Shown here in pieces: positions 1 through 64,000 of a stretch of 64,000 bases of DNA (positions are counted from its first letter, which is position 1; the number at the start of each line of letters is the position of its first letter). A program made the position numbers and the translations under genes. Source of the DNA: Arenimonas terrae (lineage in GTDB: Bacteria > Pseudomonadota > Gammaproteobacteria > Xanthomonadales > Xanthomonadaceae). The stretch covers positions 62,001 to 126,000 of the forward strand of contig NZ_SMDR01000001.1 in the NCBI RefSeq assembly GCF_006265115.1. Direction: 5' to 3'. The notes below the pieces were generated by a model. The model made no database searches and was not told the origin of the DNA. It worked only from the letters and a program-made list of their open reading frames with translations.

Positions 1-1
1 C

Positions 2-1115
2 GCCAAGGGCCGCGGCGGCGACCATTCCGAACTGGGCGCGGTGGACGCGCGCGAGTTCGCCGCCGCGCACGCGCTGCCGGAAGCCGACGCCGACCTGCTG
101 GCCTGGCTGGTCGAACAGCACCTGCTGATGTCGGTCACCGCCCAGCGCCAGGACATTTCCGACCCGGACGTGGTGGCACGTTTCGCCGGCAAGGTCGCCG
201 ACCGCGAACACCTGGACTACCTGTACCTGCTCACCTGCGCCGACATCGCCGGCACCAGCCCCAAGCTCTGGAACGCCTGGAAGGACCGGCTGCTGGCCGA
301 CCTGTACGCGGCCACGCGCTTCGCGCTGCGGCGCGGGCTCGAGAACCGCGTGCACGCCAACGAGATCATGGCCGAGACCCGCGCGGTGGCGATGGAGCGC
401 CTGCTGGGCGAAGGGCTGGAGCAGGCTGAGGTCGAACGCATCTGGGCGGCCTATCCCGACGTCGGCTTCCTGCGCTACCGGCCCGAGCAGATCGCCTGGC
501 AGACCCGCGGCATCGCCGAATCCGGCGGCGCCGAAACCCTGGTGCTGGTGCGCCCGCACCTGCAGGACAGCGGCCTGGAGGTGTTCGTGCGCACGCCCGA
601 CCGCGACGGCCTGTTCGCCGCCATCGTCGCCACGCTCGACCGCCTGGGCCTGAACGTGCTGGAAGCGCGCGTGCTCAACTCGGCCGACGGCCACGCGCTC
701 GATTCCTTCCAGCTGATCGCGCCCCAGGGCGTGGCGCCGGAACCGGGCGCCGTGGTGTCGGCGCTGCAGGCCGCGCTGCGCGACCCGGCCCGGGTGCGCC
801 CGGCCAAACGCGCGGCGCCGCGCCAGCTGCGCCACTTCCGGGTGCCGGCGCGCGTGGACTTCGACCACCTGGCCGACGGCAGCCGCACCCGCATGAGCCT
901 GGTCTGCACCGACCAGCCGGGCCTGCTGGCCGGCGTAGCCCAGGTGCTGCGCCAGCACCGGCTGCGCGTGCACGACGCCCGCATCGCCACCTTCGGCGAG
1001 AAGGTCGAGGACTTCTTCCTGCTCACCGACGAGAACGACCGCGCGATCGGCGACCAGGACCTTTTGGACAAGCTGCGCCAGGCCATCGTGGCCTGCGTCG
1101 ATGGAGAGACGGACC

Positions 1116-1141
<26 letters not shown>
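2..1141 (+). CDS. glnD: [protein-PII] uridylyltransferase / uridylyl-removing enzyme GlnD, C-terminal part (5' end outside window)
   Basis: GlnD uridylylates PII proteins when glutamine is low and removes UMP when it is high, so it is the cytoplasmic nitrogen sensor. The frame is already open at base 2 and ends at TGA 1139-1141, so about 380 C-terminal residues are visible. They contain the end of the HD hydrolase domain and two ACT domains, the first beginning near [21 protein letters not shown] and the second near [19 protein letters not shown]; such paired ACT domains bind glutamine in GlnD. The N-terminal nucleotidyltransferase domain lies upstream. The 3' end overlaps dapD by 26 bases, which suggests translational coupling. 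The GTG at 41 is an internal Val codon, not a start. Confidence 0.95.
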
Positions 1142-1960
<819 letters not shown>

Positions 1961-1964
<4 letters not shown>

Positions 1965-2323
1965 GCGTCACGGTCTACGGCCTGGACAACTGCGACACCT
2001 GCCGCAAGGCGCGCAACTGGCTCAAGCGTTTCGAGGTCGAGCACACGTTCGTGGACTACCGCGCCCAGCGCGTGCCGGCCGAGACGCTGAAAGCCTGGGC
2101 CGGGCAGCTGGGAGGTTGGGAAAAACTCGTCAACAAGGCCTCGACCACCTGGCGCCAGCTGCCCGAAGGGCGCAAGTCGCCGGGCAGCGACCCGGAGTGG
2201 ACCCTGCTGCTCAAGGAACACCCGGCCCTGGTGAAGCGCCCGGTGCTGGTCACCGCCGACGGCACGGTCAGCGTCGGCTTCACCGACAATGCTTACAAGC
2301 TGCGCTTCGGGATCAAGAAATGA
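1961..2323 (+). CDS. ArsC/Spx-family thioredoxin-fold protein (YffB-like)
   Basis: A 120-residue thioredoxin-fold protein of the ArsC/Spx family. It starts [19 protein letters not shown], with a CDTC motif at about residues 10-13 where arsenate reductases and Spx carry their redox cysteine. Proteins of this subfamily (YffB) often lie between dapD and dapE in proteobacteria. Their role is unclear, and a glutathione-dependent reductase has been suggested. The start overlaps the dapD stop by four bases and the stop overlaps the dapE start by four bases, so the three genes are almost certainly co-translated. Location in the dap operon argues against a dedicated arsenate reductase; the arsenic cluster is near 50-56 kb. 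Confidence 0.85.
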
Positions 2324-3450
2324 GCGACGTGCTGGCCCTGACCCGCGACCTGATCGCCCGCCCTTCGGTGACGCCGGACGACGCCGGCTGCCAGGCGCTG
2401 ATTTCGGCGCGTCTGGCCCGGGCCGGCTTCCGCTGCGAACAGATCGACTTCGGCGCGGTGAAGAACCTCTGGGCCACGCATGGCAAGGGCGGCGAGGTGC
2501 TGTGTTTCCTCGGCCACACCGACGTGGTGCCGCCCGGCCCGCGCGAGGCCTGGGCCAGCGATCCCTTCGTGCCGACCGAACGCGACGGTTACCTCTACGG
2601 CCGCGGCGCCGCCGACATGAAGGGCAGCGTCGCCGCCTTCGTGCTGGCGCTCGAACAGTTCGTCGCCGCGTTTCCTGACCATCCGGGCACGATCGCCCTG
2701 CTGCTGACCTCGGACGAGGAGGGCGATGCCATCGACGGCGTGCGCCGCGTCGCCGAGCACTTCCGCAGCCGCGGCCAGCGCATCGATTTCTGCGTTACCG
2801 GCGAACCGTCGTCGAAGGAACGGCTGGGCGACCTGCTGCGGGTCGGCCGCCGCGGCACCCTGTCGGGCACGCTGACCGTGCTCGGCATCCAGGGCCACGT
2901 CGCCTATCCCGAGAAGGCGCGCAACCCCATCCACCAGGCGCTGCCGGCGCTGCAGGAGCTGAGCGCGCGCCGCTGGGACGAGGGTTATCCGGAGTTCCCG
3001 GCCTCGAGCTTCCAGATCTCGAACATCCATTCGGGCACCGGCGCCAACAACGTCATCCCGGGCCAGTGCGAGGTGCTGTTCAACTTCCGCTACAACCCCG
3101 GTTGGCAGGCGGTGGCGCTGGAGCGGGAAGTCGAGGCGGTGCTCGACCGCCACGGCCTGGACTACGACCTGCGCTGGCACCGCGGCGGCGAACCCTTCCG
3201 CACCGGCGAAGGCCGGCTGCGCGCCGCGGCGCGCGAGGTGATGCGGGAACTGTGCGGGGCGCTGCCGGAGGAAAACACCGGCGGCGGCACTTCTGATGCC
3301 CGTTTCATCGCGCCGCTAGGCGCCGAAGTGGTGGAGCTGGGGCCCATCAACGCCAGCATCCACAAGGTCGACGAGCGCGTGGCACTGGCTGAACTCGAGC
3401 GTCTCCCCACGCTTTACCGAGCCATCGCCGAGCGCCTGCTGCTCGCCTGA
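2320..3450 (+). CDS. dapE: succinyl-diaminopimelate desuccinylase
   Basis: DapE hydrolyses N-succinyl-LL-diaminopimelate to LL-diaminopimelate and succinate, using two zinc ions. The 376-residue product is of normal length for the M20 family. Metal ligands are recognisable: H66 in [10 protein letters not shown]99 in [10 protein letters not shown]133-E134 in TSDEEGD, E162 in GEPSS and H348 in NASIHKVDE. The conserved [13 protein letters not shown] segment is also present. The start ATG 2320 overlaps the preceding stop (ATGA). An upstream in-frame extension to 2116 lies inside the ArsC/Spx gene and is not used. DapE is the last gene of the dap set here; a minus-strand gene follows convergently. 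Confidence 0.96.
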
Positions 3451-3477
3451 ACCTCCCGCCGTCTCCCCCGGTGTCCG

Positions 3478-3909
3478 TCAGGCGGCCGCGTTGAACCAGG
3501 CGCGTTCGGCCCGTTCCGCGACCTTGTGGTCCTTGAGCTCGCGCAGGATGCCGAGCACTTCGCGGTGCACGGCGACCAGGCCTTCGTCGCTGGCGCGCCG
3601 CGTCTCGTGGTAGACGACCGCCAGCCACATCGCGACGCTGCGCTGGCGCAGCTGGATCGAGCGGTCGGTCACGCGCCCGGCGGCCGTGCTGGCCACGGGG
3701 CTCCAGGGCCGGTAGAGCGAGCTCTGGTTGTCGCCGTGCAGATGCGGCTGCGGCAGCACGGCCGCGGCCTGGATCTCGGCGAGGGTCATGTCGGCGGCCT
3801 GCTTGCGCTGTTCGGGGCTCATGCCCAGCACGGCCTGGCGCACGGCGCCGGCCTGGCGCGCGAGCATCCTGCGACGCCATTGCGTCAGCAGTGAAATCAA
3901 AAGGTCCAT
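3478..3909 (-). CDS. hypothetical protein behind a CRP/Clp-type promoter
   Basis: I do not recognise this 143-residue protein. It starts MDLLISLLTQWRRRMLARQ, is rich in Arg and Ala, has no convincing transmembrane segment beyond a short hydrophobic start, and ends RAERAWFNAAA. Start 3909 is chosen because GAGGTG lies 6-7 bases upstream. The longer frame opening at 4071 would begin upstream of the promoter described here. The gene is convergent with dapE, with 27 bases between them. A consensus-like sigma-70 promoter (4012-4040) and a near-perfect CRP/Clp palindrome (4054-4075) lie upstream, so transcription is probably activated by the CRP-like regulator. Codon use resembles its neighbours. 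Confidence 0.65.
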   Translation of the reverse strand: MDLLISLLTQWRRRMLARQAGAVRQAVLGMSPEQRKQAADMTLAEIQAAAVLPQPHLHGDNQSSLYRPWSPVASTAAGRVTDRSIQLRQRSVAMWLAVVYHETRRASDEGLVAVHREVLGILRELKDHKVAERAERAWFNAAA

Positions 3910-4011
3910 CCAATCCACCTCGCCGGTTCTACGAATCGGTGCGGCAGATCGCTCCCCCTGACGGCGATCTTCCCGTCCCTGCGCCGGCGGAGCGAGCCGG
4001 GCAGCGCCCCG

Positions 4012-4040
4012 TTTATGGCCGAAATCGTGACGCCTGTCAG
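4012..4040 (-). promoter_or_regulatory. predicted sigma-70 promoter for the gene ending at 3478
   Basis: Read on the minus strand, CTGACA (4040-4035) and CATAAA (4017-4012) are separated by exactly 17 bases. These are good -35 and -10 elements. The predicted transcription start is near 4005, giving a leader of about 95 bases before ATG 3909. The CRP-like palindrome is centred at about -60 from that start, the position of class I CRP activation. Confidence 0.6.
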
Positions 4041-4053
4041 CTTCTGTTCTCCA

Positions 4054-4075
4054 AAATGTGAACTTGTTCACATTT
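4054..4075. promoter_or_regulatory. CRP/Clp-family binding site, perfect palindrome
   Basis: AAATGTGA-N6-TCACATTT is a perfect 22-bp palindrome with 10-bp arms (AAATGTGAAC and GTTCACATTT) around a TT centre. It matches the E. coli CRP consensus arms exactly. Xanthomonads use a CRP homologue, Clp, that recognises the same TGTGA-N6-TCACA core. The palindrome includes the stop codon of the acylase gene (4068-4070) and lies upstream of the minus-strand promoter at 4012-4040. Confidence 0.7.
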
Positions 4076-6443
4076 CCGGCTGCAGCTCGAGGCGGTGTTC
4101 GGTGGCGCCGGGCAGGAAGGGCGTGGGGGTTCCCTGCACCCAGGCCTCGTGCCCCGCGCCCCAGAACGGCGACAGCGGGTGGCCGCTCTGGCCGCCGGGC
4201 ATGTGGATGATGCCGTCGGCCTCATGGCCGGGCGACACCACCATGCGCTGGCTGGCGCCGAAGGCCGGACCCTGCACGCGCGGCATGTTGCCGTCGCCGG
4301 GCAGCGGGTCGGCCGGCATGCACAGCCAGGATTTCGCCAGCGCCGGCAGCGCGCCCGCCAGCGGGTGGCATATCGCCGCGGTATTGCGCGAGCCCCAGGT
4401 GCGGGCGGCGGCGGGGCCGCGGATCTGGTCGCGCACTTGCTGCGCGGCGTCGGCCAGCAGCGCGTCCCAGCTGCTGAACTTGCGCGGCAGCAGGTGCGCG
4501 GGCCGCTGCTGCAGCAGCGGCCAGGCCACCGCTTCCATCTGCGGCAGGTCGGGCATCACGAAGTCCTCGCCCAGCGCGACCTGCGCCGGCGCCAGCAGGC
4601 CGTTCTGGATGCGCTCGATCACCGCCAGGCGCCAGGCGCGCACCAGCCGGTAGCTGGTGGAGTCGACGCTGGCGCGGCCGTCCCAGGTCGCCGCTTCGCG
4701 GGCCAGCGACTGCAGGGCCTCGTCGTCGCTGCGTTTGGCCTGGTCGATCATCAGGCGGTGCCAGCGCTCGAGGAACAGGGCGCGGTCGTCGAGCTGGATC
4801 GCCAGCAGGTCGGCTTCGGTGAAACGGTCCTTCGCGTAGAGGCCGTCGCGGATCTGCTTCGCGCGCGCGCCGTTTGCATAGCCGGCATCACCGACCAGGC
4901 GCAGCGCCGCGCCGTCCACCACGCGGGCGTTCGCGGTCCACAGGCGGCCGTCGGGCGGGTCCACCAGGCTGGGGTTTTCCGTCGGCGCCAGCCAACCGGC
5001 CCAGCGGCAGGCCGCTTCGACCTTCAGCGGGCCGGTGGGCTCGCAGTCGCCGGCGCGTTCGGGCATCTGCGCGGTCAGGCGCCAGGCGATGCGGCCGCTG
5101 CGGTCGCCGATGACCAGGTTCTGCGCGGGAATGCCGGCGGTGTCGGCCACCGCCAGGCCCGCGTCCAGGTCGCCGGCCAGGGCCATGTCCGACAGGCCGA
5201 AGTTGAGCGCGCCCGGCAGCTGCGCGGTCCAGCGCAGCGCCAGCGAGGATTCCTCGTCGAGTTCGGCGGTGATCGGGCCCCAGCGCGTGTCGCGCACCTT
5301 CAGTTCGACCCGCTCGCCGCCCTTCACCCGGATCCATTCGCTGGTCGTGCGCACGGCGGCCTGGCCGCCGGGAACGTAGTAGCGCAGTCGCTCCTTGTCG
5401 GCCCAGTCCACGCGGTAGAAGTCGAGCCAGTCGCCGTAGCTGTTGGTGAAACCCCAGGCGACGTGGCCATTGCTGCCGACGATCACCGCCGGGATGCCGG
5501 GCAGGGTGAAACCGGAGACGTCGACCTTGCCGCCCGGCGCGCGGGCATCGTCGTAGCGCAGGCGCGCGCGGAACCAGATATTGGGTGCGCGCAGGCCCAG
5601 GTGCATGTCGTCGGCGACGATGGCGCGGCCATCGGCGGTGAGCTTGCCCGACACCGCGAAGTTGTTGCTGCCGGGCGCGGCGGGTTCGGACACCTTGTGG
5701 TCGGCGTCGTCCCAGGACGTGGGCAGCTTGCGCAGGTCGAGCACGTCGGCGCCGGGCAGCACGGCGTTGCCACGGGCGTCGCCGATCAGCGGCGCGTCCC
5801 ACTCGCTGCCGTCGGTGGCGATCAGGGCATAGAGTTCGGCGGGCACCGATTCCCGGATCTTCCACAGCGCCAGCTCGCGCGAATTGGTCTCGTCCTGCAG
5901 GTCGAAGAACATCGCGTAGCCGGCCAGCGCGGTGTCGGCGACGGTCCAGGGCTCGGGCTCGGCCTGCAGCAGCACGTAGGGCCAGGGTTTGCCCAGCGCG
6001 GCCAGGCCGGCGTTGACGCCGTCGCGATAGGCCTCGAGCACCGGCATCCGGTCGCCGGCCACCGAGTCCAGGCTTTCCTGCAGGCGCGCGCGCAGGCGGT
6101 GCACGCGCACCACCTTGTCGCGTTCGATGGCGATCGGCCCGAACAGCGCCGACAGTTCGCCGGCGGCCGAGCGCCGCAGCAGGTCCATCTCGAAGTAGCG
6201 CTCCTGCGCGTGCACGAAGCCCAGGGCGCGGGCCGCATCGGTTTCGTTCGCCGCCGTCACGGTGGCCACGCCCAGCGCATCGCGCTCCACCGTCACCGGC
6301 GCCGACAGGCCGGGCAGGGCGAGCTCGCCGTCCAGCGCCGCCAGGCTGCCGCGCCAGAACAGCCAGGCCGCCAGCAGCGCCACCACCCCCAGGATCACGA
6401 CCACGGCCAACAGGCGGCTGGCGACGCGGAAAAGCTTGGGCAT
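4068..6443 (-). CDS. penicillin acylase family protein (N-terminal nucleophile hydrolase)
   Basis: A 791-residue Ntn-hydrolase of the penicillin/acyl-homoserine-lactone acylase family, which cleaves amide bonds of side-chain-acylated substrates in the periplasm. Residues 11-30 form a hydrophobic membrane anchor or uncleaved signal. The A-chain region follows (VERDALGVATVTAANETDAARALGF..HAQERYFEMDLLRRSAAGELS). The autoprocessing site is clear: PAAPG-S259-NNFAVSG, where Ser259 should become the N-terminal nucleophile of the B chain. Start ATG 6443 (MPKLFRVASR) is chosen because the upstream extension is low-complexity and overlaps the asnB leader. The substrate cannot be read from sequence; quorum-quenching acylase and peptide or antibiotic acylase are both possible. 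Confidence 0.88.
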   Translation of the reverse strand: MPKLFRVASRLLAVVVILGVVALLAAWLFWRGSLAALDGELALPGLSAPVTVERDALGVATVTAANETDAARALGFVHAQERYFEMDLLRRSAAGELSALFGPIAIERDKVVRVHRLRARLQESLDSVAGDRMPVLEAYRDGVNAGLAALGKPWPYVLLQAEPEPWTVADTALAGYAMFFDLQDETNSRELALWKIRESVPAELYALIATDGSEWDAPLIGDARGNAVLPGADVLDLRKLPTSWDDADHKVSEPAAPGSNNFAVSGKLTADGRAIVADDMHLGLRAPNIWFRARLRYDDARAPGGKVDVSGFTLPGIPAVIVGSNGHVAWGFTNSYGDWLDFYRVDWADKERLRYYVPGGQAAVRTTSEWIRVKGGERVELKVRDTRWGPITAELDEESSLALRWTAQLPGALNFGLSDMALAGDLDAGLAVADTAGIPAQNLVIGDRSGRIAWRLTAQMPERAGDCEPTGPLKVEAACRWAGWLAPTENPSLVDPPDGRLWTANARVVDGAALRLVGDAGYANGARAKQIRDGLYAKDRFTEADLLAIQLDDRALFLERWHRLMIDQAKRSDDEALQSLAREAATWDGRASVDSTSYRLVRAWRLAVIERIQNGLLAPAQVALGEDFVMPDLPQMEAVAWPLLQQRPAHLLPRKFSSWDALLADAAQQVRDQIRGPAAARTWGSRNTAAICHPLAGALPALAKSWLCMPADPLPGDGNMPRVQGPAFGASQRMVVSPGHEADGIIHMPGGQSGHPLSPFWGAGHEAWVQGTPTPFLPGATEHRLELQPEM

Positions 6444-6489
6444 GGACGGCTCGCTTGCGGGCATTCGGGGACTGTGCCTAGGATGGCCC

Positions 6490-6606
6490 ATGTCCTGCCG
6501 CCTCGCCATCGCCCTGAACACCGTCCCGCAAGGGGCCGGCGGCGACTGCGCGACCGTCAACAACGCCAATACCAATAATCGTCCCCGCCCGCGGGTCGAC
6601 GACTAG
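6490..6606 (+). CDS. Asn-rich leader peptide of asnB (predicted attenuator peptide)
   Basis: A 38-codon ORF ends 101 bases before asnB. Its codons 24-30 read N-N-A-N-T-N-N (6559-6579), so five of seven are Asn, and the peptide ends in two Asp codons before TAG 6604-6606. AGGATGG lies a few bases before ATG 6490 as a Shine-Dalgarno-like sequence. TAGGAT at 6479-6484, 18 bases after TTGCGG, could instead be a -10 giving a leaderless start. The ORF is followed by a strong terminator-like hairpin. An Asn-codon cluster before asparagine synthetase is what ribosome-stalling attenuation predicts. The function is inferred; the codons and hairpin are seen directly. Confidence 0.6.
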   Translation: MSCRLAIALNTVPQGAGGDCATVNNANTNNRPRPRVDD

Positions 6607-6646
6607 GCGCGCTCCACCTCCAAGCCCCCAGTCCAAGACGGCCCGC
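6591..6646 (+). promoter_or_regulatory. possible antiterminator pairing in the asnB leader
   Basis: GCGGGTCG (6591-6598), just after the Asn codons, can pair over 8 bp (one G-U) with CGGCCCGC (6639-6646), the left arm of the terminator stem. The same segment can alternatively pair through GGTCG (6594-6598) with CGACC (6551-6555) just before the Asn codons. That gives mutually exclusive 1:2, 2:3 and 3:4 pairings as in classical attenuators. Found by eye, without folding energies. Confidence 0.4.
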
Positions 6647-6674
6647 ACTGACGAAGTGCGGGCCGTCTGCTTTT
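6636..6674 (+). terminator. intrinsic terminator / attenuator hairpin upstream of asnB
   Basis: A perfect 14-bp inverted repeat, 6636-6649 and 6655-6668, with a 5-base loop, is followed by GCTTTT. It lies between the leader ORF stop (6606) and the asnB Shine-Dalgarno sequence (AAGGAG, 6695-6700). No other plus-strand gene ends immediately upstream, so the hairpin is best explained as a regulated terminator in the asnB leader. Confidence 0.75.
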
Positions 6675-6707
6675 GCCCCCTCGAAAAACCGCCCAAGGAG
6701 CTTTCCC

Positions 6708-8378
6708 ATGTGTTCGATACTCGGTCTGTACGACCCGCGGCCCGGCGCCGACGTGATGCCCCTGCGGCCGCTGGCCCTGTCGCTGTCGGCGCGCCAGCGC
6801 CACCGCGGCCCCGACTGGTCCGGCGTCTACGCCGAGCCGCGCTGCCTGCTGGTGCACGAGCGCCTGGCCATCGTCGACCCCGCCGGCGGCGCCCAGCCCC
6901 TGCGCTCGGGCGACGGCCGCCTGGCCCTGGCGGTGAACGGCGAGATCTACAACCACCGCGAACTCGAACGCGCCTCCACCGCCGGCTACGCCTTCCAGAC
7001 CGGCTCGGACTGCGAGGTGATCAATGCGCTCTACCTCGAACACGGCCCCGCCGGCGTCGCGAAACTCAACGGCATCTACGCCTTCGCGCTGTGGGATGCG
7101 GCCGAGGGCCGGCTGGTGATCGCCCGCGATCCGCTCGGCGTCTGCCCCCTGTACTGGGGCCACGACGCCGATGGCCGGCTCTGGGTCGCGTCGGAAATGA
7201 AGGCGCTGGCGCGGCACTGCGCGGACGTCTCGGCGTTCCCGCCCGGCCACGTCTACGACAGCGCCACCGGCGCGCTCACGTACTTCCACGAACGCGCCTG
7301 GCGCGACTACGACGCGGTGCAGGGCAAGACCGTGTCGCCGCAGGCCCTGCGCGAAGGCTTCGAGCAGGCCGTGCACCGGCAGCTGATGACCGACGTACCC
7401 TACGGCGTGCTGCTCAGCGGCGGCCTGGATTCTTCGCTCGTCGCCGCCTGCGCCGCGCGTTTCGCCCGCCAGCGCATCGAGGACGGCGACCAAAGCGAAG
7501 CCTGGTGGCCGCGCCTGCACAGTTTCGCCATTGGCCTGGAGGGTTCGCCCGACCTCGCCGCAGCCGAGGTCGCGGCGAAGGCGCTCGGCACCGTGCACCA
7601 CGGTTTCACCTACAAGTTCGAAGAGGGACTGGACGCGCTGCCCGAGGTGATCCGCCATGTCGAAACCTACGACGTGACCACGATCCGCGCCTCCACCCCG
7701 ATGTACCTGCTGGCCCGGCGCATCAAGGCCATGGGCGTGAAGATGGTGCTCAGCGGCGAGGGCAGCGACGAGATCTTCGGCGGCTACCTGTACTTCCACA
7801 AGGCGCCCAACGCCCGCGAATTCCACGACGAATGCGTGCGCAAGCTCGGCGCCCTGCACCAGTTCGACTGCGCCCGCGCCAACAAGGCGATGATGGCCTG
7901 GGGCGTGGAGGCGCGGGTGCCTTTCCTGGATCTCGAGTTCCTCGACCTGGCGATGGGCATGGACGCACAGGCCAAGATGGCCGGCGGCGGCCGCATCGAA
8001 AAGGCGGTGCTGCGCGAGGCCTTCGAAGGCGCGCTGCCGAAGGAGATCCTCTGGCGCCAGAAGGAGCAGTTCAGCGACGGCGTCGGCTACGGCTGGATCG
8101 ACGGGCTCAAGGCCCGCGCCGAGGCGTATGTGAGCGACGCGATGTTCGCCCAGGCCGCGCTGCGTTTCCCGGTCAACCCGCCGCAGACGAAAGAGGCTTA
8201 CTGGTACCGCGAGCTGTTCGAACGCGAGTTCCCCGGCGAGGCCTGCGCGCGCACCGTGCCCGGCGGCAAGTCCATCGCCTGTTCGTCGCCGGCGGCGATT
8301 GCCTGGGATCCGGCCTTCGCGAATGCCGCCGACCCCTCGGGGCGGGCGGTGGCGGGGGTGCACCTGGCGGCGGTCTGA
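6708..8378 (+). CDS. asnB: asparagine synthase (glutamine-hydrolysing)
   Basis: AsnB makes asparagine from aspartate, ATP and glutamine-derived ammonia. The 556-residue protein matches E. coli AsnB in length. Cys2 (MCSILG) is the glutaminase nucleophile, which requires removal of Met1. The class II glutaminase domain includes RHRGPDWSG, RLAIVDP and NGEIYNHRELE. The synthetase domain (from about residue 210) has the ATP-pyrophosphatase loop LLSGGLDSSLVAA and the later GEGSDEIFGGY. AAGGAG lies 7 bases before ATG 6708. An Asn-rich leader ORF and terminator-like hairpin upstream suggest that charged tRNA-Asn controls read-through. Confidence 0.96.
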   Translation: MCSILGLYDPRPGADVMPLRPLALSLSARQRHRGPDWSGVYAEPRCLLVHERLAIVDPAGGAQPLRSGDGRLALAVNGEIYNHRELERASTAGYAFQTGSDCEVINALYLEHGPAGVAKLNGIYAFALWDAAEGRLVIARDPLGVCPLYWGHDADGRLWVASEMKALARHCADVSAFPPGHVYDSATGALTYFHERAWRDYDAVQGKTVSPQALREGFEQAVHRQLMTDVPYGVLLSGGLDSSLVAACAARFARQRIEDGDQSEAWWPRLHSFAIGLEGSPDLAAAEVAAKALGTVHHGFTYKFEEGLDALPEVIRHVETYDVTTIRASTPMYLLARRIKAMGVKMVLSGEGSDEIFGGYLYFHKAPNAREFHDECVRKLGALHQFDCARANKAMMAWGVEARVPFLDLEFLDLAMGMDAQAKMAGGGRIEKAVLREAFEGALPKEILWRQKEQFSDGVGYGWIDGLKARAEAYVSDAMFAQAALRFPVNPPQTKEAYWYRELFEREFPGEACARTVPGGKSIACSSPAAIAWDPAFANAADPSGRAVAGVHLAAV

Positions 8379-8466
8379 GCGCGGCGGTGCCCGGTGCATG
8401 AACGCCAGCTGGCTGGCGGCGTGTGCGTGACCCTGCGTCTTGCGGAAAGGGCTGGAAACTCGACCA

Positions 8467-8478
8467 TTACAACTGTAA
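8467..8478. promoter_or_regulatory. inverted repeat upstream of the MerR gene
   Basis: TTACA-AC-TGTAA is a perfect inverted repeat ending 35 bases before the MerR start codon. MerR regulators bind dyads inside their own promoters, so this is a candidate autoregulatory operator. It is short and could occur by chance. Confidence 0.35.
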
Positions 8479-8513
8479 ATCTATCGCCCGGATTCCCAGG
8501 ACACCGCCCCCCA

Positions 8514-8915
8514 ATGAACATCGGAGAAGTCAGCCGCCTGACCGGGCTCAGCGCCCGCAGCATCCGGCTCTACGAAGCGTCCGGCATCATCCGCCGGGCG
8601 CCGCGCGGCCGCTCCGGCTACCGCCGCTTCGGGCCCGAAGATCTGCGGACCCTGTACTTCGTCCGCAATGCCCGCCAGCTGCGCTTCGAACTCAAGGAAA
8701 TCCGCGACCTGGTCGGCCTGTGGCGCGGCGGCAGCGACGGTGCCGGCAAGGTCGAGGCCCTGCTGGCGGCGCGGCTGCGCAAACTGCGCCGACAGGAATC
8801 GGAGCTGCGCGCGAGCCGCGAACGGCTCGAGCGGATCCAGGAACACAGCGCCCGGCAGCCGGCGCCGGGCTGCGACATCGTCGCGATCCTCGCCGGCGAC
8901 GTCGAAGCCGCCTGA
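8514..8915 (+). CDS. MerR-family transcriptional regulator
   Basis: A 133-residue MerR-type regulator. The N-terminal winged helix starts MNIGEVSRLTGLSARSIRLYEASGIIRRAPRGRSGYRRFGPED, typical of MerR/CueR/SoxR proteins. A helical region of about residues 75-113 should form the dimerising coiled coil. The C-terminal tail (PAPGCDIVAIL) has a single Cys, unlike the two-Cys metal-binding loops of CueR, ZntR or CadR, so the inducer cannot be assigned. ATG 8514 is chosen because it opens the conserved domain; the in-frame ATG at 8399 would add unrelated sequence. The next plus-strand gene is 0.9 kb away, so the target is not obvious. Confidence 0.85.
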   Translation: MNIGEVSRLTGLSARSIRLYEASGIIRRAPRGRSGYRRFGPEDLRTLYFVRNARQLRFELKEIRDLVGLWRGGSDGAGKVEALLAARLRKLRRQESELRASRERLERIQEHSARQPAPGCDIVAILAGDVEAA

Positions 8916-8993
8916 GGGTGGATCCTTCGGTCGCGCAACCCGCCGGCGCCGAGCCTGTCGCCTGAAACCGGTTTGCGCCAAGCCTCCCGTCGC

Positions 8994-9023
8994 AAAAGCT
9001 CCGGCGCGGCCACGCCGCGCCGG
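8994..9023 (-). terminator. intrinsic terminator of the beta-barrel protein gene
   Basis: CCGGCGCGGC (9001-9010), CAC loop, GCCGCGCCGG (9014-9023) is a perfect 10-bp stem. On the minus strand it is followed by AGCTTTTG (T-run at 8997-8994), 12 bases beyond the stop codon of the minus-strand outer-membrane gene. It lies between two convergent genes, but the T-run favours minus-strand use. Confidence 0.7.
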
Positions 9024-9034
9024 TGCTGTGTTGC

Positions 9035-9565
9035 TCAGCGCATCTCGAACGCCAGCATCACCCGGTCCACGTCGCCGACGGTGTCGCCGCTCAGCGCATA
9101 ACGCTCGTAGTTGAGCGAGACGCCGAACAGGTCGGTGAAGTCGTAGCCCAGGCCCAGGCCGTAATACGCGTCGGCGCCGGTGTCCTTGAAGCCGGCCTCG
9201 AAGTTGTGGAACTTGTTCTCCCAGCGGTGCACGCCGGCGCGCGCCTGGCCGAAGAACTTCGACTGGCCGAAGGGCAGCTTCGCGGCCAGGCCCAGCTCGA
9301 GCGAGGTGATGCGCAGGTCCATCGGGCCGCCGACCGCCGGCGCGCTGCCGGCGTAGTCGCCCAGGTCGGTGTAGCCGGCCTCCAGCGCGAAGTGGCGGGT
9401 GAAGCGCCAGCCCACGCCCAGCGTCCAGGCATTGCTGCTGTCCTCGAAGTCGGTGCTGTCGGGTTCGGCCTGGCCGATGCCGCCGCGCAGGTAGTGTTCG
9501 TCGGCATGGGCCAGGCCGGGCAGGGTCAGGGCAGCGAGGCAGGCGGCCATCAGGGTCTTGTGCAT
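9035..9565 (-). CDS. outer-membrane beta-barrel protein (OmpA-like/porin-fold)
   Basis: A 176-residue exported protein with a clear signal peptide (MHKTLMAACLAALTLPGLAHA, cleavage near residue 21). The mature part has alternating aromatic/hydrophobic strands (WTLGVGWRFTRHFALEAGYTDLGDY, YYGLGLGYDFTDLFGVSLNYERY) and ends in a C-terminal strand VDRVMLAFEMR, as in 8-stranded OmpA/OmpW-type barrels. Its function is probably structural or a small pore, and no peptidoglycan-binding domain is present. Start 9565 is chosen for the signal peptide; the longer frame adds a non-signal N-terminus. A strong terminator follows it. Confidence 0.8.
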   Translation of the reverse strand: MHKTLMAACLAALTLPGLAHADEHYLRGGIGQAEPDSTDFEDSSNAWTLGVGWRFTRHFALEAGYTDLGDYAGSAPAVGGPMDLRITSLELGLAAKLPFGQSKFFGQARAGVHRWENKFHNFEAGFKDTGADAYYGLGLGYDFTDLFGVSLNYERYALSGDTVGDVDRVMLAFEMR

Positions 9566-9809
9566 TGGGGGAAGTCCTTGCAGAACGTTGCGGGGACCGC
9601 GGCCCGCGGAGCGTGCGTGGCCGGGTGGCGAGCGGTTCGCCGGCGGGCAGCCTCGGGCCTGACGCAAGGTCAAGGTCAACGCGCCGCGGCGTCGTCGTTC
9701 AGCGGCGCTGCAGCTTTCGCGGATCCATTACCTGCGCGCCGTCGCTTTTAACGGAAGCTTGCCGTCGCCGGTGCTGCAATGGGTTTCCTTTTTCCCGGAG
9801 AAAGCGCAG

Positions 9810-10238
9810 ATGGAAACGCAGGAACTGCATCGTGGCCGACTGATCGACCACCTCCAGCTGGTGGTGCGCGACCTGCCCGCGAGCCAGGCGTTCTACGCCG
9901 CCGTCTTCAAGGTGCTGGGCGTGCCGATGGGCGGCACCGGCGAAGGCTATTTCTGGGCCGACGAACTGTTCGTCTCGACCGCCGACAGCGAGGCCGCGCA
10001 GGGCAAGCTCACCGGCCGCCACCATCTGGCCTTCCAGGCGCAGGACCGCGCGATGGTGGACGCCTTCCACCAGGCCGCGCTCGCGCATGGCGGCACCGAC
10101 AACGGCGCGCCCGGCGAACGGCCCTACCATCCTGGGTATTACGCCGCCTTCGTGCTCGACCCCGACGGCAACAACATCGAGGCCGTGTACCACGGCGAGG
10201 CGACGCGCAGCGCGGCTTCGGTGAAGATCACCTTCTGA
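9810..10238 (+). CDS. VOC-family (glyoxalase/bleomycin-resistance fold) protein
   Basis: A 142-residue VOC-fold protein. The first beta-alpha-beta-beta-beta module begins LIDHLQLVVRDLPASQAFYAAVF and the second includes HHLAFQAQDRAMVDAFHQAALAHGG and ends AAFVLDPDGNNIEAVYH. His13 of IDHLQL, the His of RHHLAF and the Glu of NIEAVYH sit where metal ligands occur in this superfamily. Members include lyases, dioxygenases and drug-binding proteins, and the substrate is unknown. GGAG at 9797-9800 supports ATG 9810 over the upstream ATG 9759. The gene is isolated and converges on the two-gene membrane operon. Confidence 0.85.
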   Translation: METQELHRGRLIDHLQLVVRDLPASQAFYAAVFKVLGVPMGGTGEGYFWADELFVSTADSEAAQGKLTGRHHLAFQAQDRAMVDAFHQAALAHGGTDNGAPGERPYHPGYYAAFVLDPDGNNIEAVYHGEATRSAASVKITF

Positions 10239-10252
10239 GCCGCGCGGCTCAG
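10235..10252. terminator. shared palindrome at convergent stop codons
   Basis: CTGAGCCG-CG-CGGCTCAG is a perfect palindrome that contains the TGA of the VOC gene in one arm and the minus-strand stop of the next gene in the other. It could act as a weak bidirectional terminator, but no T-run follows on either strand. Confidence 0.35.
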
Positions 10253-10458
10253 CCCACGTGCACGCCGTGCGGCTCGATCCAGCCCAGGCCGATGCCGGCC
10301 ACCACCAGCAGGATCAGCGCCACCGACAGCGCGATGCGCTTGGTCAGCGAGTTGACGGTGCGGCTGGTCGTGCCCTTGTCCACGACCATGTAGAACAGCC
10401 CGGCGCCCAGGTTCCAGACGATCAGGCAGAGGAAGCCGACGATCAGCAGGGTCTTCAT
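10249..10458 (-). CDS. twin-transmembrane protein (DUF2909-like)
   Basis: A 69-residue protein with two transmembrane helices (about residues 3-27, KTLLIVGFLCLIVWNLGAGLFYM, and 42-60, RIALSVALILLVVAGIGLGW) joined by a short polar loop (VVDKGTTSRTVNSLTKR). This matches the DUF2909 twin-transmembrane family, often found near cytochrome oxidase assembly genes, though none are seen here. The start overlaps the stop of the upstream gene by four bases, so the two minus-strand genes are coupled. The stop codon lies in an 18-bp palindrome shared with the convergent VOC gene. Confidence 0.75.
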   Translation of the reverse strand: MKTLLIVGFLCLIVWNLGAGLFYMVVDKGTTSRTVNSLTKRIALSVALILLVVAGIGLGWIEPHGVHVG

Positions 10459-10802
10459 GGCGTGGCCTCGGGCAGGGCGGAGGAGGGCGGCGCCGCGCGC
10501 CGCCGCAGCAGGACGTGGCGCAGCGCGATGGCCACGCACATCACCGCCAGGAACATGCCGTACGAGATCGTGCTGGCCAGGATCTGCCGCCACAGGTTGC
10601 CGTAACCCGGATCCGCGTTTTCCATGCTCCACCACGTGCCCCAGACGCCGGCCAGCGTCGCCAGCCCCAGGCTGGCGATGTCGAAGACGTTGCGGAAGGC
10701 GCCGCGCGGGCCGCGCGGATAGATCCAGAACAGCGCGCCCAGGATCAGGAACCAGGGCAGGAACAGGATCATCGCGAGGTTGAGTTCGACGTGGGCGTTC
10801 AT
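10455..10802 (-). CDS. small inner-membrane protein, unknown function
   Basis: A 115-residue protein with about three hydrophobic helices: residues 8-26 (NLAMILFLPWFLILGALFW), 38-56 (VFDIASLGLATLAGVWGTWW) and 72-96 (ILASTISYGMFLAVMCVAIALRHVL). It has a positively charged C-terminal tail (LLRRRAAPPSS). I do not recognise the family. The start 10802 (MNAHVELN) is the first in a plausible membrane-protein context. It overlaps the downstream DUF2909-like gene by ATGA and is divergent from the MocR-type regulator, with 126 bases between them. Confidence 0.65.
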   Translation of the reverse strand: MNAHVELNLAMILFLPWFLILGALFWIYPRGPRGAFRNVFDIASLGLATLAGVWGTWWSMENADPGYGNLWRQILASTISYGMFLAVMCVAIALRHVLLRRRAAPPSSALPEATP

Positions 10803-10928
10803 GGCGCGGCCGCGGGGTGGGGATGGCGCACAGTCTAGGTCCACCAGATCAGCCGCGGCAGAATCAGATTTGGCGACAAAAACCGGATCAGATGCTAGGG
10901 TTCAGCCAGTCCCGGCCCGGGAGCCCCG

Positions 10929-12347
10929 ATGAAGCGATACCAGGCCCTGGCCGCCGACCTGGCCAGCTCGATCGAACGCGGCCTGCTCAAACCCGGCGAC
11001 CGCCTGCCGTCCGTGCGCCAGGCCAGCCGCGACCGCGGCCTGAGCCCCGCGACCGTGTTCGAGGCCTATTACCTGCTCGAGGCCCGCGGCCTGGTCGAAT
11101 CGCGGCCGCGCTCGGGCTATTACGTGCGGGCCGCGCCGCCGTCGCTGCCGCCCGAACCCGAACACCGCTCGGCCCCGGACGGCGAGGCGCGGCCGGTGAT
11201 GGTCAGCGAGCGGGTCTTCCGCATGCTGGCCTCGACCATGTCGCGCGACGTGGTGCCGCTGGGCTCGGCCTTTCCCGACCCGCACCTGTTCCCGCTGGCG
11301 CGGCTGGGCCGCGCGCTCGCCGCCGGCGTGGCCGAACTCGAACCCTGGCGCACGGTGGAAAACCTAACGCCCGGCGCGCTGCCGCTGCGCCGCCAGATCG
11401 CGCTGCGCTACCTCGCCGGCGGCCTGCGCCTGGACCCGGACGAGCTGGTGGTCTGCAACGGCGCGCTGGAGGCGCTGAACCTGAGCCTGGCCGCGACCTG
11501 CCGGCCCGGCGACGTGGTGGCGGTGGAGTCGCCGTGTTTCTACGCCTGCCTGCAGGCGCTGGAAGCGCGCGGCCTGCACGCGCTGGAAGTGGCCACCGAC
11601 CCGCGCGAGGGCATGGACCTGGACGCGCTGGACGCCGCCATCGCACGCCACCGCCCCAGGGCCGTGTGGCTGATGAGCAATTTCCAGAACCCGCTGGGCA
11701 GCGCGATGGGCCCGGAAAAAAAGCGCGCACTGGTCGAACTCGTGGCGCGTCACCAGCTGCCGCTGATCGAGGACGACGTCTACGGCGAGCTGCATTTCGG
11801 CCGCCAGCGCCCGGTGTCGTGCAAGGCCTTCGATACCCAGGGCTGGGTGCTGCACTGTTCGTCCTTTTCGAAAACGCTGGCGCCCGGCTACCGGATCGGC
11901 TGGGTCGCGCCAGGGCGTTTCCTGCACGAAGTGGCCAAGCAGAAACTCGCGACCTCGCTGACGACCTGCGTGCCGGCGCAGCTGGGCCTGGCGCGTTACC
12001 TCGAGCGCCGCGGCTTCGAGCGCCACCTGGTCGGACTGCGCGACACCCTGCAGGCCCGCCGCGACCGCTACCTGGACGCGGTGCAGCGCGTATTCCCCGA
12101 CGGCACGCGCGTCAGCCGCCCGGCGGGCGGCTATTTCCTGTGGCTGGAACTGCCGTCCGGCACCGACACGCTGGAGCTGCAGCAGCAGGCGATGGCCCGG
12201 GGCATCAGCCTGGCGCCGGGGCCGATGTTCTCGGCCACCCAGGGCTTCGGCCACTGCCTGCGCCTGAACTACGGACACCCGCTGGACGAGCGCATGGACG
12301 CGGCCCTGCGCCAGGTCGGCGAGATGGCGAAGCGGCTGGCGGGGTGA
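10929..12347 (+). CDS. MocR-type GntR/aminotransferase-fold transcriptional regulator
   Basis: A 472-residue MocR-family protein. Residues 1-70 form a GntR winged helix (LLKPGDRLPSVRQASRDRGLSPATVFEAYYLLEARGLVESRPRSGYYV). Residues 95-470 form a fold-type I aminotransferase domain with NPLGSAM, DDVYGEL and the PLP Schiff-base lysine K315 in SSFSKTLAPGYRIGW. MocR proteins sense PLP or amino-acid adducts and usually control a neighbouring gene, for instance in PLP, taurine or GABA metabolism. The divergent membrane-protein pair is the nearest possible target. The enzyme residues are intact, so a residual catalytic role cannot be excluded. Confidence 0.9.
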   Translation: MKRYQALAADLASSIERGLLKPGDRLPSVRQASRDRGLSPATVFEAYYLLEARGLVESRPRSGYYVRAAPPSLPPEPEHRSAPDGEARPVMVSERVFRMLASTMSRDVVPLGSAFPDPHLFPLARLGRALAAGVAELEPWRTVENLTPGALPLRRQIALRYLAGGLRLDPDELVVCNGALEALNLSLAATCRPGDVVAVESPCFYACLQALEARGLHALEVATDPREGMDLDALDAAIARHRPRAVWLMSNFQNPLGSAMGPEKKRALVELVARHQLPLIEDDVYGELHFGRQRPVSCKAFDTQGWVLHCSSFSKTLAPGYRIGWVAPGRFLHEVAKQKLATSLTTCVPAQLGLARYLERRGFERHLVGLRDTLQARRDRYLDAVQRVFPDGTRVSRPAGGYFLWLELPSGTDTLELQQQAMARGISLAPGPMFSATQGFGHCLRLNYGHPLDERMDAALRQVGEMAKRLAG

Positions 12348-12391
12348 GGGGCATGCGCTGATCGTACGACCAGGCCGACATGCAGCGCTGT

Positions 12392-13018
12392 CTAGTCGTC
12401 GAACGCGGCGTGGTAGCTCACCGTGCCGGTCGGTGCGCTGCCGGAGAAGACCAACGCCTGGAAGTATTCCGGCGGAACGCCGGGCAGCACCAGGCCGGGC
12501 GCGGCGGCGAAACCGAAGCGGCTGTAGTAGACAGGATCCCCCAGCACCACGCAGCCGATGGCGCCGCGGGCGCGCAGTTCGTCCAGGGCCTGGTCGACCA
12601 GGCGCCGGCCGATGCCCTTACGCTGGAAGTGCGGGTGTACCGAGACCGGGCCGAGCCCGAACCAGCCCGATTCGCCGCCTGACAAGCGGATCGGCGATGC
12701 CGCGACGTGCCCCAGCACCGCGCCCCCTTGCTCGGCGACCAGGGACACCGTCAGGGCGCCGTCGCGGCGAAGCCGTCGCACGATCGCCTGCTCGGTGCCG
12801 CTGCGGTGCTCAGCCTTGCGGAACGCTGCCAGCGTGACGGCTTCGATGGCGTCGGCATCGTCGCGTGTCTCGCCACGGATCGCCAGCACGCCGGTCGAAC
12901 GTGCCAGCAGAAACCACGCAAGCCCGATCACCGCGACCAGCCCTGCCAGCGCCCCCAGGGCCAGCTCCACCAGGTTCGACGGATCGGACGCCTGCGCCGA
13001 CTCCGCCAGCATCAGCAT
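12392..13018 (-). CDS. GNAT-family N-acetyltransferase with an N-terminal transmembrane segment
   Basis: The GNAT domain starts about residue 45 (VLAIRGETRDDADAIEAVTLAAF) and has the acetyl-CoA loop VSVHPHFQRKGIGRRLVDQAL plus GDPVYYSRFGF, typical of the YhbS-like subgroup. Unusually, the frame extends upstream from ATG 13018 through a hydrophobic stretch (residues 18-39, ELALGALAGLVAVIGLAWFLL). This would make a 208-residue membrane-anchored enzyme. If translation instead starts at GTG 12889, the product is a normal soluble 166-residue GNAT. The open frame and the well-formed helix favour the longer form, but no strong Shine-Dalgarno decides it. It lies 65 bases downstream of the cytochrome-rhodanese gene on the same strand. 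The substrate is unknown. Confidence 0.75.
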   Translation of the reverse strand: MLMLAESAQASDPSNLVELALGALAGLVAVIGLAWFLLARSTGVLAIRGETRDDADAIEAVTLAAFRKAEHRSGTEQAIVRRLRRDGALTVSLVAEQGGAVLGHVAASPIRLSGGESGWFGLGPVSVHPHFQRKGIGRRLVDQALDELRARGAIGCVVLGDPVYYSRFGFAAAPGLVLPGVPPEYFQALVFSGSAPTGTVSYHAAFDD

Positions 13019-13083
13019 CGCAATCAACAGCAGCGCCGCCCGGCCCGGGCGGAGCGAAAGAATGCGCGAGGGCGTTCCGCGGC

Positions 13084-14172
13084 TCAATGGGCGTGGTCGT
13101 GCGTGTCGGCGCCGCCTTCGGCGCGGCCGGCGGCGACCGGGTAGCCCAGGCTGATCCAGCCCTGGATGCCTTCGTAGAGCACGGCGGTGTTCTGCAGGCC
13201 GCTGGCGCGCAGCCGGGTCACCACCGATTCGGCGGCGGCGCGCGGGCATTCGCAGTAGGCGACGATCCAGGTGCCGTCGGTGGGCAGGCTGGCCATCACT
13301 TCCTCGCGGCTGGCGTAGTAGGGTGCAGGCACCGCGCCGGCGATGTGCGCCATCTGCCACATCGAGGTGACGCGGGTGTCGAGCAGCACCATCTTCTTGC
13401 CGGCCTTGAGCTCGCGGTCGAGTTCGGCGGCGCTGACATACAGCCCGTCGCGCAGCGTGAACTCCGGCTCGGCGGCATCGGGGTTGAGCACGATCCGGTC
13501 CAGCGGCGGCGGTTCGGCCAGCACCGGCGTGCGCTGCTCCCAGCCGCTGGCGCGGCTGCGCAGGAAGGCGGTCAGGCTGTCGATCTGCGGGTCGGTGAGC
13601 TTGCCCAGGAAGGCCGGCATCGGCGTGCCGTCGCGGCCGTTGGCGATGGCGTGGCGCAGGAAGGCGTCGGGCGTCAGCGCCAGCATCGCGGCATTGCCCA
13701 GCGCGGTGCCGGTGCCGCCTTCGCCCTTGCCGCCGTGGCAGCCGGCGCAGTTTTTCCGGTAGAGCTTCGCGCCCTCGGCGACGTCGCCCTGCACCGGCGC
13801 CGCGCCGAGCGGGAAGGGCCGCGCCTCGGCGACCGTTGCCAGCCAGTGCGCCAGGTTGCGGATCTGGTCGCGGGTCATCGGGCCGCCGACTTCGTCCAGG
13901 TAACCGCCCATCGGCGTGCCGGGGCGGCCGTAGCTGATCGCCTCGCGCAGCACCATCGGGAAGCCGGTCTCGAGCAGCGAGCGCGAACGCAGCGAGGGCG
14001 CGTGGTCGTTGACGTGGCCCTGGCGGTCGGCGCCGTGGCAGAGCGCGCAGTAGCGCTGGTAGTCGCTTTCGGCGGACTGCATCTGTTCCGGCGTCAGCCC
14101 TTGCGCCGACGCCGCGTGCGCGAGGCCGAAGGAAACGAAGGCGAACAGGCGGAGCAGCGTACGTGCGTTCAT
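13084..14172 (-). CDS. dihaem cytochrome c fused to a rhodanese domain
   Basis: A 362-residue periplasmic protein. The signal peptide covers residues 1-23 (MNARTLLRLFAFVSFGLAHAASA). Two class I cytochrome c domains follow, with haem motifs CALCH at 42-46 and CAGCH at 142-146 and axial Met candidates in GTPMGGYL and GTPMPAFL. Residues 240-350 form a rhodanese domain (LLDTRVTSMWQMAHIAGAVPAPY) with active-loop cysteines C307 and C309 in AYCECP. The C-terminus (DTHDHAH) could bind metal. Electron transfer coupled to sulphur transfer, for example in sulphide or sulphane oxidation, is inferred. Start 14172 is set by the signal peptide. Confidence 0.88.
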   Translation of the reverse strand: MNARTLLRLFAFVSFGLAHAASAQGLTPEQMQSAESDYQRYCALCHGADRQGHVNDHAPSLRSRSLLETGFPMVLREAISYGRPGTPMGGYLDEVGGPMTRDQIRNLAHWLATVAEARPFPLGAAPVQGDVAEGAKLYRKNCAGCHGGKGEGGTGTALGNAAMLALTPDAFLRHAIANGRDGTPMPAFLGKLTDPQIDSLTAFLRSRASGWEQRTPVLAEPPPLDRIVLNPDAAEPEFTLRDGLYVSAAELDRELKAGKKMVLLDTRVTSMWQMAHIAGAVPAPYYASREEVMASLPTDGTWIVAYCECPRAAAESVVTRLRASGLQNTAVLYEGIQGWISLGYPVAAGRAEGGADTHDHAH

Positions 14173-14296
14173 GGTGGAAGCGGGCAGGGCGGTTCCGCGC
14201 AGCCTATCACCGCCGTGTCCCCCCTTGAGAAGGGCGTCGGGCCGAACCACAATTGGCCGCCGCCGCCCCATCGCGGGCAGGCCAAGAGAGAGCCCG

Positions 14297-14962
14297 ATGC
14301 ACACGCCGGCGCCGCCGAATGCGCACCCGCCCGTCGAAAGGCTGGTGGCCACCCACGCCGGGGCGGTGACCACGCTGCTGTGCGAGGCCTTCTTCGACTA
14401 CCCGGTGATGCGCTACGTGCTGGGCGACGCGCCGGATTACGCCGGCCGCCTGGTGCGGCTGATCGGCCTGTTCACTGCCGGGCGCTGGTTGCGCGGACAT
14501 CCGGTACTGGGCCTGCGCGGCGCCGATGGCGCCCTGCAGGCCGCGATCACGATGACACCGCGCGGTGCGTTTCCCGTGCCGGCGGCGCTGGCCGAACTGG
14601 CCGAGGCGACCTGGAGCACCTTGGGCGCCGACGCGAAGCAGCGTTACGCCACGCTGTGCGAGGCCTGGTCCGCCACCGAGCCGGCGGGCGAACATTGGCA
14701 TGTGAACATGCTGGGCGTCGCCACCGCCGCGCATGGCGCCGGCCACGGCGGCCGCCTGCTGGCCGCCGCGCTCGACCTCGCGGCCGAAGACCCCGCCGCG
14801 CAGGCCGTGGACCTGACCACGGAAGATGCCGCCAACCTGGGCTTCTACACGCGGCGTGGATTCGAGCTTGCCGGGCATTGCCGCGTCGGGACCGCGCTGG
14901 AAACCTGGACCCTGGTGGCGCCGCGGCATGCCGGGGGCGGGTTCGGAAAACTGCGCCCGTAG
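14297..14962 (+). CDS. GNAT-family N-acetyltransferase
   Basis: A 221-residue acetyltransferase of the GNAT fold. The N-terminal helices include GAVTTLLCEAFFDYPVMRYVL. The central strand and acetyl-CoA loop are HVNMLGVATAAHGAGHGGRLLAAALDLA, in which the usual R/Q-x-x-G-x-G/A signature is relaxed. The C-terminal part LTTEDAANLGFYTRRGFELAGH is characteristic of GNAT proteins that modify amines or small molecules. AGAGAG upstream of ATG 14297 supports this start rather than the longer frame from 14171, which overlaps the divergent cytochrome gene start. It converges on the sensor-kinase gene. The substrate is unknown. Confidence 0.8.
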   Translation: MHTPAPPNAHPPVERLVATHAGAVTTLLCEAFFDYPVMRYVLGDAPDYAGRLVRLIGLFTAGRWLRGHPVLGLRGADGALQAAITMTPRGAFPVPAALAELAEATWSTLGADAKQRYATLCEAWSATEPAGEHWHVNMLGVATAAHGAGHGGRLLAAALDLAAEDPAAQAVDLTTEDAANLGFYTRRGFELAGHCRVGTALETWTLVAPRHAGGGFGKLRP

Positions 14963-14980
14963 GCACGCGGTCGCCCGTCG

Positions 14981-16249
14981 TCAGCGCGCCTGCGTCGCGC
15001 GCAGGGCGAAACGGGCGCACACCTGGCCGTCCTGCCCGCGCACGTCGAGCGAGATGCCGTGGCGGTCGCAAAGCCGCTGCACGATGCCCAGGCCCAGCCC
15101 CAGGCCAGGACTGGCGTCGCGCCGTTGCCCAAAGGGTCTGTCGGCGTCCGGCGGGACCGGATTGACGATGCACAGTTCGCCGTCTTCCAGGTGGATGCGC
15201 ACGGTGCCCTCCGCGCTGTGGGCCAGGGCATTGCCGATCAGGTTCGACAGCAGGCAGCGCAGCACCGGTTCGGGCAGGTCGGTAAGCGTCGGCTCCGGCA
15301 GCTCGATGTCCAGCTCGATCGCCCGGCCCTCGGCCAGCGGCGACAGGTCGACGATGATCCGTTCGAGCACCGGAAGCACGCGCACCGTGCCGCCCGGCGC
15401 CACGGCCTGTTCGCGCGCCAGCGACAGCATCAGGTCCACCGTGGCCTGCAGCTGCATCGCCGACTGATGCAGGTGCCCGGCGCTGGCGCGCGCGTCGGCG
15501 TCGAGGTCGGTGCGCGCCAGCAGGCGTTCGCTGGCGCTGCGGATCACGGTCAGGGGCGTGCGCAGTTCGTGGCTGACGTCGCGGGTGAACTCGCGTTCGC
15601 GGGCGACGAAGTCGCGCAGCCGCGCGACCAGCGATTCCAGGCCGCGCGCCAGCACGCCCACCTCGTCGTTGCGGAAGCCCTGGTCCAGCTGCGCCGGCAG
15701 GTTCGCCGGGTCCATCGTTTCCACCACGGTGGCCAGCTGCGCCAATGGCCCAGCGGTGCGCCGGGCGAGCCACGCCGCCACCGCCAGCGACAGCAGCACC
15801 AGCGCGGCGGCGGCGATCGCCAGCAGCCACAGGACCTCGTCGCGCATCGAACGCACCACCAGCTGGCCGCTCACTTCCGCGACGAGCCAGGCGGTGGTGG
15901 CGCCGCCTTTTTCGGTCAGCGGGAGCACGTGATAATGGCGTCCGTCCTGGCCGGCGAATTCGCGGCGCCAGGGTTCGTCCGCGCGCGCCGCGCGCAGGTC
16001 GTCGGGGAAGTCTTCAGTGCGGGTGTACAGGCGCACGTAGGGTTCGTGCGGTGTGCCCCAGCGGCCGGTGGCCGCGCGTCCTTCCCGCAGCACGGCGGCT
16101 TCGCGCGCCAGCGTGTCTTCCAGCAGCTCGTCCTCCACCGCATACATGAAGGTGACCGCGAACAGGCCGAACAGCCCGGCCACCAGCAGCGTGAGCAGCC
16201 CGAAGGCCCACATCAGCCGCCGGCGCAGCGGTGCGGCGCGTGCGCTCAC
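14981..16249 (-). CDS. sensor histidine kinase (two-component system)
   Basis: A 422-residue membrane kinase. Transmembrane helices at about 12-36 and 138-162 flank a periplasmic sensor loop of about 100 residues. A HAMP-like linker (RRTAGPLAQLATVVETM) leads to the H box FTRDVSHELRTPL with phospho-acceptor H227. The catalytic domain has N box NLIGNALAHS (about 336-345) and a glycine-rich ATP lid GLGLGLGIVQRL. The start ATG overlaps the stop of the upstream response regulator by four bases. The ligand is not readable; the periplasmic part resembles small-sensor PhoQ/QseC-type kinases of xanthomonads only in layout. Confidence 0.93.
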   Translation of the reverse strand: MSARAAPLRRRLMWAFGLLTLLVAGLFGLFAVTFMYAVEDELLEDTLAREAAVLREGRAATGRWGTPHEPYVRLYTRTEDFPDDLRAARADEPWRREFAGQDGRHYHVLPLTEKGGATTAWLVAEVSGQLVVRSMRDEVLWLLAIAAAALVLLSLAVAAWLARRTAGPLAQLATVVETMDPANLPAQLDQGFRNDEVGVLARGLESLVARLRDFVAREREFTRDVSHELRTPLTVIRSASERLLARTDLDADARASAGHLHQSAMQLQATVDLMLSLAREQAVAPGGTVRVLPVLERIIVDLSPLAEGRAIELDIELPEPTLTDLPEPVLRCLLSNLIGNALAHSAEGTVRIHLEDGELCIVNPVPPDADRPFGQRRDASPGLGLGLGIVQRLCDRHGISLDVRGQDGQVCARFALRATQAR

Positions 16250-16935
16250 GCGTCGGGCTCGAGCTTGAAGCCGACGCCGTGCACCGTGCGCAGCATCGGC
16301 GTGGGGAAGGGCCGGTCCAGCGCCTGGCGCAGCACGTACAGATGCGAACGCAGCGGATCGGACTGCGGCGCCTCTTCGCCCCAGACCTTCTGCACCAACT
16401 CGCTGCGCGTCAGCGTGCGCGGCCAGGCTTCGGCCAGGGCCAGCAGCAGCTGGTAGGGGATGTTCGGCAGTTCGACCGGCTGGCCGTCGCGGGTCACCGC
16501 ATGCGTGCGCCGGTCGATGGCCAGCCCGCCCACGCGCAGCCGCACCGGTTCGCCGACGCGGTGGCGCCGCGCCAGCGCCAGGCAGCGCGCCAGCAGTTCG
16601 GCGCCGGCGAAGGGTTTGACCAGGTAGTCGTCGGCGCCGGCCTCGAAGCCGCGCACTTTGTCCTCGACCGCGTCGCGCGCGGTCAGCATCAGCACCGGCA
16701 CGTGCCGGTCGGCTTCCAGGCGCAGACGCTCGCAGACGCGCAGGCCTTCCAGGCCGGGCAGGCCGAGGTCGAGCACCATCACGTCGGGCGGATCCGCCAG
16801 CGCCAGCGCCAGGCCGGTACGGCCGTCGGCGGCGAAGTCGACCCGGTGGCCCTGCGCCTCCAGCAGGCCGGCGAGCTGGGAACGCAGGGCCAGGTTGTCT
16901 TCGACGATCAGGACGCGGAGGCCGGGGGCGGTCAT
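16246..16935 (-). CDS. OmpR/PhoB-family response regulator
   Basis: A 229-residue regulator with a receiver domain (acidic pocket E12-D13, phospho-acceptor D56 in VMVLDLGLP, T85 in LMLTARD, K107 in YLVKPF) and a C-terminal OmpR winged helix (LTRSELVQKVWGEEAPQSDPLRSHLYVLRQALD..MLRTVHGVGFKLE). It is transcribed with, and overlaps, the downstream histidine kinase, so they form a cognate pair. The preceding DJ-1/PfpI gene on the same strand ends only two bases from its start, so it may belong to the same transcript. Confidence 0.94.
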   Translation of the reverse strand: MTAPGLRVLIVEDNLALRSQLAGLLEAQGHRVDFAADGRTGLALALADPPDVMVLDLGLPGLEGLRVCERLRLEADRHVPVLMLTARDAVEDKVRGFEAGADDYLVKPFAGAELLARCLALARRHRVGEPVRLRVGGLAIDRRTHAVTRDGQPVELPNIPYQLLLALAEAWPRTLTRSELVQKVWGEEAPQSDPLRSHLYVLRQALDRPFPTPMLRTVHGVGFKLEPDA

Positions 16936-16936
16936 C

Positions 16937-18055
16937 TCAGGGGGTCAGGCGCGCTTGCAGGTCCCGAGCTTGCTTCAGGTCCGGGTGCTTTGCCAGCAGC
17001 GCGGCCAGCGTTTCCCGGGCGGCCGCCGTCTGGCCCAGGCGCCACTGCGCTTCGGCGATGCCCAGCGGCAGCTGCGGTTCGCTCATGTGGGGCCGGGCGA
17101 GCTGCATCAGCAGCAGCGCGTCGCGCACGCCGGAATCGTTCGGTGCCGACTGCAGCTGGTAGTAGCCGAGCATGCCGATCAGGGCGGCGTGGTAACGCGC
17201 CGGTTCCGCGGCCAGCGCCTGGCGCGCACCATCCGCATCGCCGGCCAGCGCCTGCTGCGCCAGGGCCATCGTCAACTCGTCGCGCCAGGGCGTGCGCGCC
17301 ACCGGCGTGCGGCCCAGCGCGCGCACCACGGCTTCGGCCATGCCGGCGGTGGAGTAGGGGTTCTGCCCGGTGACGAGCCGGCCGTCGACCACCACCTTCG
17401 GCAGCATCAGGGCCGCTTCCTGCCACAGCGCACCGCCGTCGCGCAGCGCGGTCTCGAGCTGGAAGCGGAACTGAGTCGCCCACTTCTTGCCGAACACCGA
17501 TTCTTCCTCGAGGCTGAAACCGGTGAGTGCGCGCCCGGCGACCAGGGCCGTGCCGTCGGGCAGCTTCGCGTCCACCAGTGCGGCGGGCCCGTGGCAGACC
17601 GCGGCCACCACGCCGCCGTCGGCATACACCTGGCCGAGCAGGCGATGCAGCGCGGCGTCGTCGGCCAGGTCGAACATCGCGCCCTTGCCGCCCATCACCA
17701 GCACGGCGTCGTAGTCGTCGGCCTTCACCGCGTCGGTGCGGCGCGTGGCGCCGAGTTGGCGCTGCGCTTCGGCGTCGGCGACCACCGCGGCGTTGAAGGG
17801 CTCCTTCGGGTCGAAACGGTCGGCCTGCACCGCGCCGCCGGCCGGGCTGGCGACGTCCACTACCACGCCGTTGGCGCGCAGGATCAGCCAGGTCTGGGCG
17901 AACTCGTCCATCTCGAAACCGGGCCGGGTCTTGCCCGCGTCGCGGCCTTCGCTGCTGACGACGATCAGGGCGCGGGTGGTCCCGGCGTCGGCGGCGACCG
18001 CGGGGGTGGAAATCATGAGGGTGGCCAGCAGCAGGCCGGGGAGAATGGTTCGCAT
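16937..18055 (-). CDS. exported DJ-1/PfpI-family protein with helical C-terminal domain
   Basis: A 372-residue protein with a signal peptide (residues 1-22, MRTILPGLLLATLMISTPAVAA). A DJ-1/PfpI (Hsp31-like) domain spans about residues 28-245, with nucleophile elbow AVCHGPAAL (C154, H155) and upstream glutamate E50. The family includes glyoxalase III, deglycases and chaperones. The remaining residues (about 255-370) are helical, with TPR-like periodicity (AQQALAGDADGARQALAAEPARYHAALIGML, EAQWRLGQTAAARETLAALLAKHPDLKQARDL). Tail segments such as VVVDGRLVTGQNPYSTAGMAEAVVRAL recur in two other DJ-1/PfpI sequences at 19.8 and 21.2 kb. It may be cotranscribed with the downstream two-component system. 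Confidence 0.85.
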   Translation of the reverse strand: MRTILPGLLLATLMISTPAVAADAGTTRALIVVSSEGRDAGKTRPGFEMDEFAQTWLILRANGVVVDVASPAGGAVQADRFDPKEPFNAAVVADAEAQRQLGATRRTDAVKADDYDAVLVMGGKGAMFDLADDAALHRLLGQVYADGGVVAAVCHGPAALVDAKLPDGTALVAGRALTGFSLEEESVFGKKWATQFRFQLETALRDGGALWQEAALMLPKVVVDGRLVTGQNPYSTAGMAEAVVRALGRTPVARTPWRDELTMALAQQALAGDADGARQALAAEPARYHAALIGMLGYYQLQSAPNDSGVRDALLLMQLARPHMSEPQLPLGIAEAQWRLGQTAAARETLAALLAKHPDLKQARDLQARLTP

Positions 18056-18112
18056 CGCTGTCGTCCGGTGGGGGAGGTGGGCGCAGCCTGCCTGCCGGAT
18101 GTGAAGCGGGAA

Positions 18113-19084
18113 TCAACCGGCGGCCGCGTCCCGCGCCGCCGCCGCCACCGCCCGGAACTCGGCGACGTGTTTGTCCAGCCGCGCGCGGTCGCAGTGGCCG
18201 CAGAGCCAGGGCAGGCCCTTGCCCAGCGTCTGGTACATCGTCTTCTGCTTGCACTTCTTGCAGCCGAAGGCCATCACCGGGCCGTTCACCGGTTCCAGCT
18301 CGGCCGCCAGGTCGGGGCGGCGGCCGGCGAGGCGCGCGAACTCGTCGCGCGGGAACTGGTTGCACAGGGCCAGGTGCTTCAGCGCCGGCAGGCCGGCCAG
18401 CGGCGCCAGCGAGCCGTCGAGCACCTGCACGGTGAGCAGACGCAGGCGCTCGAGCTGCGGCAGGGCGGCGAGCGGCGCCAGCGTGTCGATCTTCAACGCC
18501 TTGATGCTGTTCGAATCGCCGGCCAGCAACAGCGAACGCAGCTGCGGCAGCCCGCGCAGGAAGGACAGGTCGCCGGCCGCGCGCACGTTGGCGATCTCCA
18601 GGTCGATCAGGCGCGGCAGCGCCGCCAGCGCATCCAGCCCCTCGGCCGAAGGCGCACCGCCCAGGTGGAAATGGCTGAGCGTGCGCAACCGGGTGATCGG
18701 CCGAAGGTCGGTCAGGCTGCCCCACTTGATGTACAGGCCTTCGAGCGCCGGCATCGCGCAGGCCGCCTCGAACATCTCCTGGCTGACCTTGCTGTGGAAC
18801 CAGAGCACGCGCACGTTCGCCAGCGTCGGCAGCAGTTCGCCCCAGCGCTTGACCAGGGCGCGCTGCTGGGGCGGCTTCAGCGCCGTCTGGGTGATCGCCA
18901 GCGACAGCCGCTCGCCGCCGTCGTAGTCCTCGGGCTGCTGGATGGCCCGGGGCGGGAAATTGCGCTGCGGCCGGTGGTACCAGTAGCTGTCGCCGGGCTC
19001 AACGATTTCCGCGCGCAGGGCCTGGTGGTCGAGCAGGGGCTGCAGGATCGCCTGGATGTGGCTGGTCGCGTCGCTCATGGACAT
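18113..19084 (-). CDS. leucine-rich-repeat protein with C-terminal zinc-ribbon-like module
   Basis: A protein of about 323 residues of no known function. The centre (about 85-250) consists of leucine-rich repeats of about 20-24 residues (LANVRVLWFHSK, MPALEGLYIKWG, LRTLSHFHLGG, LPRLIDLEIANV, LPQLRSLLLAG, LPQLERLRLLTV, LPALKHLALCN). The C-terminus has two Cys pairs, FGCKKCKQK and LWLCGHCDR-like, about 25 residues apart, forming a plausible zinc ribbon. There is no signal peptide, so it is probably cytoplasmic. ATG 19084 shares one base with the upstream stop (TGATG), suggesting coupling; ATG 19078 is an alternative. LRRs suggest protein binding. Confidence 0.7.
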   Translation of the reverse strand: MSMSDATSHIQAILQPLLDHQALRAEIVEPGDSYWYHRPQRNFPPRAIQQPEDYDGGERLSLAITQTALKPPQQRALVKRWGELLPTLANVRVLWFHSKVSQEMFEAACAMPALEGLYIKWGSLTDLRPITRLRTLSHFHLGGAPSAEGLDALAALPRLIDLEIANVRAAGDLSFLRGLPQLRSLLLAGDSNSIKALKIDTLAPLAALPQLERLRLLTVQVLDGSLAPLAGLPALKHLALCNQFPRDEFARLAGRRPDLAAELEPVNGPVMAFGCKKCKQKTMYQTLGKGLPWLCGHCDRARLDKHVAEFRAVAAAARDAAAG

Positions 19085-19698
19085 CACTCGACGCAGCCCA
19101 TGTCCTCGTCTTCCTCAATCAGGCGCATGTCGGCCAGGTAGATCTGGAAGATCGGCATCGGCCACATCTCGTACGTGCTGCTGCCGGGCCGAACCGGACA
19201 GCTTGAGGTCCTGACCAGGCCGTCGTGGCCCATCGGCATCATGCCCATCCGGATCCGCAGCGCCTTGTCGAAAGGGTTGCGGGTGATCAGCATCATGCTG
19301 CCGTCCTCGTCCTGCTCCAGCCGGCTGTGGAGGGTGCGCGAGGGATCGCTGACTTCCTCGACCCGGCGCAGGTTCACCAGCCGGCCGTTCTCGACCTCGG
19401 CTTCGATCAGCACCTCGTGGCCCGCGTACACCGACACGCCTCCGGGCTGCACGACGGGAAGCGCGGGATAGTGCTTGTCGAAGGGCTTGCCCTTCTCGTC
19501 CCGCATCGTGATGCGGACGTCGAGCAGGCACTGGATCTTGGTGCACATCTCGGCCGTTTCCGGATCGAGCGCGTCCTTGGCGGCGGCCGGCGCCTCCGGC
19601 GTTTCCGCCGGCGGCGTGGCGTCTGCCGGGAGTTCCGACGCCGCCGACACGGTGCCGGCGGTCCACATCAACAGGGGCAGGAGCCAGGCCTTGCGCAC
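19084..19698 (-). CDS. exported protein of unknown function
   Basis: A 204-residue product beginning at GTG 19698 with a good signal peptide (RKAWLLPLLMWTAGTVSA) and AAGGA 7 bases upstream, which decides the start over the more upstream ATG. A proline/alanine-rich linker (PADATPPAETPEAPAAAKDALDPE) is followed by a domain containing CTKIQCLLDVRITMRDEKG, with two Cys that could form a disulphide, and a mostly beta remainder. It ends in an acidic tail (IEEDEDMGCVE). I do not recognise the family. It is upstream of, and coupled to, the LRR protein gene. Confidence 0.6.
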   Translation of the reverse strand: MRKAWLLPLLMWTAGTVSAASELPADATPPAETPEAPAAAKDALDPETAEMCTKIQCLLDVRITMRDEKGKPFDKHYPALPVVQPGGVSVYAGHEVLIEAEVENGRLVNLRRVEEVSDPSRTLHSRLEQDEDGSMMLITRNPFDKALRIRMGMMPMGHDGLVRTSSCPVRPGSSTYEMWPMPIFQIYLADMRLIEEDEDMGCVE

Positions 19699-19825
19699 GG
19701 GACATTCCTTTGGACGGGTCGGCCAGAGCCTAACCAATCCCGCCCCGCGTCCGCCATCGGATCCGCCTGGCCGAGCCGCTGGTGGCGAATCCGCCCGGCG
19801 AAGGTGCCGATCCTGTCGCTACTCT

Positions 19826-20062
19826 TCAGAGGCCTTTGCCCAGCACCAGGTCGCGCACCGCTTCGCCGACGCCGTGGGCCGACTGCGGGTTCTGGCCGGT
19901 GACCAGGCGGCCGTCGACCATCACCTTCGCGGTCCAGTTGGGGGCCGGGTGGTGGAAGGCGTCGCGCTGGGTGAGCGTGGTGGCCAACAGGAAGGGCACG
20001 ACGGTGTCGAGTTTCACCGCGCGCTGCTCGTCGTCGGTGAAGGCGGCCACGTTCTTTCCGGC
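19826..20062 (-). pseudogene. remnant of a DJ-1/PfpI-family gene (3' third only)
   Basis: The minus-strand frame encodes about 79 residues (AGKNVAAFTDDEQRAVKLD...GVGEAVRDLVLGKGL) that match, with few changes, the C-terminal third of the intact DJ-1/PfpI protein at 21202-21945. DNA similarity to 21202-21440 is high throughout and stops abruptly near 20063. Upstream of the break the frame meets a TGA within about 35 bases, with no ATG start. The catalytic Cys region is absent, so the fragment cannot be functional. Together with the intact copy it forms direct repeats flanking the DUF6683-like gene, consistent with duplication followed by deletion. Confidence 0.75.
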
Positions 20063-20169
20063 GCCTGGCGCCCGGGCGGCGGCCGAATGTCAGTGCGCCT
20101 GTCGTTCTTGGCTATTGGTCCCTCTGCTTTGCCAACCCGACCTTCACTCCCGGAATCCAGGTGAACGCC

Positions 20170-21108
<939 letters not shown>

Positions 21109-21201
21109 CGGGGACGACGATCCACCGCACAGTCGTCGGCTCCGTCGCTGCTCGCCGCGGGGAAGGAAGCAGGGGCGCGGCCACCCGACCCGCGGTTGCT
21201 C

Positions 21202-21945
21202 TCAGCGCGCCGCGCCGAGCACCAGGTCGCGCACCGCTTCGCCGACGCCGTGCGCCGACTGCGGGTTCTGGCCGGTGACCAGGCGGCCATCCACCATCGT
21301 GTTTGCCGTCCAGTTCGGGGCCGGGTGGTGGATGGCGCCGCGCTGGCTCAGTTTCGTGGCGAGCAGGAAGGGCACGACGGTGTCGAGTTCCACCGCGCGT
21401 TCCTCGTCGTCGGTGAAGGCGGCGACGTGTTTGCCGGCGACGAGATAGGTGCCGTCGCTGAGCTTCACGTTCACCAGGGCGGTCGGGCCGTGGCAGACCG
21501 CGGCGACGATGCCGCCCTGTTCCCACACCGCACGCGCCTGCTGCTGCACGGCCGGGCTGTCGGGGAAATCCCAGGCGGCGCCGTGGCCGCCCGCGAACAG
21601 GATCGCCGAATAGCGTTTCGGATCGACGCTGGCGAGTGTGGGCGTGCCGCGGATCGCTTCGCGGAATTTCGCGTCGTTCCAGTAGCGCGCGTTGACCTTG
21701 TCGTCGAGATCGAGGCCATCCACCGGCGGCTCGCCGCCCTGGATGGAGGCGAGTTCGACCGGAATGCCGGCGTCCTCGAGCACCGCCATCGGGTGCGTGA
21801 CTTCACCGAGGTAGAAGCCGGTCGGCTGCCCGGTGCTGCCTTTCACGCCGTGGCTGGTCAGCACGATCAGCACGGGTTTCACGGGCGCCGGTTCCACGTT
21901 GCCGGTGGCGGCCATGCCGATCAGGGTGGAGAGAAGAAGGCTCAT
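21202..21945 (-). CDS. DJ-1/PfpI-family (Hsp31/glyoxalase III-like) protein
   Basis: A 247-residue class I glutamine-amidotransferase-like protein. It carries the Hsp31-type N-terminus VLIVLTSHG..TGFYLGEVTHPMAVLEDAGI with conserved Glu48, and the nucleophile elbow AVCHGP (C151, H152). These residues match the DJ-1 superfamily glyoxalase III/deglycase triad. The short hydrophobic start (MSLLLSTLIGMAATG) could be a weak signal sequence. A truncated copy of its 3' third lies at 19826-20062 in the same orientation. It is separated from the MFS transporter gene upstream by a short, more AT-rich spacer containing TATATATATG. Confidence 0.88.
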   Translation of the reverse strand: MSLLLSTLIGMAATGNVEPAPVKPVLIVLTSHGVKGSTGQPTGFYLGEVTHPMAVLEDAGIPVELASIQGGEPPVDGLDLDDKVNARYWNDAKFREAIRGTPTLASVDPKRYSAILFAGGHGAAWDFPDSPAVQQQARAVWEQGGIVAAVCHGPTALVNVKLSDGTYLVAGKHVAAFTDDEERAVELDTVVPFLLATKLSQRGAIHHPAPNWTANTMVDGRLVTGQNPQSAHGVGEAVRDLVLGAAR

Positions 21946-22005
21946 CGCTAGCTCCTATATATATGTATGTGCGAGGGGTCAGATCACCCGCCCGAATTCA
22001 CCGCT

Positions 22006-23214
22006 TTACGCCACAGCCCCACAAGCGGGTGCTCTGACCCCGGATTCCGTCCGATCCAGCCGCACGCTGTAGATCGCGATGGCCAAGCCGCTCAGCGTCA
22101 CCAGCGCCGCCACCCAGCTCACCGCGCCCAGGCCCAGCGCGCTTTGAATCACCACCGCGCCCAGCCAGGCGCCGATCGCGTTGCCGAGGTTGAAGGCGGC
22201 GATGTTGAGGCTCGAGGCCAGGCTCTGGCCCGCGCCTTCCGCCTTCTGCAGCACGCGCATCTGCAGCGGCGCCACGGTGGCGAAGGCGGCCGCGCCGAGC
22301 AGGCCGGTGAACAGGATGGCGCTCCACTGGTAATGCATCGTGAAGGTCATCGCGCCGAGCACGACCGCCAGCACGACCAGCGTGCCGATCAGCGTGGGCA
22401 CGAGCCGTTTGTCCGCCAGCCGGCCGCCCAGCAGGTTGCCGACGATGAAACCCACGCCGAACACCAGCAGGATCGGCGACACCGCGCTTTCGGCGAAGCC
22501 GGAGATCTGCGTCAGGATCGGCTGGATATAGGTGAACACCGCGAACACGCCCGCGTAACCCAGCACCGTCATCGCCAGGCCCAGCAGCACCTGCGGACGC
22601 GTCACTACTTTCACTTCTTCGCGGAAAGACACGACTTCACCATCGCCGCGATCGGCAGGCACCAGCCAGGCGATGATGAAAGTCGCCAGCACGCCCAGCA
22701 CGGTCACGGCCCAGAAGGTCGCGCGCCAGCCGTATTCCAGGCCCAGCCACGCACCGGCCGGCACGCCCAGCAGCGTCGCCGCGGTCAGGCCGGTGAACAG
22801 GATCGAGATCGCGGTGGCCTTGCGTTCCGGCGCCACCAGTCCGGTCGCGACCACCGCGCCGACGCCGAAGAAGGTGCCGTGCGCCAGCGAAGTCAGCACC
22901 CGCGCCGCCATCAGCACTTCGTAATTCGGCGCCAGCGCGCAGGCCAGGTTGCCGAGCGTGAACACCCCCATCAGCGCCACCAGCACCGTCTTGCGCGGCC
23001 AGCGGCCGGTGGCCGCGGTCAGCAGCGGCGCGCCGACGAACACGCCGAGCGCATACCCGGAGATCAGCAGGCCGGCGGCGGCGATGGACACGCCGAGGTC
23101 GGCCGAGACCTGCATCAGCAGGCCCATGATCACGAACTCGGTGGTGCCGATGCCGAAGGCGCCGGCGGTGAGGGCAAAGAGCGCAAGGGGAAGCGCGGGT
23201 TTCGGGGCAGCCAT
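22006..23214 (-). CDS. MFS transporter, AraJ/YdhP-like (DHA1 family)
   Basis: A 402-residue protein with 12 predicted transmembrane helices. The first starts ALPLALFALTAGAFGIGTTEFVIMGLL, a signature of the AraJ/YdhP/SotB sugar- or drug-efflux group. Motif A is recognisable as TAATGRWPRKTVLV. A short C-terminal tail ends GVRAPACGAVA. It probably exports small toxic or sugar-like compounds by proton antiport, and the substrate is unknown. ATG 23214 is chosen because it directly precedes the first helix. It is divergent from the LysR regulator, with 97 bases and a strong palindrome between them, so the regulator probably controls it. Confidence 0.9.
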   Translation of the reverse strand: MAAPKPALPLALFALTAGAFGIGTTEFVIMGLLMQVSADLGVSIAAAGLLISGYALGVFVGAPLLTAATGRWPRKTVLVALMGVFTLGNLACALAPNYEVLMAARVLTSLAHGTFFGVGAVVATGLVAPERKATAISILFTGLTAATLLGVPAGAWLGLEYGWRATFWAVTVLGVLATFIIAWLVPADRGDGEVVSFREEVKVVTRPQVLLGLAMTVLGYAGVFAVFTYIQPILTQISGFAESAVSPILLVFGVGFIVGNLLGGRLADKRLVPTLIGTLVVLAVVLGAMTFTMHYQWSAILFTGLLGAAAFATVAPLQMRVLQKAEGAGQSLASSLNIAAFNLGNAIGAWLGAVVIQSALGLGAVSWVAALVTLSGLAIAIYSVRLDRTESGVRAPACGAVA

Positions 23215-23292
23215 GGGGCGGGGTTCCGGGTGGCGAGGGCGGCATCCTGCGCCCTTGCATTCACCAGAAAAACCGCCAGTATCCGGAATCAG

Positions 23293-23311
23293 TTTCAACG
23301 GAGCGTTGAAA
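23293..23311. promoter_or_regulatory. LysR-type operator between the MFS and LysR genes
   Basis: TTTCAAC-N5-GTTGAAA is a perfect 7-bp inverted repeat with the T-N11-A core expected of LysR sites. It abuts the LysR start codon (23312) and faces the divergent MFS gene. Binding here would repress the regulator itself and could activate the transporter. Confidence 0.65.
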
Positions 23312-24226
23312 ATGGACCGCCTCGACGACCTCGCCTTGTTCCTGAAAGTGCTGGACCAGGGCTCGATCACCGCCGCCGCCCGCGCCCTGGACCTCAGCCC
23401 CGCCGTGGCCAGCCAGCGCCTGGCCCGCCTGGAAAAGGAACTGGGCGTGCGCCTGCTGCACCGGACCACCCGCCAGCTGCACCCCACGCCGGAAGGCCTG
23501 GCCCTGGCCGAACAGGGCCGCGGCCTGGTCGAAGACCTCGACGCCCTGGTCAGCGGCCTGCGCCAGGCCGGCACCGGCGTCGGCGGCACCCTGCGCGTGA
23601 CCACCTCGGCCACCTTCGGCCGGCTTTACCTCTCGCCCCTGCTGCCGGAGTTCCTGGCCCTGCACCCCGCGGTCCGGGTCAGCGTGGACTTGAACGACCG
23701 CGTGGTGGACCTGGTGACGGCCGGCTTCGACCTGGCCATCCGCATCGGCGCCCTGGACGACTCGACGATGGTCGCCCGCAAGCTCGCGCCCAACCGCCGG
23801 GTGCTGGTGGCCTCGCCCGATTACCTGAAGCGCCGCGGCGCCCCGCAGGTGCCGGCCGACCTCGCCAGCCACGACTGCCTGCTGCTGACCGGCGCCCAGG
23901 GCCGCCAGGACGAATGGCGCCTGAGCGACGGCCAGGGCGGCGAAACCACCGTGCGCGTGCACGGCCGCATCGAAAGCAACTTCGGCGAACTCCTGCGCGA
24001 CGCCGCCGTGGCCGGCATGGGCATCGCCCTGCATGCGACCTGGCATGTGGCCGAAGACTTGCGCGCCGGCCGTTTGGTCGAAGTGTTGCCCGACTACCCG
24101 TTGGCCACGACGGGAGTTTGGGCGGTGATGCCGCAGCGGCGGTTGGTGCCGCCGAGGGTTAGGGCGTTTGTGGAGTTTTTGGGGGAGAGGTTTGGTGAGA
24201 ATCCAATTTGGGATAAAGGGCTGTAG
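23312..24226 (+). CDS. LysR-family transcriptional regulator
   Basis: A 304-residue LysR regulator. The N-terminal winged helix is MDRLDDLALFLKVLDQGSITAAARALDLSPAVASQRLARLEKELGVRLLHRTTR. The effector domain of about residues 90-295 starts VGGTLRVTTSATFGRLYLSPLLPEFL, close to the CrgA/AaeR-type group that often controls efflux genes. Divergent placement to the MFS transporter and the palindrome touching its ATG suggest autoregulation and control of that transporter. Codon use becomes less GC-rich near its 3' end, where the accessory island starts. Confidence 0.92.
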   Translation: MDRLDDLALFLKVLDQGSITAAARALDLSPAVASQRLARLEKELGVRLLHRTTRQLHPTPEGLALAEQGRGLVEDLDALVSGLRQAGTGVGGTLRVTTSATFGRLYLSPLLPEFLALHPAVRVSVDLNDRVVDLVTAGFDLAIRIGALDDSTMVARKLAPNRRVLVASPDYLKRRGAPQVPADLASHDCLLLTGAQGRQDEWRLSDGQGGETTVRVHGRIESNFGELLRDAAVAGMGIALHATWHVAEDLRAGRLVEVLPDYPLATTGVWAVMPQRRLVPPRVRAFVEFLGERFGENPIWDKGL

Positions 24227-24536
24227 TCAGGAGCTTGCGACGTCTGCATTCGACCTAGCGCAGGAGTTCCTGTCTTGTACGAACGTCGTGCCCGATCTCC
24301 AGCAGGCGGATGCGCTGGATGCGGTCGCGCTATCGCCGACGTCATCGTGTCCAGCTATATTTGGAAAGGTCCTGATCGCTGCGACGCACGTCAATCTCCG
24401 GCAAACTGCGGTTCCGACCGAGTTTGCCGCCCCGGTCTGTCCTCCGATTCGGTTTGTGATCCGATGAGCCTGATGAAGGGCTGCCCGCTCGATGCACCGG
24501 GCTCCCGACCCACGAACTCCTAGAGCCCACGATCCC
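24227..24536. other. noncoding left edge of the accessory island
   Basis: A 310-base stretch between the LysR gene and the ABC-ATPase gene. Base composition drops visibly in GC compared with the core genes to the left. I see no convincing ORF, no integrase, no tRNA end and no direct repeat matching the right edge of the island. An ORF running through 24168-24467 looks random. It presumably holds the promoter of the defence-like operon, but no clear -35/-10 pair stands out. Confidence 0.5.
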
Positions 24537-26528
24537 ATGGCACTGTTCCCTCTCCTCAAACATGTTCGAATCGAGAAGTACGGCCTGTATCCGGGGTTTG
24601 CGCGTGACGGCACGTTCGAGGTCACATTCCGCCCGGGCGTCACCCTGATTCTCGGTGCAAACGGGCTTGGGAAGACAACCTTGATGACACTGCTGTACCG
24701 CATGCTTGCCGGGACGCAGGAGCTCGGGCTGCCCGAAGGCGAGGTCGGCAACGCGCGTCTGGAGGCTTACGACCTTAGCGCTGTGCAGCGTAAGCAGTTT
24801 GCCAATCGGGTCAACGACGGGGCCGAGAACGCAACGTGCGAGCTGACCTTCGACCTAGGAACGACGACCTTCAGTGTCCGTCGCAAGCTCGCCAACCTTG
24901 CGCTCGATGGCTGGACGCTGGGCGGAACTGATCAGGCGCTTGATGAGCAGAAGTTGCGGGATACCGTCACCCATGCGGCCGGTCTAGGTACCTTCAGTGA
25001 CTGGCTGCTTGTGCTACGCACCTTGGTGTTTTTCTTCGAAGACCGCCGCGCCCTTGTATGGGACAGTGGTGCGCAGCGGCAGCTGCTGCGTTGTCTGCTT
25101 CTGACGCCCACCCAAGCCGCGGACTGGACCAAGCAGGAGCGCTCGATCCTTTCGTTAGACTCTCGCCTTCGTAACCTCCAGGCCGCTTTTCGCAAGGAAG
25201 AGAAGATCCAGCGCAGGCAGGCGACTCAGATCGAGGATGAGCCTGGCGTGCGCGACGCGCTCGAAGTCGCCGAGCAGCGACGCCAGCGCCTGACGGATGA
25301 ACGTGATGCGCTGACCGATCGCATCCGTGTGGCCGAGCGCAGTCGGCAAGAGGCGCGACTGTCCGCGCTTCGCGCTCAAGACGAGTATGACCGCGCACTA
25401 CGCGAGCTTGAGCGCGCGCGCCTCCTCGCGATCGAGTCGCGTATGCCAAATGCCGATCAGTCTGTGCGCTTCATCTACGCGCGGCTGATGAGCGATAACC
25501 AGTGCCTCGTCTGTACAGCGACCGACGTTGCTGAAGTCCAGGCTCGTCTTGCGGAGGCGGTTGCGCAGCGCCACTGCGTGGTCTGCGATTCGGTGCTAGC
25601 TCCTGCAGTCGACGTGATCGAACTGAACGAGGAGCGCTTGCAGGAGCTGCAGCGCCGCGTTGAGCGTAGTGCTACCCAGCTTGTTGTCTCAGCTACAAAT
25701 CGCGATGAAGCGCATGCGGCGTACTTGCGCGACAGCGAACAGCTGGCGCTGCGGGCGACGGAGATCGAGGACGCGCACCAACAAGTCGCAAACTTGGTCA
25801 ACCAGCTGCCTCCGGACCAGTCGCGGAGAAAAGAGCTGGAAGATCGCTTCCAGACTTTGAATAACATGGTCACCGAGCTTCGCGCTCAACTTGAGACCGA
25901 GCGTGCAACCTTCAATGCGTCACTCGATTCCTTCCGGGCGACGATCCATCAGTCGGCCGCCCGAATAAAGGAGCATTTCGAGGCTGTATCCAGCGACTTC
26001 CTCTATGAGGAAAGTCGTCTGAGCTGGACGCCGGATCGGCGTCTAGTCGGCCAGACCGGTGGCGACACGTATGCCGAGTACCCCGCCTTCTCAGTCGAGT
26101 TGGGCGGAAGCGACTTCGTTGGCGTGCAGCGCCGCGCGAATCCCGCCTATGTCTCGGAGAGCCAGCGTGAGTTCATCGATCTTGCGTTCAGAATGGCACT
26201 GATAGAGGTCACGTCGCCTGACCATGTCGGCACGATCTGCATCGATGCGCCCGAATCCTCGCTCGATGCCATATTTGTCGACCGTGCGGCGACAGTGTTG
26301 GCGCGATTCGCGGACGGCACATCACCAAATCGCCTCGTCGTCACATCCAATCTCGGTGCTGGACCGCTCGTGCCGGAGCTGCTGCGCAAGGCCGCACCAC
26401 CTGGCGAGCGCGCCAAGACACTAACGAATCTCTTTAAGGCTGGTCAGCCTACAAAGGCGATGGTGGATGGTGTCGTCGAGTACGAGCGCTACCTCGCCAA
26501 ACTGATGATCGCGCTGGAGGAGCCGTGA
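24537..26528 (+). CDS. SMC/Rad50-like ABC ATPase of an ABC three-component (Lamassu-like) system
   Basis: A 663-residue SMC/Rad50-type ATPase. Walker A is GANGLGKT (40-47). Two coiled-coil arms (about 205-300 and 362-480) flank a hook region with two CxxC motifs, CLVC (323-326) and CVVC (347-350). The C-terminal head has a signature-like SESQREFIDLAFR (about 540-552) and Walker B TICIDAPESSLD (566-577). Such ATPases sense DNA ends or structures and drive a linked effector in ABC-3C and Lamassu systems. ATG 24537 is chosen for the domain start. It overlaps the next gene by four bases (GTGA). Codon use is less GC-rich than in the surrounding core genes, consistent with transfer. Confidence 0.85.
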   Translation: MALFPLLKHVRIEKYGLYPGFARDGTFEVTFRPGVTLILGANGLGKTTLMTLLYRMLAGTQELGLPEGEVGNARLEAYDLSAVQRKQFANRVNDGAENATCELTFDLGTTTFSVRRKLANLALDGWTLGGTDQALDEQKLRDTVTHAAGLGTFSDWLLVLRTLVFFFEDRRALVWDSGAQRQLLRCLLLTPTQAADWTKQERSILSLDSRLRNLQAAFRKEEKIQRRQATQIEDEPGVRDALEVAEQRRQRLTDERDALTDRIRVAERSRQEARLSALRAQDEYDRALRELERARLLAIESRMPNADQSVRFIYARLMSDNQCLVCTATDVAEVQARLAEAVAQRHCVVCDSVLAPAVDVIELNEERLQELQRRVERSATQLVVSATNRDEAHAAYLRDSEQLALRATEIEDAHQQVANLVNQLPPDQSRRKELEDRFQTLNNMVTELRAQLETERATFNASLDSFRATIHQSAARIKEHFEAVSSDFLYEESRLSWTPDRRLVGQTGGDTYAEYPAFSVELGGSDFVGVQRRANPAYVSESQREFIDLAFRMALIEVTSPDHVGTICIDAPESSLDAIFVDRAATVLARFADGTSPNRLVVTSNLGAGPLVPELLRKAAPPGERAKTLTNLFKAGQPTKAMVDGVVEYERYLAKLMIALEEP

Positions 26529-27172
26529 GTACTTTTACGCCCGAGGAAACCCAGCTTGCGCAGGGCCATCGGGTGGTGGGCCTGCTCGACGCGCTAGCCC
26601 GTTCGGGCGTCGTTCCTTCGCCCGCGCGTGCACTGCACGAGCTGGCGTACCTCGCCAACGTGCTGTCCCCCGTGTTTGATCTGCAGCCCTTCGATGCCGC
26701 CTTGCTCAAGCGTAGCGCAGGACCGTACTATCCGGGCCTGCAAGCGGCGCTCGATCACCTGGTCGGTCGGGGGCTGGTGGACGCGCTAGATCTGACGTAT
26801 GAGATCGACGATACCGATGGCCGCTACCGAGTGCATGCGCGCTATCGCTTACGCCGTTTGGCGGCCGATCCCGTTCTCGATGCTCTCCGCCAGTTTCGGC
26901 GCGATGAAACGCATTTTCTCAGCGAACTTGCGGCAGCTTATGCCGGACTTTCGGACGAGGCAATGGGCGTGGCGACTCAATGGGATGCGCGGTACGCCGA
27001 CGCGGACGTCGATGTAAATGACGTGATCGATTTCGGTGAGTGGGCAAGTAGCGCGAAGAATTTTTCCCGCAATGCGGCGATGGCATTTGCGCCCGAACGC
27101 ACGCTCATGCCGGCGGAAAGGCTCTACCTGTACCTGGACTACCTTGGACAGAAGGCGCAGGCCTATGGCTAA
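26525..27172 (+). CDS. putative ABC-3C middle component
   Basis: A 215-residue protein of unrecognised family between the ATPase and the nuclease-like protein, overlapping both frames. It starts at GTG 26525 inside the ATPase stop region with GGAGG just upstream. The N-terminal half looks helical with winged-helix character (VVGLLDALARSGVVPSPARALHELAYLANVLSP..PYYPGLQAALDHLVGRGLVDA). The C-terminal half is helical (ADPVLDALRQFRRDETHFLSELAAAYAGL) and ends in an amphipathic helix. Position, size and overlap match the small middle component of ABC three-component systems, but the assignment rests on context. Confidence 0.6.
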   Translation: MSTFTPEETQLAQGHRVVGLLDALARSGVVPSPARALHELAYLANVLSPVFDLQPFDAALLKRSAGPYYPGLQAALDHLVGRGLVDALDLTYEIDDTDGRYRVHARYRLRRLAADPVLDALRQFRRDETHFLSELAAAYAGLSDEAMGVATQWDARYADADVDVNDVIDFGEWASSAKNFSRNAAMAFAPERTLMPAERLYLYLDYLGQKAQAYG

Positions 27173-28217
27173 CCTACTGGGGGCGTGGAGCGGTGAGGAG
27201 GCGGCGCTGGCGGCAGCGGAGGTCACGGGACGCGGCGGCGACGCGGACCTATCGGATGAGCAGCGCTTTCCGCGCGAGGTCGCGCAGCTCCTCGCGCGCC
27301 GTGAACGCCGTGATGACGCTGAGTTCGATCAGCCGGCTGCATTCGTACTTACGCCGGCGTCCGTGTTCGAGTCGCTTGATGCAGCATGGACTCGGAATCG
27401 GTTGCTCCGGACTGGCAACCGTCGGGTTACTGGTCAGATTCACGCGGTCTCGTCTACGCTGAGCGGATCAAGTTTCGGTGTGAACGATGGAGACGACGCG
27501 CTGTTCAAGGCGCTCGAAGTTCACGGATTGGCCGAGCTACCGACGATCATTTACACGCCAAAGCGTGGGTACTCTACGATCAGCGTATATGCACATGGCA
27601 TCGCCAACGACGATGACTGCGAGACGTATGACATCGATGATGAGATGCCGAGCCGCGAGGCCATTATCGAAGCGATCGATCACGCCTATGAGCAGGAACT
27701 CATAACGCCTGACCAGATGAGAAAGGGTTCGCTCTGGGAGGATGCTTCGAAGTTCTGGGCTGTCAATGAGGCCGAGTTCCGTGTTCAGGATATCGTTCGC
27801 TTCGTTCTCCTTGGGCGATTCCTACGATGCCAAGTTCGCCCCGAGCAGCCCGGCAAAGAAGGACGAACCGATCTTGAAATCGTTAGTGAGCGCGGCATGG
27901 CTGCCGGACACGTCATTCATCACGCGGTATTGGAGATGAAAGTTCTTCGTGAGAGGGGCTCCACAGGTCGCAAGTATCCTGATCAGTTCATCCACGATCA
28001 CGTTCGCGATGGGCTCGAGCAGGCCAACGCGTATGGGCTCAAGCGCAACATGCGTGAGAAGATCCTTTGCTGCTTCGACATGCGCGCGACTGATCTCGGG
28101 AACGACGCTGTCTTCGCTCATGTCGTCGATGACGCGGTGCGGCTCAATGTCGTGCTGAGTCGGTGGTTCCTCTACAACAGCTCGGATGCCTACCGCGCAG
28201 TGCTTGCCGCGGTTTAG
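27165..28217 (+). CDS. PD-(D/E)XK nuclease-like effector
   Basis: A 350-residue protein overlapping the middle-component gene by eight bases. Its C-terminal third has a PD-(D/E)XK pattern: acidic helix NEAEF (201-205), D236 in GRTDLEIV, E257-x-K259 in AVLEMKVLR, then Q286-x3-Y290 in EQANAYG, followed by a beta strand KILCCFDMR. This is the layout of restriction-endonuclease-fold effectors. The N-terminal two thirds (to about 190) is not recognised and may link to the ATPase complex. As the last gene of the operon it is the probable DNA-cutting effector. Its TAG lies in the four-base overlap with the convergent methyltransferase stop. Confidence 0.7.
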   Translation: MANLLGAWSGEEAALAAAEVTGRGGDADLSDEQRFPREVAQLLARRERRDDAEFDQPAAFVLTPASVFESLDAAWTRNRLLRTGNRRVTGQIHAVSSTLSGSSFGVNDGDDALFKALEVHGLAELPTIIYTPKRGYSTISVYAHGIANDDDCETYDIDDEMPSREAIIEAIDHAYEQELITPDQMRKGSLWEDASKFWAVNEAEFRVQDIVRFVLLGRFLRCQVRPEQPGKEGRTDLEIVSERGMAAGHVIHHAVLEMKVLRERGSTGRKYPDQFIHDHVRDGLEQANAYGLKRNMREKILCCFDMRATDLGNDAVFAHVVDDAVRLNVVLSRWFLYNSSDAYRAVLAAV

Positions 28218-29551
28218 CGACGAGTCATCACCACGAGGTCTTCGCTCAAGCCTGGTCGGCCGCTCTGCTGCGGAGAAACGCGCATTGAACGAAACGGGGT
28301 TGTATATTCGACGCCGAAGTCGGCAAGGGGTGCGAGTTCTTCGAGAATACGCGCAACCTGTACGTGCACTTGTGCGTACTGACTATCGCCTACGACGAAC
28401 CACGCCTGTCCACCTTGCGGCAGTATGCGTGCGGAAGCGCGCAGAAGCGTCAGAAGGTCGGCGAAATAACCACCGACCATGGCCGGCAAGCGATGGTCCC
28501 ACAGCTGCGACGCACTGCGGTGTAGTGCTTTCATTGTCCGGTTAAGTGTGGGCGTCGATGGGGCGGTGGCGAAGTCGCGTGAGACCTGCACATGGGAGGT
28601 CAGCGTGGACTGTCGGAGCGCTCGATTGTCCTGCGCTGAGCCAAGGTAGCCGAGCATCCACAACTCCAGGTTGTATACGTCGGTGTAATCGAAGGAATTG
28701 GGATAGGGCGGTGAGCAGACGATAAGGTCGACCGGGTCGAGTGTCTCAAACACGGCGCGACTGTCGCCACAGAGGACTGTCGCCTCGCGGATGGGGCGAT
28801 CGGCGAACATGTCGATCTCACCGATCGCGTTCGCTGCGGCATCGGAGAACGCAGCTAGCACGATGCGCGGATCGACGGGCCGATTCTCCCAGTTGGCCCG
28901 ATATCGGCGTCCCTTTCCGCTGACCGTTGCGTTGCTGAAGCTAGTTATCAACCCACCCAAGATGACACGGAAAAGGCGCGCGATGCTCGCGTCCTCCAAT
29001 TGGGCGATGGCTGAGCGGAGACGCAGAACTTCCAGCGCGACCTCATGATCGAACAGCCAGCGTCCCTTGACACCGGGCTCGATGAAGGTGGCGGGCAGGG
29101 CATCGATCATCGTGCCGGCCCGGCTGCGCGAGCGTCGTGCCACGTCGCAGACGTGTGTCAGTGCAGAAATGAGAGCAGGCACATGGTAGGCAGTGACTTT
29201 GGCTTGGATCAGGTCGGCTAGGAACGGATTAACTTCAATCGTCGATGGTGTCACCCCTAGGAACTGTGCCGTAAGGGCGCTAGTTCCTGAACCTCCAAAG
29301 GGATCGGCCAAGCTCCGGACAGGGCGGGGTGACTCCCGAACGGCGCGAGCAATAAGCTCCGGATCGAACGCTTCCTTGAAGCGATGCCAGCGCTGGAAGG
29401 GCAGGTCGCTGGCGTTGGTCGACGCCATCACCGAGGAGCGCTTTCCCACCCAGTGCTCGAAAGATGCGCCCCCAGCAGGGCTCACGCGGCCGCGCAGGGG
29501 GACATGGCGAAAGCCGGTGGGCGACGAGACTGACTGCGGTCTTGTGGGCAT
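28214..29551 (-). CDS. DNA methyltransferase with SPPY motif (N4-cytosine or N6-adenine type)
   Basis: A 445-residue site-specific DNA methylase. The SAM-binding motif I is DPFGGSGT (83-90) and the catalytic motif IV is CSPPYPNSFDYTD (279-291). SPPY is typical of m4C methylases but also occurs in some m6A enzymes. About 190 residues separate them and may hold a recognition domain; a further segment FVVGDSQ (385-391) follows. ATG 29551 is chosen because GGAG lies 8 bases upstream and the earlier in-frame codons are not conserved-looking. The gene is convergent with the nuclease-like gene and their stops overlap by four bases. With that nuclease it could act as a modification partner. Codon use is island-like. 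Confidence 0.85.
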   Translation of the reverse strand: MPTRPQSVSSPTGFRHVPLRGRVSPAGGASFEHWVGKRSSVMASTNASDLPFQRWHRFKEAFDPELIARAVRESPRPVRSLADPFGGSGTSALTAQFLGVTPSTIEVNPFLADLIQAKVTAYHVPALISALTHVCDVARRSRSRAGTMIDALPATFIEPGVKGRWLFDHEVALEVLRLRSAIAQLEDASIARLFRVILGGLITSFSNATVSGKGRRYRANWENRPVDPRIVLAAFSDAAANAIGEIDMFADRPIREATVLCGDSRAVFETLDPVDLIVCSPPYPNSFDYTDVYNLELWMLGYLGSAQDNRALRQSTLTSHVQVSRDFATAPSTPTLNRTMKALHRSASQLWDHRLPAMVGGYFADLLTLLRASARILPQGGQAWFVVGDSQYAQVHVQVARILEELAPLADFGVEYTTPFRSMRVSPQQSGRPGLSEDLVVMTRR

Positions 29552-29924
29552 GGCGACGCTCCGGACGTCGCGCCATCGTACACGATTGCTTTCGTGCCTA
29601 TCGCACCGAATCGGCAAGAGTTGATCCGGGCTTCCAAGCATGCGGTAGGCCATGGGGGACAAGGCTAGGCATGTCTGGCGTTTTCAGGATTGCACTCGAG
29701 CGGGGCGACATATACCTAGGGGAAGGCGTCATCCGTGGCCTCGCTCGGTACTCGGGTCGGGTTGTGGGCTCGTTCGCGCAATGGGACGGTCGCGACCGGT
29801 TGTGACCAGCTGGTTCACCACGGGGGCTCGTTGGCGGATTTCATGGAACACATCGGGCCGCTGCCGCAGGTCGAGGCCGAGTGGTACGCCTATCTGCAGG
29901 CGATGGTCGGACCGTCCGGCCGCG
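29552..29924. other. right edge of the accessory island, no firm gene
   Basis: A 373-base gap between the methyltransferase start and the end of the next core gene. GC rises to core level from about 29830. A plus-strand frame (29735-29938, 67 codons) ends in a core-like segment (LADFMEHIGPLPQVEAEWYAYLQAMVG) that looks like the C-terminal end of a disrupted gene, but I cannot identify the parent. No integrase or repeat marking an attachment site is visible. Confidence 0.4.
29671..29805 (+). CDS. possible 44-residue small ORF
   Basis: ATG 29671 opens a 44-codon frame (MSGVFRIALERGDIYLGEG... ending GRDRL) with AAGG about 6 bases upstream. The composition looks protein-like, with an alternating hydrophobic pattern and no membrane helix. 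There is no recognised homologue and no operon partner. It could be a fragment left by the insertion that brought in the methyltransferase, or chance. Confidence 0.2.
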   Translation: MSGVFRIALERGDIYLGEGVIRGLARYSGRVVGSFAQWDGRDRL

Positions 29925-30695
29925 TCACAACGTTATGACTTCCGCATCGTCCTCGGGCGGCGGCGGTGTTTCGCCCTCCGCTTCCACCGGCTTGCCGCCG
30001 ACGTCGAGCGTATAGGTGAACTGCTGGTCGAAACGGCTGCGAGCGGCCCCTGCGGCGGTTTGCCGTGCCTCCACGACCAGGCGGTGCGTGCCCTTCGACA
30101 GCGGCGGCAGCAGCAGCCAGAGCCCGTCGGTGGACGCCGGGGCGTACAGGCCCGGCGGCACGTCGTCGTGGCCGGCGTCGGCGTAGGCGTCGAAGCAGTC
30201 GCGCGAGGCGCTGCGGACCGGGGCCAGCAGCGCGCCGTCGAGTTCCACGCGGTAAGTCAGCGGGCGCGAAGCCACTTCGCCGGCCGCGGTGCGCAGGGTC
30301 GCGCAGTCGCGGCGGCGTCCGGGCACCGAGTACTCCAGCGCGACGTGCACCGGCAGGAACAGGTGGCGGCCTTCGGGGACCGTGCAGCGGCGGTTGGCGG
30401 TGCCGGTGCCCGGTGTGCCGGCCAGGAACCACACGGTGCCGGTCTGGCCGACATGGCACTGCGCGCCGGTCGGGTCCTGCGTGGGGCGCATGCCGTCGCG
30501 CTGGCGATAGGCCCAGCGCCACCAGGCTTCCGCCAGTTCGGGATAGCCGCGGCCTTCGACCTTGGCGTCCAGCGGCAGCGCGGCGAACGTGGTGTCTGGC
30601 GTTGCCGATGTCCCCGCAGGTGCCGCAGGCGCGGCGACCGTCGCGGCGAGGGCCGCCGCCAGCATCGCCGCCGCGAAGGGCAGGGACGCGCTCAT
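29925..30695 (-). CDS. exported protein of unknown function
   Basis: A 256-residue protein with a signal peptide (MSASLPFAAAMLAAALAATVAAPAAPA). The mature part starts at a Trp-rich motif (YPELAEAWWRWAYRQRDGM). It continues through a cysteine-containing beta-rich domain (CHVGQTGTVWFLAGT, RRCTVPEGRHLFLPVHVALEYSVPG, DCFDAYADAGHDDVPPGLY, LLLPPLSKGTHRLVVEARQ) that resembles an immunoglobulin-like fold. The tail is acidic and Pro-rich. The start overlaps the upstream TPR/DUF4034-like gene by ATGA, so the two are coexpressed. I do not recognise a function. Confidence 0.7.
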   Translation of the reverse strand: MSASLPFAAAMLAAALAATVAAPAAPAGTSATPDTTFAALPLDAKVEGRGYPELAEAWWRWAYRQRDGMRPTQDPTGAQCHVGQTGTVWFLAGTPGTGTANRRCTVPEGRHLFLPVHVALEYSVPGRRRDCATLRTAAGEVASRPLTYRVELDGALLAPVRSASRDCFDAYADAGHDDVPPGLYAPASTDGLWLLLPPLSKGTHRLVVEARQTAAGAARSRFDQQFTYTLDVGGKPVEAEGETPPPPEDDAEVITL

Positions 30696-32299
30696 GGCCG
30701 GCGCGCCCGGCGTTTGGCCTCGGCCTCCGCTTCCTTGATCTGCTCCTGCAGCCGGCGGTGCGAATCGCGCAGGGCGCGCACCTGCATCAGCTGTTCGGCA
30801 TCGTCCGGGTCCGCGGTCTGCTCGAACTTGTCGAACGCGTCCATCACCTCGCGATCGTCCGGGCTGAAGGTGCCGCCCTTGCGGTCGATGATCACCAGCG
30901 AGTTGTAGAACCAGCCCCAGCCATAGTCGGGGTATTCGGTGGTCAGCGTTTCGACGTAGCGGGCCGCACGTTTGGTCTGGTCCTTCATCACCAGCAGCGC
31001 CACCAGGTTCTTCAGCGCGGAGCGGCGCTGCTCGGGATCCCGCATCGCCTCCAGGTAGGCGGCTTCGGCTTCGTCCACCTTGCCCTGGGTCGCATACAGG
31101 CCGCCGAGCAGCCACTGGCCGTAGCTATTGGACGGGTCGATGTCGACGGCGCGCCGAGTCGCCAGCAGGGCCCACTCGACGTCTTGCGTCAGCTGCCAGA
31201 TCAGGCGACCGCGCTGGCGCGCCGCGTAGCCGGAGCCGCCCGAAAGGCGCGATTCGCCGAGCAGGTACATCAGCGCCTCCCACTGGTTGCCGCCGTCCTG
31301 GGCGAGGATCGACAGCCCGGCGTCCCGGTAGGCGGCGATGTGGGTGGTCTTGAGGGTGGCGTCCTTCGCGACGGCCTCCGCCTGCGGCCATCGTTCCACG
31401 CGATAAAGCTCGTCGGAGAGGGTGAGCTGCGGCATCACCGCGACGATCGACGCCATCGGCCGCTCGTCGATATACGGCTTCACGGTATTGGCGAACTCCA
31501 CCATCTGCTCGAAGCTGCCGCCCCAGCGGGGTTCCAGCGCGCCCATGAACTGGTGGCCCCAGGCGCGGCAGGCGGGCGCGAGCTTCTGCGCCTTCCTGAC
31601 GGCGGCTTTCATGTCCTTGTCGCGCCCGCCGAGCGTGGCGACGTCGATGATGCCGGCGTGCGCTTCGGTCAGCCGGGGCTCCAGCTTGAGCGCGCGTTCG
31701 TAGTGTTCGATCGCGGCGTCGCCGTATTCATGCATGCGCTCGATGTTCTCGCGCGGCGTCTGCTGGATCCACTTCGTGCCACGGGCCTTGCCGGCCATGC
31801 TCCGGTTCCAGTGGCCGCGGGCCACCTGCGCGAAGGGGCTTTCGGGCGCGGCGTCGATCCAGGCCTGGGTCAGGCGGCCCGACTCGTCGCTGCCGTTGAA
31901 GTCGAAGAAGTGCGCATGCACGATCTCGGTGAAGTCGTCGCCGTCGGAATAGTGGCGTTCGAGGTCGGCCACCAGCCGGGCCTCGAGCGCGGCGATCGTG
32001 CCTTCGCTCAGGTGCTTGTCCAGCTCCGCCAGCGTCAGGCGCGGAGCGAAGTTGTATTCGCAGTGCGCCTGCACCAGGCCCTCGGGCCACTTCGCGCCCG
32101 GGATCGCCGGCCATTCCAGGCAGCGGGCCAGCGGATCGGACAGGAAGTCCGCCTTGCGCGCCTGCTCGAGATAGGTGCGCACCTCGGCCGGGGCGTTGCG
32201 GTAGGGCGACGGTGCGGGCGGGATCGGTGCGGGCGGGGCGCTCGCGAGCACGGAAGCCGGGACGACCCACAGGCCGGCGGCGAGAACGACGAAGCGCAT
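30692..32299 (-). CDS. exported DUF4034-like/TPR protein
   Basis: A 535-residue protein with a signal peptide (MRFVVLAAGLWVVPASVLAS). The segment RLTLAELDKHLSEGTIAALEARLVADLERHYSDGDDF matches the DUF4034 style of start. The C-terminal half contains tetratricopeptide-like helical pairs (about residues 340-460, e.g. SYGQWLLGGLYATQGKVDEAEAAYLEAM) and ends with a charged coiled-coil tail (LQEQIKEAEAEAKRRARRP). It is probably periplasmic and mediates protein contacts. It is coupled to the downstream exported protein gene. ATG 32299 is set by the signal peptide. Confidence 0.72.
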   Translation of the reverse strand: MRFVVLAAGLWVVPASVLASAPPAPIPPAPSPYRNAPAEVRTYLEQARKADFLSDPLARCLEWPAIPGAKWPEGLVQAHCEYNFAPRLTLAELDKHLSEGTIAALEARLVADLERHYSDGDDFTEIVHAHFFDFNGSDESGRLTQAWIDAAPESPFAQVARGHWNRSMAGKARGTKWIQQTPRENIERMHEYGDAAIEHYERALKLEPRLTEAHAGIIDVATLGGRDKDMKAAVRKAQKLAPACRAWGHQFMGALEPRWGGSFEQMVEFANTVKPYIDERPMASIVAVMPQLTLSDELYRVERWPQAEAVAKDATLKTTHIAAYRDAGLSILAQDGGNQWEALMYLLGESRLSGGSGYAARQRGRLIWQLTQDVEWALLATRRAVDIDPSNSYGQWLLGGLYATQGKVDEAEAAYLEAMRDPEQRRSALKNLVALLVMKDQTKRAARYVETLTTEYPDYGWGWFYNSLVIIDRKGGTFSPDDREVMDAFDKFEQTADPDDAEQLMQVRALRDSHRRLQEQIKEAEAEAKRRARRP

Positions 32300-32469
32300 G
32301 CATGACTTCCATTTCCCGCGGAGGGCGGGGCTGTTGGGAGTGTCCGACAAGGCGGCAGTGCGGACAAGCCTGTGCCCGCGACGAGGCTGCAGGCAATGCG
32401 GGTTGGGTTGCAGCGGAGGTCCAGGTTCGCGTCGGCCCGGTGGTTTGCCAAGGCAAATTGTGGATGGCG

Positions 32470-33120
32470 TCACGGAACGGGTTGGCCGATTGCGGCCGGC
32501 CTGCCGTTATGGGTGTTCCGGTAAAAAAACGATGCAATCAACAAGCCGAGCAGCACGCCCGAAACATGCCCGGGTTTCGGGTAGTAGACATGGACCAGAT
32601 CGATCACGAAGGCCAGGCCGATCGAGAACCCGACCGCCCACCGCATGAACTTCGAGCGGTCGACGCCCGTCAGCATCAGCCAGAGCCCCGCGCCGGCGAT
32701 TGCCATGATCGCCTGGGACGACCCGGTGCCGAGGTTCCAGGGGTATTCGACGGACAGCGTGCTGATCAGCATGGCGATCGAGCCGCCGACCAGCCAGAGC
32801 ACGAACAGGCGGAGGGAGCCCACGTGGCGCTCGACCGCCGCGCCGACAAGAAGCAGGCAGAACACGTCGCCCACCATGTGGAGCTGTTTGACGTGGATGA
32901 GCTGGGCGGTGACCAGGCGCCAGAGTTCGAGGTCCCGGAGGTGGCCGAAGCGCAGGCCGTAGTGCTCGAGCTGCACGATCTTTACTTTGCCCAGCCAGGT
33001 TCCGCTGATTTCGATCGCCGCGTGCACGCTCAGGGCGACGGTGGCGGCGCAAAGCAGCAGCGTGCACCAGGGGAGGGGGCGGGATGTGGTCGCCGCCGGG
33101 GAGCGTTGCGGGTGGGGCAT
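32470..33120 (-). CDS. rhomboid-family intramembrane serine protease
   Basis: A 216-residue membrane protein with six hydrophobic helices. The rhomboid signature is present: TAQLIHVKQLHMVGDVFCL (the HxxxN-like helix 2 with H80/H81), catalytic serine in GTGSSQAIMAIAGA (S135) and catalytic histidine H185 in KPGHVSGVLLG. Such proteases cleave transmembrane substrates; some bacterial forms (rhombosortases) process GlyGly-CTERM proteins. ATG 33120 is preferred over ATG 33126 because GAGG then has a normal 9-base spacing. No GlyGly-CTERM tail is seen on neighbouring proteins, so the substrate is open. Confidence 0.85.
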   Translation of the reverse strand: MPHPQRSPAATTSRPLPWCTLLLCAATVALSVHAAIEISGTWLGKVKIVQLEHYGLRFGHLRDLELWRLVTAQLIHVKQLHMVGDVFCLLLVGAAVERHVGSLRLFVLWLVGGSIAMLISTLSVEYPWNLGTGSSQAIMAIAGAGLWLMLTGVDRSKFMRWAVGFSIGLAFVIDLVHVYYPKPGHVSGVLLGLLIASFFYRNTHNGRPAAIGQPVP

Positions 33121-33270
33121 GATCATTTGCCTCGGCTGGGTCGCGAGAGGGCGTCGCCTTTCCCTGGCCCTCTGCCGCAGGGGAGAGGAAGGAATGGGGG
33201 CTCGGGCAGTGATCGTTGCGGGCGCTTGTGGCTTTTTGCGGGCGGCTTGTGTCTTTCCCGGGGTTGTCCG

Positions 33271-34161
33271 TCAGGTCCCGAGACTGAACCCGCTGGAGAA
33301 CTGCCGCGCGGAACCGGTGAGCGGGTCGATGAAGGACAGCCTGCGGGCCAGCAGTTGCAAAGGCGCCGAGTAGTCGCCCGCCGCGCGATGTGTTACCGCC
33401 GGATACATCGGGTCGTTGAGGATCGGTGCGCCCAGCGCGGCCATGTGCACACGCAGCTGGTGCTTGCGGCCGGTGACCGGCGTCAGCGCGTAGCGCCAAT
33501 ACCCATCCCCGCGTTCGATGGCATCGATCCGGGTTTCGCTGTTCGCCGGCCCGTCGACTTCCTGCATGCGGAAGAAGGGCTCGCCCGTGTCGATCCGGCT
33601 TGCGCGGGTGCAGGGAAACCCGATATCCGGCAGCGCCGGCGCCAGCGCTTCATAGCTTTTCTCGATTCGCCGCTCCCGAAACAGGGCCTGGTAAGCCGAA
33701 CGGGTCTGCGGATTTGCCGAGAACAGCACCAACCCCGCCGTCTCGCGATCGATCCGGTGCAGCGGCACCAGGTCTTCATTCCCCGTGCGCCGGATCAATC
33801 GCCCCAGCAGCGTTTCGTGCACATGCGCACCCGCCGGCATCACCGGCAGGAAGTGCGGCTTGTCCGCCACCAGCAGGTCGGCGTCGGCAAACAGCACGGT
33901 TTCCTCGAACGGGATTGGCGCTTCGTCAGGCACTTCGCGGTAGTAATGCACCTCGAGCCCGACGCGGTACGGCGTGTCCGGCGTCAGCCCGCGTCCGTCG
34001 CTGTCCACGACCCGGCCGCGCGCCATGCGGTCCAGCCACACCGTCCGCGGCACAGCCGGGAAATGCCCGCACAGGCCGTCGAGCACGGTCGCCCACGGGC
34101 CCGGCGGCAGCTGCAGCGTGCTGGCGGGCAGGCCATCGAGGGTGGGTGGGCGTTTGCGCAT
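33271..34161 (-). CDS. RluA-family pseudouridine synthase
   Basis: A 296-residue RNA pseudouridine synthase. The catalytic aspartate is D138 in PLHRIDRETAGLVLFS. Other family motifs are DLLVADKPHFLPVMPAG (conserved strand before the active site) and TGRKHQLRVHMAALGAPILND near the end. The N-terminal part could be a small RNA-binding domain, although no clear S4 motif is seen. It modifies uridine in rRNA or tRNA; which site cannot be told from sequence. ATG 34161 is chosen because the longer frame overlaps the hydrolase gene upstream, whose stop is 16 bases away on the same strand. Confidence 0.9.
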   Translation of the reverse strand: MRKRPPTLDGLPASTLQLPPGPWATVLDGLCGHFPAVPRTVWLDRMARGRVVDSDGRGLTPDTPYRVGLEVHYYREVPDEAPIPFEETVLFADADLLVADKPHFLPVMPAGAHVHETLLGRLIRRTGNEDLVPLHRIDRETAGLVLFSANPQTRSAYQALFRERRIEKSYEALAPALPDIGFPCTRASRIDTGEPFFRMQEVDGPANSETRIDAIERGDGYWRYALTPVTGRKHQLRVHMAALGAPILNDPMYPAVTHRAAGDYSAPLQLLARRLSFIDPLTGSARQFSSGFSLGT

Positions 34162-34177
34162 GGCGGCTCGCGCCGGC

Positions 34178-35074
34178 TCAGGGGGCTGACACGCGTTCGA
34201 CGATCCACTCGACGATCGCCTCGAACCGTTCCTGGTCCAGCGCATGCCCGCGGTCCACGCGCAGTTCGGTGATGGAATCGCCGCCGACCTTGGCCACGAC
34301 GGCATCCGCATCGCGCGAATACTTGTCCTGCGTGCCCGAAACGACCAGCGTCGGCCGCGGGCCGATGGCGGCCAGCACCTGGTGCGTGTCGAGCAGGCGG
34401 GCGAGTCCCGGCACGGACTCGAACAGGGTGAACCCGGTGCCTTCGCGGCGGCGCGTGTCGAAACTGCAGACCGAACCGCTGAGACAGGCGAAACGGCAGC
34501 GGGCATCCAGCGCCGCGTGGTAGAGCGCGGTGTACCCACCGTAGGAATGACCCGCGATGCCCACGCGGTGCGCCTCCACCCCGGTGACCGACAGCAGCAC
34601 GCTCATCGCGCGCTGGGCATCATCCAGGACCTTGCGCATCAGCGTGTCGCCGTCGATCAGGCGGTAGCTCATGGCGTTGTAGTGCTGCAGCCAGTCGTAA
34701 AAGTCCGGCTCCACGCCGCGCACCGCGGCGCGCCGGTCCTCGAAGCTGATCGCGTCCGGGGCCAGCACCACCAGGCCGCGGCGGGCCAGCGCCGGCCCGA
34801 AGGCCTGGAAGGCATCGCCCACCAGCCCGGCCACTTCGCTCTTGCCGAAGTGGAACTCGCCGTTGTGCTGGTGGAAGACCACGACGCCGCCGATCGGGTC
34901 GCGACCCGTCGGCGTGAACAGGAAGGCCGGGATGACGTCACCCTCGAGCCCGCGGTATTCGATGCGCTCCCGGTCGTAGCCGTCGCCCGCCACGACCTCG
35001 CCGCGCGCGAAGGCCACCGGAACGGGGGCCGCAAGCCCCAGCTGCGCGCGTAGCGTCGTGGCGAGGTCGGTCAT
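34178..35074 (-). CDS. alpha/beta hydrolase (dienelactone hydrolase-like)
   Basis: A 298-residue alpha/beta-hydrolase. The nucleophile elbow is GIAGHSYGGYTA (S177), with the acid D250 in SGTQDKYSRD and the histidine H277 in DRGHALDQERF, a complete triad in the expected order. The N-terminal segment EGDVIPAFLFTPTGRDPIGGVVVFHQHNGE is typical of the acetyl-xylan-esterase/dienelactone-hydrolase subgroup. It is cytoplasmic (no signal peptide). It lies upstream of the RluA-like gene with 16 bases between, probably in one transcript. The substrate is unknown. Confidence 0.87.
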   Translation of the reverse strand: MTDLATTLRAQLGLAAPVPVAFARGEVVAGDGYDRERIEYRGLEGDVIPAFLFTPTGRDPIGGVVVFHQHNGEFHFGKSEVAGLVGDAFQAFGPALARRGLVVLAPDAISFEDRRAAVRGVEPDFYDWLQHYNAMSYRLIDGDTLMRKVLDDAQRAMSVLLSVTGVEAHRVGIAGHSYGGYTALYHAALDARCRFACLSGSVCSFDTRRREGTGFTLFESVPGLARLLDTHQVLAAIGPRPTLVVSGTQDKYSRDADAVVAKVGGDSITELRVDRGHALDQERFEAIVEWIVERVSAP

Positions 35075-35110
35075 GGGGCGCCATGGTAGCCCGCCCACCG
35101 GCCCCGTGTT

Positions 35111-36604
35111 TCATTTCATGCGATAGGCACCGGTCAGGGTGACGCCGTAGATCGCGCCGTCCCGGCCGATGCGCCAGGCCGGGCCCTGCACGCCGTCGCG
35201 GCGCGGGTCGGGCACGATGCCCCAGCCGCCGTCGAAGAGCAGGTTCTTGCCGGGCAGCACGGTGCTCCACAGCTGCGTGCCGGTCTGCCCGTCGAAGCCC
35301 TGCAGGCGGTAGTCGAAGTTGCCGGCTTCGCGGCCGGGGATCGGCAGGCGCTCGGAGGCATAGAACGCGCCGCCCGACGAGGCCAGCAACTGCGTGTCCT
35401 TGCCGGCGGGCCGGCGCCAGGCCAGCGCGCCGTCGCCCAGGCGGAAACCCCACAGCTCGCGTGCACCGCCGCGGTCGACTTCGGCCACCAGGGTGTCGCC
35501 GGCCGCGACGTAATTGACGATGGCCGTGCCCGGCACGGGCTTCGTGGTCCATGCGACCGCGCCGCTGCGCGGATCGAAGGCGCGCAGCGCGTCGCCATCG
35601 GGCTTGCGGCCCTCGCTGACCGCGCCCAGCAAACCCTGCACGCGGATGACGGCCTTGCCGCCGGCCACCATCGGCGTGCCGTCGTCCGAACGCCAGGCGC
35701 CCTCGGCCTTCGGCTGCTGCGTGTGCCGCCACAGCGTCCGTCCGGTCGCGGTGTCGATGGCGTGCAGCTGGCGCGTCGGCGGATCCGGCTGGTCCTTGCT
35801 GCGCGCGGTCACGAACAGCACGCCACCGGCCATCGCCGTCGGGCTGAAGGTGGGCTGGTAGTGCGAGTCGTACTTGTCCATCGCCAGGCGGAACTCGCGA
35901 TTGCGCCACCGCACCTCGCCCAGGTCCGCGCTGAAGCCGATCACGTTGCTGACGCCGTCGTTGAAGGACTGGTTGACGCCGGTAAACACGCCGCCCAGCC
36001 CGCGCAGGGTGACGTTCGCCGCCGGCTTGAGCGAGCCGGCAAGGCGGCCGGCCTTCACGTCGACCACGTAGTAGTCGGTCGGTCCGCCGTCGTCGCGCGG
36101 GTAGATCATCAGCACCTTGCCGGACTGCATTTCGTGGAAGGCGATGTTGCCGGTCGAGCCGCGCCGGTTGCCGACGGCGCAGATCTCGCCGATGCGCCAG
36201 ACGGTCTTGCCGGTCCTCGTATCCAGCGCCGACAGGCCGGCATTGCCGTCGTTGTTGCAGCTGCCGGTCAGCATCAGCTCGCCGACCAGGAAGGGCGACC
36301 AGGCGCCCCACCAGCCCGGCGTCGTCTCCCAGGTCTTGCTGGGCGCGGCGAGGATCGGCGGCGCGGGGAACTCGCGGTTGTTGCAGCTGCTGCCGTAGAC
36401 GCTGCCCATCGTCGCGCTGTCGGCGCAGCTGGCGCGTGGCGCCGCGCTGCGCAGCCGCTGCAGCGCCGCGTCGCGTGAGGCGGGCGAATCGTCGGCGAGC
36501 GCCGCGCCGCTGGCATCCGCGGGATGGATGGTCAGGGCGAGGGCCCACGCCAGGCAGAACGAGAAGGCGAGGGGCGTGCCCGGGAGGGAAGGACGGCGGC
36601 GCAT
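35111..36604 (-). CDS. exported PQQ-like beta-propeller protein
   Basis: A 497-residue exported protein (signal RRRPSLPGTPLAFSFCLAWALALTIHPADASG). The body contains repeated beta-propeller blades with the PQQ-repeat style LSALDTRTGKTVWRIGE, LHAIDTATGRTLWRHT, LRAFDPRSGAVAWTTKP, LQGFDGQTGTQLWSTV. The quinoprotein-dehydrogenase active-site residues are not recognisable, so a scaffold or binding role is as likely as enzymatic activity. Cys pairs (SSCNNREF, TGSCNND, EICAVG) may form disulphides. ATG 36604 is chosen for the signal peptide. A nested hairpin lies between it and the amidohydrolase gene upstream. Confidence 0.8.
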   Translation of the reverse strand: MRRRPSLPGTPLAFSFCLAWALALTIHPADASGAALADDSPASRDAALQRLRSAAPRASCADSATMGSVYGSSCNNREFPAPPILAAPSKTWETTPGWWGAWSPFLVGELMLTGSCNNDGNAGLSALDTRTGKTVWRIGEICAVGNRRGSTGNIAFHEMQSGKVLMIYPRDDGGPTDYYVVDVKAGRLAGSLKPAANVTLRGLGGVFTGVNQSFNDGVSNVIGFSADLGEVRWRNREFRLAMDKYDSHYQPTFSPTAMAGGVLFVTARSKDQPDPPTRQLHAIDTATGRTLWRHTQQPKAEGAWRSDDGTPMVAGGKAVIRVQGLLGAVSEGRKPDGDALRAFDPRSGAVAWTTKPVPGTAIVNYVAAGDTLVAEVDRGGARELWGFRLGDGALAWRRPAGKDTQLLASSGGAFYASERLPIPGREAGNFDYRLQGFDGQTGTQLWSTVLPGKNLLFDGGWGIVPDPRRDGVQGPAWRIGRDGAIYGVTLTGAYRMK

Positions 36605-36668
36605 GGCGATTCTCCGGTGGAAATTCGGCCGCCCGCTGGCAGCCACACCGGGGTTATCGCGGAACAGC

Positions 36669-36718
36669 GGCCCCGGCCTTCACTCCCCGCGATGCGGGGA
36701 CCGGCCGGTGCCGGGGCC
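36669..36718 (-). terminator. nested hairpin after the amidohydrolase gene
   Basis: GGCCCCGGC (36669-36677) pairs perfectly with GCCGGGGCC (36710-36718), and inside it CCCCGC-GAT-GCGGGG (36685-36699) forms a second stem. It begins at the stop codon of the minus-strand amidohydrolase gene. No T-run follows, so it may be a Rho-independent-like structure of limited strength or a mRNA 3'-end stabiliser. Confidence 0.45.
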
Positions 36719-38760
36719 TAGGGCAGGTAGGTGACCTTGGCCACCAGCGTCCAGCGCCCGTGCGTGCGCACCAGGTTCAGCTGGTCCTGGAACTCGCGGC
36801 CGCGGTAGCGCAGCGTGAAGCTGGCGGTGCAAAGCGTGTCGCTGGTGCAGAGCACGCGCAGCCCGGACAGCGTCGCCTGCGGGTCGGGCTGTCGGGTCCA
36901 GCCGGGCAGGCGGGTGGCCAGCGGCGTCACCGACAGCGGCGCCGGGTCGCTGGCGATGTGCAGTACATGCACGCCGTTGTCGGCGAACAGGTCGGCCATG
37001 GCCTGGTGATTGCCGTCGCGGAATCCCGCGAGGTACTGATCGGCCACCACGGCGGCGACTTCGGCTTCGGGCGTGGTGGCGGCTTCGGCGCCCAGCTCGC
37101 GCATCGCCGCCATCGCGTTGGCGTTGCGCGGCGCGATCCGCAGCGACTGCCGGAACTCCGCAATCGCGCCGGGCTTGTCGCCGGCCCGCAGCCAGAACGT
37201 GCCCACCACGTTGTGCACCGCCATGCCCGGCGCCAGGTGCGGGCGCGCGGCGGTGAGCAGGGCCCGGGCCTCGTCGCCCCGGCCGGCATCGAGCAGGCGC
37301 TGCGCGTCGGCGACCACGACGAAGGCGTTGAGCGTGGCGCGGCCGTCGCCAGGCATGCCTTTCAGGGCCTGCGCCAGCGCGGTAATGTCGTCACCGGCGA
37401 TCTGCGCTTCGTAGCGGTCGACGAGGGCATGGCGCGGCGCTTCGGCTTGCCGGTAGGCCTGCACCAGGTGGTCGAGCTGCTCCACGGGCAGCCACTGGCC
37501 CTGGCTCATCACGCCGGCCACCGACGCCAACGCACCCACGTCCTGCAGCGGGTTGCGCTCGAGCAGGACCAGGTTGGCGACGGCGCCCGGCGTGACCACG
37601 CCCAGGCGTGTGGAGCCGGAGGCGGGACTCTTTTCGGTCAGGAATGCGCCGGCGTTGAAGGTGGCGGTGCGCAGCGCTTCGTAATTGCCCAGGCCGGCGC
37701 GGCGGAGTTCGGCGAACTCGTGGTGCACGCAGGCACCCGGCAGGCAGGTGGTCGGGGTGTCGGTGCCGAACACCAGCGGCACGCCGGCGCGGTGCATGCG
37801 CGCCACCAGGTCGCGCTGCCGGGTCAGCTGCGCGGCCACCGCCGCGGCGAAGGCCGCCGGGGTCGACCGGTTCGCATAGCCGTTGTTGCGCCGGTGCCGG
37901 CCCTGGTAGATCGGCGCGGGCAGCAGGGCGGCCTCGGGGCCACGCAGCGACGTGTCGGTCATCGTCACCTGCGCGCCGATCTGCTCGACGACCGCGAGGG
38001 TCGGCGACACCGTCGTGCCGTGCCGGCGCAGCGCCGAGATCGCCGCGTCGATCTCGGCGTCCGTCGCTTCGGCGGGAAGCAACTGGGCGAATTCCTCGCT
38101 GTGCGCCACCAGGTCGATCGATGGCAGCGACTGCTCCAGCGGCACGCCGGCGGGCAGATGGCCGACCACCGCCATGCCCTTGCCCCGGGCCTGCGCCGCC
38201 AACGCTTCCAGCACCGGCGCGGGCATCGAGGTATAGCTCTTGAGCATCGACGCTCCCGCGGCGCGGGCATGGCCGACCACCACCGGCGCATCCTCGGGCG
38301 AGGCGACCACGTACCCGCCGGGCCCGGCCTTGCCGTGCAGGGTGTCGGTGGTGGCGATCACCTGCAGCGGCGCGGCGTCCGGCACGGGGCCGGCGGTCCA
38401 CTCCAGCGGCTCGCCGCCAGCCGCCAGGATCGTCGTGATGCCGTGGCGCAGGTAGAGCGGGTACTCGGCGGGCGAAACCGGATGGGTATGCAGGTCGATC
38501 AGCCCGGGCATCAGGTAACGGCCGGTGCCGTCGATCACCGTGTCGCCGTCGGCGATCGGGCCGCCCGTGTCGCGCAGTGCGACGATGCGGCCATCGCGCA
38601 CCACCACGTCCTGGCCGGGCAGGGCGGCCTCGCGGTCCATCGGCAGCACGGTCACGTTGCGGAAGACGAGGGCGCTCGCGGCGGCCGGAGCCAGCGCGGC
38701 GACGAGCAGCAGAGCAAGGCAGGTGGCGCGCCGGAAGGCGGGCGGGGGCGTCGGGCGCAT
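36718..38760 (-). CDS. exported amidohydrolase with TPR-like and SnoaL-like C-terminal regions
   Basis: A 680-residue protein with a signal peptide (residues 1-30). The amidohydrolase domain spans about 32-450, with metal ligands H91 and H93 (DLHTHP), K174 (MLKSYTS, possibly carbamylated), H201 (VVGHLPAG), H220 (VAHSEEF) and D333 (FGTDTP). This is the prolidase/imidazolonepropionase-like set. Residues 480-565 look like two TPR helices (AQRLLDAGRGDEARALLTAARPHL, KPGAIAEFRQSLRIAPRNANAMAAM). The last 110 residues resemble a SnoaL/NTF2-like fold (VAAVVADQYLAGFRDGNHQAMADLFADNGVHVLHI). It probably hydrolyses a peptide, dipeptide or cyclic amide in the periplasm. It is divergent from the AraC regulator. 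Confidence 0.82.
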   Translation of the reverse strand: MRPTPPPAFRRATCLALLLVAALAPAAASALVFRNVTVLPMDREAALPGQDVVVRDGRIVALRDTGGPIADGDTVIDGTGRYLMPGLIDLHTHPVSPAEYPLYLRHGITTILAAGGEPLEWTAGPVPDAAPLQVIATTDTLHGKAGPGGYVVASPEDAPVVVGHARAAGASMLKSYTSMPAPVLEALAAQARGKGMAVVGHLPAGVPLEQSLPSIDLVAHSEEFAQLLPAEATDAEIDAAISALRRHGTTVSPTLAVVEQIGAQVTMTDTSLRGPEAALLPAPIYQGRHRRNNGYANRSTPAAFAAAVAAQLTRQRDLVARMHRAGVPLVFGTDTPTTCLPGACVHHEFAELRRAGLGNYEALRTATFNAGAFLTEKSPASGSTRLGVVTPGAVANLVLLERNPLQDVGALASVAGVMSQGQWLPVEQLDHLVQAYRQAEAPRHALVDRYEAQIAGDDITALAQALKGMPGDGRATLNAFVVVADAQRLLDAGRGDEARALLTAARPHLAPGMAVHNVVGTFWLRAGDKPGAIAEFRQSLRIAPRNANAMAAMRELGAEAATTPEAEVAAVVADQYLAGFRDGNHQAMADLFADNGVHVLHIASDPAPLSVTPLATRLPGWTRQPDPQATLSGLRVLCTSDTLCTASFTLRYRGREFQDQLNLVRTHGRWTLVAKVTYLP

Positions 38761-38942
38761 GGCGGATCCCTGGATGGACTGGCGCGAATCTAGCGCCCGG
38801 GCGCGGTCGCTGGCTTGGACGTTTCCCGGTTATCCCCATCCCTTACGGCACATCCGGAGCACGGGCCGGGCGTGGCCATACTGCAGCCGTCCGCAGGCCG
38901 CGGAACCCGCGTCGGCCCGGCGCCCCGAACGAGACCCCTGCC

Positions 38943-39779
38943 GTGGACCGCGATCCCCCGTCCCGCGCCGCGACCGATGACCGGTCGTCACCGCCGCCCG
39001 GCGGGCCGAATGGCCGCCGCGACGTCGTACGGATTTTTCCGGGCGCGGTCCTGCATCGCACCAGCGACCCGGGCGGCCGATGCGTGCCGGAACACGCGCA
39101 CGACTGGCCCCTGCTTTCGCTGTTCATCGCCGGCGGTTACCGCAACTTCGTCGACGAAGGGGCCCTGGCCATCGCCGGTCCCTCGGCCGTGTTCTATCGC
39201 CGCGGCGACGCGCATGCCAACCAGGTCGGCCGCTTCGGGCACGAACAGCTGGAGATCGAATTCGATCCGGCCTGGCTGGGCGCCGGCGCATTGGCGCAGT
39301 TGGACCGGCCGGTGCGGCGGATCGGCGGCGCGGTCGCGCTGGCCTCGCGCCGCTTGCTGAAGTTGTGCCAGGACCCCGCGGCCACGGAGCGCGGGATCGC
39401 GCAGGCGCTGCGCAGTTTCCTGGCGCACATGGCCACTGCCGATGCCGGGCCTGCGGCGCCTGCCTGGCTGGTGCAGGTCGAAAGCCTGCTGGGCACGACG
39501 CCGAGGCCGCTGGCCAACGCCGAACTGGCCGACCGGCTCGGCCTGAGCCCGCCCTGGCTGACGGAGGCCTACCGCGCCCACGCCGGCGAAGGCCTGGCCG
39601 AAGCCGACCGCCGCCACCGCGCGCAGCAGGCCGTGCACCTGCTGCGCACGACGGCCGTGCCGGTGGCGCAGATCGCGGCAGCCACCGGCTTCTGCGACCA
39701 GAGCCACCTGGCGCGGGTGGTGAAGCGACTCTACGGTTGCCCACCGACGCGTCTGGACCCCGCCCACCGCCAGGAATGA
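38943..39779 (+). CDS. AraC-family transcriptional regulator
   Basis: A regulator of about 278 residues. The C-terminal AraC/XylS HTH pair is LANAELADRLGLSPPWLTEAYRAHAGEGL and VPVAQIAAATGFCDQSHLARVVKRLYGCPPTRL. The N-terminal half is cupin-like (FPGAVLHRTSDPGGRCVPEHAHDWPLLSLFIAGGY), with a His-rich motif that may bind a ligand or metal. I chose GTG 38943 because no ATG lies near the domain start; the true N-terminus is uncertain. The divergent amidohydrolase gene, 182 bases away, is a likely target. Confidence 0.78.
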   Translation: MDRDPPSRAATDDRSSPPPGGPNGRRDVVRIFPGAVLHRTSDPGGRCVPEHAHDWPLLSLFIAGGYRNFVDEGALAIAGPSAVFYRRGDAHANQVGRFGHEQLEIEFDPAWLGAGALAQLDRPVRRIGGAVALASRRLLKLCQDPAATERGIAQALRSFLAHMATADAGPAAPAWLVQVESLLGTTPRPLANAELADRLGLSPPWLTEAYRAHAGEGLAEADRRHRAQQAVHLLRTTAVPVAQIAAATGFCDQSHLARVVKRLYGCPPTRLDPAHRQE

Positions 39780-39854
39780 AGGCTTTCGCCCCGGCATCGC
39801 GATAACCCCCTGTGAGGCCGCCCCCCGCGGCCCTGTGTTCACAGGAGAACCGCC

Positions 39855-41108
39855 ATGTCCCCGTCGCTGCACCGCTCCCGCATCGCGCCTTTCGCCCTGG
39901 CGCTGGCCATCACCGCAGCGCTGGGGTCGCCCGCCGGCAACGCCGCGGCGCAGACGCCGCCCACCCAGGTCTGGATCGACGTGGCGACCCACCACCACGT
40001 CAACGAACCCGACCTGGGCGGCATGGGCCGGTTCGCGCAGCGCATGATGGACCGCGACGCATCGAAGCCGAAGTACCCGACCACCGAACATCCCGGCGGC
40101 ACCGGCCGTTACCTCGACGTCGCCGTGCACAACCGGCTGCGCCCGGGCGTGCAGGTCGAGGACGCGATCCCGGCCGGCCTGGGGCTGGGCGGCACCCTGG
40201 TGCTGATGCCGCCGCCGCCGGTGGGTCCGTCGCAGCCCGGCCAGCAGGGCGACGAGGCGCCCGATGTCGAATTCACCGTGCACGAATACTGGGGCTGCGG
40301 TGCGGCGGTGCGCGGCGGCCAGCCGCGGGTCACCACGTTCCGCCTGAAGGCCGGCGAGGCCACGATGACCGGCGCGGGCGTCTCGACCGGCCAGTTCGCG
40401 CCCGATGGCGACATCCAGCCGGGCCCGGCGCACGTGCTGTGGCCGAACAAGTTCCAGAGCACGCGCGTGCCCGAAAGCGCGAGCGTGGTCGGCGCGCACC
40501 GTTTCACCGGCCAGGGCGTGCCGGCCTCGCTGAAGTTCGACCTGGACCGCAACGCCGACTTCATGCCCGAGATCGCGCTCACCGGCCAGGGCGACATCGA
40601 AGCGCCGATCGAGCTGCGCTGGTCGCCGGTGGAGCGCGCCCAGGCGTATTTCCTGCAGGCCGCGCAGATGAAGACGCCGGTCAAGCAGGGCATGAACAAG
40701 TTCGACGTGGTGGTCTGGAGCAGCGCCGAGGTGGGCGGGGCGGGCCAGACGCTGGTCGACTACCTCGGCGCGCCCCAGATCAGCCGCTGGCTGAAGCAGC
40801 GCGTGCTGCTGCCGGCCAGCGCCACCAGCTGCACGGTGCCGCAGGGCATCTTCGCCGACGACAGCGGCGTGGCGAACGTCGCGGTGCTCAACATGGCGGC
40901 CTACGGACCGGAGACGCACCTGGCGTATCCGCCGCGGCCGACCGATGCCCGGAAGCTGGCGGCGTGGAAGCCCGAGTGGAGCGTGCGCGTGCGCACCAAG
41001 TCCACCGCCAGCCTGGTGCTGGGCCTGGAAGAAGCGGGCGCCCAGGACAACCCGAAGGAAGGCCGCGGCCGGCGCCTGCTGCGCGGCCTGTTCAAGCGCG
41101 GAACCTGA
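39855..41108 (+). CDS. exported protein of unknown function
   Basis: A 417-residue exported protein with a signal peptide (MSPSLHRSRIAPFALALAITAALGSPAGNAAA). The mature region begins TPPTQVWIDVATHHHVNEPDLGG. It contains a Pro-rich loop (LMPPPPVGPSQPGQQGD) and beta-rich segments, including an Ig-like part (LRWSPVERAQAYFLQAAQM) and the Trp-rich VVVWSSAEVGG. It ends with a basic tail (RGRRLLRGLFKRGT). AGGAGA precedes ATG 39855. It starts a run of five same-strand genes for exported proteins (to 46020). I do not recognise the family. Confidence 0.7.
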   Translation: MSPSLHRSRIAPFALALAITAALGSPAGNAAAQTPPTQVWIDVATHHHVNEPDLGGMGRFAQRMMDRDASKPKYPTTEHPGGTGRYLDVAVHNRLRPGVQVEDAIPAGLGLGGTLVLMPPPPVGPSQPGQQGDEAPDVEFTVHEYWGCGAAVRGGQPRVTTFRLKAGEATMTGAGVSTGQFAPDGDIQPGPAHVLWPNKFQSTRVPESASVVGAHRFTGQGVPASLKFDLDRNADFMPEIALTGQGDIEAPIELRWSPVERAQAYFLQAAQMKTPVKQGMNKFDVVVWSSAEVGGAGQTLVDYLGAPQISRWLKQRVLLPASATSCTVPQGIFADDSGVANVAVLNMAAYGPETHLAYPPRPTDARKLAAWKPEWSVRVRTKSTASLVLGLEEAGAQDNPKEGRGRRLLRGLFKRGT

Positions 41109-41176
41109 GCCGCCGGCGTCGTTCCGTCGCAACGGTTTCCGGCGCGAAAGCACCCCGCCCACACAAGAGAAACGCC

Positions 41177-42856
41177 ATGCACGCACGTCCTCTCCTCATC
41201 GCTTCCGCCATCGCCTTCCTGGTCGGGGCCTGTTCGCCGGCGCCCGAGGGCGGGCAGGGCGCGTCCACCGATGCGTCCGTCGCGACGCCGGTGGAACCGG
41301 CCGCAAGCTCGCGCGCCATCCGCCAGGAAGACATCGACCACTTGAACGCCGAAGGCCCGCTGCCGAACGCACGCGCGGCGTCGGCGCTGGAGTTCTGGCT
41401 GCACTACAAGCTGATGAAGGCCACCGGCATGGAGGACGCGCTGGGTGGCGAGGAACAGGCGATCGCCGCGATGGCGGCGGTCAGCCTGGCCTTCGAGCGC
41501 TCGTCGCTGGCCGCGCAGGCCGAACTGCCGCGCATGGTGCCCATGTTCGACGGTACCGGCATGGACGCGGGCGTGTTGGGCGTCGGCTACGGCCTGGTCG
41601 GCGGGGCGATGGCCGGCGGCGTGCTCAACGGCAGCCTGACCCCGGACCAGGTGGCGCAGGCGATCAAGGACGGGCCGATCAAGCTCGACGGCAAGGATGG
41701 CTCGGCCGAGCTGGGCATCACCCAGGACGGCCTGGACACGACGATGGAGCAAAACGTCAACGCGAACGGCGTCACCGGCAAGGTGCGCACGAAGATCCAC
41801 CTCGACAGCTGCCCGGACCCGCAGGGCAAGCTGGTGGTCACCATCGAAACCGAATCGAACATGCAGGCCGGCGGCGCCAGCGGCTCGGTCAAGGCGAAGT
41901 TCACCTACCAGCGCTGGCTCGATGACGACGCGCACCTGGTCGACGGCGACGACGGTTCCGCCGAGGACATCCACGTCAACATCTCGGGCACCGGCGCCCG
42001 CGGCAAACCGCTGTCGGTGGACCTGACGCAAAGCTCGCCGCGCGGAGCGGCGACCGCCACCGCCCATGTCAGCGAAACCGGGCACAGCTTCTTCCGTCCC
42101 GACGAGTCCAAGCACACCCAGAAGCTGCTCGACGACACCGTCAAGTCGATGCGGCTGATTGCCGAGATGATGCTCCAGGGCGCCTTCACCGGCGGCAAGG
42201 CGCCCTGGGAATCCGGGCGCTGCGTGGACCTGCAGGTGCGCAGCACCCCGGAGAAGCGCAAGGGCGCCCAGCCCGATACCCGATACACCGTATTCGCCGA
42301 ACCGCGCGCGAAGAAGGACGGCATGCCCACCGGCGGCACCGTCCGGGCGACGTTGAACGGTCCGACTTCGCTGAGCCCGCAGGACAAGGTCCGCGCCGAT
42401 GCGCAGTTCGACTACATGAATCCCGGCCAGAAGGACCAGCAGGCGAGCATCACCTTCGAGGCGCGAAGCCGGCGCGGTGTCGGCCGGGCCACGCTGGATT
42501 TCGACACCAAGAAGAGTGGCTACCGCATCGTCGCCAGCGGCGATGGCGCCTGCTCGGAGCCGATCACCGTCTGCGACGTCAGCAAATCCTTCACCAATAC
42601 CGTCTGCGGCGGCCAGGTGACCTGGACCCACAACCCGACCAGCGACCGCGGCGGCGAATTCACCTTCCACTGGAAAGGCGGCAAGGGCTTCGCCGACGCC
42701 AAGGGCAGCTATGTGCTGCACGGCCCGGAAGAGGAGATGACCGCGATCTACACCATGGGAAAGATCTGCGGCCAGGCGGCGGGCATGACGGCCTGCACTG
42801 CGCCGCGCACCTTCGGGTCCTTCATCTGGACCCAGATCGACGACTGCAAGGAGTGA
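41177..42856 (+). CDS. putative lipoprotein of unknown function
   Basis: A 559-residue protein with a lipoprotein signal (MHARPLLIASAIAFLVGACSPA, lipobox LVGA-C19). The mature part includes a helical region (RAASALEFWLHYKLMKATGMEDALGGEEQAIAAMAAVSLAFE), a Gly-rich membrane-like segment (GVLGVGYGLVGGAMAGGVLNG), then a long beta-rich domain with scattered Cys (LDSCPDPQG, GACSEPITVCDVSKSFTNTVCGG, MTACTAPRTF). ATG 41177 follows AAGAGA. The open frame extends far upstream but that part is out of phase with real coding. It lies five bases before the next gene. Function unknown. Confidence 0.7.
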   Translation: MHARPLLIASAIAFLVGACSPAPEGGQGASTDASVATPVEPAASSRAIRQEDIDHLNAEGPLPNARAASALEFWLHYKLMKATGMEDALGGEEQAIAAMAAVSLAFERSSLAAQAELPRMVPMFDGTGMDAGVLGVGYGLVGGAMAGGVLNGSLTPDQVAQAIKDGPIKLDGKDGSAELGITQDGLDTTMEQNVNANGVTGKVRTKIHLDSCPDPQGKLVVTIETESNMQAGGASGSVKAKFTYQRWLDDDAHLVDGDDGSAEDIHVNISGTGARGKPLSVDLTQSSPRGAATATAHVSETGHSFFRPDESKHTQKLLDDTVKSMRLIAEMMLQGAFTGGKAPWESGRCVDLQVRSTPEKRKGAQPDTRYTVFAEPRAKKDGMPTGGTVRATLNGPTSLSPQDKVRADAQFDYMNPGQKDQQASITFEARSRRGVGRATLDFDTKKSGYRIVASGDGACSEPITVCDVSKSFTNTVCGGQVTWTHNPTSDRGGEFTFHWKGGKGFADAKGSYVLHGPEEEMTAIYTMGKICGQAAGMTACTAPRTFGSFIWTQIDDCKE

Positions 42857-42860
42857 ATCC

Positions 42861-44147
42861 ATGGGCCGCACAGGAAAGGACCTCGCCCTGGACGTCCGTC
42901 GATCCGCCTTCGCCATCGCCTGGTGCGTCCTGTTCGTCTGCTCCGGCCCCGCCGGTGCGGAGAGTTTCGGCGACCTGTTCAAGCGCGCGGTCCGTGAGGC
43001 CGTGGCGGAGGCCGAGCGGGATGCCCGGGACGGTTCGCGCGATGCCGGCAAGCGCGCGGACGAGGCCGCGCCCCGCGTCGACGATGCCGGCCCCGAAGGC
43101 CCTGCGCTGCCGATCCCCGCGTCGAAGCTGCCGATGGCGGCCGCGGCGTCCTGGGGTACGGTGGTCGTCAACGCCGACGGCTCCGTCACGGCCTGGCCGG
43201 ACGAGGCCGACGGCCGGCCCGTGCAGATCGCGCTGCCAAGCCGTGCGGTGGCCGCCGCGGTGAACCAGTACGCCGCCTTCCTGCTGCTGGACGACGGCAC
43301 CGTGATGGCGATGGGCAAGAACAACTACCGCACGCTCGGCCGCGAAGGCGAGGGCAGCGCGACGCCGCGGCCGGTGCCAGGCCTGCGCGGCATCGTCCAG
43401 GTCGCCGCCACCTACGGCCACGCGCTGGCGCTGCGCCGCGACGGTGCGGTGTTCGCCTGGGGCGAAGAGGTCACCGGCCTGCGCGGCGTGCTTCGCGAAG
43501 GCAATGCGCCGGTGACGCGGGTGCCGGGGCTGCCGCCGATCGTGCAGGTGGCGACGGCCGCGCGGCACAGCCTGGCGCTGGGCCAGGACGGGCGGGTCTA
43601 CGCCTGGGGCAACAACGCGCACGGCGAACTGGGCAATGGCAGCGCCGGCGAACCCAGGACCGCCGCGGCGGTGCCCGGGCTGGAGGGCGTGGTCGCGATC
43701 GCCGCGGGCCTGCAGACCTCGCTGGCGCTGAAATCCGACGGCAGCGTCTGGGCCTGGGGCTCGAACCAGAGCGCGATGATGGGCAACGGCCGCCGCGGCG
43801 AAAGCAGTGGCCACGACCTCGCCCTCTCGCCGGTGCCGGTGAAGGGCGTGAGCGGCGTGCAGCAGATCGTCGCCGGCGAAGGTTTCGTGCTGGCGCGCTC
43901 CGGCGACGGCACGGTGCGCGCCTGGGGCTTCGACGGTTACGGCCAGGTGGGCGTGGGCACCGCCGGCGGTTACCACCTGACGCCCCAGCGCATCCCGACC
44001 CTGTCGAACGTGGTGAACGTCAATGCCGGCGGTTACCGCGTCTTCGCCACCACCGCCGACGGCCGGCTCTGGCACTGGGGCACCGCGATCCCGGTGGCGC
44101 CTGGCCGCCGGCCGAACGTGAAGTCGCCTGCCGTCCTCCAGCGCTGA
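42861..44147 (+). CDS. exported RCC1-repeat protein
   Basis: A 428-residue exported protein (signal around residues 13-34, RRSAFAIAWCVLFVCSGPAGAES). From about residue 95 it has RCC1-type repeats of about 50 residues, each with hydrophobic strands, a Trp-Gly core and GLG-like turns: VFAWGEEVTG, VYAWGNNAHGELGNGS, VWAWGSNQSAMMGNG, VRAWGFDGYGQVGVG. They should fold into a seven-bladed propeller that binds proteins. A charged helical linker (RAVREAVAEAERDARDGSRDAGKRADEA) precedes it. Function unknown; it may interact with neighbouring exported proteins in the run. Confidence 0.8.
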   Translation: MGRTGKDLALDVRRSAFAIAWCVLFVCSGPAGAESFGDLFKRAVREAVAEAERDARDGSRDAGKRADEAAPRVDDAGPEGPALPIPASKLPMAAAASWGTVVVNADGSVTAWPDEADGRPVQIALPSRAVAAAVNQYAAFLLLDDGTVMAMGKNNYRTLGREGEGSATPRPVPGLRGIVQVAATYGHALALRRDGAVFAWGEEVTGLRGVLREGNAPVTRVPGLPPIVQVATAARHSLALGQDGRVYAWGNNAHGELGNGSAGEPRTAAAVPGLEGVVAIAAGLQTSLALKSDGSVWAWGSNQSAMMGNGRRGESSGHDLALSPVPVKGVSGVQQIVAGEGFVLARSGDGTVRAWGFDGYGQVGVGTAGGYHLTPQRIPTLSNVVNVNAGGYRVFATTADGRLWHWGTAIPVAPGRRPNVKSPAVLQR

Positions 44148-44190
44148 TCCCGCCGGACGCAGTCAGTCCCCTCCCTCGACGGATGAAGCC

Positions 44191-45090
44191 ATGAAACGCA
44201 TCGCAGCCCTTTCGCTCCTCCTCCTGCTGTCCGCCGGCGCAAGCCAGGCGGCGACCGCACTGCGGTTCACGCCGCCGCCCGGCGACGCCTCGCTGAAGGA
44301 GTTCGCCGACAAGCTGGGCAACAACGCGTCCGAACGCGAGCAGATGCTGCAGGCGATCACCACGGCGAAGACCGAAATCTTCGAACAGCGCTACGCAGCG
44401 AAGGGCTGGAAGAACAACGTCGCCGGGGCCTACACCTTCTTCGTCAGCGGCGTGAGCTATGTCTGGACTGGCAAGGTCCCGGATGGCGCCGCGGAGGACC
44501 GGTTGTTCGCGCAGATGGGCGAGACGCTGGCGCCGGACCTGGCCGGTGTTTCCGACCGGGAGAAGGCCACGCTGTACAACACGCTGATCGCCAGTATCAG
44601 CCTGCCGCTGTTGCTGTACATCGACGCTGAGCAGACCGGAAACCAGGCGCAGATCGAACAGGCGCGCACCCTGGCCGCCCAGTACAGCCGCGAGATTCTG
44701 AAGATGGAGCCGGAGCAGGTTGGCAGGCTGCTGCCAGCGGCGCCGCCGGCCGGCCCGCCGGCGACTGCAGCGGCCGTCGCTCCGGCCACCGTCTCGAGTG
44801 CGCCCGCGGCCAGCGGCGCGGGGCAGTTGGACGGTCGCTGGCAGTGCGTGGTGTCGTCCGTGCGTTACGTGCCCGGCGCCGGCGGGTCGTCGATGATGAT
44901 GGTCGATTCGATCCCCAGCATCAGTTTCGACATCGCGGGCAACCGTTACCGCACCAGCGCGGGTGGCGGCACGCTGTCGGTGGTGGGCCACGAGCTGCGG
45001 TTCTCCGGCGACGACATGGGGAACATGGTCGCCAAACTCGACGGTAGCACCCTGGTATTCGACAGCGTCACCCGCTGCGATCGGCGTTGA
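44191..45090 (+). CDS. exported DUF6683-like protein (first tandem paralogue)
   Basis: A 299-residue exported protein (signal MKRIAALSLLLLLSAGASQA). The N-terminal helical domain shares LRFTPPPGD, GWKNNVAGAYTFF, EKATLYNTLIASISLPLLLY and EQARTLAAQYSREILKMEP with the neighbouring paralogue and the one at 20170. The C-terminal domain from about residue 205 (GQLDGRWQCVVSSVRYVPG...) resembles that of the 20170 copy, with a conserved Cys pair. A Pro/Ala-rich linker joins the domains. It lies in the middle of the run of exported-protein genes. The DUF assignment rests on memory of the family pattern. Confidence 0.75.
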   Translation: MKRIAALSLLLLLSAGASQAATALRFTPPPGDASLKEFADKLGNNASEREQMLQAITTAKTEIFEQRYAAKGWKNNVAGAYTFFVSGVSYVWTGKVPDGAAEDRLFAQMGETLAPDLAGVSDREKATLYNTLIASISLPLLLYIDAEQTGNQAQIEQARTLAAQYSREILKMEPEQVGRLLPAAPPAGPPATAAAVAPATVSSAPAASGAGQLDGRWQCVVSSVRYVPGAGGSSMMMVDSIPSISFDIAGNRYRTSAGGGTLSVVGHELRFSGDDMGNMVAKLDGSTLVFDSVTRCDRR

Positions 45091-45114
45091 ACCACGCAAC
45101 CCCTGGAGCGAACC

Positions 45115-46020
45115 ATGAAATACCTCATTGCCCTGACGATCCTCCTCTGGATGCCGACCGCCGCGGAGGCCGCGCTGCGGTTCACGCCGCCGCCCGGCGA
45201 CACTTCGCTGCAGGACTTCGCCGACAAGCTGGGCAAGACCCCGCAGGAACGGCAGCAGCTGGGCGAGGCCTTCGCCACGGTGAAGGCCGAACTGTTCGAG
45301 CAGCCGAATGCGTCCCGCGGCTGGAAGAACAACATCGCCGGTGCCTACACTTTCTTCGTCAGCAGCATCAGCACGGTCTGGACCGGCGACGCGCCCGATC
45401 CCGCCGCCCAGGACCAGCTGTTCGCCAAACTGGGCACGGCGCTGGCGCCGGACCTGGCCGGCGTGCCGGACCGCGACAAGGCCGAGCTTTACAGCACCCT
45501 GATCGGCGGTGCCAGCCTGCCGCTGCTGCTGTTCATCGACGGCAGCGAAAAAAAGAACCCGGCCCAGATCGAGCAGGCCCGTGCCCTGGCCGCGCAGTAC
45601 AGCCGCGAGCTGATGAAGATGGAGCCGGACGAGGTGCGCCAGCTGCTGCAGCCGGCCTCGGCCAGCGGCGCGGTGGCGGCGACGACGGCGCCGACCGTGG
45701 TATCGGACGCCTCCGGCGTCGACGGCCGTTACGAATGCCAGATGGCCCAGCTCTCGCACGGCGCCGGCGCGAACTTCAGCTTCCAGTACCAGCCGACCGG
45801 CATGTGGTTCGCCATCCAGGGCGGCCGCTACACCAGCAGCAGCGCCGGCGGCACGGTGCAGGCGGGCGGCGACGTGGTGAGCTTCCACGGCGGCAGCTAT
45901 GACGGTTGGCGCGGCGCGCGCCGCGGCAATGCCATCGTGTTCCGCAAGAACCAGGGCGACCCGGCACCGGGCGAATCGATCCGCGTGGGCGACCTGCGCT
46001 GCGGCCGCCGCAGCGGCTGA
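45115..46020 (+). CDS. exported DUF6683-like protein (second tandem paralogue)
   Basis: A 301-residue exported protein (signal MKYLIALTILLWMPTAAEA). The N-terminal domain is clearly paralogous to the preceding gene and to 20170 (LRFTPPPGDTSLQDFADKLGK, GWKNNIAGAYTFFVSS, EQARALAAQYSRELMKMEP). The C-terminal domain (VDGRYECQMAQLSHGAGANFSFQYQPTG..) is shorter and more diverged but keeps two Cys. Its TGA stop lies in the loop of a strong hairpin. It ends the run of exported-protein genes and converges on the kinase gene. Confidence 0.75.
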   Translation: MKYLIALTILLWMPTAAEAALRFTPPPGDTSLQDFADKLGKTPQERQQLGEAFATVKAELFEQPNASRGWKNNIAGAYTFFVSSISTVWTGDAPDPAAQDQLFAKLGTALAPDLAGVPDRDKAELYSTLIGGASLPLLLFIDGSEKKNPAQIEQARALAAQYSRELMKMEPDEVRQLLQPASASGAVAATTAPTVVSDASGVDGRYECQMAQLSHGAGANFSFQYQPTGMWFAIQGGRYTSSSAGGTVQAGGDVVSFHGGSYDGWRGARRGNAIVFRKNQGDPAPGESIRVGDLRCGRRSG

Positions 46021-46030
46021 GCCGCTGCGG
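46008..46030. terminator. hairpin with stop codon in the loop
   Basis: CCGCAGCGGC (46008-46017), loop TGA (the stop of the upstream gene), GCCGCTGCGG (46021-46030) is a perfect 10-bp stem between convergent genes. There is no T-run, so it may act as a bidirectional roadblock or weak terminator. Confidence 0.5.
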
Positions 46031-46039
46031 GCCGGACCG

Positions 46040-48931
46040 TCACACCCCGAGTTGCGTGGCCAGCCTCTCGGCGGCGGCGCGGTGCAGTTCCTGCGGCAGC
46101 ACCGCCTCGCGCAGCACCGGCAGGGCCTGCTGCAGCAAGGCCTGCGCTTCGTCGCGTTTGCCGGCGGCGGCGAGGATGCCGGCCAGCTCCGCCTGCGCGA
46201 TCGCGGTGTCGGTGCCACCGGACGCGGACAGCCGCGCCAGCGCTTCGCGTTGCGCGGTTTCCGCGGCGGCCAGGTTGCCGCGGACCCGCGAGAACTCGGC
46301 CTCGGCGCGCAGCGCGTGGGCGAAGACCGGATGGGCCGCCGGCGCCAGTTTGCCCAGCCGCGTGCGGGCTTCCTCCAGCACCTGCGACCCGTGTCCGGCA
46401 TCGCCCATGCGCTTGGCCAGCACCACCTGCTGCCAGACGATGAACGCGTAGCTGAACGAGTCCGCGCCTTCGTCCGCCAGCGCCTTCGCGCGCAGGCGGT
46501 CGAAAATGGCGCCGGCTTCGGCGTAGCGACCGGCCTGGCCCAGTCCGCGCGCGTAGTTGCGCTCCAGCCCCCAGCGCATCGCCGCCGCCTCGCCGGAATC
46601 CCCGGCTTCCTCCAGGCGCACCAGGCTGCGTTCGAACAGCTCGACCGCCTTCGGGTAGTCGCCCGCGCTTTCATAGACCGAAGCGAGGTTGCTCAGGTTG
46701 ATGGCCGCGTCCAGCGGCGTGCCGCGGGCTTCGGCGGCCAGGACGTCGGCGTGCTCCAGCGCCGCCAGCGATTCGCGGTAGCGGCCCAGGTTGTTCAGCG
46801 CGGTGCCCAGTGCGCCGTACAGCAGGCTGGTGGTGGTGCCGCGCGAGCCGACCGCCTTTTCCTGCAGCGCGATGGCCTCGCGGATCGTGCTTTCCGCCGC
46901 CGCAAAGTCGCCGTTGTGGCCCAGCGCCTCGCCCTTGTTGCGCAGCAGGCTGACGCGCAGCAGCGAATCCGGCGCAACGCCCCGGGCGTCGGCGAAGGCC
47001 AGGCCTTCGTCCAGGACCTGCAGGGCGCGCGTGTACTCGCCGGTGAGGTTCAACAGGCCGCCCAGCAGCTGGTAGGCCTCGATGACGTCGTCGCGCGGTG
47101 ACGAGGGCAGCGGTTTCGCCAGCGCGATCGCCTCCTGCCAGTGCTTTTCGGCCACGGGGTAGTCGGCCATCGCGGAGTGGCCCGATCCCAGCACGACCAG
47201 GGCCTTCACCTGCGCGGCGGCATCGTCGGCCGCACCGTGCCGGTACCACGCGGCGGCGCGTTCGGCGGCGGCCAGGCTTTCCTCGCCGCGCTCCAGGCCG
47301 TGCAGCACGCCCGAGTAGGTGGCCATTTCCCGGGCCAGGCTTTCGGCGTCCTCGCGGCTGCGCGGCTCCACCCCCTCGAAACCGTCGGCGAACAGCGCGG
47401 CCGCGGTCTTCAGGTCGCCCAGCGAGTGGTAGAGCTCGCCGAGCAGGCGCTGCACCGGTTGTTTCACCTGCGGGTCGACCGTGCCGCTCTGGTCGAGCGT
47501 GGCGCGGGCATGGTCGAGCAGCTCGCGCACGCTGACGTCGGTATCCAGCGCGTTTTCCGGCGCCGCCGCGGCCAGCGTGTTGGTCAGGAACTGCAGGGAC
47601 GCACGGGCCGCCAGGGCCTGCCGCTGCGCCTCGTTGCGCTGCTGTTCGGCGATCGCCGCCTGTGCGCGCGCCTCGCGCGCCTGCCAGAGCGCCACCGCGC
47701 TGCCCGCCAGCACGGCAAGCAGCACCGCGGCGGCGGCGGCGGCGGGCCCGCGGTTGCGGCGCAGCCACAGGCGTGCGGCCGTCGCGCGCGACGGCGCTTC
47801 GATGCGCAGCGGGCGGTGCTGCAGCCAGCGCTGCAGGTCGTCGGCCAGGGCATCGGCGCTGGCGTAGCGCTGGGCCGGATCCCGGCGCAGGCAGCCCTGC
47901 ACGACATTCGACAGGGCGCCGCGCAGTTCCCTGGCGAGCGCGGCCGGGCTCATGCCGTCGCGCAGTGCCGCCGTGCCCGGGTCGGCCAGCGCGGCGGCGC
48001 GGGTCAGCGGCTCCGGCTCGCGTTCGAGCAGCTGCAGCTGCCGGGGCAGGGGCGTATCGCAGCCCAGCCCGAAGGGATGCGCGCCCGACAGCAGCCGGTG
48101 CAGCACGATGCCCAGCTGCCAGAGGTCGGTGGCTGTGGTGATCGGGCCCGCGTGCAGCTGCTCCGGGCTGGCGTATTCGAAGGTCAGCGCGCGGTCGTTG
48201 GTGGCGGTCGCGTCGGCGCCATCGAGCGGCTTGGCGATGCCGAAGTCGAGCAGCTTCACCTGGCCCTGGGCATCCACCAGCAGATTGGAGGGTTTCAGGT
48301 CGCGGTGCACGACCAGGTTGCGGTGGGCGTGGTTCACCGCGTCCAGCACTTGCCCGAACAGGGCGATGCGTTCGCGCAGGCCCAGGCGGCGCGCGTCGCA
48401 CCAGGCGTCGATGGGCTGGCCGTCGACGTATTCCATGACGAAGTAGGGGTCGCCGTCGGCCGTGAAGCCGCCGTCGAGCAGGGTGGCGATGTGCGGGTGC
48501 TGCAGCTGGGCCAGAAGCTGGCGCTCGCGCAGGAAGCGTTCGCGCGCGGCCGGCGAGTCCGCCGCGCGGCGGATCAGCTTCAGGGCCGCGCGCTGCGTGT
48601 AGGCGCCGTCGTCGCGCTGCACGGCATAGACCGTGCCCATGCCGCCGCGGCCGAGTTCGCCGGTGATGCGCCAGGGGCCGATGGTCCGGCCGGTCTGCGC
48701 GGTGGGCGGCTCGGCGGCGGCATCGCCGCCCAGCGCGTCGCTCCATTGGGCGGCATTGCCGGAGAACGGTTCGTCCGCGCGTCCGTCGGCGGCCAGCATG
48801 GCCTCGACCAGGGCCCGCAGGCCGCTGTCGCCACCGCAGAGCCCATCGAGTGTCGCGGCCCGCTGCGCCGGCGGCAGGTCGACCACCTGCTCGAAGATTC
48901 GCATCGCCTGCGGACTGCGGTCGGTGCTCAT
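46040..48931 (-). CDS. Ser/Thr protein kinase with transmembrane segment and TPR domain
   Basis: A 963-residue Hanks-type kinase. The kinase domain (about 85-370) has G-loop LGRGGMGTVY (93-102), ATP-binding K118, catalytic loop HRDLKPSN (D211) and DFG at 229-231. A hydrophobic helix at about 395-417 (GPAAAAAAVLLAVLAGSAVALW) anchors it in the membrane. The rest (about 480-960) consists of TPR-like helical pairs (YRESLAALEHADVLAAEA, DYPKAVELFERSLVRLEEAG). An ECF sigma gene lies 24 bases upstream. This pairing is common in xanthomonads and planctomycetes, and the kinase probably signals to or from that sigma factor. Confidence 0.9.
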   Translation of the reverse strand: MSTDRSPQAMRIFEQVVDLPPAQRAATLDGLCGGDSGLRALVEAMLAADGRADEPFSGNAAQWSDALGGDAAAEPPTAQTGRTIGPWRITGELGRGGMGTVYAVQRDDGAYTQRAALKLIRRAADSPAARERFLRERQLLAQLQHPHIATLLDGGFTADGDPYFVMEYVDGQPIDAWCDARRLGLRERIALFGQVLDAVNHAHRNLVVHRDLKPSNLLVDAQGQVKLLDFGIAKPLDGADATATNDRALTFEYASPEQLHAGPITTATDLWQLGIVLHRLLSGAHPFGLGCDTPLPRQLQLLEREPEPLTRAAALADPGTAALRDGMSPAALARELRGALSNVVQGCLRRDPAQRYASADALADDLQRWLQHRPLRIEAPSRATAARLWLRRNRGPAAAAAAVLLAVLAGSAVALWQAREARAQAAIAEQQRNEAQRQALAARASLQFLTNTLAAAAPENALDTDVSVRELLDHARATLDQSGTVDPQVKQPVQRLLGELYHSLGDLKTAAALFADGFEGVEPRSREDAESLAREMATYSGVLHGLERGEESLAAAERAAAWYRHGAADDAAAQVKALVVLGSGHSAMADYPVAEKHWQEAIALAKPLPSSPRDDVIEAYQLLGGLLNLTGEYTRALQVLDEGLAFADARGVAPDSLLRVSLLRNKGEALGHNGDFAAAESTIREAIALQEKAVGSRGTTTSLLYGALGTALNNLGRYRESLAALEHADVLAAEARGTPLDAAINLSNLASVYESAGDYPKAVELFERSLVRLEEAGDSGEAAAMRWGLERNYARGLGQAGRYAEAGAIFDRLRAKALADEGADSFSYAFIVWQQVVLAKRMGDAGHGSQVLEEARTRLGKLAPAAHPVFAHALRAEAEFSRVRGNLAAAETAQREALARLSASGGTDTAIAQAELAGILAAAGKRDEAQALLQQALPVLREAVLPQELHRAAAERLATQLGV

Positions 48932-48955
48932 GCGCGCTCGCTCTGGAATCGGAAG

Positions 48956-49519
48956 TCAGTCGCCCAGCTTGGCCGCCAGCCAGGCGCGGGTGCGGCGCCA
49001 GTCGCGCTGCACGGTGGTGAGGCTGATGTCGAGCAGGCCGGCGATTTGTGGTTCGTCGTAGCCACCGAAATAACGCAATTCGACGATCTGCGCGGCCCGC
49101 GGGTCGAAGCCCTGCAGTTCTTCCAGCAGCGCGTGCAGGGCCAGCACCTCGACCTCGGCCTGCGGCTGGGCGATGCCGCTGGCGGTGAGGGTGAGCGCCT
49201 GCTCGCCGCCGCCGCGCTTGGCGGCCTGCACCTGGCGGGCATGGTCGACCAGGATGTGGCGCATGGCGTGGGTGGACAGGGCCATCAGGTGATTGCGGTC
49301 GGCCGGAGCGAGCTCGGCATTGCCGGCGAGCTTGAGCCAGGCCTCGTGCACCAGGGCCGTGGTCTGCAGGGCGTGGCGCTGGCCGCGCAGCTGTTTGTGC
49401 GCGGCCTGTTTGAGCTGTTCGTAGACGGCCGCGTAGGCGGCATCGCGGGCCGCGGCGTCGCCGGCGCGGCCGCGCGCCAGCCATTCGGTCACGGGAGCCC
49501 GCCCCGGTTCCTCCGCCAT
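48956..49519 (-). CDS. ECF-type RNA polymerase sigma factor (TIGR02999-like)
   Basis: A 187-residue sigma factor. Region 2 includes TTALVHEAWLKLAGN..NHLMALSTHAMRHILVDHARQVQAAKRGGG, characteristic of the TIGR02999/ECF sigma group that is associated with Ser/Thr kinases. Region 4 is FDPRAAQIVELRYFGGYDEPQIAGLLDISLTTVQRDWRRTRAWLAAKL, a good helix-turn-helix. ATG 49519 is chosen at the domain start; the longer frame to 49903 is low-complexity. It is cotranscribed with the kinase gene, with 24 bases between them. Confidence 0.88.
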   Translation of the reverse strand: MAEEPGRAPVTEWLARGRAGDAAARDAAYAAVYEQLKQAAHKQLRGQRHALQTTALVHEAWLKLAGNAELAPADRNHLMALSTHAMRHILVDHARQVQAAKRGGGEQALTLTASGIAQPQAEVEVLALHALLEELQGFDPRAAQIVELRYFGGYDEPQIAGLLDISLTTVQRDWRRTRAWLAAKLGD

Positions 49520-49705
49520 TCCTGCCCCCGGCCGCGCGGTCCCGCCCGCGCTTCGGGCGCAAGTCTGGCACAGCCGGGCAGGGCGGGCGCAGTGGTCCGC
49601 TTTCCGCCGCGCAGGACGGGTGGCGGTTCTTCGTGCTCCGGCGCGACGGGCTCGCCAAGCGCATGGCTCCGCCGACCCATCGAGGCGACGAGGTTTCCCC
49701 GGCGG

Positions 49706-49735
49706 TTGACACCGCCCACGGCCCGGGAATATGGT
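49706..49735 (+). promoter_or_regulatory. sigma-70 promoter of the MarR-type regulator gene
   Basis: TTGACA (49706-49711) and TATGGT (49730-49735) are separated by 18 bases, with a normal distance to ATG 49758. The 17-bp operator (49734-49750) overlaps the -10 and start region, as expected for a repressor. Confidence 0.65.
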
Positions 49736-49750
49736 TGGCACTAACAACGG
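49734..49750. promoter_or_regulatory. arsenic-cluster operator, copy 1 (before the MarR gene)
   Basis: GTTG-G-CACTA-A-CAAC-GG overlaps the -10 region of the regulator gene. The same pattern, GTTG-N-CACTA-N-CAACGG, recurs at 50321-50337 before the arsN1-like gene. GTTG and CAAC form inverted arms. Confidence 0.7.
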
Positions 49751-49757
49751 ATTCGCC

Positions 49758-50303
49758 ATGCCCACCCAGACCGCCCGCCGCCCCGCCTCCGACGCCGCCC
49801 TGCAGCAAGACGCGCAGGCCCTGCATGAGGCGCTGTCGCACCTGGTGCGGGTGTACCAGTTCCGCGACCGCGACAAGATCTGCTGCCACGACGTTTCGGT
49901 CACCCAGTGTTACGCGCTGGAGGTGCTGGTCGAACGCGGCCCGCTGCGCAGCAATGCGCTGGCGGACGGGCTCAAGCTCGACAAGAGCACCACCTCGCGC
50001 GTCGTCGATGCCCTGGTGCGCAAGGGTTACGTCGAAAAGGCCGCCGACGGCGAGGACGCACGCGCGGTGTCGCTGCGGGCGACCCGGTCGGGCAGGGCGC
50101 TGTACGAGCGGATCAACGGCGAACTGATCGAGCAGCAGGCCGACCTTCTGCGTGGCCTCGACGCCGACGTGCGCGCCGGCGCCACCGAAATCATCCGCCG
50201 CCTGGCCAAGGCCGCCGAGGCGCGCTTCGTCGCGGGCGTCAGCGTGGGGCCGTGCGAGCCCGCCTGCGCGCCGGGCGCGGCGGGCAAGGGAAAGTGTGGC
50301 TGA
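49758..50303 (+). CDS. Cys-rich MarR-family transcriptional regulator
   Basis: A 181-residue MarR-type regulator. The winged helix spans about 48-115 (VTQCYALEVLVERGPLRSNALADGLKLDKSTTSRVVDALVRKGYVEKAADGEDARAVSL). It is unusually Cys-rich: C42-C43 just before the winged helix, C51, and a C-terminal tail with C166, C170 and C180. Such thiols suggest it senses a trivalent arsenical or another thiophile. It heads the arsenic cluster and shares its 17-bp operator with arsN1. ATG 49758 lies downstream of the operator; the ATG at 49731 would be inside the promoter. Autorepression relieved by the metal(loid) is the simplest model. Confidence 0.85.
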   Translation: MPTQTARRPASDAALQQDAQALHEALSHLVRVYQFRDRDKICCHDVSVTQCYALEVLVERGPLRSNALADGLKLDKSTTSRVVDALVRKGYVEKAADGEDARAVSLRATRSGRALYERINGELIEQQADLLRGLDADVRAGATEIIRRLAKAAEARFVAGVSVGPCEPACAPGAAGKGKCG

Positions 50304-50320
50304 GTTTTTTTGCTCTGATA

Positions 50321-50337
50321 GTTGTCACTACCAACGG
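50321..50337. promoter_or_regulatory. arsenic-cluster operator, copy 2 (before arsN1)
   Basis: GTTG-T-CACTA-C-CAAC-GG matches the copy at 49734-49750 at 15 of 17 positions. The two differing positions are those flanking the CACTA core. It lies just before ATG 50344, so the MarR-type regulator should also control the arsN1 operon separately from its own gene. Confidence 0.7.
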
Positions 50338-50343
50338 AATTCC

Positions 50344-50871
50344 ATGGACACGATCCGGAATGCACGCCCCACCGACGCCGCGGCCATCGCCGCGATCTAC
50401 AACCAGGGCATCGCCGACCGCGGCGCCACCTTCGAAACCGTGCCGCGCACCGAGGCCGACCTGGCCGAGCGGCTGTCGGACGTGGACCGCTACCCCGTGC
50501 TGGTCGCCGCCGATGCGACGGGCAGGGTGCTGGGCTGGGCGAGCCTGAGCAGCTACCGCCCGCGCGACTGCTACGCGGGCATCGCCGAATTCTCGATCTA
50601 CCTCGACCGCGACGCGCGCGGGCGGGGCGTCGGCCGGCGGCTGTTGAACGCGCTGATCGACACCGCCGCGGAACGCGGTTTCTGGAAACTCGTCTCGCGC
50701 ATCTTCCCGTTCAACGCCGCCAGCCGGGCGCTGTGCCGGGCCTGCGGCTTCCGCGAAGTCGGCACCTACGAAAAACACGCCCAGCTCGACGGCCGATGGC
50801 TCGATGTCGTGATCGTCGAACGCTCCCTCACCGCTGTTTCCACAACCGGTCCGTCCGGAAGGAGTTCCTGA
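50344..50871 (+). CDS. arsN1: GNAT acetyltransferase, ArsN1/phosphinothricin acetyltransferase-like
   Basis: A 175-residue GNAT enzyme of the phosphinothricin/arsinothricin N-acetyltransferase type. Diagnostic features are the start IRNARPTDAAAIAAIYNQGIADRGATFETVPRT, the strand GWASLSSYRPRDCYAGIAEFSIYLDRDARGRGVGRRLLNAL with the acetyl-CoA loop, and FNAASRALCRACGFREVGTYEKHAQLDGRWLDVVIVER. In an arsenic cluster, acetylation and detoxification of arsinothricin (ArsN1) is likely; phosphinothricin or methionine sulfoximine are alternatives. Its stop overlaps the flavoprotein start by one base. The shared operator upstream suggests control by the MarR-type regulator. Confidence 0.8.
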   Translation: MDTIRNARPTDAAAIAAIYNQGIADRGATFETVPRTEADLAERLSDVDRYPVLVAADATGRVLGWASLSSYRPRDCYAGIAEFSIYLDRDARGRGVGRRLLNALIDTAAERGFWKLVSRIFPFNAASRALCRACGFREVGTYEKHAQLDGRWLDVVIVERSLTAVSTTGPSGRSS

Positions 50872-52418
50872 TGAAAGCCCATTCCCTGCCCGTCGTCGTC
50901 ATCGGTGCCGGTCCCGTCGGCCTGGCGGCCGCCGCGCACCTTGTCGAGCGTAGCCTCACGCCCGTCGTGTTCGAGGCGGGCGCCAGTGTCGGCGCGGGCA
51001 TGCGCACCTGGGCGCAGGTGCGCATGTTCTCGCCCTGGGAGTTCACGATCGACCGGGCCGCGGCGCGGATCCTGGCGCGCCATGGCTGGACGGCACCCGA
51101 GCCTTCGGCCTTTCCCACCGGCGGCGACGTGGCCCAGCTATACCTCGACGCGCTCGCCCGCACGCCGGAGATCGCGCCGCACCTGCGTCTGGGCGCGTGC
51201 GTCACCGCGGTCAGCAAGCAGCGCCGCGACCGTATGAAGGACGCGCAGCGCGACGACGTGCCCTTCGTGGTGCGCTACGAGGACGCCGACGGCGAACACG
51301 AGCTGCTGGCGCAGGCGGTCATCGACGCCTCCGGCACCATCCGTACACCCAACCCGCTGGGCGCGTCCGGCCTGCCGGCGCTCGGCGAGCGCGGCGCGCG
51401 GGAATACGTGTTCTACGGCATGCCGGACGTGCTCGGCGCGCATCGTGATAGTTACGCGGGCAAGCGCGTGCTGGTGGTCGGCAGCGGGCATTCGGCCTTC
51501 AACGTGCTCAACGACCTGGCCCGGCTGGCGCAGCAGGCGCCCGGCACGCGCATCCAGTGGGCGATCCGCCGCCCGTCCCTGCAGCGCGTGCTGGGTGGCG
51601 GCGAGAACGACCAGCTGGCCGAACGCGGCAGGCTCGGCCTGACGATCGGGCGGCTGGTGAAGGAGGGCGCGCTGACGGTGGCGACGTCGTTCCAGCTCGA
51701 CCGCATCGAGCGCACGCCGGACGGCTGGGTCGCGTACAGCGGCGGCACGGCCCTGGCGCCGGTGGATCAGATCGTCGCGGCGACCGGCTTCCGTCCGGAT
51801 GTGGGGCTTCTGTCCGAACTGCGCATCGCGCTCGACGCCGGCACGCAGGCGCCGGTGGCCCTGGCGCCGCTGATCGACCCGAACCAACACAGCTGCGGCA
51901 GCGTCCGCCCGCACGGCGCCGAGCAGCTGCGCCATCCCGACGCCAACGTCTACATCGTCGGTATGAAAAGCTACGGCCGCGCGCCGACCTTCCTGCTGCT
52001 GACCGGCTACGAGCAGGTGCGCTCCGTCGTCGCCGCCATCGCCGGCGACTGGGACGCGGCGCGGCGCGTCGAACTGGTGCTGCCGGAGACGGGCGTGTGC
52101 ATCACGCAGTTCGCGGAGGACGAAGCAGCCGTCGGCGCGGCGCCCGCTTGCTGCGGTCCGACCATTGTCGACGCCGCTGCGCCTGCGGTCGCCGCTGCGG
52201 TCACCGGCGACGCGACAGCGGCATGTTGCGGCGGACCGCCCAAGTCCAACGCTGACGCCTGCTGCGTGAAAGACGAGGATGCCAAGGCCTCGGGCACCTC
52301 TGGCTGCGGCTGTGGTCAGCGCGCGGCCAGCCCGGTGCCCGTCGCCGTCCCGGCTGCCGCCGTCGTGCCCGTCGCCGTCGCCGCACCGGCGGCGACCGCG
52401 TCGGAATGCTGCCGCTGA
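50871..52418 (+). CDS. flavin-dependent oxidoreductase with Cys-rich tail (ArsO-like)
   Basis: A 515-residue flavoprotein. The N-terminal FAD motif is VVVIGAGPVGLAAAAHL and a second dinucleotide site is KRVLVVGSGHSAFNVL (about 199-214), as in flavin monooxygenases. From about residue 400 the protein extends into a tail with vicinal pairs CC at 427, 452, 464 and 513 plus CGC at 479-481, separated by Ala/Pro-rich linkers. Such cysteines can bind trivalent arsenic or metals. ATG 50871 follows GGAAGGAG and shares one base with the arsN1 stop. Related proteins occur in ars operons with ArsJ-type modules. The reaction is not proven. Confidence 0.75.
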   Translation: MKAHSLPVVVIGAGPVGLAAAAHLVERSLTPVVFEAGASVGAGMRTWAQVRMFSPWEFTIDRAAARILARHGWTAPEPSAFPTGGDVAQLYLDALARTPEIAPHLRLGACVTAVSKQRRDRMKDAQRDDVPFVVRYEDADGEHELLAQAVIDASGTIRTPNPLGASGLPALGERGAREYVFYGMPDVLGAHRDSYAGKRVLVVGSGHSAFNVLNDLARLAQQAPGTRIQWAIRRPSLQRVLGGGENDQLAERGRLGLTIGRLVKEGALTVATSFQLDRIERTPDGWVAYSGGTALAPVDQIVAATGFRPDVGLLSELRIALDAGTQAPVALAPLIDPNQHSCGSVRPHGAEQLRHPDANVYIVGMKSYGRAPTFLLLTGYEQVRSVVAAIAGDWDAARRVELVLPETGVCITQFAEDEAAVGAAPACCGPTIVDAAAPAVAAAVTGDATAACCGGPPKSNADACCVKDEDAKASGTSGCGCGQRAASPVPVAVPAAAVVPVAVAAPAATASECCR

Positions 52419-52425
52419 CCGCCGC

Positions 52426-53667
52426 ATGACGGCGCAGCTGCGGCGCGCGGTGTGGTGGCTCGGCGCCTGCCAGTGCGTCTTCTGGGGCGTGCTGTACTAC
52501 GGCTTTTCCGTGGTGCTGGTGCCGATCGACCGGGCCCTGGTCGCCTCGCAGGCGACGGTGGCGGGCGCCTTTTCCTGCGGCCTGCTGCTGATGGCCCTGG
52601 TCGCGCCGCGCATCGGGCGCTGGCTCGACCAGGGCCGGGGCCCGGTCGTGGTGCGTGTCGGCGCCGCGCTGGCCGTGTCCGGGCTGGTGGCCCTGTCGCA
52701 GGTGGGATCGGTCGCGGGTCTGTACGCCGCGTGGTGCGTGCTGGGCCTGGCGATGGCGGCACTGCTGTACGAATCGGCCTTCGCGCTGGTCATCCGCGCC
52801 GTCGACGACACCGGCAACCGCCTGCGCGCCCTGGCCGCGGTGACGGTGATGGGCGGCCTGGCGAGCACGCTCTTCCTGCCGCTGTTGGCGCTGGTCGTCG
52901 AGCGGTTGGGATGGCGCCAGACGCAGCTGGTGGCGGCGGGCTTCGTGCTGCTGGCGGCGGTGGCGATGGAGCGGCGGGTGTTTCCGGCGCTGCCGTCCCA
53001 GGCCGGACGGCCGACGCCGGCGGTTCCGGTGCGACGCTCGCGACGCGAAGCGCGTTTCCTGGCGCTGGTCGCCTGCTTCTCGACGGCCAGCATCGCGGCG
53101 ATGGCGGTGACGACGCTGTTGATCCCGCTGCTGGTCCAGCGCGGGGTGTCGGCACCGCTGGCGGCGACGGTGCTCGCCATGCTCGGCATCGCCCAGCTTC
53201 CGGGGCGCCTGTGGATGCTGCGCGGCGGCGCGCAGCCGTCGCCCGGCCATTTCGCCGCGCTGCCGCTGGGGCTGCAGGCGCTGGGATTGGCCGGCATGGC
53301 TTGCGCGCCCGGCATCGGTGTTGCCGCGGCTTCAGTGGCGGTGTTCGGTCTCGGCGCGGGGCTGCATACGCTGGCGCGGCCCTGGCTGGTGCAGCGTCTG
53401 TACGGCGTGCAGGCTGCCGGCTACTGGAATGGCCAGGTCGCGCGGGTGCAGGGTTTCGCCAGGGCGCTCGGCCCGGTGCTGGCCGTGGCCCTGGCCGCCG
53501 TCAGCAGTGCGCCGATCGTGCTGGGGGCGCTGTGCGTCACGATGTTCGCGCTGGCCGTGCTCGCCCCGGCGCTGTTGCGCGAAGCCGCGCCCGCAGACCG
53601 CTTCGACGACGCGGTGCCGCCGCCGGCTGCGGCGCCCTGTCACATTTCCGAAACCGGAGGCGCCTAG
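52426..53667 (+). CDS. MFS transporter in the arsenic cluster
   Basis: A 413-residue, 12-helix MFS protein. It starts TAQLRRAVWWLGACQCVFWGVLYYGFSVVLVPI and has a short hydrophilic central loop (AGRPTPAVPVRRSRREARFLALVA). Its place between the ArsO-like flavoprotein and ArsR suggests it exports an arsenical or an arsenic-related product, perhaps ArsK-like, but nothing in the sequence itself proves the substrate. ATG 52426 lies eight bases after the upstream stop. Part of the same transcript as arsN1. Confidence 0.78.
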   Translation: MTAQLRRAVWWLGACQCVFWGVLYYGFSVVLVPIDRALVASQATVAGAFSCGLLLMALVAPRIGRWLDQGRGPVVVRVGAALAVSGLVALSQVGSVAGLYAAWCVLGLAMAALLYESAFALVIRAVDDTGNRLRALAAVTVMGGLASTLFLPLLALVVERLGWRQTQLVAAGFVLLAAVAMERRVFPALPSQAGRPTPAVPVRRSRREARFLALVACFSTASIAAMAVTTLLIPLLVQRGVSAPLAATVLAMLGIAQLPGRLWMLRGGAQPSPGHFAALPLGLQALGLAGMACAPGIGVAAASVAVFGLGAGLHTLARPWLVQRLYGVQAAGYWNGQVARVQGFARALGPVLAVALAAVSSAPIVLGALCVTMFALAVLAPALLREAAPADRFDDAVPPPAAAPCHISETGGA

Positions 53668-53690
53668 GCTGTCTTGCCTCGATTCGATGA

Positions 53691-53706
53691 TTCCACCACT
53701 ATGGAA
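53691..53706. promoter_or_regulatory. candidate ArsR operator overlapping the arsR start
   Basis: TTCCA-N6-TGGAA is a perfect 5-bp inverted repeat ending two bases before ATG 53709. ArsR family repressors bind short palindromes at their own promoters, so this is a plausible site. It is short and unproven. Confidence 0.4.
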
Positions 53707-53708
53707 CC

Positions 53709-54065
53709 ATGGATACCAAGACCGCCGTTCCCGCTCTAGCTGCCCTGGCGCAAGCCTCGCGGCTGAGCATCTTCCGCTGGCTCGTCGAACGCGGGCCGGA
53801 AGGCGCGCTGCCGGGCGAGATCGCCGAACAGCTCGAGCTGCCGGCCGCGACGCTGTCCTTCCATCTCAAGACCCTGCAGCACGCCGGCCTGGTCGACTCG
53901 GTGCGCAGCGGCCGCAACATCCGCTACCGCGCCGACTTCGCGGCGATGCAGGCGCTGGTCGATTTCCTCAGCCAGAACTGCTGCGGGGGCGATCCGTCCA
54001 AATGCGCGCCCGAAGTCGCGGTATCGGCGGCCGCCATTCCCGTGCGCGCCCGGCGAAGCCGATGA
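53709..54065 (+). CDS. arsR: ArsR-family metalloregulatory repressor
   Basis: A 118-residue ArsR/SmtB repressor. The winged helix is [57 protein letters not shown]. The C-terminus has C91-C92 and C99 ([15 protein letters not shown]), an arrangement found in ArsR proteins with C-terminal arsenite-binding thiols. It should release DNA on binding As(III) and derepress the downstream GAPDH-arsJ genes. It is the second regulator in the cluster, next to the MarR-type one. Confidence 0.88.
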
Positions 54066-54132
54066 GGCCTTGCGAACCCAGGCGCTGCCTCGCGCGCGCC
54101 GACCTTTTCCTTTCGAGACCGGAGTTTTCACC

Positions 54133-55137
54133 ATGGCACTGAACGTTGGCATCAACGGCTTCGGCCGCATGGGCCGCCTGACCCTGCGCGCGGCTTGGGG
54201 CGATCCGGCGCTGCGCTTTGCGCAGATCAACGACCCCGCCGGCGACGCCGCCACCCTCGCGCACCTGCTCAACTTCGATTCGGTGCACGGGCGCTGGGAC
54301 CGGGAAGCCGTGGCCGACGGCGACGCGATCGTGATCGACGGCCAGCGCATTCCGGTGACCCGCAACAAGGAGCTGGCCGCGACCGACTGGTCGGGCTGTG
54401 ATGTGGTGATCGAGGCCTCGGGCAAGTTCCGCAAGCCCGACGTGCTGCAGCCCTACCTCGACCAGGGCGTGAAGCGCGTGGTCGTCACCGCGCCGGTGAA
54501 GGCCGCCGGCGCGCTGGACGTCGTGATGGGGGTGAACCACCAGCGTTTCGATCCGTCGAAGCACCGCATCGTCTCGGCGGCCTCCTGCACCACCAACTGC
54601 TTCGCGCCGGTGGTCAAGGTGATCCACGAGAACCTCGGCATCCGGCACGGCAGCCTCACCACCATCCATTCGCTGACCAATACCCAGACCATAATCGACG
54701 CCCCGCACAAGGACCTGCGCCGCGCCCGTTCCTGCGGCAGCAGCCTGATCCCGACGTCCACGGGTTCGGCCACCGCCATCGCCGAGATCTTCCCCGAGCT
54801 CAAGGGCCGGCTCGACGGCCATGCCGTGCGCGTGCCGCTGACCAATGCCTCGCTGACCGACTGCGTGTTCGAAGTCGAGCGGCCCACGACCGTGGCCGAG
54901 GTGAACGCGCTGCTGAAGGCGGCGGCCGAAGGCGCGCTGAAGGGCTTCCTGGGCTTCGAGCAGCGGCCGCTGGTGTCCATCGATTTCCTGCACGATCCGC
55001 GCTCGTCCATCGTCGACGCGCTGTCCACGCTGGTGATCAACGGCACGCAGGTGAAGATCTACGCCTGGTACGACAACGAGTGGGGCTACGCGAACCGCAC
55101 GGCCGAACTCGTGCGCCTGGTCGGCGCCGCGGGCTGA
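54133..55137 (+). CDS. ArsJ-associated glyceraldehyde-3-phosphate dehydrogenase
   Basis: A 334-residue class I GAPDH. The NAD-binding start is [14 protein letters not shown], the catalytic cysteine is C152 in [13 protein letters not shown], and NEWGYANR is near the C-terminus. In ars clusters with arsJ this enzyme is thought to use arsenate instead of phosphate to make 1-arseno-3-phosphoglycerate, which ArsJ exports. Its stop lies two bases before the arsJ start. A separate glycolytic copy presumably exists outside the window, inferred from the context. Confidence 0.9.
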
Positions 55138-55139
55138 CG

Positions 55140-56366
55140 ATGTTTTCGCGCCTGGCCCCCGAGGTCCGCCAGTACCTGGTCGTCACCGGGAACTACTGGG
55201 TGTTCACGCTCTCCGACGGCGCCCTGCGCATGCTGGTGGTGCTGCACTTCCACCAGCTCGGCTATTCGCCGCTGGAAGTGGCGATGCTGTTCCTGTTCTA
55301 CGAGGTCTTCGGCGTCGTCACCAATCTGGTGGGCGGCTGGCTCGGGGCGCGCATCGGCCTGAACCGGACGATGAACCTCGGGCTGGCATTGCAGGTGGTG
55401 GCGCTGGGCATGCTCACCTTGCCGGCGGCCTGGCTGACGGTGCCGTGGGTGATGGGCGCGCAGGCGCTGTCGGGCGTCGCCAAGGACCTCAACAAGATGA
55501 GCGCCAAGAGCAGCATCAAGCTGCTGGTGCCGAACGACCGGCAGGGTGTGCTGTACAAGTGGGTGGCGGCGCTCACCGGTTCGAAGAACGCGCTGAAGGG
55601 TGTGGGCTTCTTCCTGGGCGGTGCGCTGCTGTCGACGGTGGGCTTCACGGGTTCGATGGTGGGCATGGCGGGCGTGCTGCTGGGCGTCTGGCTGCTGAGC
55701 CTGGTACTGCTGCGTCGCGACCTCGGCAAGGCGAAGAACAAGCCGAAATTCTCGCAGATGCTGTCCAAGAGCCGTGCGGTCAATCTGCTGTCGGCGGCGC
55801 GGCTGTTCCTGTTTGGCGCCCGCGACGTGTGGTTCGTGGTCGCGCTGCCGGTCTTCCTCGCGACGTCGCTGGGCTGGGACTTCTGGCGCATCGGCGGCTT
55901 TCTCGCCGCGTGGCTCATCGGTTATGGCGCCGTGCAGTCGGTGGCGCCGTGGGTGACCGGGCGCCGCAGCAGCAAGGTGCCGGATGGCCGCGCGGCCTTC
56001 GCATGGGCGGCGGTGCTGGCGGTCGTGCCGGCAGCGATGGCCCTGTTGCTGGGGCTGGAACCCCAGACGGTGCTGGTCGCCGGCCTGGCGGTGTTCGGCG
56101 TGCTGTTCGCGGTCAACTCCTCGCTGCACAGCTACCTGATCGTCAGCTACGCCGCCGAAGACGGCGTGTCGCTCGATGTCGGTTTCTACTACATGGCCAA
56201 TGCGATGGGCCGCCTGCTGGGCACGGTGCTGTCGGGCTGGGTGTTCCAGGCGGCGGGGCTGGCGGCCTGCCTGTGGGTGTCGGCGGGCTTCATCGTGGTC
56301 GCGGCCCTGGTGTCGATGGCGCTGCCGCGCCATCTGCCGGGGGCGCGCACTTCGAGGACGGGCTAG
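55140..56366 (+). CDS. arsJ: organoarsenical effux permease ArsJ
   Basis: A 408-residue MFS permease with 12 helices. The start VRQYLVVTGNYWVFTLSDGALRMLVVLHFHQLGYSPLEVAMLFLFYEVFGVVTNLVGGW and the segment DLNKMSAKSSIKLLVPN are characteristic of ArsJ. With the upstream GAPDH it forms the two-step arsenate resistance module: arsenate is incorporated into 1-arseno-3-phosphoglycerate and pumped out. The TAG stop overlaps, on a CTAG palindrome, the stop of the convergent gene. Confidence 0.92.
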   Translation: MFSRLAPEVRQYLVVTGNYWVFTLSDGALRMLVVLHFHQLGYSPLEVAMLFLFYEVFGVVTNLVGGWLGARIGLNRTMNLGLALQVVALGMLTLPAAWLTVPWVMGAQALSGVAKDLNKMSAKSSIKLLVPNDRQGVLYKWVAALTGSKNALKGVGFFLGGALLSTVGFTGSMVGMAGVLLGVWLLSLVLLRRDLGKAKNKPKFSQMLSKSRAVNLLSAARLFLFGARDVWFVVALPVFLATSLGWDFWRIGGFLAAWLIGYGAVQSVAPWVTGRRSSKVPDGRAAFAWAAVLAVVPAAMALLLGLEPQTVLVAGLAVFGVLFAVNSSLHSYLIVSYAAEDGVSLDVGFYYMANAMGRLLGTVLSGWVFQAAGLAACLWVSAGFIVVAALVSMALPRHLPGARTSRTG

Positions 56367-57928
56367 TCGGGCAGTCCCGCCAGCCGCAGCCCCTCTCCGA
56401 ACCGCGCCCGGTTCTCGGCGCGGTGGATCGGCAGCCATTCGCCGAGGCTGCCGCCCCGGAGTGATGGATCCAGCGCACGGACGCGTTGCATCGCCAGCCG
56501 CGCTTCATCGTTGCGGCCGGCCAGCGCATGGCCCGCCGCCGCCACGGCCGCGGCGATCAGCAGGCTGGGCATATTGCCCAACGCCTTCTCCGCCATGGCG
56601 GAGGCAGCGTCGTAGCGCCCGGCGAAGAAGTGGGCGAGGGCGATGCCGGCTTCCATGCGGAACATTTCCGGGTCCAGCGGGCTCAGGCGCATGGCATGGG
56701 CCAGATGTTGCATGGCGCTGTCGGTTTCGCCGCGGAAGATGCGCAGGAAGCCGCCGAGGAACCAGGCCGGGGCGAAGTTGGGATTCAGCAGCAGGGCGCG
56801 GTCGATCAGGGCGATGCCGCCGTCCAGGTCGCCGGTGAGGTGGCCGAGTGCGTGGCCGGCGCGGGTCAGTGCGACCGCGTCGTCGCGGCCCAGCACCACC
56901 GCGCGGCGGGCCAGGCGTTCGCCTTCGGTGATTTCGGTGGCGCGGTCGCTCATCCAGCCGTTGACCTTGCGCCAGAAGATGCACCAGGCGGCTCCGGCGT
57001 GGGCCGAGGCGAAGTCCGGGTCGAGTTCGATGGCCCGGTAGAAGAGCGGCAACGCTTCGTCCATGTCGCTGCGGCTGCCAGCATGCAGTTTCGCCATGCC
57101 GCGCAGGTAGTAGTCGTGGGCATCCAGGCTGCCGGTGGGCTTGCGTTTGGCGCGTTCGATCTCGGCGCGTTCGACCTGGGGCGCGATCGCGCCGACCACG
57201 CTTTCGGCGATCCGGTCCTGCAGTTCGAACAGGTCGTCGAGGGTGCTTTCGAAGCGTTCGGCCCACAGGTGGGTGCCGGTGGTCGCATCGATCAGCTGCC
57301 CGGTGATGCGCACCTTGTCGCCGGCCTTGCGCACGCTGCCTTCCAGCACGTACCGCACGCCCAGCGTCCGGCCGACTTCCTTCACGTCCACGGGCTGGCC
57401 CTTGTAGCTGAAGCTGGAATTGCGGGCGATGACAAACAGCCAGCGCACGCGCGACAGCGAGGTGATGATTTCCTCGACCACACCGTCGGCGAAATAGTCC
57501 TGCGCCGGGTCGCCGCTGAGGTTCTGGAAAGGCAGGACGGTGATGGACGGCTTGTCGGGGAGGGCGAGCGCCGGCGTGGCCGGCCCGTCGGGCGGCGCGG
57601 CTTTCGCGGCTTCATCGAGCTCGCCGACGAAGCGGAAGCCCTTGCGTGCGACGGTCTTGACCAACCGCTGCTCCGACCCGGTGTCGCCGATCGCCTTGCG
57701 CACGGCGTTGAGGTGGCTGGTGATGGTGGACTCGGAGACGATGCGGCCCTGCCACACCGCGTCGAGCAGTTCGTCCTTGCCGACGACACGGTCGCGGTGC
57801 TGGACCAGGTAGAGCAGCAGGTCGAAGACCTGGGGGCCGATAGGCACGGGCTGGCCGCGGCGGGTCAGTTCCCGGCGGTCGGGGTCTAGGGCGACGTCGG
57901 CGAACAGCAGCGGCAAGGTGGGCCTCAT
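56363..57928 (-). CDS. OmpR-type winged-helix/TPR regulator (CadC-like N-terminus)
   Basis: A 521-residue protein. Residues 5-100 form an OmpR/CadC-type winged helix (FDLLLYLVQHRDRVVGKDELLDAVWQGRIVSESTITSHLNAVRKAIGD). Residues 125-245 resemble the adenylate-cyclase-associated domain often written as TolB-like (KPSITVLPFQNLSGDPAQDYFADGVVEEIITSLSRV..FVIARNSSFSYKGQPVDVKEVGRTLGVRYVLEGSVRKAGDKVRITGQLIDATTGTHLWAERFE). TPR-like repeats follow to the end. No receiver domain or transmembrane helix is present. It is probably a transcription factor of unknown signal. Its stop overlaps that of arsJ, but it is not part of that transcript. Confidence 0.82.
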   Translation of the reverse strand: MRPTLPLLFADVALDPDRRELTRRGQPVPIGPQVFDLLLYLVQHRDRVVGKDELLDAVWQGRIVSESTITSHLNAVRKAIGDTGSEQRLVKTVARKGFRFVGELDEAAKAAPPDGPATPALALPDKPSITVLPFQNLSGDPAQDYFADGVVEEIITSLSRVRWLFVIARNSSFSYKGQPVDVKEVGRTLGVRYVLEGSVRKAGDKVRITGQLIDATTGTHLWAERFESTLDDLFELQDRIAESVVGAIAPQVERAEIERAKRKPTGSLDAHDYYLRGMAKLHAGSRSDMDEALPLFYRAIELDPDFASAHAGAAWCIFWRKVNGWMSDRATEITEGERLARRAVVLGRDDAVALTRAGHALGHLTGDLDGGIALIDRALLLNPNFAPAWFLGGFLRIFRGETDSAMQHLAHAMRLSPLDPEMFRMEAGIALAHFFAGRYDAASAMAEKALGNMPSLLIAAAVAAAGHALAGRNDEARLAMQRVRALDPSLRGGSLGEWLPIHRAENRARFGEGLRLAGLPD

Positions 57929-58008
57929 TGAAGCGCGCCGCGGCTTGGTTCGCGCGGTCGTGGGGAGTTTAGCCGAGGTGTCCGGGTACGGCGGCCCCCA
58001 CTCCCCAA

Positions 58009-58033
58009 CCCCTCCCCCGCGAGGGGCGAGGGG
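58009..58033. repeat. short GC-rich hairpin, possible REP-like element
   Basis: CCCCTC at 58009-58014 can pair with GAGGGG at 58021-58026 or 58028-58033 in the spacer between the wHTH-TPR gene and the SDR gene. Purine/pyrimidine-rich palindromes of this type recur in many xanthomonad intergenic regions. A similar purine-rich stretch occurs near 33168-33210. Copy number cannot be judged here. Confidence 0.35.
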
Positions 58034-58160
58034 CTTTGAGCCGGTTTGGACGGAAATCCAAGGGATCTTCAAGGCGGGTGCAAGGACTTCCCCGCGGCTG
58101 GAATCCAATCTGGCCACGCACCGGCGGCACCGCGCCGCCGGACCCAATGGGAGATTCCTC

Positions 58161-58922
58161 ATGAAGATCGTCGTCATCGGCGGCACCGGCCTGATCGGCT
58201 CCAAGCTCGTCGCCATCCTGCGCGAGCGTGGCCACGACGTGCTGCCCGCCGCCCCCAACACCGGTGTCAACACCATCACCCGCGAAGGGCTGGCCGAAGC
58301 CATGGACGGGGCCGAGGTCGTGGTCGACGTCGCGAATGCGCCGGTGTGGGAGGACCAGGCCGTGCTCGACTTCTTCGAGACCTCGGGCCGCAACCTGCTG
58401 GCCGCCGAACGCGCCGCCGGCGTACGCCACCACATCGCCCTGTCCATCGTCGGCAGCGAGCGGCTGCCGGACAACGGCTACTTCCGCGCCAAGGTCGCGC
58501 AGGAGAACCTGATCAAGGCCTCGGGCATTCCCTACAGCATCCTGCGCGCCACCCAGTTCTTCGAGTTCGTCGCCGGCATCGCCCAGTCGGCCACCGTCGG
58601 ACATGAGATCCGCATGTCGCCGGCGCTGATCCAGCCGATCGCCTCCGACGATGTGGCCGCCGTGCTGGCCGATGTCGCGCTGGCGGCGCCGCTCAACGGC
58701 ACCACCGAAGTCGGCGGCCCCGAGGCCCTGCCGATGGACGAACTGGTGCGGCGTTTCCTGAAGGCCACCAACGACAGCCGCGAAGTCGTTCCGGACGTGC
58801 GTGCGCGCTATTTCGGGTCCGTGCTCGACGACCAATCGCTGACCGCCGGCAAGGACGCGCGTCTGGGAAAGATCGGTCTCGATCAGTGGCTGGCCCGGAC
58901 CGCGGCTGCGGCGCTGCGGTGA
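58161..58922 (+). CDS. NAD(P)-binding atypical SDR (NmrA/YwnB-like)
   Basis: A 253-residue Rossmann protein. The dinucleotide motif is IVVIGGTGLIGSKLV, and the rest fits the atypical SDR group: DVANAPVWEDQAVLDFFETSGRNLLAAERAAGVRHHIALSIVG, YFRAKVAQENLIKASGIPYSILRATQFFEF. The classic YxxxK pair is present in the form YFRAK. Members include quinone reductases and NADPH sensors. ATG 58161 follows GGGAG. It precedes an EmrAB-type pump with 29 bases between and may be cotranscribed. Confidence 0.88.
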   Translation: MKIVVIGGTGLIGSKLVAILRERGHDVLPAAPNTGVNTITREGLAEAMDGAEVVVDVANAPVWEDQAVLDFFETSGRNLLAAERAAGVRHHIALSIVGSERLPDNGYFRAKVAQENLIKASGIPYSILRATQFFEFVAGIAQSATVGHEIRMSPALIQPIASDDVAAVLADVALAAPLNGTTEVGGPEALPMDELVRRFLKATNDSREVVPDVRARYFGSVLDDQSLTAGKDARLGKIGLDQWLARTAAAALR

Positions 58923-58951
58923 TTCCACCGGCACCCGAAGGAGCAGGGAAG

Positions 58952-60046
58952 ATGGAAACGGTCACCGGAAAAGTCGCCTCCGCCGCCGGAAGCCCCGCGA
59001 CCGGCGTGATGCCGGCGCGGTCGGGAAGCAGGCGGAAGGTCGGCCTGCTGCTCTGCGCCGCCGCGGTGGCGACCGCGATCGCCGGCTGGACCTGGGCGGA
59101 ATCGACGGGGCAGGCCGTGACCGACAATGCCTACGTGCACGGCGACGTCACGTCCTTGGCGCCCAAGGTCGCCGGCTACGTCACGGCCGTGATGGTGCAG
59201 GACAACCAGGCGGTGCAGGCCGGCGATGTGCTGTTCCGGATCGACGACCGCGACCACCTCGCGCGGCTGGCCCAGGCCGAGGCCAATGTCCAGGCAGCGC
59301 GGGCCCGGCTGGTCAATGTCGACGCGGAAGCCCGACTCCAACAGGCCCTGATCCGCCAGGCCCAGGCCCAGCGGCGTTCGCAGTTGGCCGAGGTGGCGCT
59401 GGCGACCAGACTGGCCGAGCGTCGCCGCGAACTGGCCGCGAAGAACTATGTTGCGCAGAGCCAGGTGGACGAAAGCGATGCGGCGCAGTCGCGTGCCGAA
59501 GCCGGGGTATCGGCGGCCTCGGCGACGGTGGACGCGCAGCTGCAGCGCATCGCCGTGTTGGCCACGCAGCGTGAAGCCGCCGTCGCCGCGGTGGCGCAGG
59601 CCGAGGCGATGCGCGACCTGGCCCGCATCGACCTGGAAAGCACCGTGGTGCGGGCGCCTGTCGAGGGCGTGGTCGGCAATCGCCAGGTCCGTGTCGGACG
59701 GCTGGCGGCCCCGGGCGTGCCGCTGCTCGACATCGTGCAGGTGGACGACCTGTGGATCGTCGCCAACTTCAAGGAAACCCAGCTCGAGCATGTCCAGCCG
59801 GGGCAGCTGGTGCGGATCACCGTCGACGGGTACCCGGATGTGGGCTTCGACGGCGTGGTGGACAGCTTCGCGCCGGGCAGTGGATCGGCCTTCAGCCTGC
59901 TGCCGGCCGACAACGCGACCGGCAACTTCGTGCGCGTGGTGCAGCGCGTGCCGGTGAAGATCCGGTTTGTCGACGACATCCTGCCGGGTCGCCTGGTGCC
60001 GGGCCTGTCGGCACGGGTCGAGATTCACCTGGACAGCGGATCATGA
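58952..60046 (+). CDS. HlyD/EmrA-family membrane fusion protein
   Basis: A 364-residue periplasmic adaptor. One N-terminal transmembrane helix (about 28-48, RKVGLLLCAAAVATAIAGWTW) is followed by lipoyl-like halves (AYVHGDVTSLAPKVAGYVTAVMVQDNQAVQAGDVLFRID and IVRAPVEGVVGNRQVRVGRLAAPGVPL-like), a long coiled coil of about residues 105-205, and a beta-barrel domain (LWIVANFKETQLEHVQPGQLVRITVDG). It links an inner-membrane MFS pump to an outer-membrane channel. The stop overlaps the MFS start (ATGA). AAGGAG lies about 9 bases upstream of the start. Confidence 0.92.
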   Translation: METVTGKVASAAGSPATGVMPARSGSRRKVGLLLCAAAVATAIAGWTWAESTGQAVTDNAYVHGDVTSLAPKVAGYVTAVMVQDNQAVQAGDVLFRIDDRDHLARLAQAEANVQAARARLVNVDAEARLQQALIRQAQAQRRSQLAEVALATRLAERRRELAAKNYVAQSQVDESDAAQSRAEAGVSAASATVDAQLQRIAVLATQREAAVAAVAQAEAMRDLARIDLESTVVRAPVEGVVGNRQVRVGRLAAPGVPLLDIVQVDDLWIVANFKETQLEHVQPGQLVRITVDGYPDVGFDGVVDSFAPGSGSAFSLLPADNATGNFVRVVQRVPVKIRFVDDILPGRLVPGLSARVEIHLDSGS

Positions 60047-61674
60047 GTCCCGCCGTCGCCACCGCGGATCGCCACCGGTCGGCGGCAGGCGGGCTGCTGT
60101 TCGTCGGCATCGTACTGGCGGCGCTCACCGAGGCCTTCGCCGGCACGGTGCTCTCGCTCGGCCGGGCCGACCTGATCGGCGACACCCATGCCACGCCCGA
60201 TGAGTTCGCCTGGCTCGACATCGGTTATGTGGCGATGAAGTTCATCGGTTTCCTGGTGGCGCCATGGTGGCTGGCGCGACTCGGGCCGCGACACGTGGCG
60301 CTGACGGCGAGCCTGGTCATGGGTGCGGCCTGCGGCCTGGCGGCCGCGACCACGCAGCTTGATCTGTTGATTGCCCTGAGGTTCGTCCAGGGGCTTTCCG
60401 GCGGCGCCCTGTTGGTCGCAGGCCAGGCCGCGCTGTTCCTTCACTACCCGCGTGCACAGCAGCCGCTCCTGCAGGCGCTGTTCGCGACGGGTGCGGTGGT
60501 CGCCCCGGCGACGCTGGCGCCGGCCCTGCAGGGTTGGCTGATCGACAGCCAGTCCTGGACCTGGACCTTTTTCGGCATCGTGCCGATGGCGCTGGCCGCG
60601 GCGGGCTTGCTGCTGATCGCCGACGAACCGGCTCCCACCACGGCCACGCGCCATCCATTCGACCGGGCCGGCCTCGCCCTCATCGCGGTCGCGCTGTCCT
60701 GCCTCACCTATGTCTTCAGCCAGGGCAGCCGCTGGGACTGGTTCGAGGAACCGCGCATCGTGTGGCTGACGGTGGTCGCGGTCGCGAGCTTGTCGGCCTT
60801 CGTGTACCAACAGCGTCGGGCCGGGGACGGCGCGCTGCTGGATCTGTCCGTGTTCCGGTCGGAAGACTTCAACTTCGCCTTTGCCGTCAGCTTCGTCGCG
60901 GGCGCCGCGCTGTTTGGCAGCGTCTTCCTGATCCCGGCCTTCGCGGTGTCTGTGCTCGGCTTCACGGCGGCCGAAGCCGGCTTGCTGCTGCTACCCAGTG
61001 GCGTGCTGTTCGTCGCATCGTTGCTGGTCGCGGCCTTTCTGATGCAGCGGCGCGGACTGCCGCCGGTAGCCACGGTGCCATTCGGAATCCTGATGATCAT
61101 GGCGGCGATGTGGATGTTGTCCGGGTCCACCCGGGATAGCGGTGCCGACGACATGATGCCGGCCATCCTGCTGCGCGGCTTCGGCCTGGGCTTCCTGTTC
61201 CTTTCGATCACGTTGATCGCGTTCGGCAAGCTAGATGCGCGGAACCTGGCCTCCGGCATCGGCCTGTTCAACACCGGCCGCCAGCTCGGCGGCCTGATCG
61301 GCGTTGCCGGCCTGCAGACCCTGATCGAACACCAGGCCGCCAGCCACGCGTCGGTGGTGGGCGCGACCCTGTCGGCAGGAAGTCCGGCCGTCGCCGATCG
61401 TCTGTCGGCGATCACGGCAATGCTGGTCGCGCGCGGCATGGACGCGGCGGCGGCCGGAAAGGGCGCGATGAGCCTGCTGGGCCGCACCGTCGCCGGTCAG
61501 TCCACTGTGCTCGCCTTCGACACGGCCTTCGCCGCGGTGGCGCTGTTGTTCGTGGCGGCCGCGCCGGTGCTGGTCTGCATCAAGGTCGTGCTGGCGAAGC
61601 AAGCAAAAGCGCGCGCTGGCGGAATCCGGCGTCTCAAGACGGAGGTTCCGGCGCATACGCAACCCAGCCCTTGA
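60043..61674 (+). CDS. MFS drug-efflux pump, EmrB/QacA (DHA2) type
   Basis: A 543-residue MFS protein with about 14 helices, typical of DHA2. The first helix is GLLFVGIVLAALTEAFAGTVLSLGRADLIGD, and an RFVQGLSGGALLVAGQAALF stretch forms a family motif. Together with the overlapping EmrA-like protein it should export hydrophobic toxins, antibiotics or uncouplers. The C-terminal end overlaps the convergent methyltransferase gene by 41 bases. The substrate is unknown. Confidence 0.92.
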   Translation: MSPAVATADRHRSAAGGLLFVGIVLAALTEAFAGTVLSLGRADLIGDTHATPDEFAWLDIGYVAMKFIGFLVAPWWLARLGPRHVALTASLVMGAACGLAAATTQLDLLIALRFVQGLSGGALLVAGQAALFLHYPRAQQPLLQALFATGAVVAPATLAPALQGWLIDSQSWTWTFFGIVPMALAAAGLLLIADEPAPTTATRHPFDRAGLALIAVALSCLTYVFSQGSRWDWFEEPRIVWLTVVAVASLSAFVYQQRRAGDGALLDLSVFRSEDFNFAFAVSFVAGAALFGSVFLIPAFAVSVLGFTAAEAGLLLLPSGVLFVASLLVAAFLMQRRGLPPVATVPFGILMIMAAMWMLSGSTRDSGADDMMPAILLRGFGLGFLFLSITLIAFGKLDARNLASGIGLFNTGRQLGGLIGVAGLQTLIEHQAASHASVVGATLSAGSPAVADRLSAITAMLVARGMDAAAAGKGAMSLLGRTVAGQSTVLAFDTAFAAVALLFVAAAPVLVCIKVVLAKQAKARAGGIRRLKTEVPAHTQPSP

Positions 61675-62320
61675 AGGTGAACGCCGCATAGAAGAGCTCG
61701 ACCGTTTCGAAACCCGCCTGCCGCAGCAAGGCCACATCGTCCTCGGGCGAGAGCACGGGAAGCCGTGCGCCCATGGCTTCGATCGCGCGCCCCGCATCGA
61801 CAGGCGCGATGCCGGAGGACGCCGCGAAGGCGGCATAGCGTTCCAGCCAGCGCCGCTTCTCGCCGGCGCCCTGCGGAAAACTGTGGTGTGCGACGACGAG
61901 CGGCGCGCCTGGCTTCAGCCGGCGCCGCAGTTGCTCCAGCGTGCGCAGGCGATGTTCGGCAAGCAGGAAGTGCAGGGTCAGCAGGCAGGTGGCGCCGTCG
62001 AAAGCGCGGTCGGGTGCGTCGTCGATATACCCCTCCAGCAGTTCGACGCGCGACACCAGCGGCCCGAGGGTGTCGCGCGCCACCGCCAGCATCGGCGCCG
62101 ATGGATCGATGCCCAGGAACCGCCAGTCCGGCTGCGATTCCGCAAGTACTTTCAGCTCCAGCCCGCCGCCTGCGCCGAGCACCAGCATTTCGCCCGTTGG
62201 CGGTACGCGCTCCGCGAGCAACAGGCAGGTCATCTGCTGCAGGGCATGGAAGCCCGGCACCTGGCGCACCGGGCCTTCGGAATAGCGGGCGGCCGCCTGC
62301 GGATCGGAAAACATCGTCAT
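61634..62320 (-). CDS. class I SAM-dependent methyltransferase
   Basis: A 228-residue methyltransferase. Motif I is EMLVLGAGGGLELKVLAESQPDWRFLGIDPSAPML (VLGAGGG, with the acidic D at the end of strand 2), followed by VELLEGYIDDAP and ATCLLTLHFLL (motif IV-like). The rest resembles the ubiquinone/menaquinone methylase-like small-molecule group. ATG 62320 (MTMFSDPQAAARY) is chosen, with ATG 62314 as an alternative. It is divergent from the Rrf2 gene, sharing a 51-base spacer with a perfect palindrome, so the Rrf2 protein probably controls both. The 3' end overlaps the convergent efflux gene. Confidence 0.85.
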   Translation of the reverse strand: MTMFSDPQAAARYSEGPVRQVPGFHALQQMTCLLLAERVPPTGEMLVLGAGGGLELKVLAESQPDWRFLGIDPSAPMLAVARDTLGPLVSRVELLEGYIDDAPDRAFDGATCLLTLHFLLAEHRLRTLEQLRRRLKPGAPLVVAHHSFPQGAGEKRRWLERYAAFAASSGIAPVDAGRAIEAMGARLPVLSPEDDVALLRQAGFETVELFYAAFTFKGWVAYAPEPPS

Positions 62321-62353
62321 CACGACACCCTTGGCTTGACAGTGCCGGTTTAA

Positions 62354-62372
62354 TGTAACAGCATTTGTTACA
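62354..62372. promoter_or_regulatory. Rrf2-family operator
   Basis: TGTAACA-GCATT-TGTTACA is a perfect 7-bp inverted repeat that ends on the A of the Rrf2 start codon (62372). It lies in the 51-base spacer between two divergent genes, so the regulator probably represses itself and the methyltransferase gene. Confidence 0.7.
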
Positions 62373-62818
62373 TGAAAAGAGACAGCCGGCTTTCCGCGGT
62401 CCTGCATGCGCTGCTGCACATGGCCGAGCAGGACAAGCCCATGACCTCCGAGGCGCTGGGCCGGTGCCTGAACACCAACCCGGTGGTGGTCCGCCGCACG
62501 ATGGGCCTGCTGCGCGATGCCGGCCTGGTATCGGCGGGCCGCGGCCACGCCGGAGGCTGGCGCATCAGCGCCGACCTGTCGCGCATCACGCTGCGCCAGC
62601 TGCACGAGGCGCTGGGCGAACCGGCCACGTTCGCCATCGGAAACCGGCACGAGAACCCGTCCTGCCTCGTCGAGCAGGTGGTCAATGCGGCCCTCGACGA
62701 TGCCTTCGACGCGGCCGAGGCCCTGCTGCTCGAACGCTTCGCCACCGTGACGCTGGCCGACCTGGCCGCGGACTTCGCCCGCCGCCACGCGGCCCACAAG
62801 GGAGCCCGTAAGAAATGA
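62372..62818 (+). CDS. Rrf2-family transcriptional regulator (YwnA-like)
   Basis: A 148-residue Rrf2-type regulator. The winged helix is LSAVLHALLHMAEQDKPMTSEALGRCLNTNPVVVRRTMGLLRDAGLVSAGRGHAGGWRIS. The C-terminal half has only one Cys in the region (C98, NPSCLVEQVV), so the three-Cys iron-sulphur site of IscR/NsrR is missing; YwnA-like thiol or electrophile sensing is more likely. A perfect palindrome overlaps its start. Its stop overlaps the next flavoprotein start by four bases (ATGA), indicating a shared operon. Confidence 0.88.
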   Translation: MKRDSRLSAVLHALLHMAEQDKPMTSEALGRCLNTNPVVVRRTMGLLRDAGLVSAGRGHAGGWRISADLSRITLRQLHEALGEPATFAIGNRHENPSCLVEQVVNAALDDAFDAAEALLLERFATVTLADLAADFARRHAAHKGARKK

Positions 62819-63705
62819 AACACGACGTGATCGTGATCGGCGGAAGTTATTCCGGCATGGCGGCGGCCCTGCAGCTGCTGCGCGCCCGCCGCAGGGTGCT
62901 GGTGATCGATGCCGGCAGGCGGCGCAACCGCATGGCCGCGCATTCGCACGGTTTCCTGGCCCAGGACGGCGCCGACCCGGCGCAGATCGCGCGCACCGCC
63001 CGCGAACAGTTGATGGCCTACCCGACGCTGGAATGGCGCGAGGGCGAAGCCGTGCAGGCCGCCGGCGAACGCGACGACTTCCGCGTGCGTCTGCGCGATG
63101 GCAGCGAACACCGGGCCCGCCGCCTGCTGCTGGCCACCGGCGTTTCCGACCAGCTGCCGGCCATCGAGGGCCTGGCGGAGCGTTGGGGCACCGCAGTCTT
63201 CCACTGCCCCTACTGCCACGGCTACGAGTTGAACCAGGGCCGCATCGGCGTGATCGCGGTCACGCCGATGTCGATCCACCAGGCGCAGCTGTTGCCGGAG
63301 TGGGGCACGACGACGTTTTTGCTCAACGGCGCGATCGAGCTCGACCATGATGCGGAAAACGATCTGCGCGCCCGCGGCGTGACGATCGAAGCCACGCCCA
63401 TCGCCCGCCTGGACGGCCATGCCGATGTCGTGCTGGCCGACGGGCGGCGGCTGCGTTTCGCCGGCCTGTTCACCGCGCCGCGCAACGCGCCGGCCACGCC
63501 GGTCGCGCAAGGCCTGGGCTGCGCGCTGATGGACACGCCGATGGGCACGCAGCTTCAGACCGCCGACAGCAAGGAAACCACTGTGCCCGGCGTGTTCGCC
63601 TGCGGCGACGTGGCGCGCATGCCGCATTCGGTGTCGCTGGCCGTGGGTGATGGCGCCTGGGCCGGGGCGCAGTTGCACCGGTCGCTGGTCTTTCCGGGCG
63701 CCTAG
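62815..63705 (+). CDS. thioredoxin-reductase-like flavoprotein with altered NADPH-site motif
   Basis: A 296-residue FAD-dependent pyridine nucleotide-disulphide oxidoreductase. The FAD site is VIVIGGSYSGMAAALQLL, the redox pair is C131-P-Y-C134, and the C-terminal FAD motif is GVFACGDVAR. The NADPH-binding strand reads IGVIAVTPMSIHQAQLL, where the usual GxGxxA/G is replaced, so the electron donor may not be NADPH in the usual manner. It is coupled to the Rrf2 gene (ATGA), which suggests thiol or electrophile stress control. Related proteins act on small disulphides such as holomycin-type dithiols (GliT/HlmI-like), an alternative role. Confidence 0.85.
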   Translation: MKHDVIVIGGSYSGMAAALQLLRARRRVLVIDAGRRRNRMAAHSHGFLAQDGADPAQIARTAREQLMAYPTLEWREGEAVQAAGERDDFRVRLRDGSEHRARRLLLATGVSDQLPAIEGLAERWGTAVFHCPYCHGYELNQGRIGVIAVTPMSIHQAQLLPEWGTTTFLLNGAIELDHDAENDLRARGVTIEATPIARLDGHADVVLADGRRLRFAGLFTAPRNAPATPVAQGLGCALMDTPMGTQLQTADSKETTVPGVFACGDVARMPHSVSLAVGDGAWAGAQLHRSLVFPGA

Positions 63706-63780
63706 GCCGGGGCTCCGCGTCGCCAACCGCCCCGCCCGGGGCATAGACTCCCGACATGCCCCCCCCGCCGAGATGCCGTG

Positions 63781-64000
63781 ATGCGTACCGCTGCGCTCGA
63801 CCTTCCGGCCAACATCCGGGCCATCGCCCTGCACGAACGCGAGTGGAACGGCGTGCTGGTCGAGACCGCGCACTTCCAGTGCGACGGCCGCGCGGTCCAC
63901 CTGCTCTGCCACCAGGACCGCACTCGCCTGTCGGTGGTGCTGGAAGAAGAGGGCGGCCGCTGCGAACCGCGGCTGGCGGAGAACGCCCGCTGTCCAACGC
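63781..64000 (+). CDS. hypothetical protein, 5' part (3' end outside window)
   Basis: ATG 63781 opens a frame that runs off the window; 73 codons are visible (MRTAALDLPANIRAIALHEREWNGVLVETAHFQ...). It has no signal peptide or obvious membrane segment in the visible part and I do not recognise it. GAGATG just upstream gives only a weak Shine-Dalgarno. It is separated from the flavoprotein by 75 bases. Codon use matches the core genes. Confidence 0.6.
   Translation, partial: MRTAALDLPANIRAIALHEREWNGVLVETAHFQCDGRAVHLLCHQDRTRLSVVLEEEGGRCEPRLAENARCPT

Follow-up and report, generated by a model that had tools for sequence, protein, structure and literature searches.

A DNA methyltransferase linked to an SMC/Rad50-like ATPase, a winged-helix protein and a nuclease: a predicted ATP-dependent restriction-modification-like defence system

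Classical Type II restriction enzymes work without ATP. In Type I and Type III restriction-modification (R-M) and in DISARM, a methylase serves as the self mark and is combined with an ATP-dependent machine. Wadjet (JetABCD) resembles the locus described here in having an SMC-type ATPase and a nuclease, which target foreign DNA in that system. Wadjet has kleisin/KITE subunits and another nuclease, and it is not known to include a methylase. Lamassu/ABC-3C systems share with this locus one operon of an SMC/Rad50-like ATPase, a small middle protein and an effector nuclease. BREX and DUF499 BREX-related systems use a methylase self mark with an ATP-dependent machine (PMC12839542). CxC-ABC ATPase/DndE (PbeABCD-type) systems occur with cytosine methylases, including permuted cytosine-N4 enzymes (PMC10853773). 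No description of the four-gene set reported here was found in the open-licence literature; an earlier description elsewhere is possible.

The four-gene cassette lies in the window (the whole 64-kb stretch of DNA that was analysed). It comprises an SMC/Rad50-like ABC ATPase, a winged-helix protein and a nuclease on the plus strand and a convergent methyltransferase:

24537..26528, plus strand: SMC/Rad50-like ABC ATPase, 663 aa, ATG start
26525..27172, plus strand: middle protein, 215 aa, GTG start, 4-base overlap with the ATPase gene
27165..28217, plus strand: PD-(D/E)XK nuclease, 350 aa, ATG start, 8-base overlap with the middle gene
28214..29551, minus strand: DNA methyltransferase, 445 aa, tail to tail with the nuclease gene
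24227..29924, no strand: accessory insert of low GC, bounded by a LysR-like regulator gene and the following minus-strand gene

The original prediction had described three overlapping plus-strand frames, a convergent methyltransferase whose stop overlaps that of the nuclease, and a GC content below that of the flanks. The frame coordinates and overlaps bear this out, and the two stops have 4 bases in common. GC was 0.59–0.62 across the four genes compared with 0.70 for the whole window, and GC3 was 0.66–0.70 compared with 0.90 in the gene upstream. The longest open frames of the ATPase and the methylase begin farther upstream (24492 and 29662, respectively), but homologue alignments of both agree with the starts giving 663 and 445 aa. 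The LysR-like regulator gene flanking the insert was named by eye. A search for flanking repeats (mobile-element ends) of the insert found none, and promoter and terminator scans of the locus gave no signal exceeding shuffled sequence. In the empty-site comparison with other genomes of the genus, the right flank gave short chance-like matches only. In relatives of the cassette, the genes stay together across several phyla.

The ATPase contains a Walker A motif (GANGLGKT), a signature-like motif (VSESQ) and a Walker-B/D-loop region (DAPESSLD), and its coiled coil carries CxxC-x20-CxxC at its middle. Pfam AAA_23 matches it (E 1.6e-9), and Walker A is kept in 40/40 aligned ATPases. The Walker motifs and coiled coil predicted for this frame were confirmed. 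The PADLOC LmuB model PDLC03859 matched 40/40 ATPase relatives at E ≤ 0.001 (best E 1.3e-24). This model is broad and unspecific, with matches in 201/398 genomes (E ≤ 1e-8) and in 11/14 control genomes; three candidates were scored per listed genome in that genome search, and the window's own ATPase was missed at E ≤ 1e-8. In a careful tree, the 40 ATPases of the system formed one clade (support 100/100) against 23 LmuB-model controls. Three long-branched controls were omitted, and a long-branch warning remains at the junction of the system clade with the controls. A quick tree with all 26 controls gave the same clade (support 99). The pattern CxxC-x19/20-CxxC was present in 39/40 ATPases of the system, and a looser CxxC-CxxC pattern in 3/26 of the LmuB-model controls. 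A CxC pattern anywhere in residues 200–450 was found in 3/40 ATPases of the system, and a CxC metal hook of the Pbe type does not fit these counts.

The middle protein is predicted to have an N-terminal winged helix and a C-terminal helical part; the fold matches of its predicted structure were of the winged-helix type. A DNA-binding or adaptor role is predicted for it. A PDB sequence search with its profile gave nothing significant. PADLOC LmuC matched 1/44 middle proteins (E 0.03), and hhalign against 11 control LmuC candidates gave 0.1%, in a comparison of sequences only. An identification as DndE is unsupported, given the predicted winged helix and the absence of a DndE/PbeD model from the three PADLOC families listed for the 44 middle proteins.

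The nuclease has an N-terminal alpha/beta domain (residues ~27–159) and a catalytic half (residues ~160–344) with GR-x-D236, E257-x-K259 and Q286-xxx-Y290. E204, G233, D236, E257, K259, Q286 and Y290 were kept in 38/38 aligned nucleases, a set that leaves out the KAP-variant loci L003, L032, L035 and L037. In the predicted structure, the C-terminal half had restriction-endonuclease-like fold matches, including BamHI-like ones. These results support the predicted PD-(D/E)XK nuclease-like effector rather than a fold unrelated to nucleases. Foldseek with the nuclease gave nothing at E ≤ 0.001 (best: MUS81, 6.2e-3), and a PDB sequence search with its profile gave nothing significant. In hhalign, comparing sequences only, the value against 10 control LmuA candidates was 0.1%. 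No ABC-3C domain was among the families listed for the 38 nuclease members. A search of 274 genomes of the class found the window's own copy alone, and a viral scan with the nuclease alone gave zero matches.

In the methyltransferase, motif I (DPFGGSGT) precedes motif IV (SPPYPN), which is a permuted order. Pfam N6_N4_Mtase matched it barely over the cut-off and PADLOC MTase_II at E 1.4e-36. The PDB modification methylase 2zie matched positions 49–104 of the methylase profile (E 4.4e-11), and SPPY was kept in 39/39 aligned methylases. The 445-aa protein is thus a putative N4-cytosine or N6-adenine methyltransferase.

The locus follows an ABC-3C/Lamassu-like plan, in line with the original prediction, and its effector arm can change; Lamassu itself would be a tentative label. 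Unlike Lamassu/ABC-3C, the system has a dedicated methylase. The ATPase gene comes first here, whereas it was last in the Lamassu-type controls examined. The ATPases form a separate clade with their own cysteine pattern, and sequence comparison detected no relationship of the middle protein or the effector to the LmuC and LmuA controls. The label ‘ABC-3C-like’ therefore suits the locus better than ‘Lamassu’. Pbe-type systems resemble the locus in that one neighbourhood holds a nuclease, DNA methylases and an ABC ATPase whose coiled coil bears hook-like cysteines. The locus differs in two CxxC motifs instead of CxC, in a predicted winged helix instead of the two ribbon-helix-helix domains of DndE and in a lone PD-(D/E)XK protein instead of an HKD nuclease fused to an SF2 helicase (PMC10853773).

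As in Type II R-M, the methylase is a single chain, and its gene converges on that of a PD-(D/E)XK nuclease with BamHI-like fold matches; unlike in Type II R-M, an ATPase and a winged-helix protein also belong to the restriction arm. In keeping with R-M in the broad sense, the methylase and nuclease genes are linked, with a methylase in 46/47 loci, and the nuclease has restriction-endonuclease-like fold matches and a motif intact in all aligned nucleases. An SMC-like ABC ATPase is the candidate motor here, in place of the SF2 helicase or AAA+ ATPase of Type I/III R-M, BREX, DISARM and DUF499 systems. Type I/III R-M was rejected, as the candidate motor is of the SMC/Rad50 ABC type rather than the SF2 helicase type and no other neighbour family occurred in more than 4/47 loci.

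The original prediction of an R-M version of ABC-3C is supported, and we consider it probable that the four genes form an ATP-dependent R-M-like defence system with an anti-phage or anti-plasmid function. The methyltransferase would mark a sequence motif in the host's own DNA. The winged-helix protein would scan or loop DNA together with the ABC ATPase, a probable dimer whose coiled coil has a four-cysteine, probably zinc-binding site at its midpoint. When unmarked DNA is met, the ATPase would license the PD-(D/E)XK nuclease to cut.

The methylase was proposed as a partner of the three genes, and it was present in 46/47 loci with this ATPase; homologous trios were thus far from being almost never beside a methylase. 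In the exception (L046), the ATPase is truncated and its N-terminal half is missing. Chance is excluded because 46 loci related to the window's were found with the ATPase (2 in plasmid records and 44 in genome contigs). The ATPase and methylase profiles, searched separately, selected the identical 5/398 genomes. The odds of this under independence are 1 in 8e10, or 1 in 1e9 when the genome that holds the window is left out. The top two ATPase and up to four methylase candidates were scored per listed genome; therefore, lower-ranked copies could be missed. In family and phylum searches, all distinct close methylases (7/7, the window's included) had the trio alongside. The ATPase gene was linked in 47/47 loci by selection and also in these 7/7 cases, which does not fit a plain Type II R-M system with no dedicated ATPase. 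Six weaker methylase matches of the phylum search had no trio gene in the stretch fetched; weaker matches of the family search came from 16 genomes, and the one inspected was G425 (L051, a 3.4-kb contig). Among 32 methylase-matching plasmid records, the best two (L002 and L003) both had the trio, and the remaining listed matches were below 30% identity, except for a Dyella fragment (60%, covering 20% of the query). Phage records gave a single methylase match (23%). Convergent, divergent and same-strand gene arrangements all occur, and the linkage persists through rearrangement. The distribution indicates that the methylase belongs to the system.

The near-obligate linkage would also suit an antidote role of the methylase. 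The trio would then be a suicide effector restrained by methylation, and the cell would die on loss or inhibition of the methylase or on build-up of unmethylated replicating DNA, rather than cutting invaders selectively. Destruction of the infected cell is the outcome assumed for Lamassu systems (PMC10586767). Moreover, the sole methylase-free locus is also the one without the ATPase N-terminal half. However, R-M systems display equal linkage, and we regard abortive infection or addiction as unlikely.

Pairwise distances of the methylase and the trio correlated (r 0.69–0.76; 34 loci; 0/2000 permutations), and those of the trio members among themselves correlated more strongly (0.87–0.90). The methylase correlations dropped to 0.33–0.49 over 37 loci when three other-family methylases were included. 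The 37-locus set drops L002, L003, L013, L020, L021, L026, L039 and L046 as well as L035 and L037, which had no nuclease match; the 34-locus set further drops L011, L015 and L017 (other-family methylase). The alignments A4–A7 had 38, 44, 39 and 40 rows. In four loci, the methylase belongs to a different family; this activity was therefore kept though its sequence was replaced. Two trios with a single methylase were found in three loci; in L043 and L047, trios of clade II accompany methylases of clade I. The loci L003, L004, L024, L037 and L041 are absent from the ATPase tree, and their trio clades were labelled by resemblance in the methylase tree. Methylase and trio have diversified together, but exchange or replacement of the methylase, or its sharing by two trios, also occurs.

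The correlation of distances, and the lack of any recognised target-recognition domain in the three proteins, would fit a methylase acting as a working subunit (as in Type I or ISP enzymes) that provides sequence recognition for modification and cleavage. This is improbable: the correlation is lower than within the trio, methylases have been swapped among trio clades or substituted by another family, and the methylase strand is opposite to that of the nearest trio gene in 39/45 methylase-holding loci. A housekeeping SbcCD/Rad50-type DNA-repair complex, using methylation as a strand or self mark, is very improbable; weak PDB profile matches do include Rad50 and SbcC, but the system is rare and accessory (5/398 genomes, low-GC insert), occurs in plasmid records and viral contigs and was missing from all 16 of the other listed genomes of the genus. 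Least credible of all is a normal Lamassu/ABC-3C system in which a solitary methylase hitch-hikes: the unspecific LmuB model does match all 40 aligned ATPases, but co-occurrence in 46/47 loci and identical genome sets contradict a solitary hitch-hiker, and no methylase of the system's family was found in the 2–5 kb stretches around 30 LmuB-model matches.

Some loci fit the R-M-like reading less well. If each trio reads its own motif, the loci with two trios and one methylase, as well as L043 and L047, are awkward. The nuclease was found in 43/47 loci, and in L020 on a separate contig; L003, L032, L035 and L037 have no recognisable catalytic nuclease and instead a KAP-type NTPase gene. A methylase with a separate partner was absent from the genomes but did occur in one of four viral contigs with a close methylase, namely L148, where a different three-gene partner includes a KaiC-like ATPase. 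Only one of these contigs had the full canonical trio; the other two had a divergent trio and an end within the nuclease gene, respectively.

Within the R-M-like reading, a distinct ATP-dependent R-M class is a tentative suggestion. Here, the SMC/Rad50-like ATPase would replace the helicase motor, and the trio would sense the missing methyl mark and read no motif of its own. Sensing of an absent mark would explain methylases that are exchanged across trio clades, replaced or common to two trios, and also a nuclease swapped for a KAP-NTPase arm.

An SMC-like machine with its own methylase would link R-M with ABC-3C/Lamassu. As natural experiments, loci whose methylase is exchanged or shared bear on whether a sequence, or just a missing mark, is what the restriction arm reads. 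The system may offer a genetically testable, self-marking answer to the question of how defence complexes of the SMC type distinguish self from foreign DNA.

The genome containing the window comprises 3.31 Mb on 7 contigs; the GC content of the window is about 0.70. Four genes, flanked by a LysR-like gene (identified by eye) and a minus-strand gene, have a GC content of 0.59–0.62, and their frames and overlaps are as the original prediction described them:

Left flank, ending at 24226: LysR-like gene
Between the flanks, in this order: ATPase, middle protein, nuclease, then convergent methylase
Right flank, minus strand: gene ending at 29925

The sole tRNA gene found in the window, a tRNA-Gly (19568–19656), lies ~4.9 kb to the left of the ATPase start.

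The expectation that the methylase co-occurs with the other three genes (the trio) in other genomes was borne out twice. Loci were gathered via the ATPase alone: two plasmid loci (tblastn), 44 genome contigs (ATPase patterns) and the window, 47 in total, several of them metagenome assemblies. In profile searches, all 47 had the middle protein; 43 had the nuclease and 45 the methylase. In one of the two loci with no methylase (L020) the contig breaks off, and the same genome carries the methylase, the nuclease and the middle protein at the edge of a second contig. As its partners sit on that contig, L020 was counted, and the methylase is present in 46 of 47 loci (43 of 44 for the genome contigs alone). 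This leaves L046 as the sole exception. Its ATPase lacks the N-terminal half, and no methylase match at E ≤ 1e-5 was found in its genome. The locus (L046:8521-9471) is a decayed copy, with middle protein and nuclease genes still open and 79% identity to the locus L044 where aligned.

The collection scan was pattern-based, and the ATPase patterns were derived from rows with methylases. Hence, a separate test with profiles was run on genomes, in which the best few candidates per listed genome were scored, so that further copies are possible. Among 398 genomes of the phylum, the ATPase profile identified at least five at E ≤ 1e-20. The methylase profile identified the same five in a draw of 398 genomes (E ≤ 2.1e-165; next match 5.6e-50), a small count (5/398). 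No trio gene was found in the fetched stretches around six lower methylase matches. The 297 genomes of the family contained at least three close methylases, all three beside the trio; two of these genomes contain the contigs L010 (titled Pseudoxanthomonas suwonensis MAG) and L031 (Lysobacteraceae bacterium), each identified by a 60-mer in common. The genome of the window belongs to both sets, which makes seven distinct close methylases, and all seven accompany the trio.

Among the 45 loci with a methylase, the usual arrangement was convergence with the nuclease (33 loci; gap >500 bases in two of them). The methylase was convergent past a replaced third gene, on the same strand after the nuclease, on the same strand before an ATPase, or divergent from the ATPase in three loci each. 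The linkage therefore outlives gene order. No other neighbour family recurred in more than four of the 47 loci. HTH-like genes adjoin the methylase in L002, L028, L043 and L044; the two scanned matched Pfam HTH models below the cut-off only. Proteins resembling transposition proteins of TniQ/TniB/TniA/TnsA type (translations, by eye) adjoin both plasmid copies (L002:12346-17965 and L003:2356-7247), which suggests transposon-borne defence cargo. Members of one family of ~1000-aa proteins lie near the systems of L010, L020 and L039; their first residues, judged by eye, resemble those of Type I restriction subunits.

The 40 ATPases analysed formed one clade relative to the controls matched by the LmuB model, with two subclades of 20 (97/91); the tree tool warned that long branches meet where this clade joins the controls. 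The trio members co-diversify (distance r 0.87–0.90), and the methylase follows the trio with r 0.69–0.76 (34 loci and 0 of 2000 permutations in both cases). The methylase correlations dropped to 0.33–0.49 once three loci with another methylase family were included; four loci (L011, L015, L017 and L039) carry a methylase of a different family. The methylase tree showed exchange: in L043 and L047 the trio belongs to clade II and the methylase to clade I. L002, L013 and L026 each hold two complete trios, one per clade, with one methylase in common.

The third protein differs in four loci that keep the methylase:

L003:10018-15075
L032:11061-15431
L035
L037

Pooled, these third proteins resemble only the N-terminal part of the nuclease (hhalign 95.6%), and no nuclease motif residues were seen in their sequences by eye. 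A KAP-type NTPase gene adjoins the third gene (a cluster of four; L003 and L032 were scanned). The effector arm can therefore change while the methylase stays. The record of L035 is titled Bacillus sp. 2B10, but in the trees the system falls close to a Sphingomonas copy, possibly through contamination or mislabelling.

The viral contigs were a less tidy set. The methylase matched eight, four of them closely (42–48% identity). One of these four, L146, carries the complete trio; L145 stops within the nuclease gene; L147 has a divergent trio in which the profile missed the middle protein; and L148 has another convergent partner instead of the trio. In L148:7992-13428, the methylase is convergent with an 849-aa KaiC-like ATPase-domain protein and two proteins of unknown kind, which may be a further restriction arm used with this methylase family. 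The ATPase matched four viral contigs: L141 and L142 with all four genes (L142 and L146 are one contig), L143, which ends within the ATPase, and L144, a weak match.

The original assignment to the ABC-3C/Lamassu scheme held for the plan, as the likeness in ATPase, middle protein and effector is real. The middle protein and nuclease had no detectable relatedness to the LmuC/LmuA candidates of the controls, and the ATPase gene is last in the controls looked at. As these controls all come from one LmuB model, the system may still belong to Lamassu/ABC-3C. In the literature read, the closest published idea is the CxC-ABC/DndE systems, which carry cytosine methylases (PMC10853773). Their CxC hook was not found here, and DndE was not supported. 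A 2020 ABC ATPase survey may already describe the four-gene set.

The simplest reading, which we infer, is a putative restriction-modification system. The near-obligate methylase and the nuclease, which gave restriction-endonuclease-like fold matches among solved structures, would form the restriction-modification pair, and the SMC-like ATPase and winged-helix protein would form a scanning machine. The main rival, an abortive version of the system, is considered unlikely. The exchange and sharing of methylases suggest either that one motif is common to them all or that the trio responds to a missing mark.
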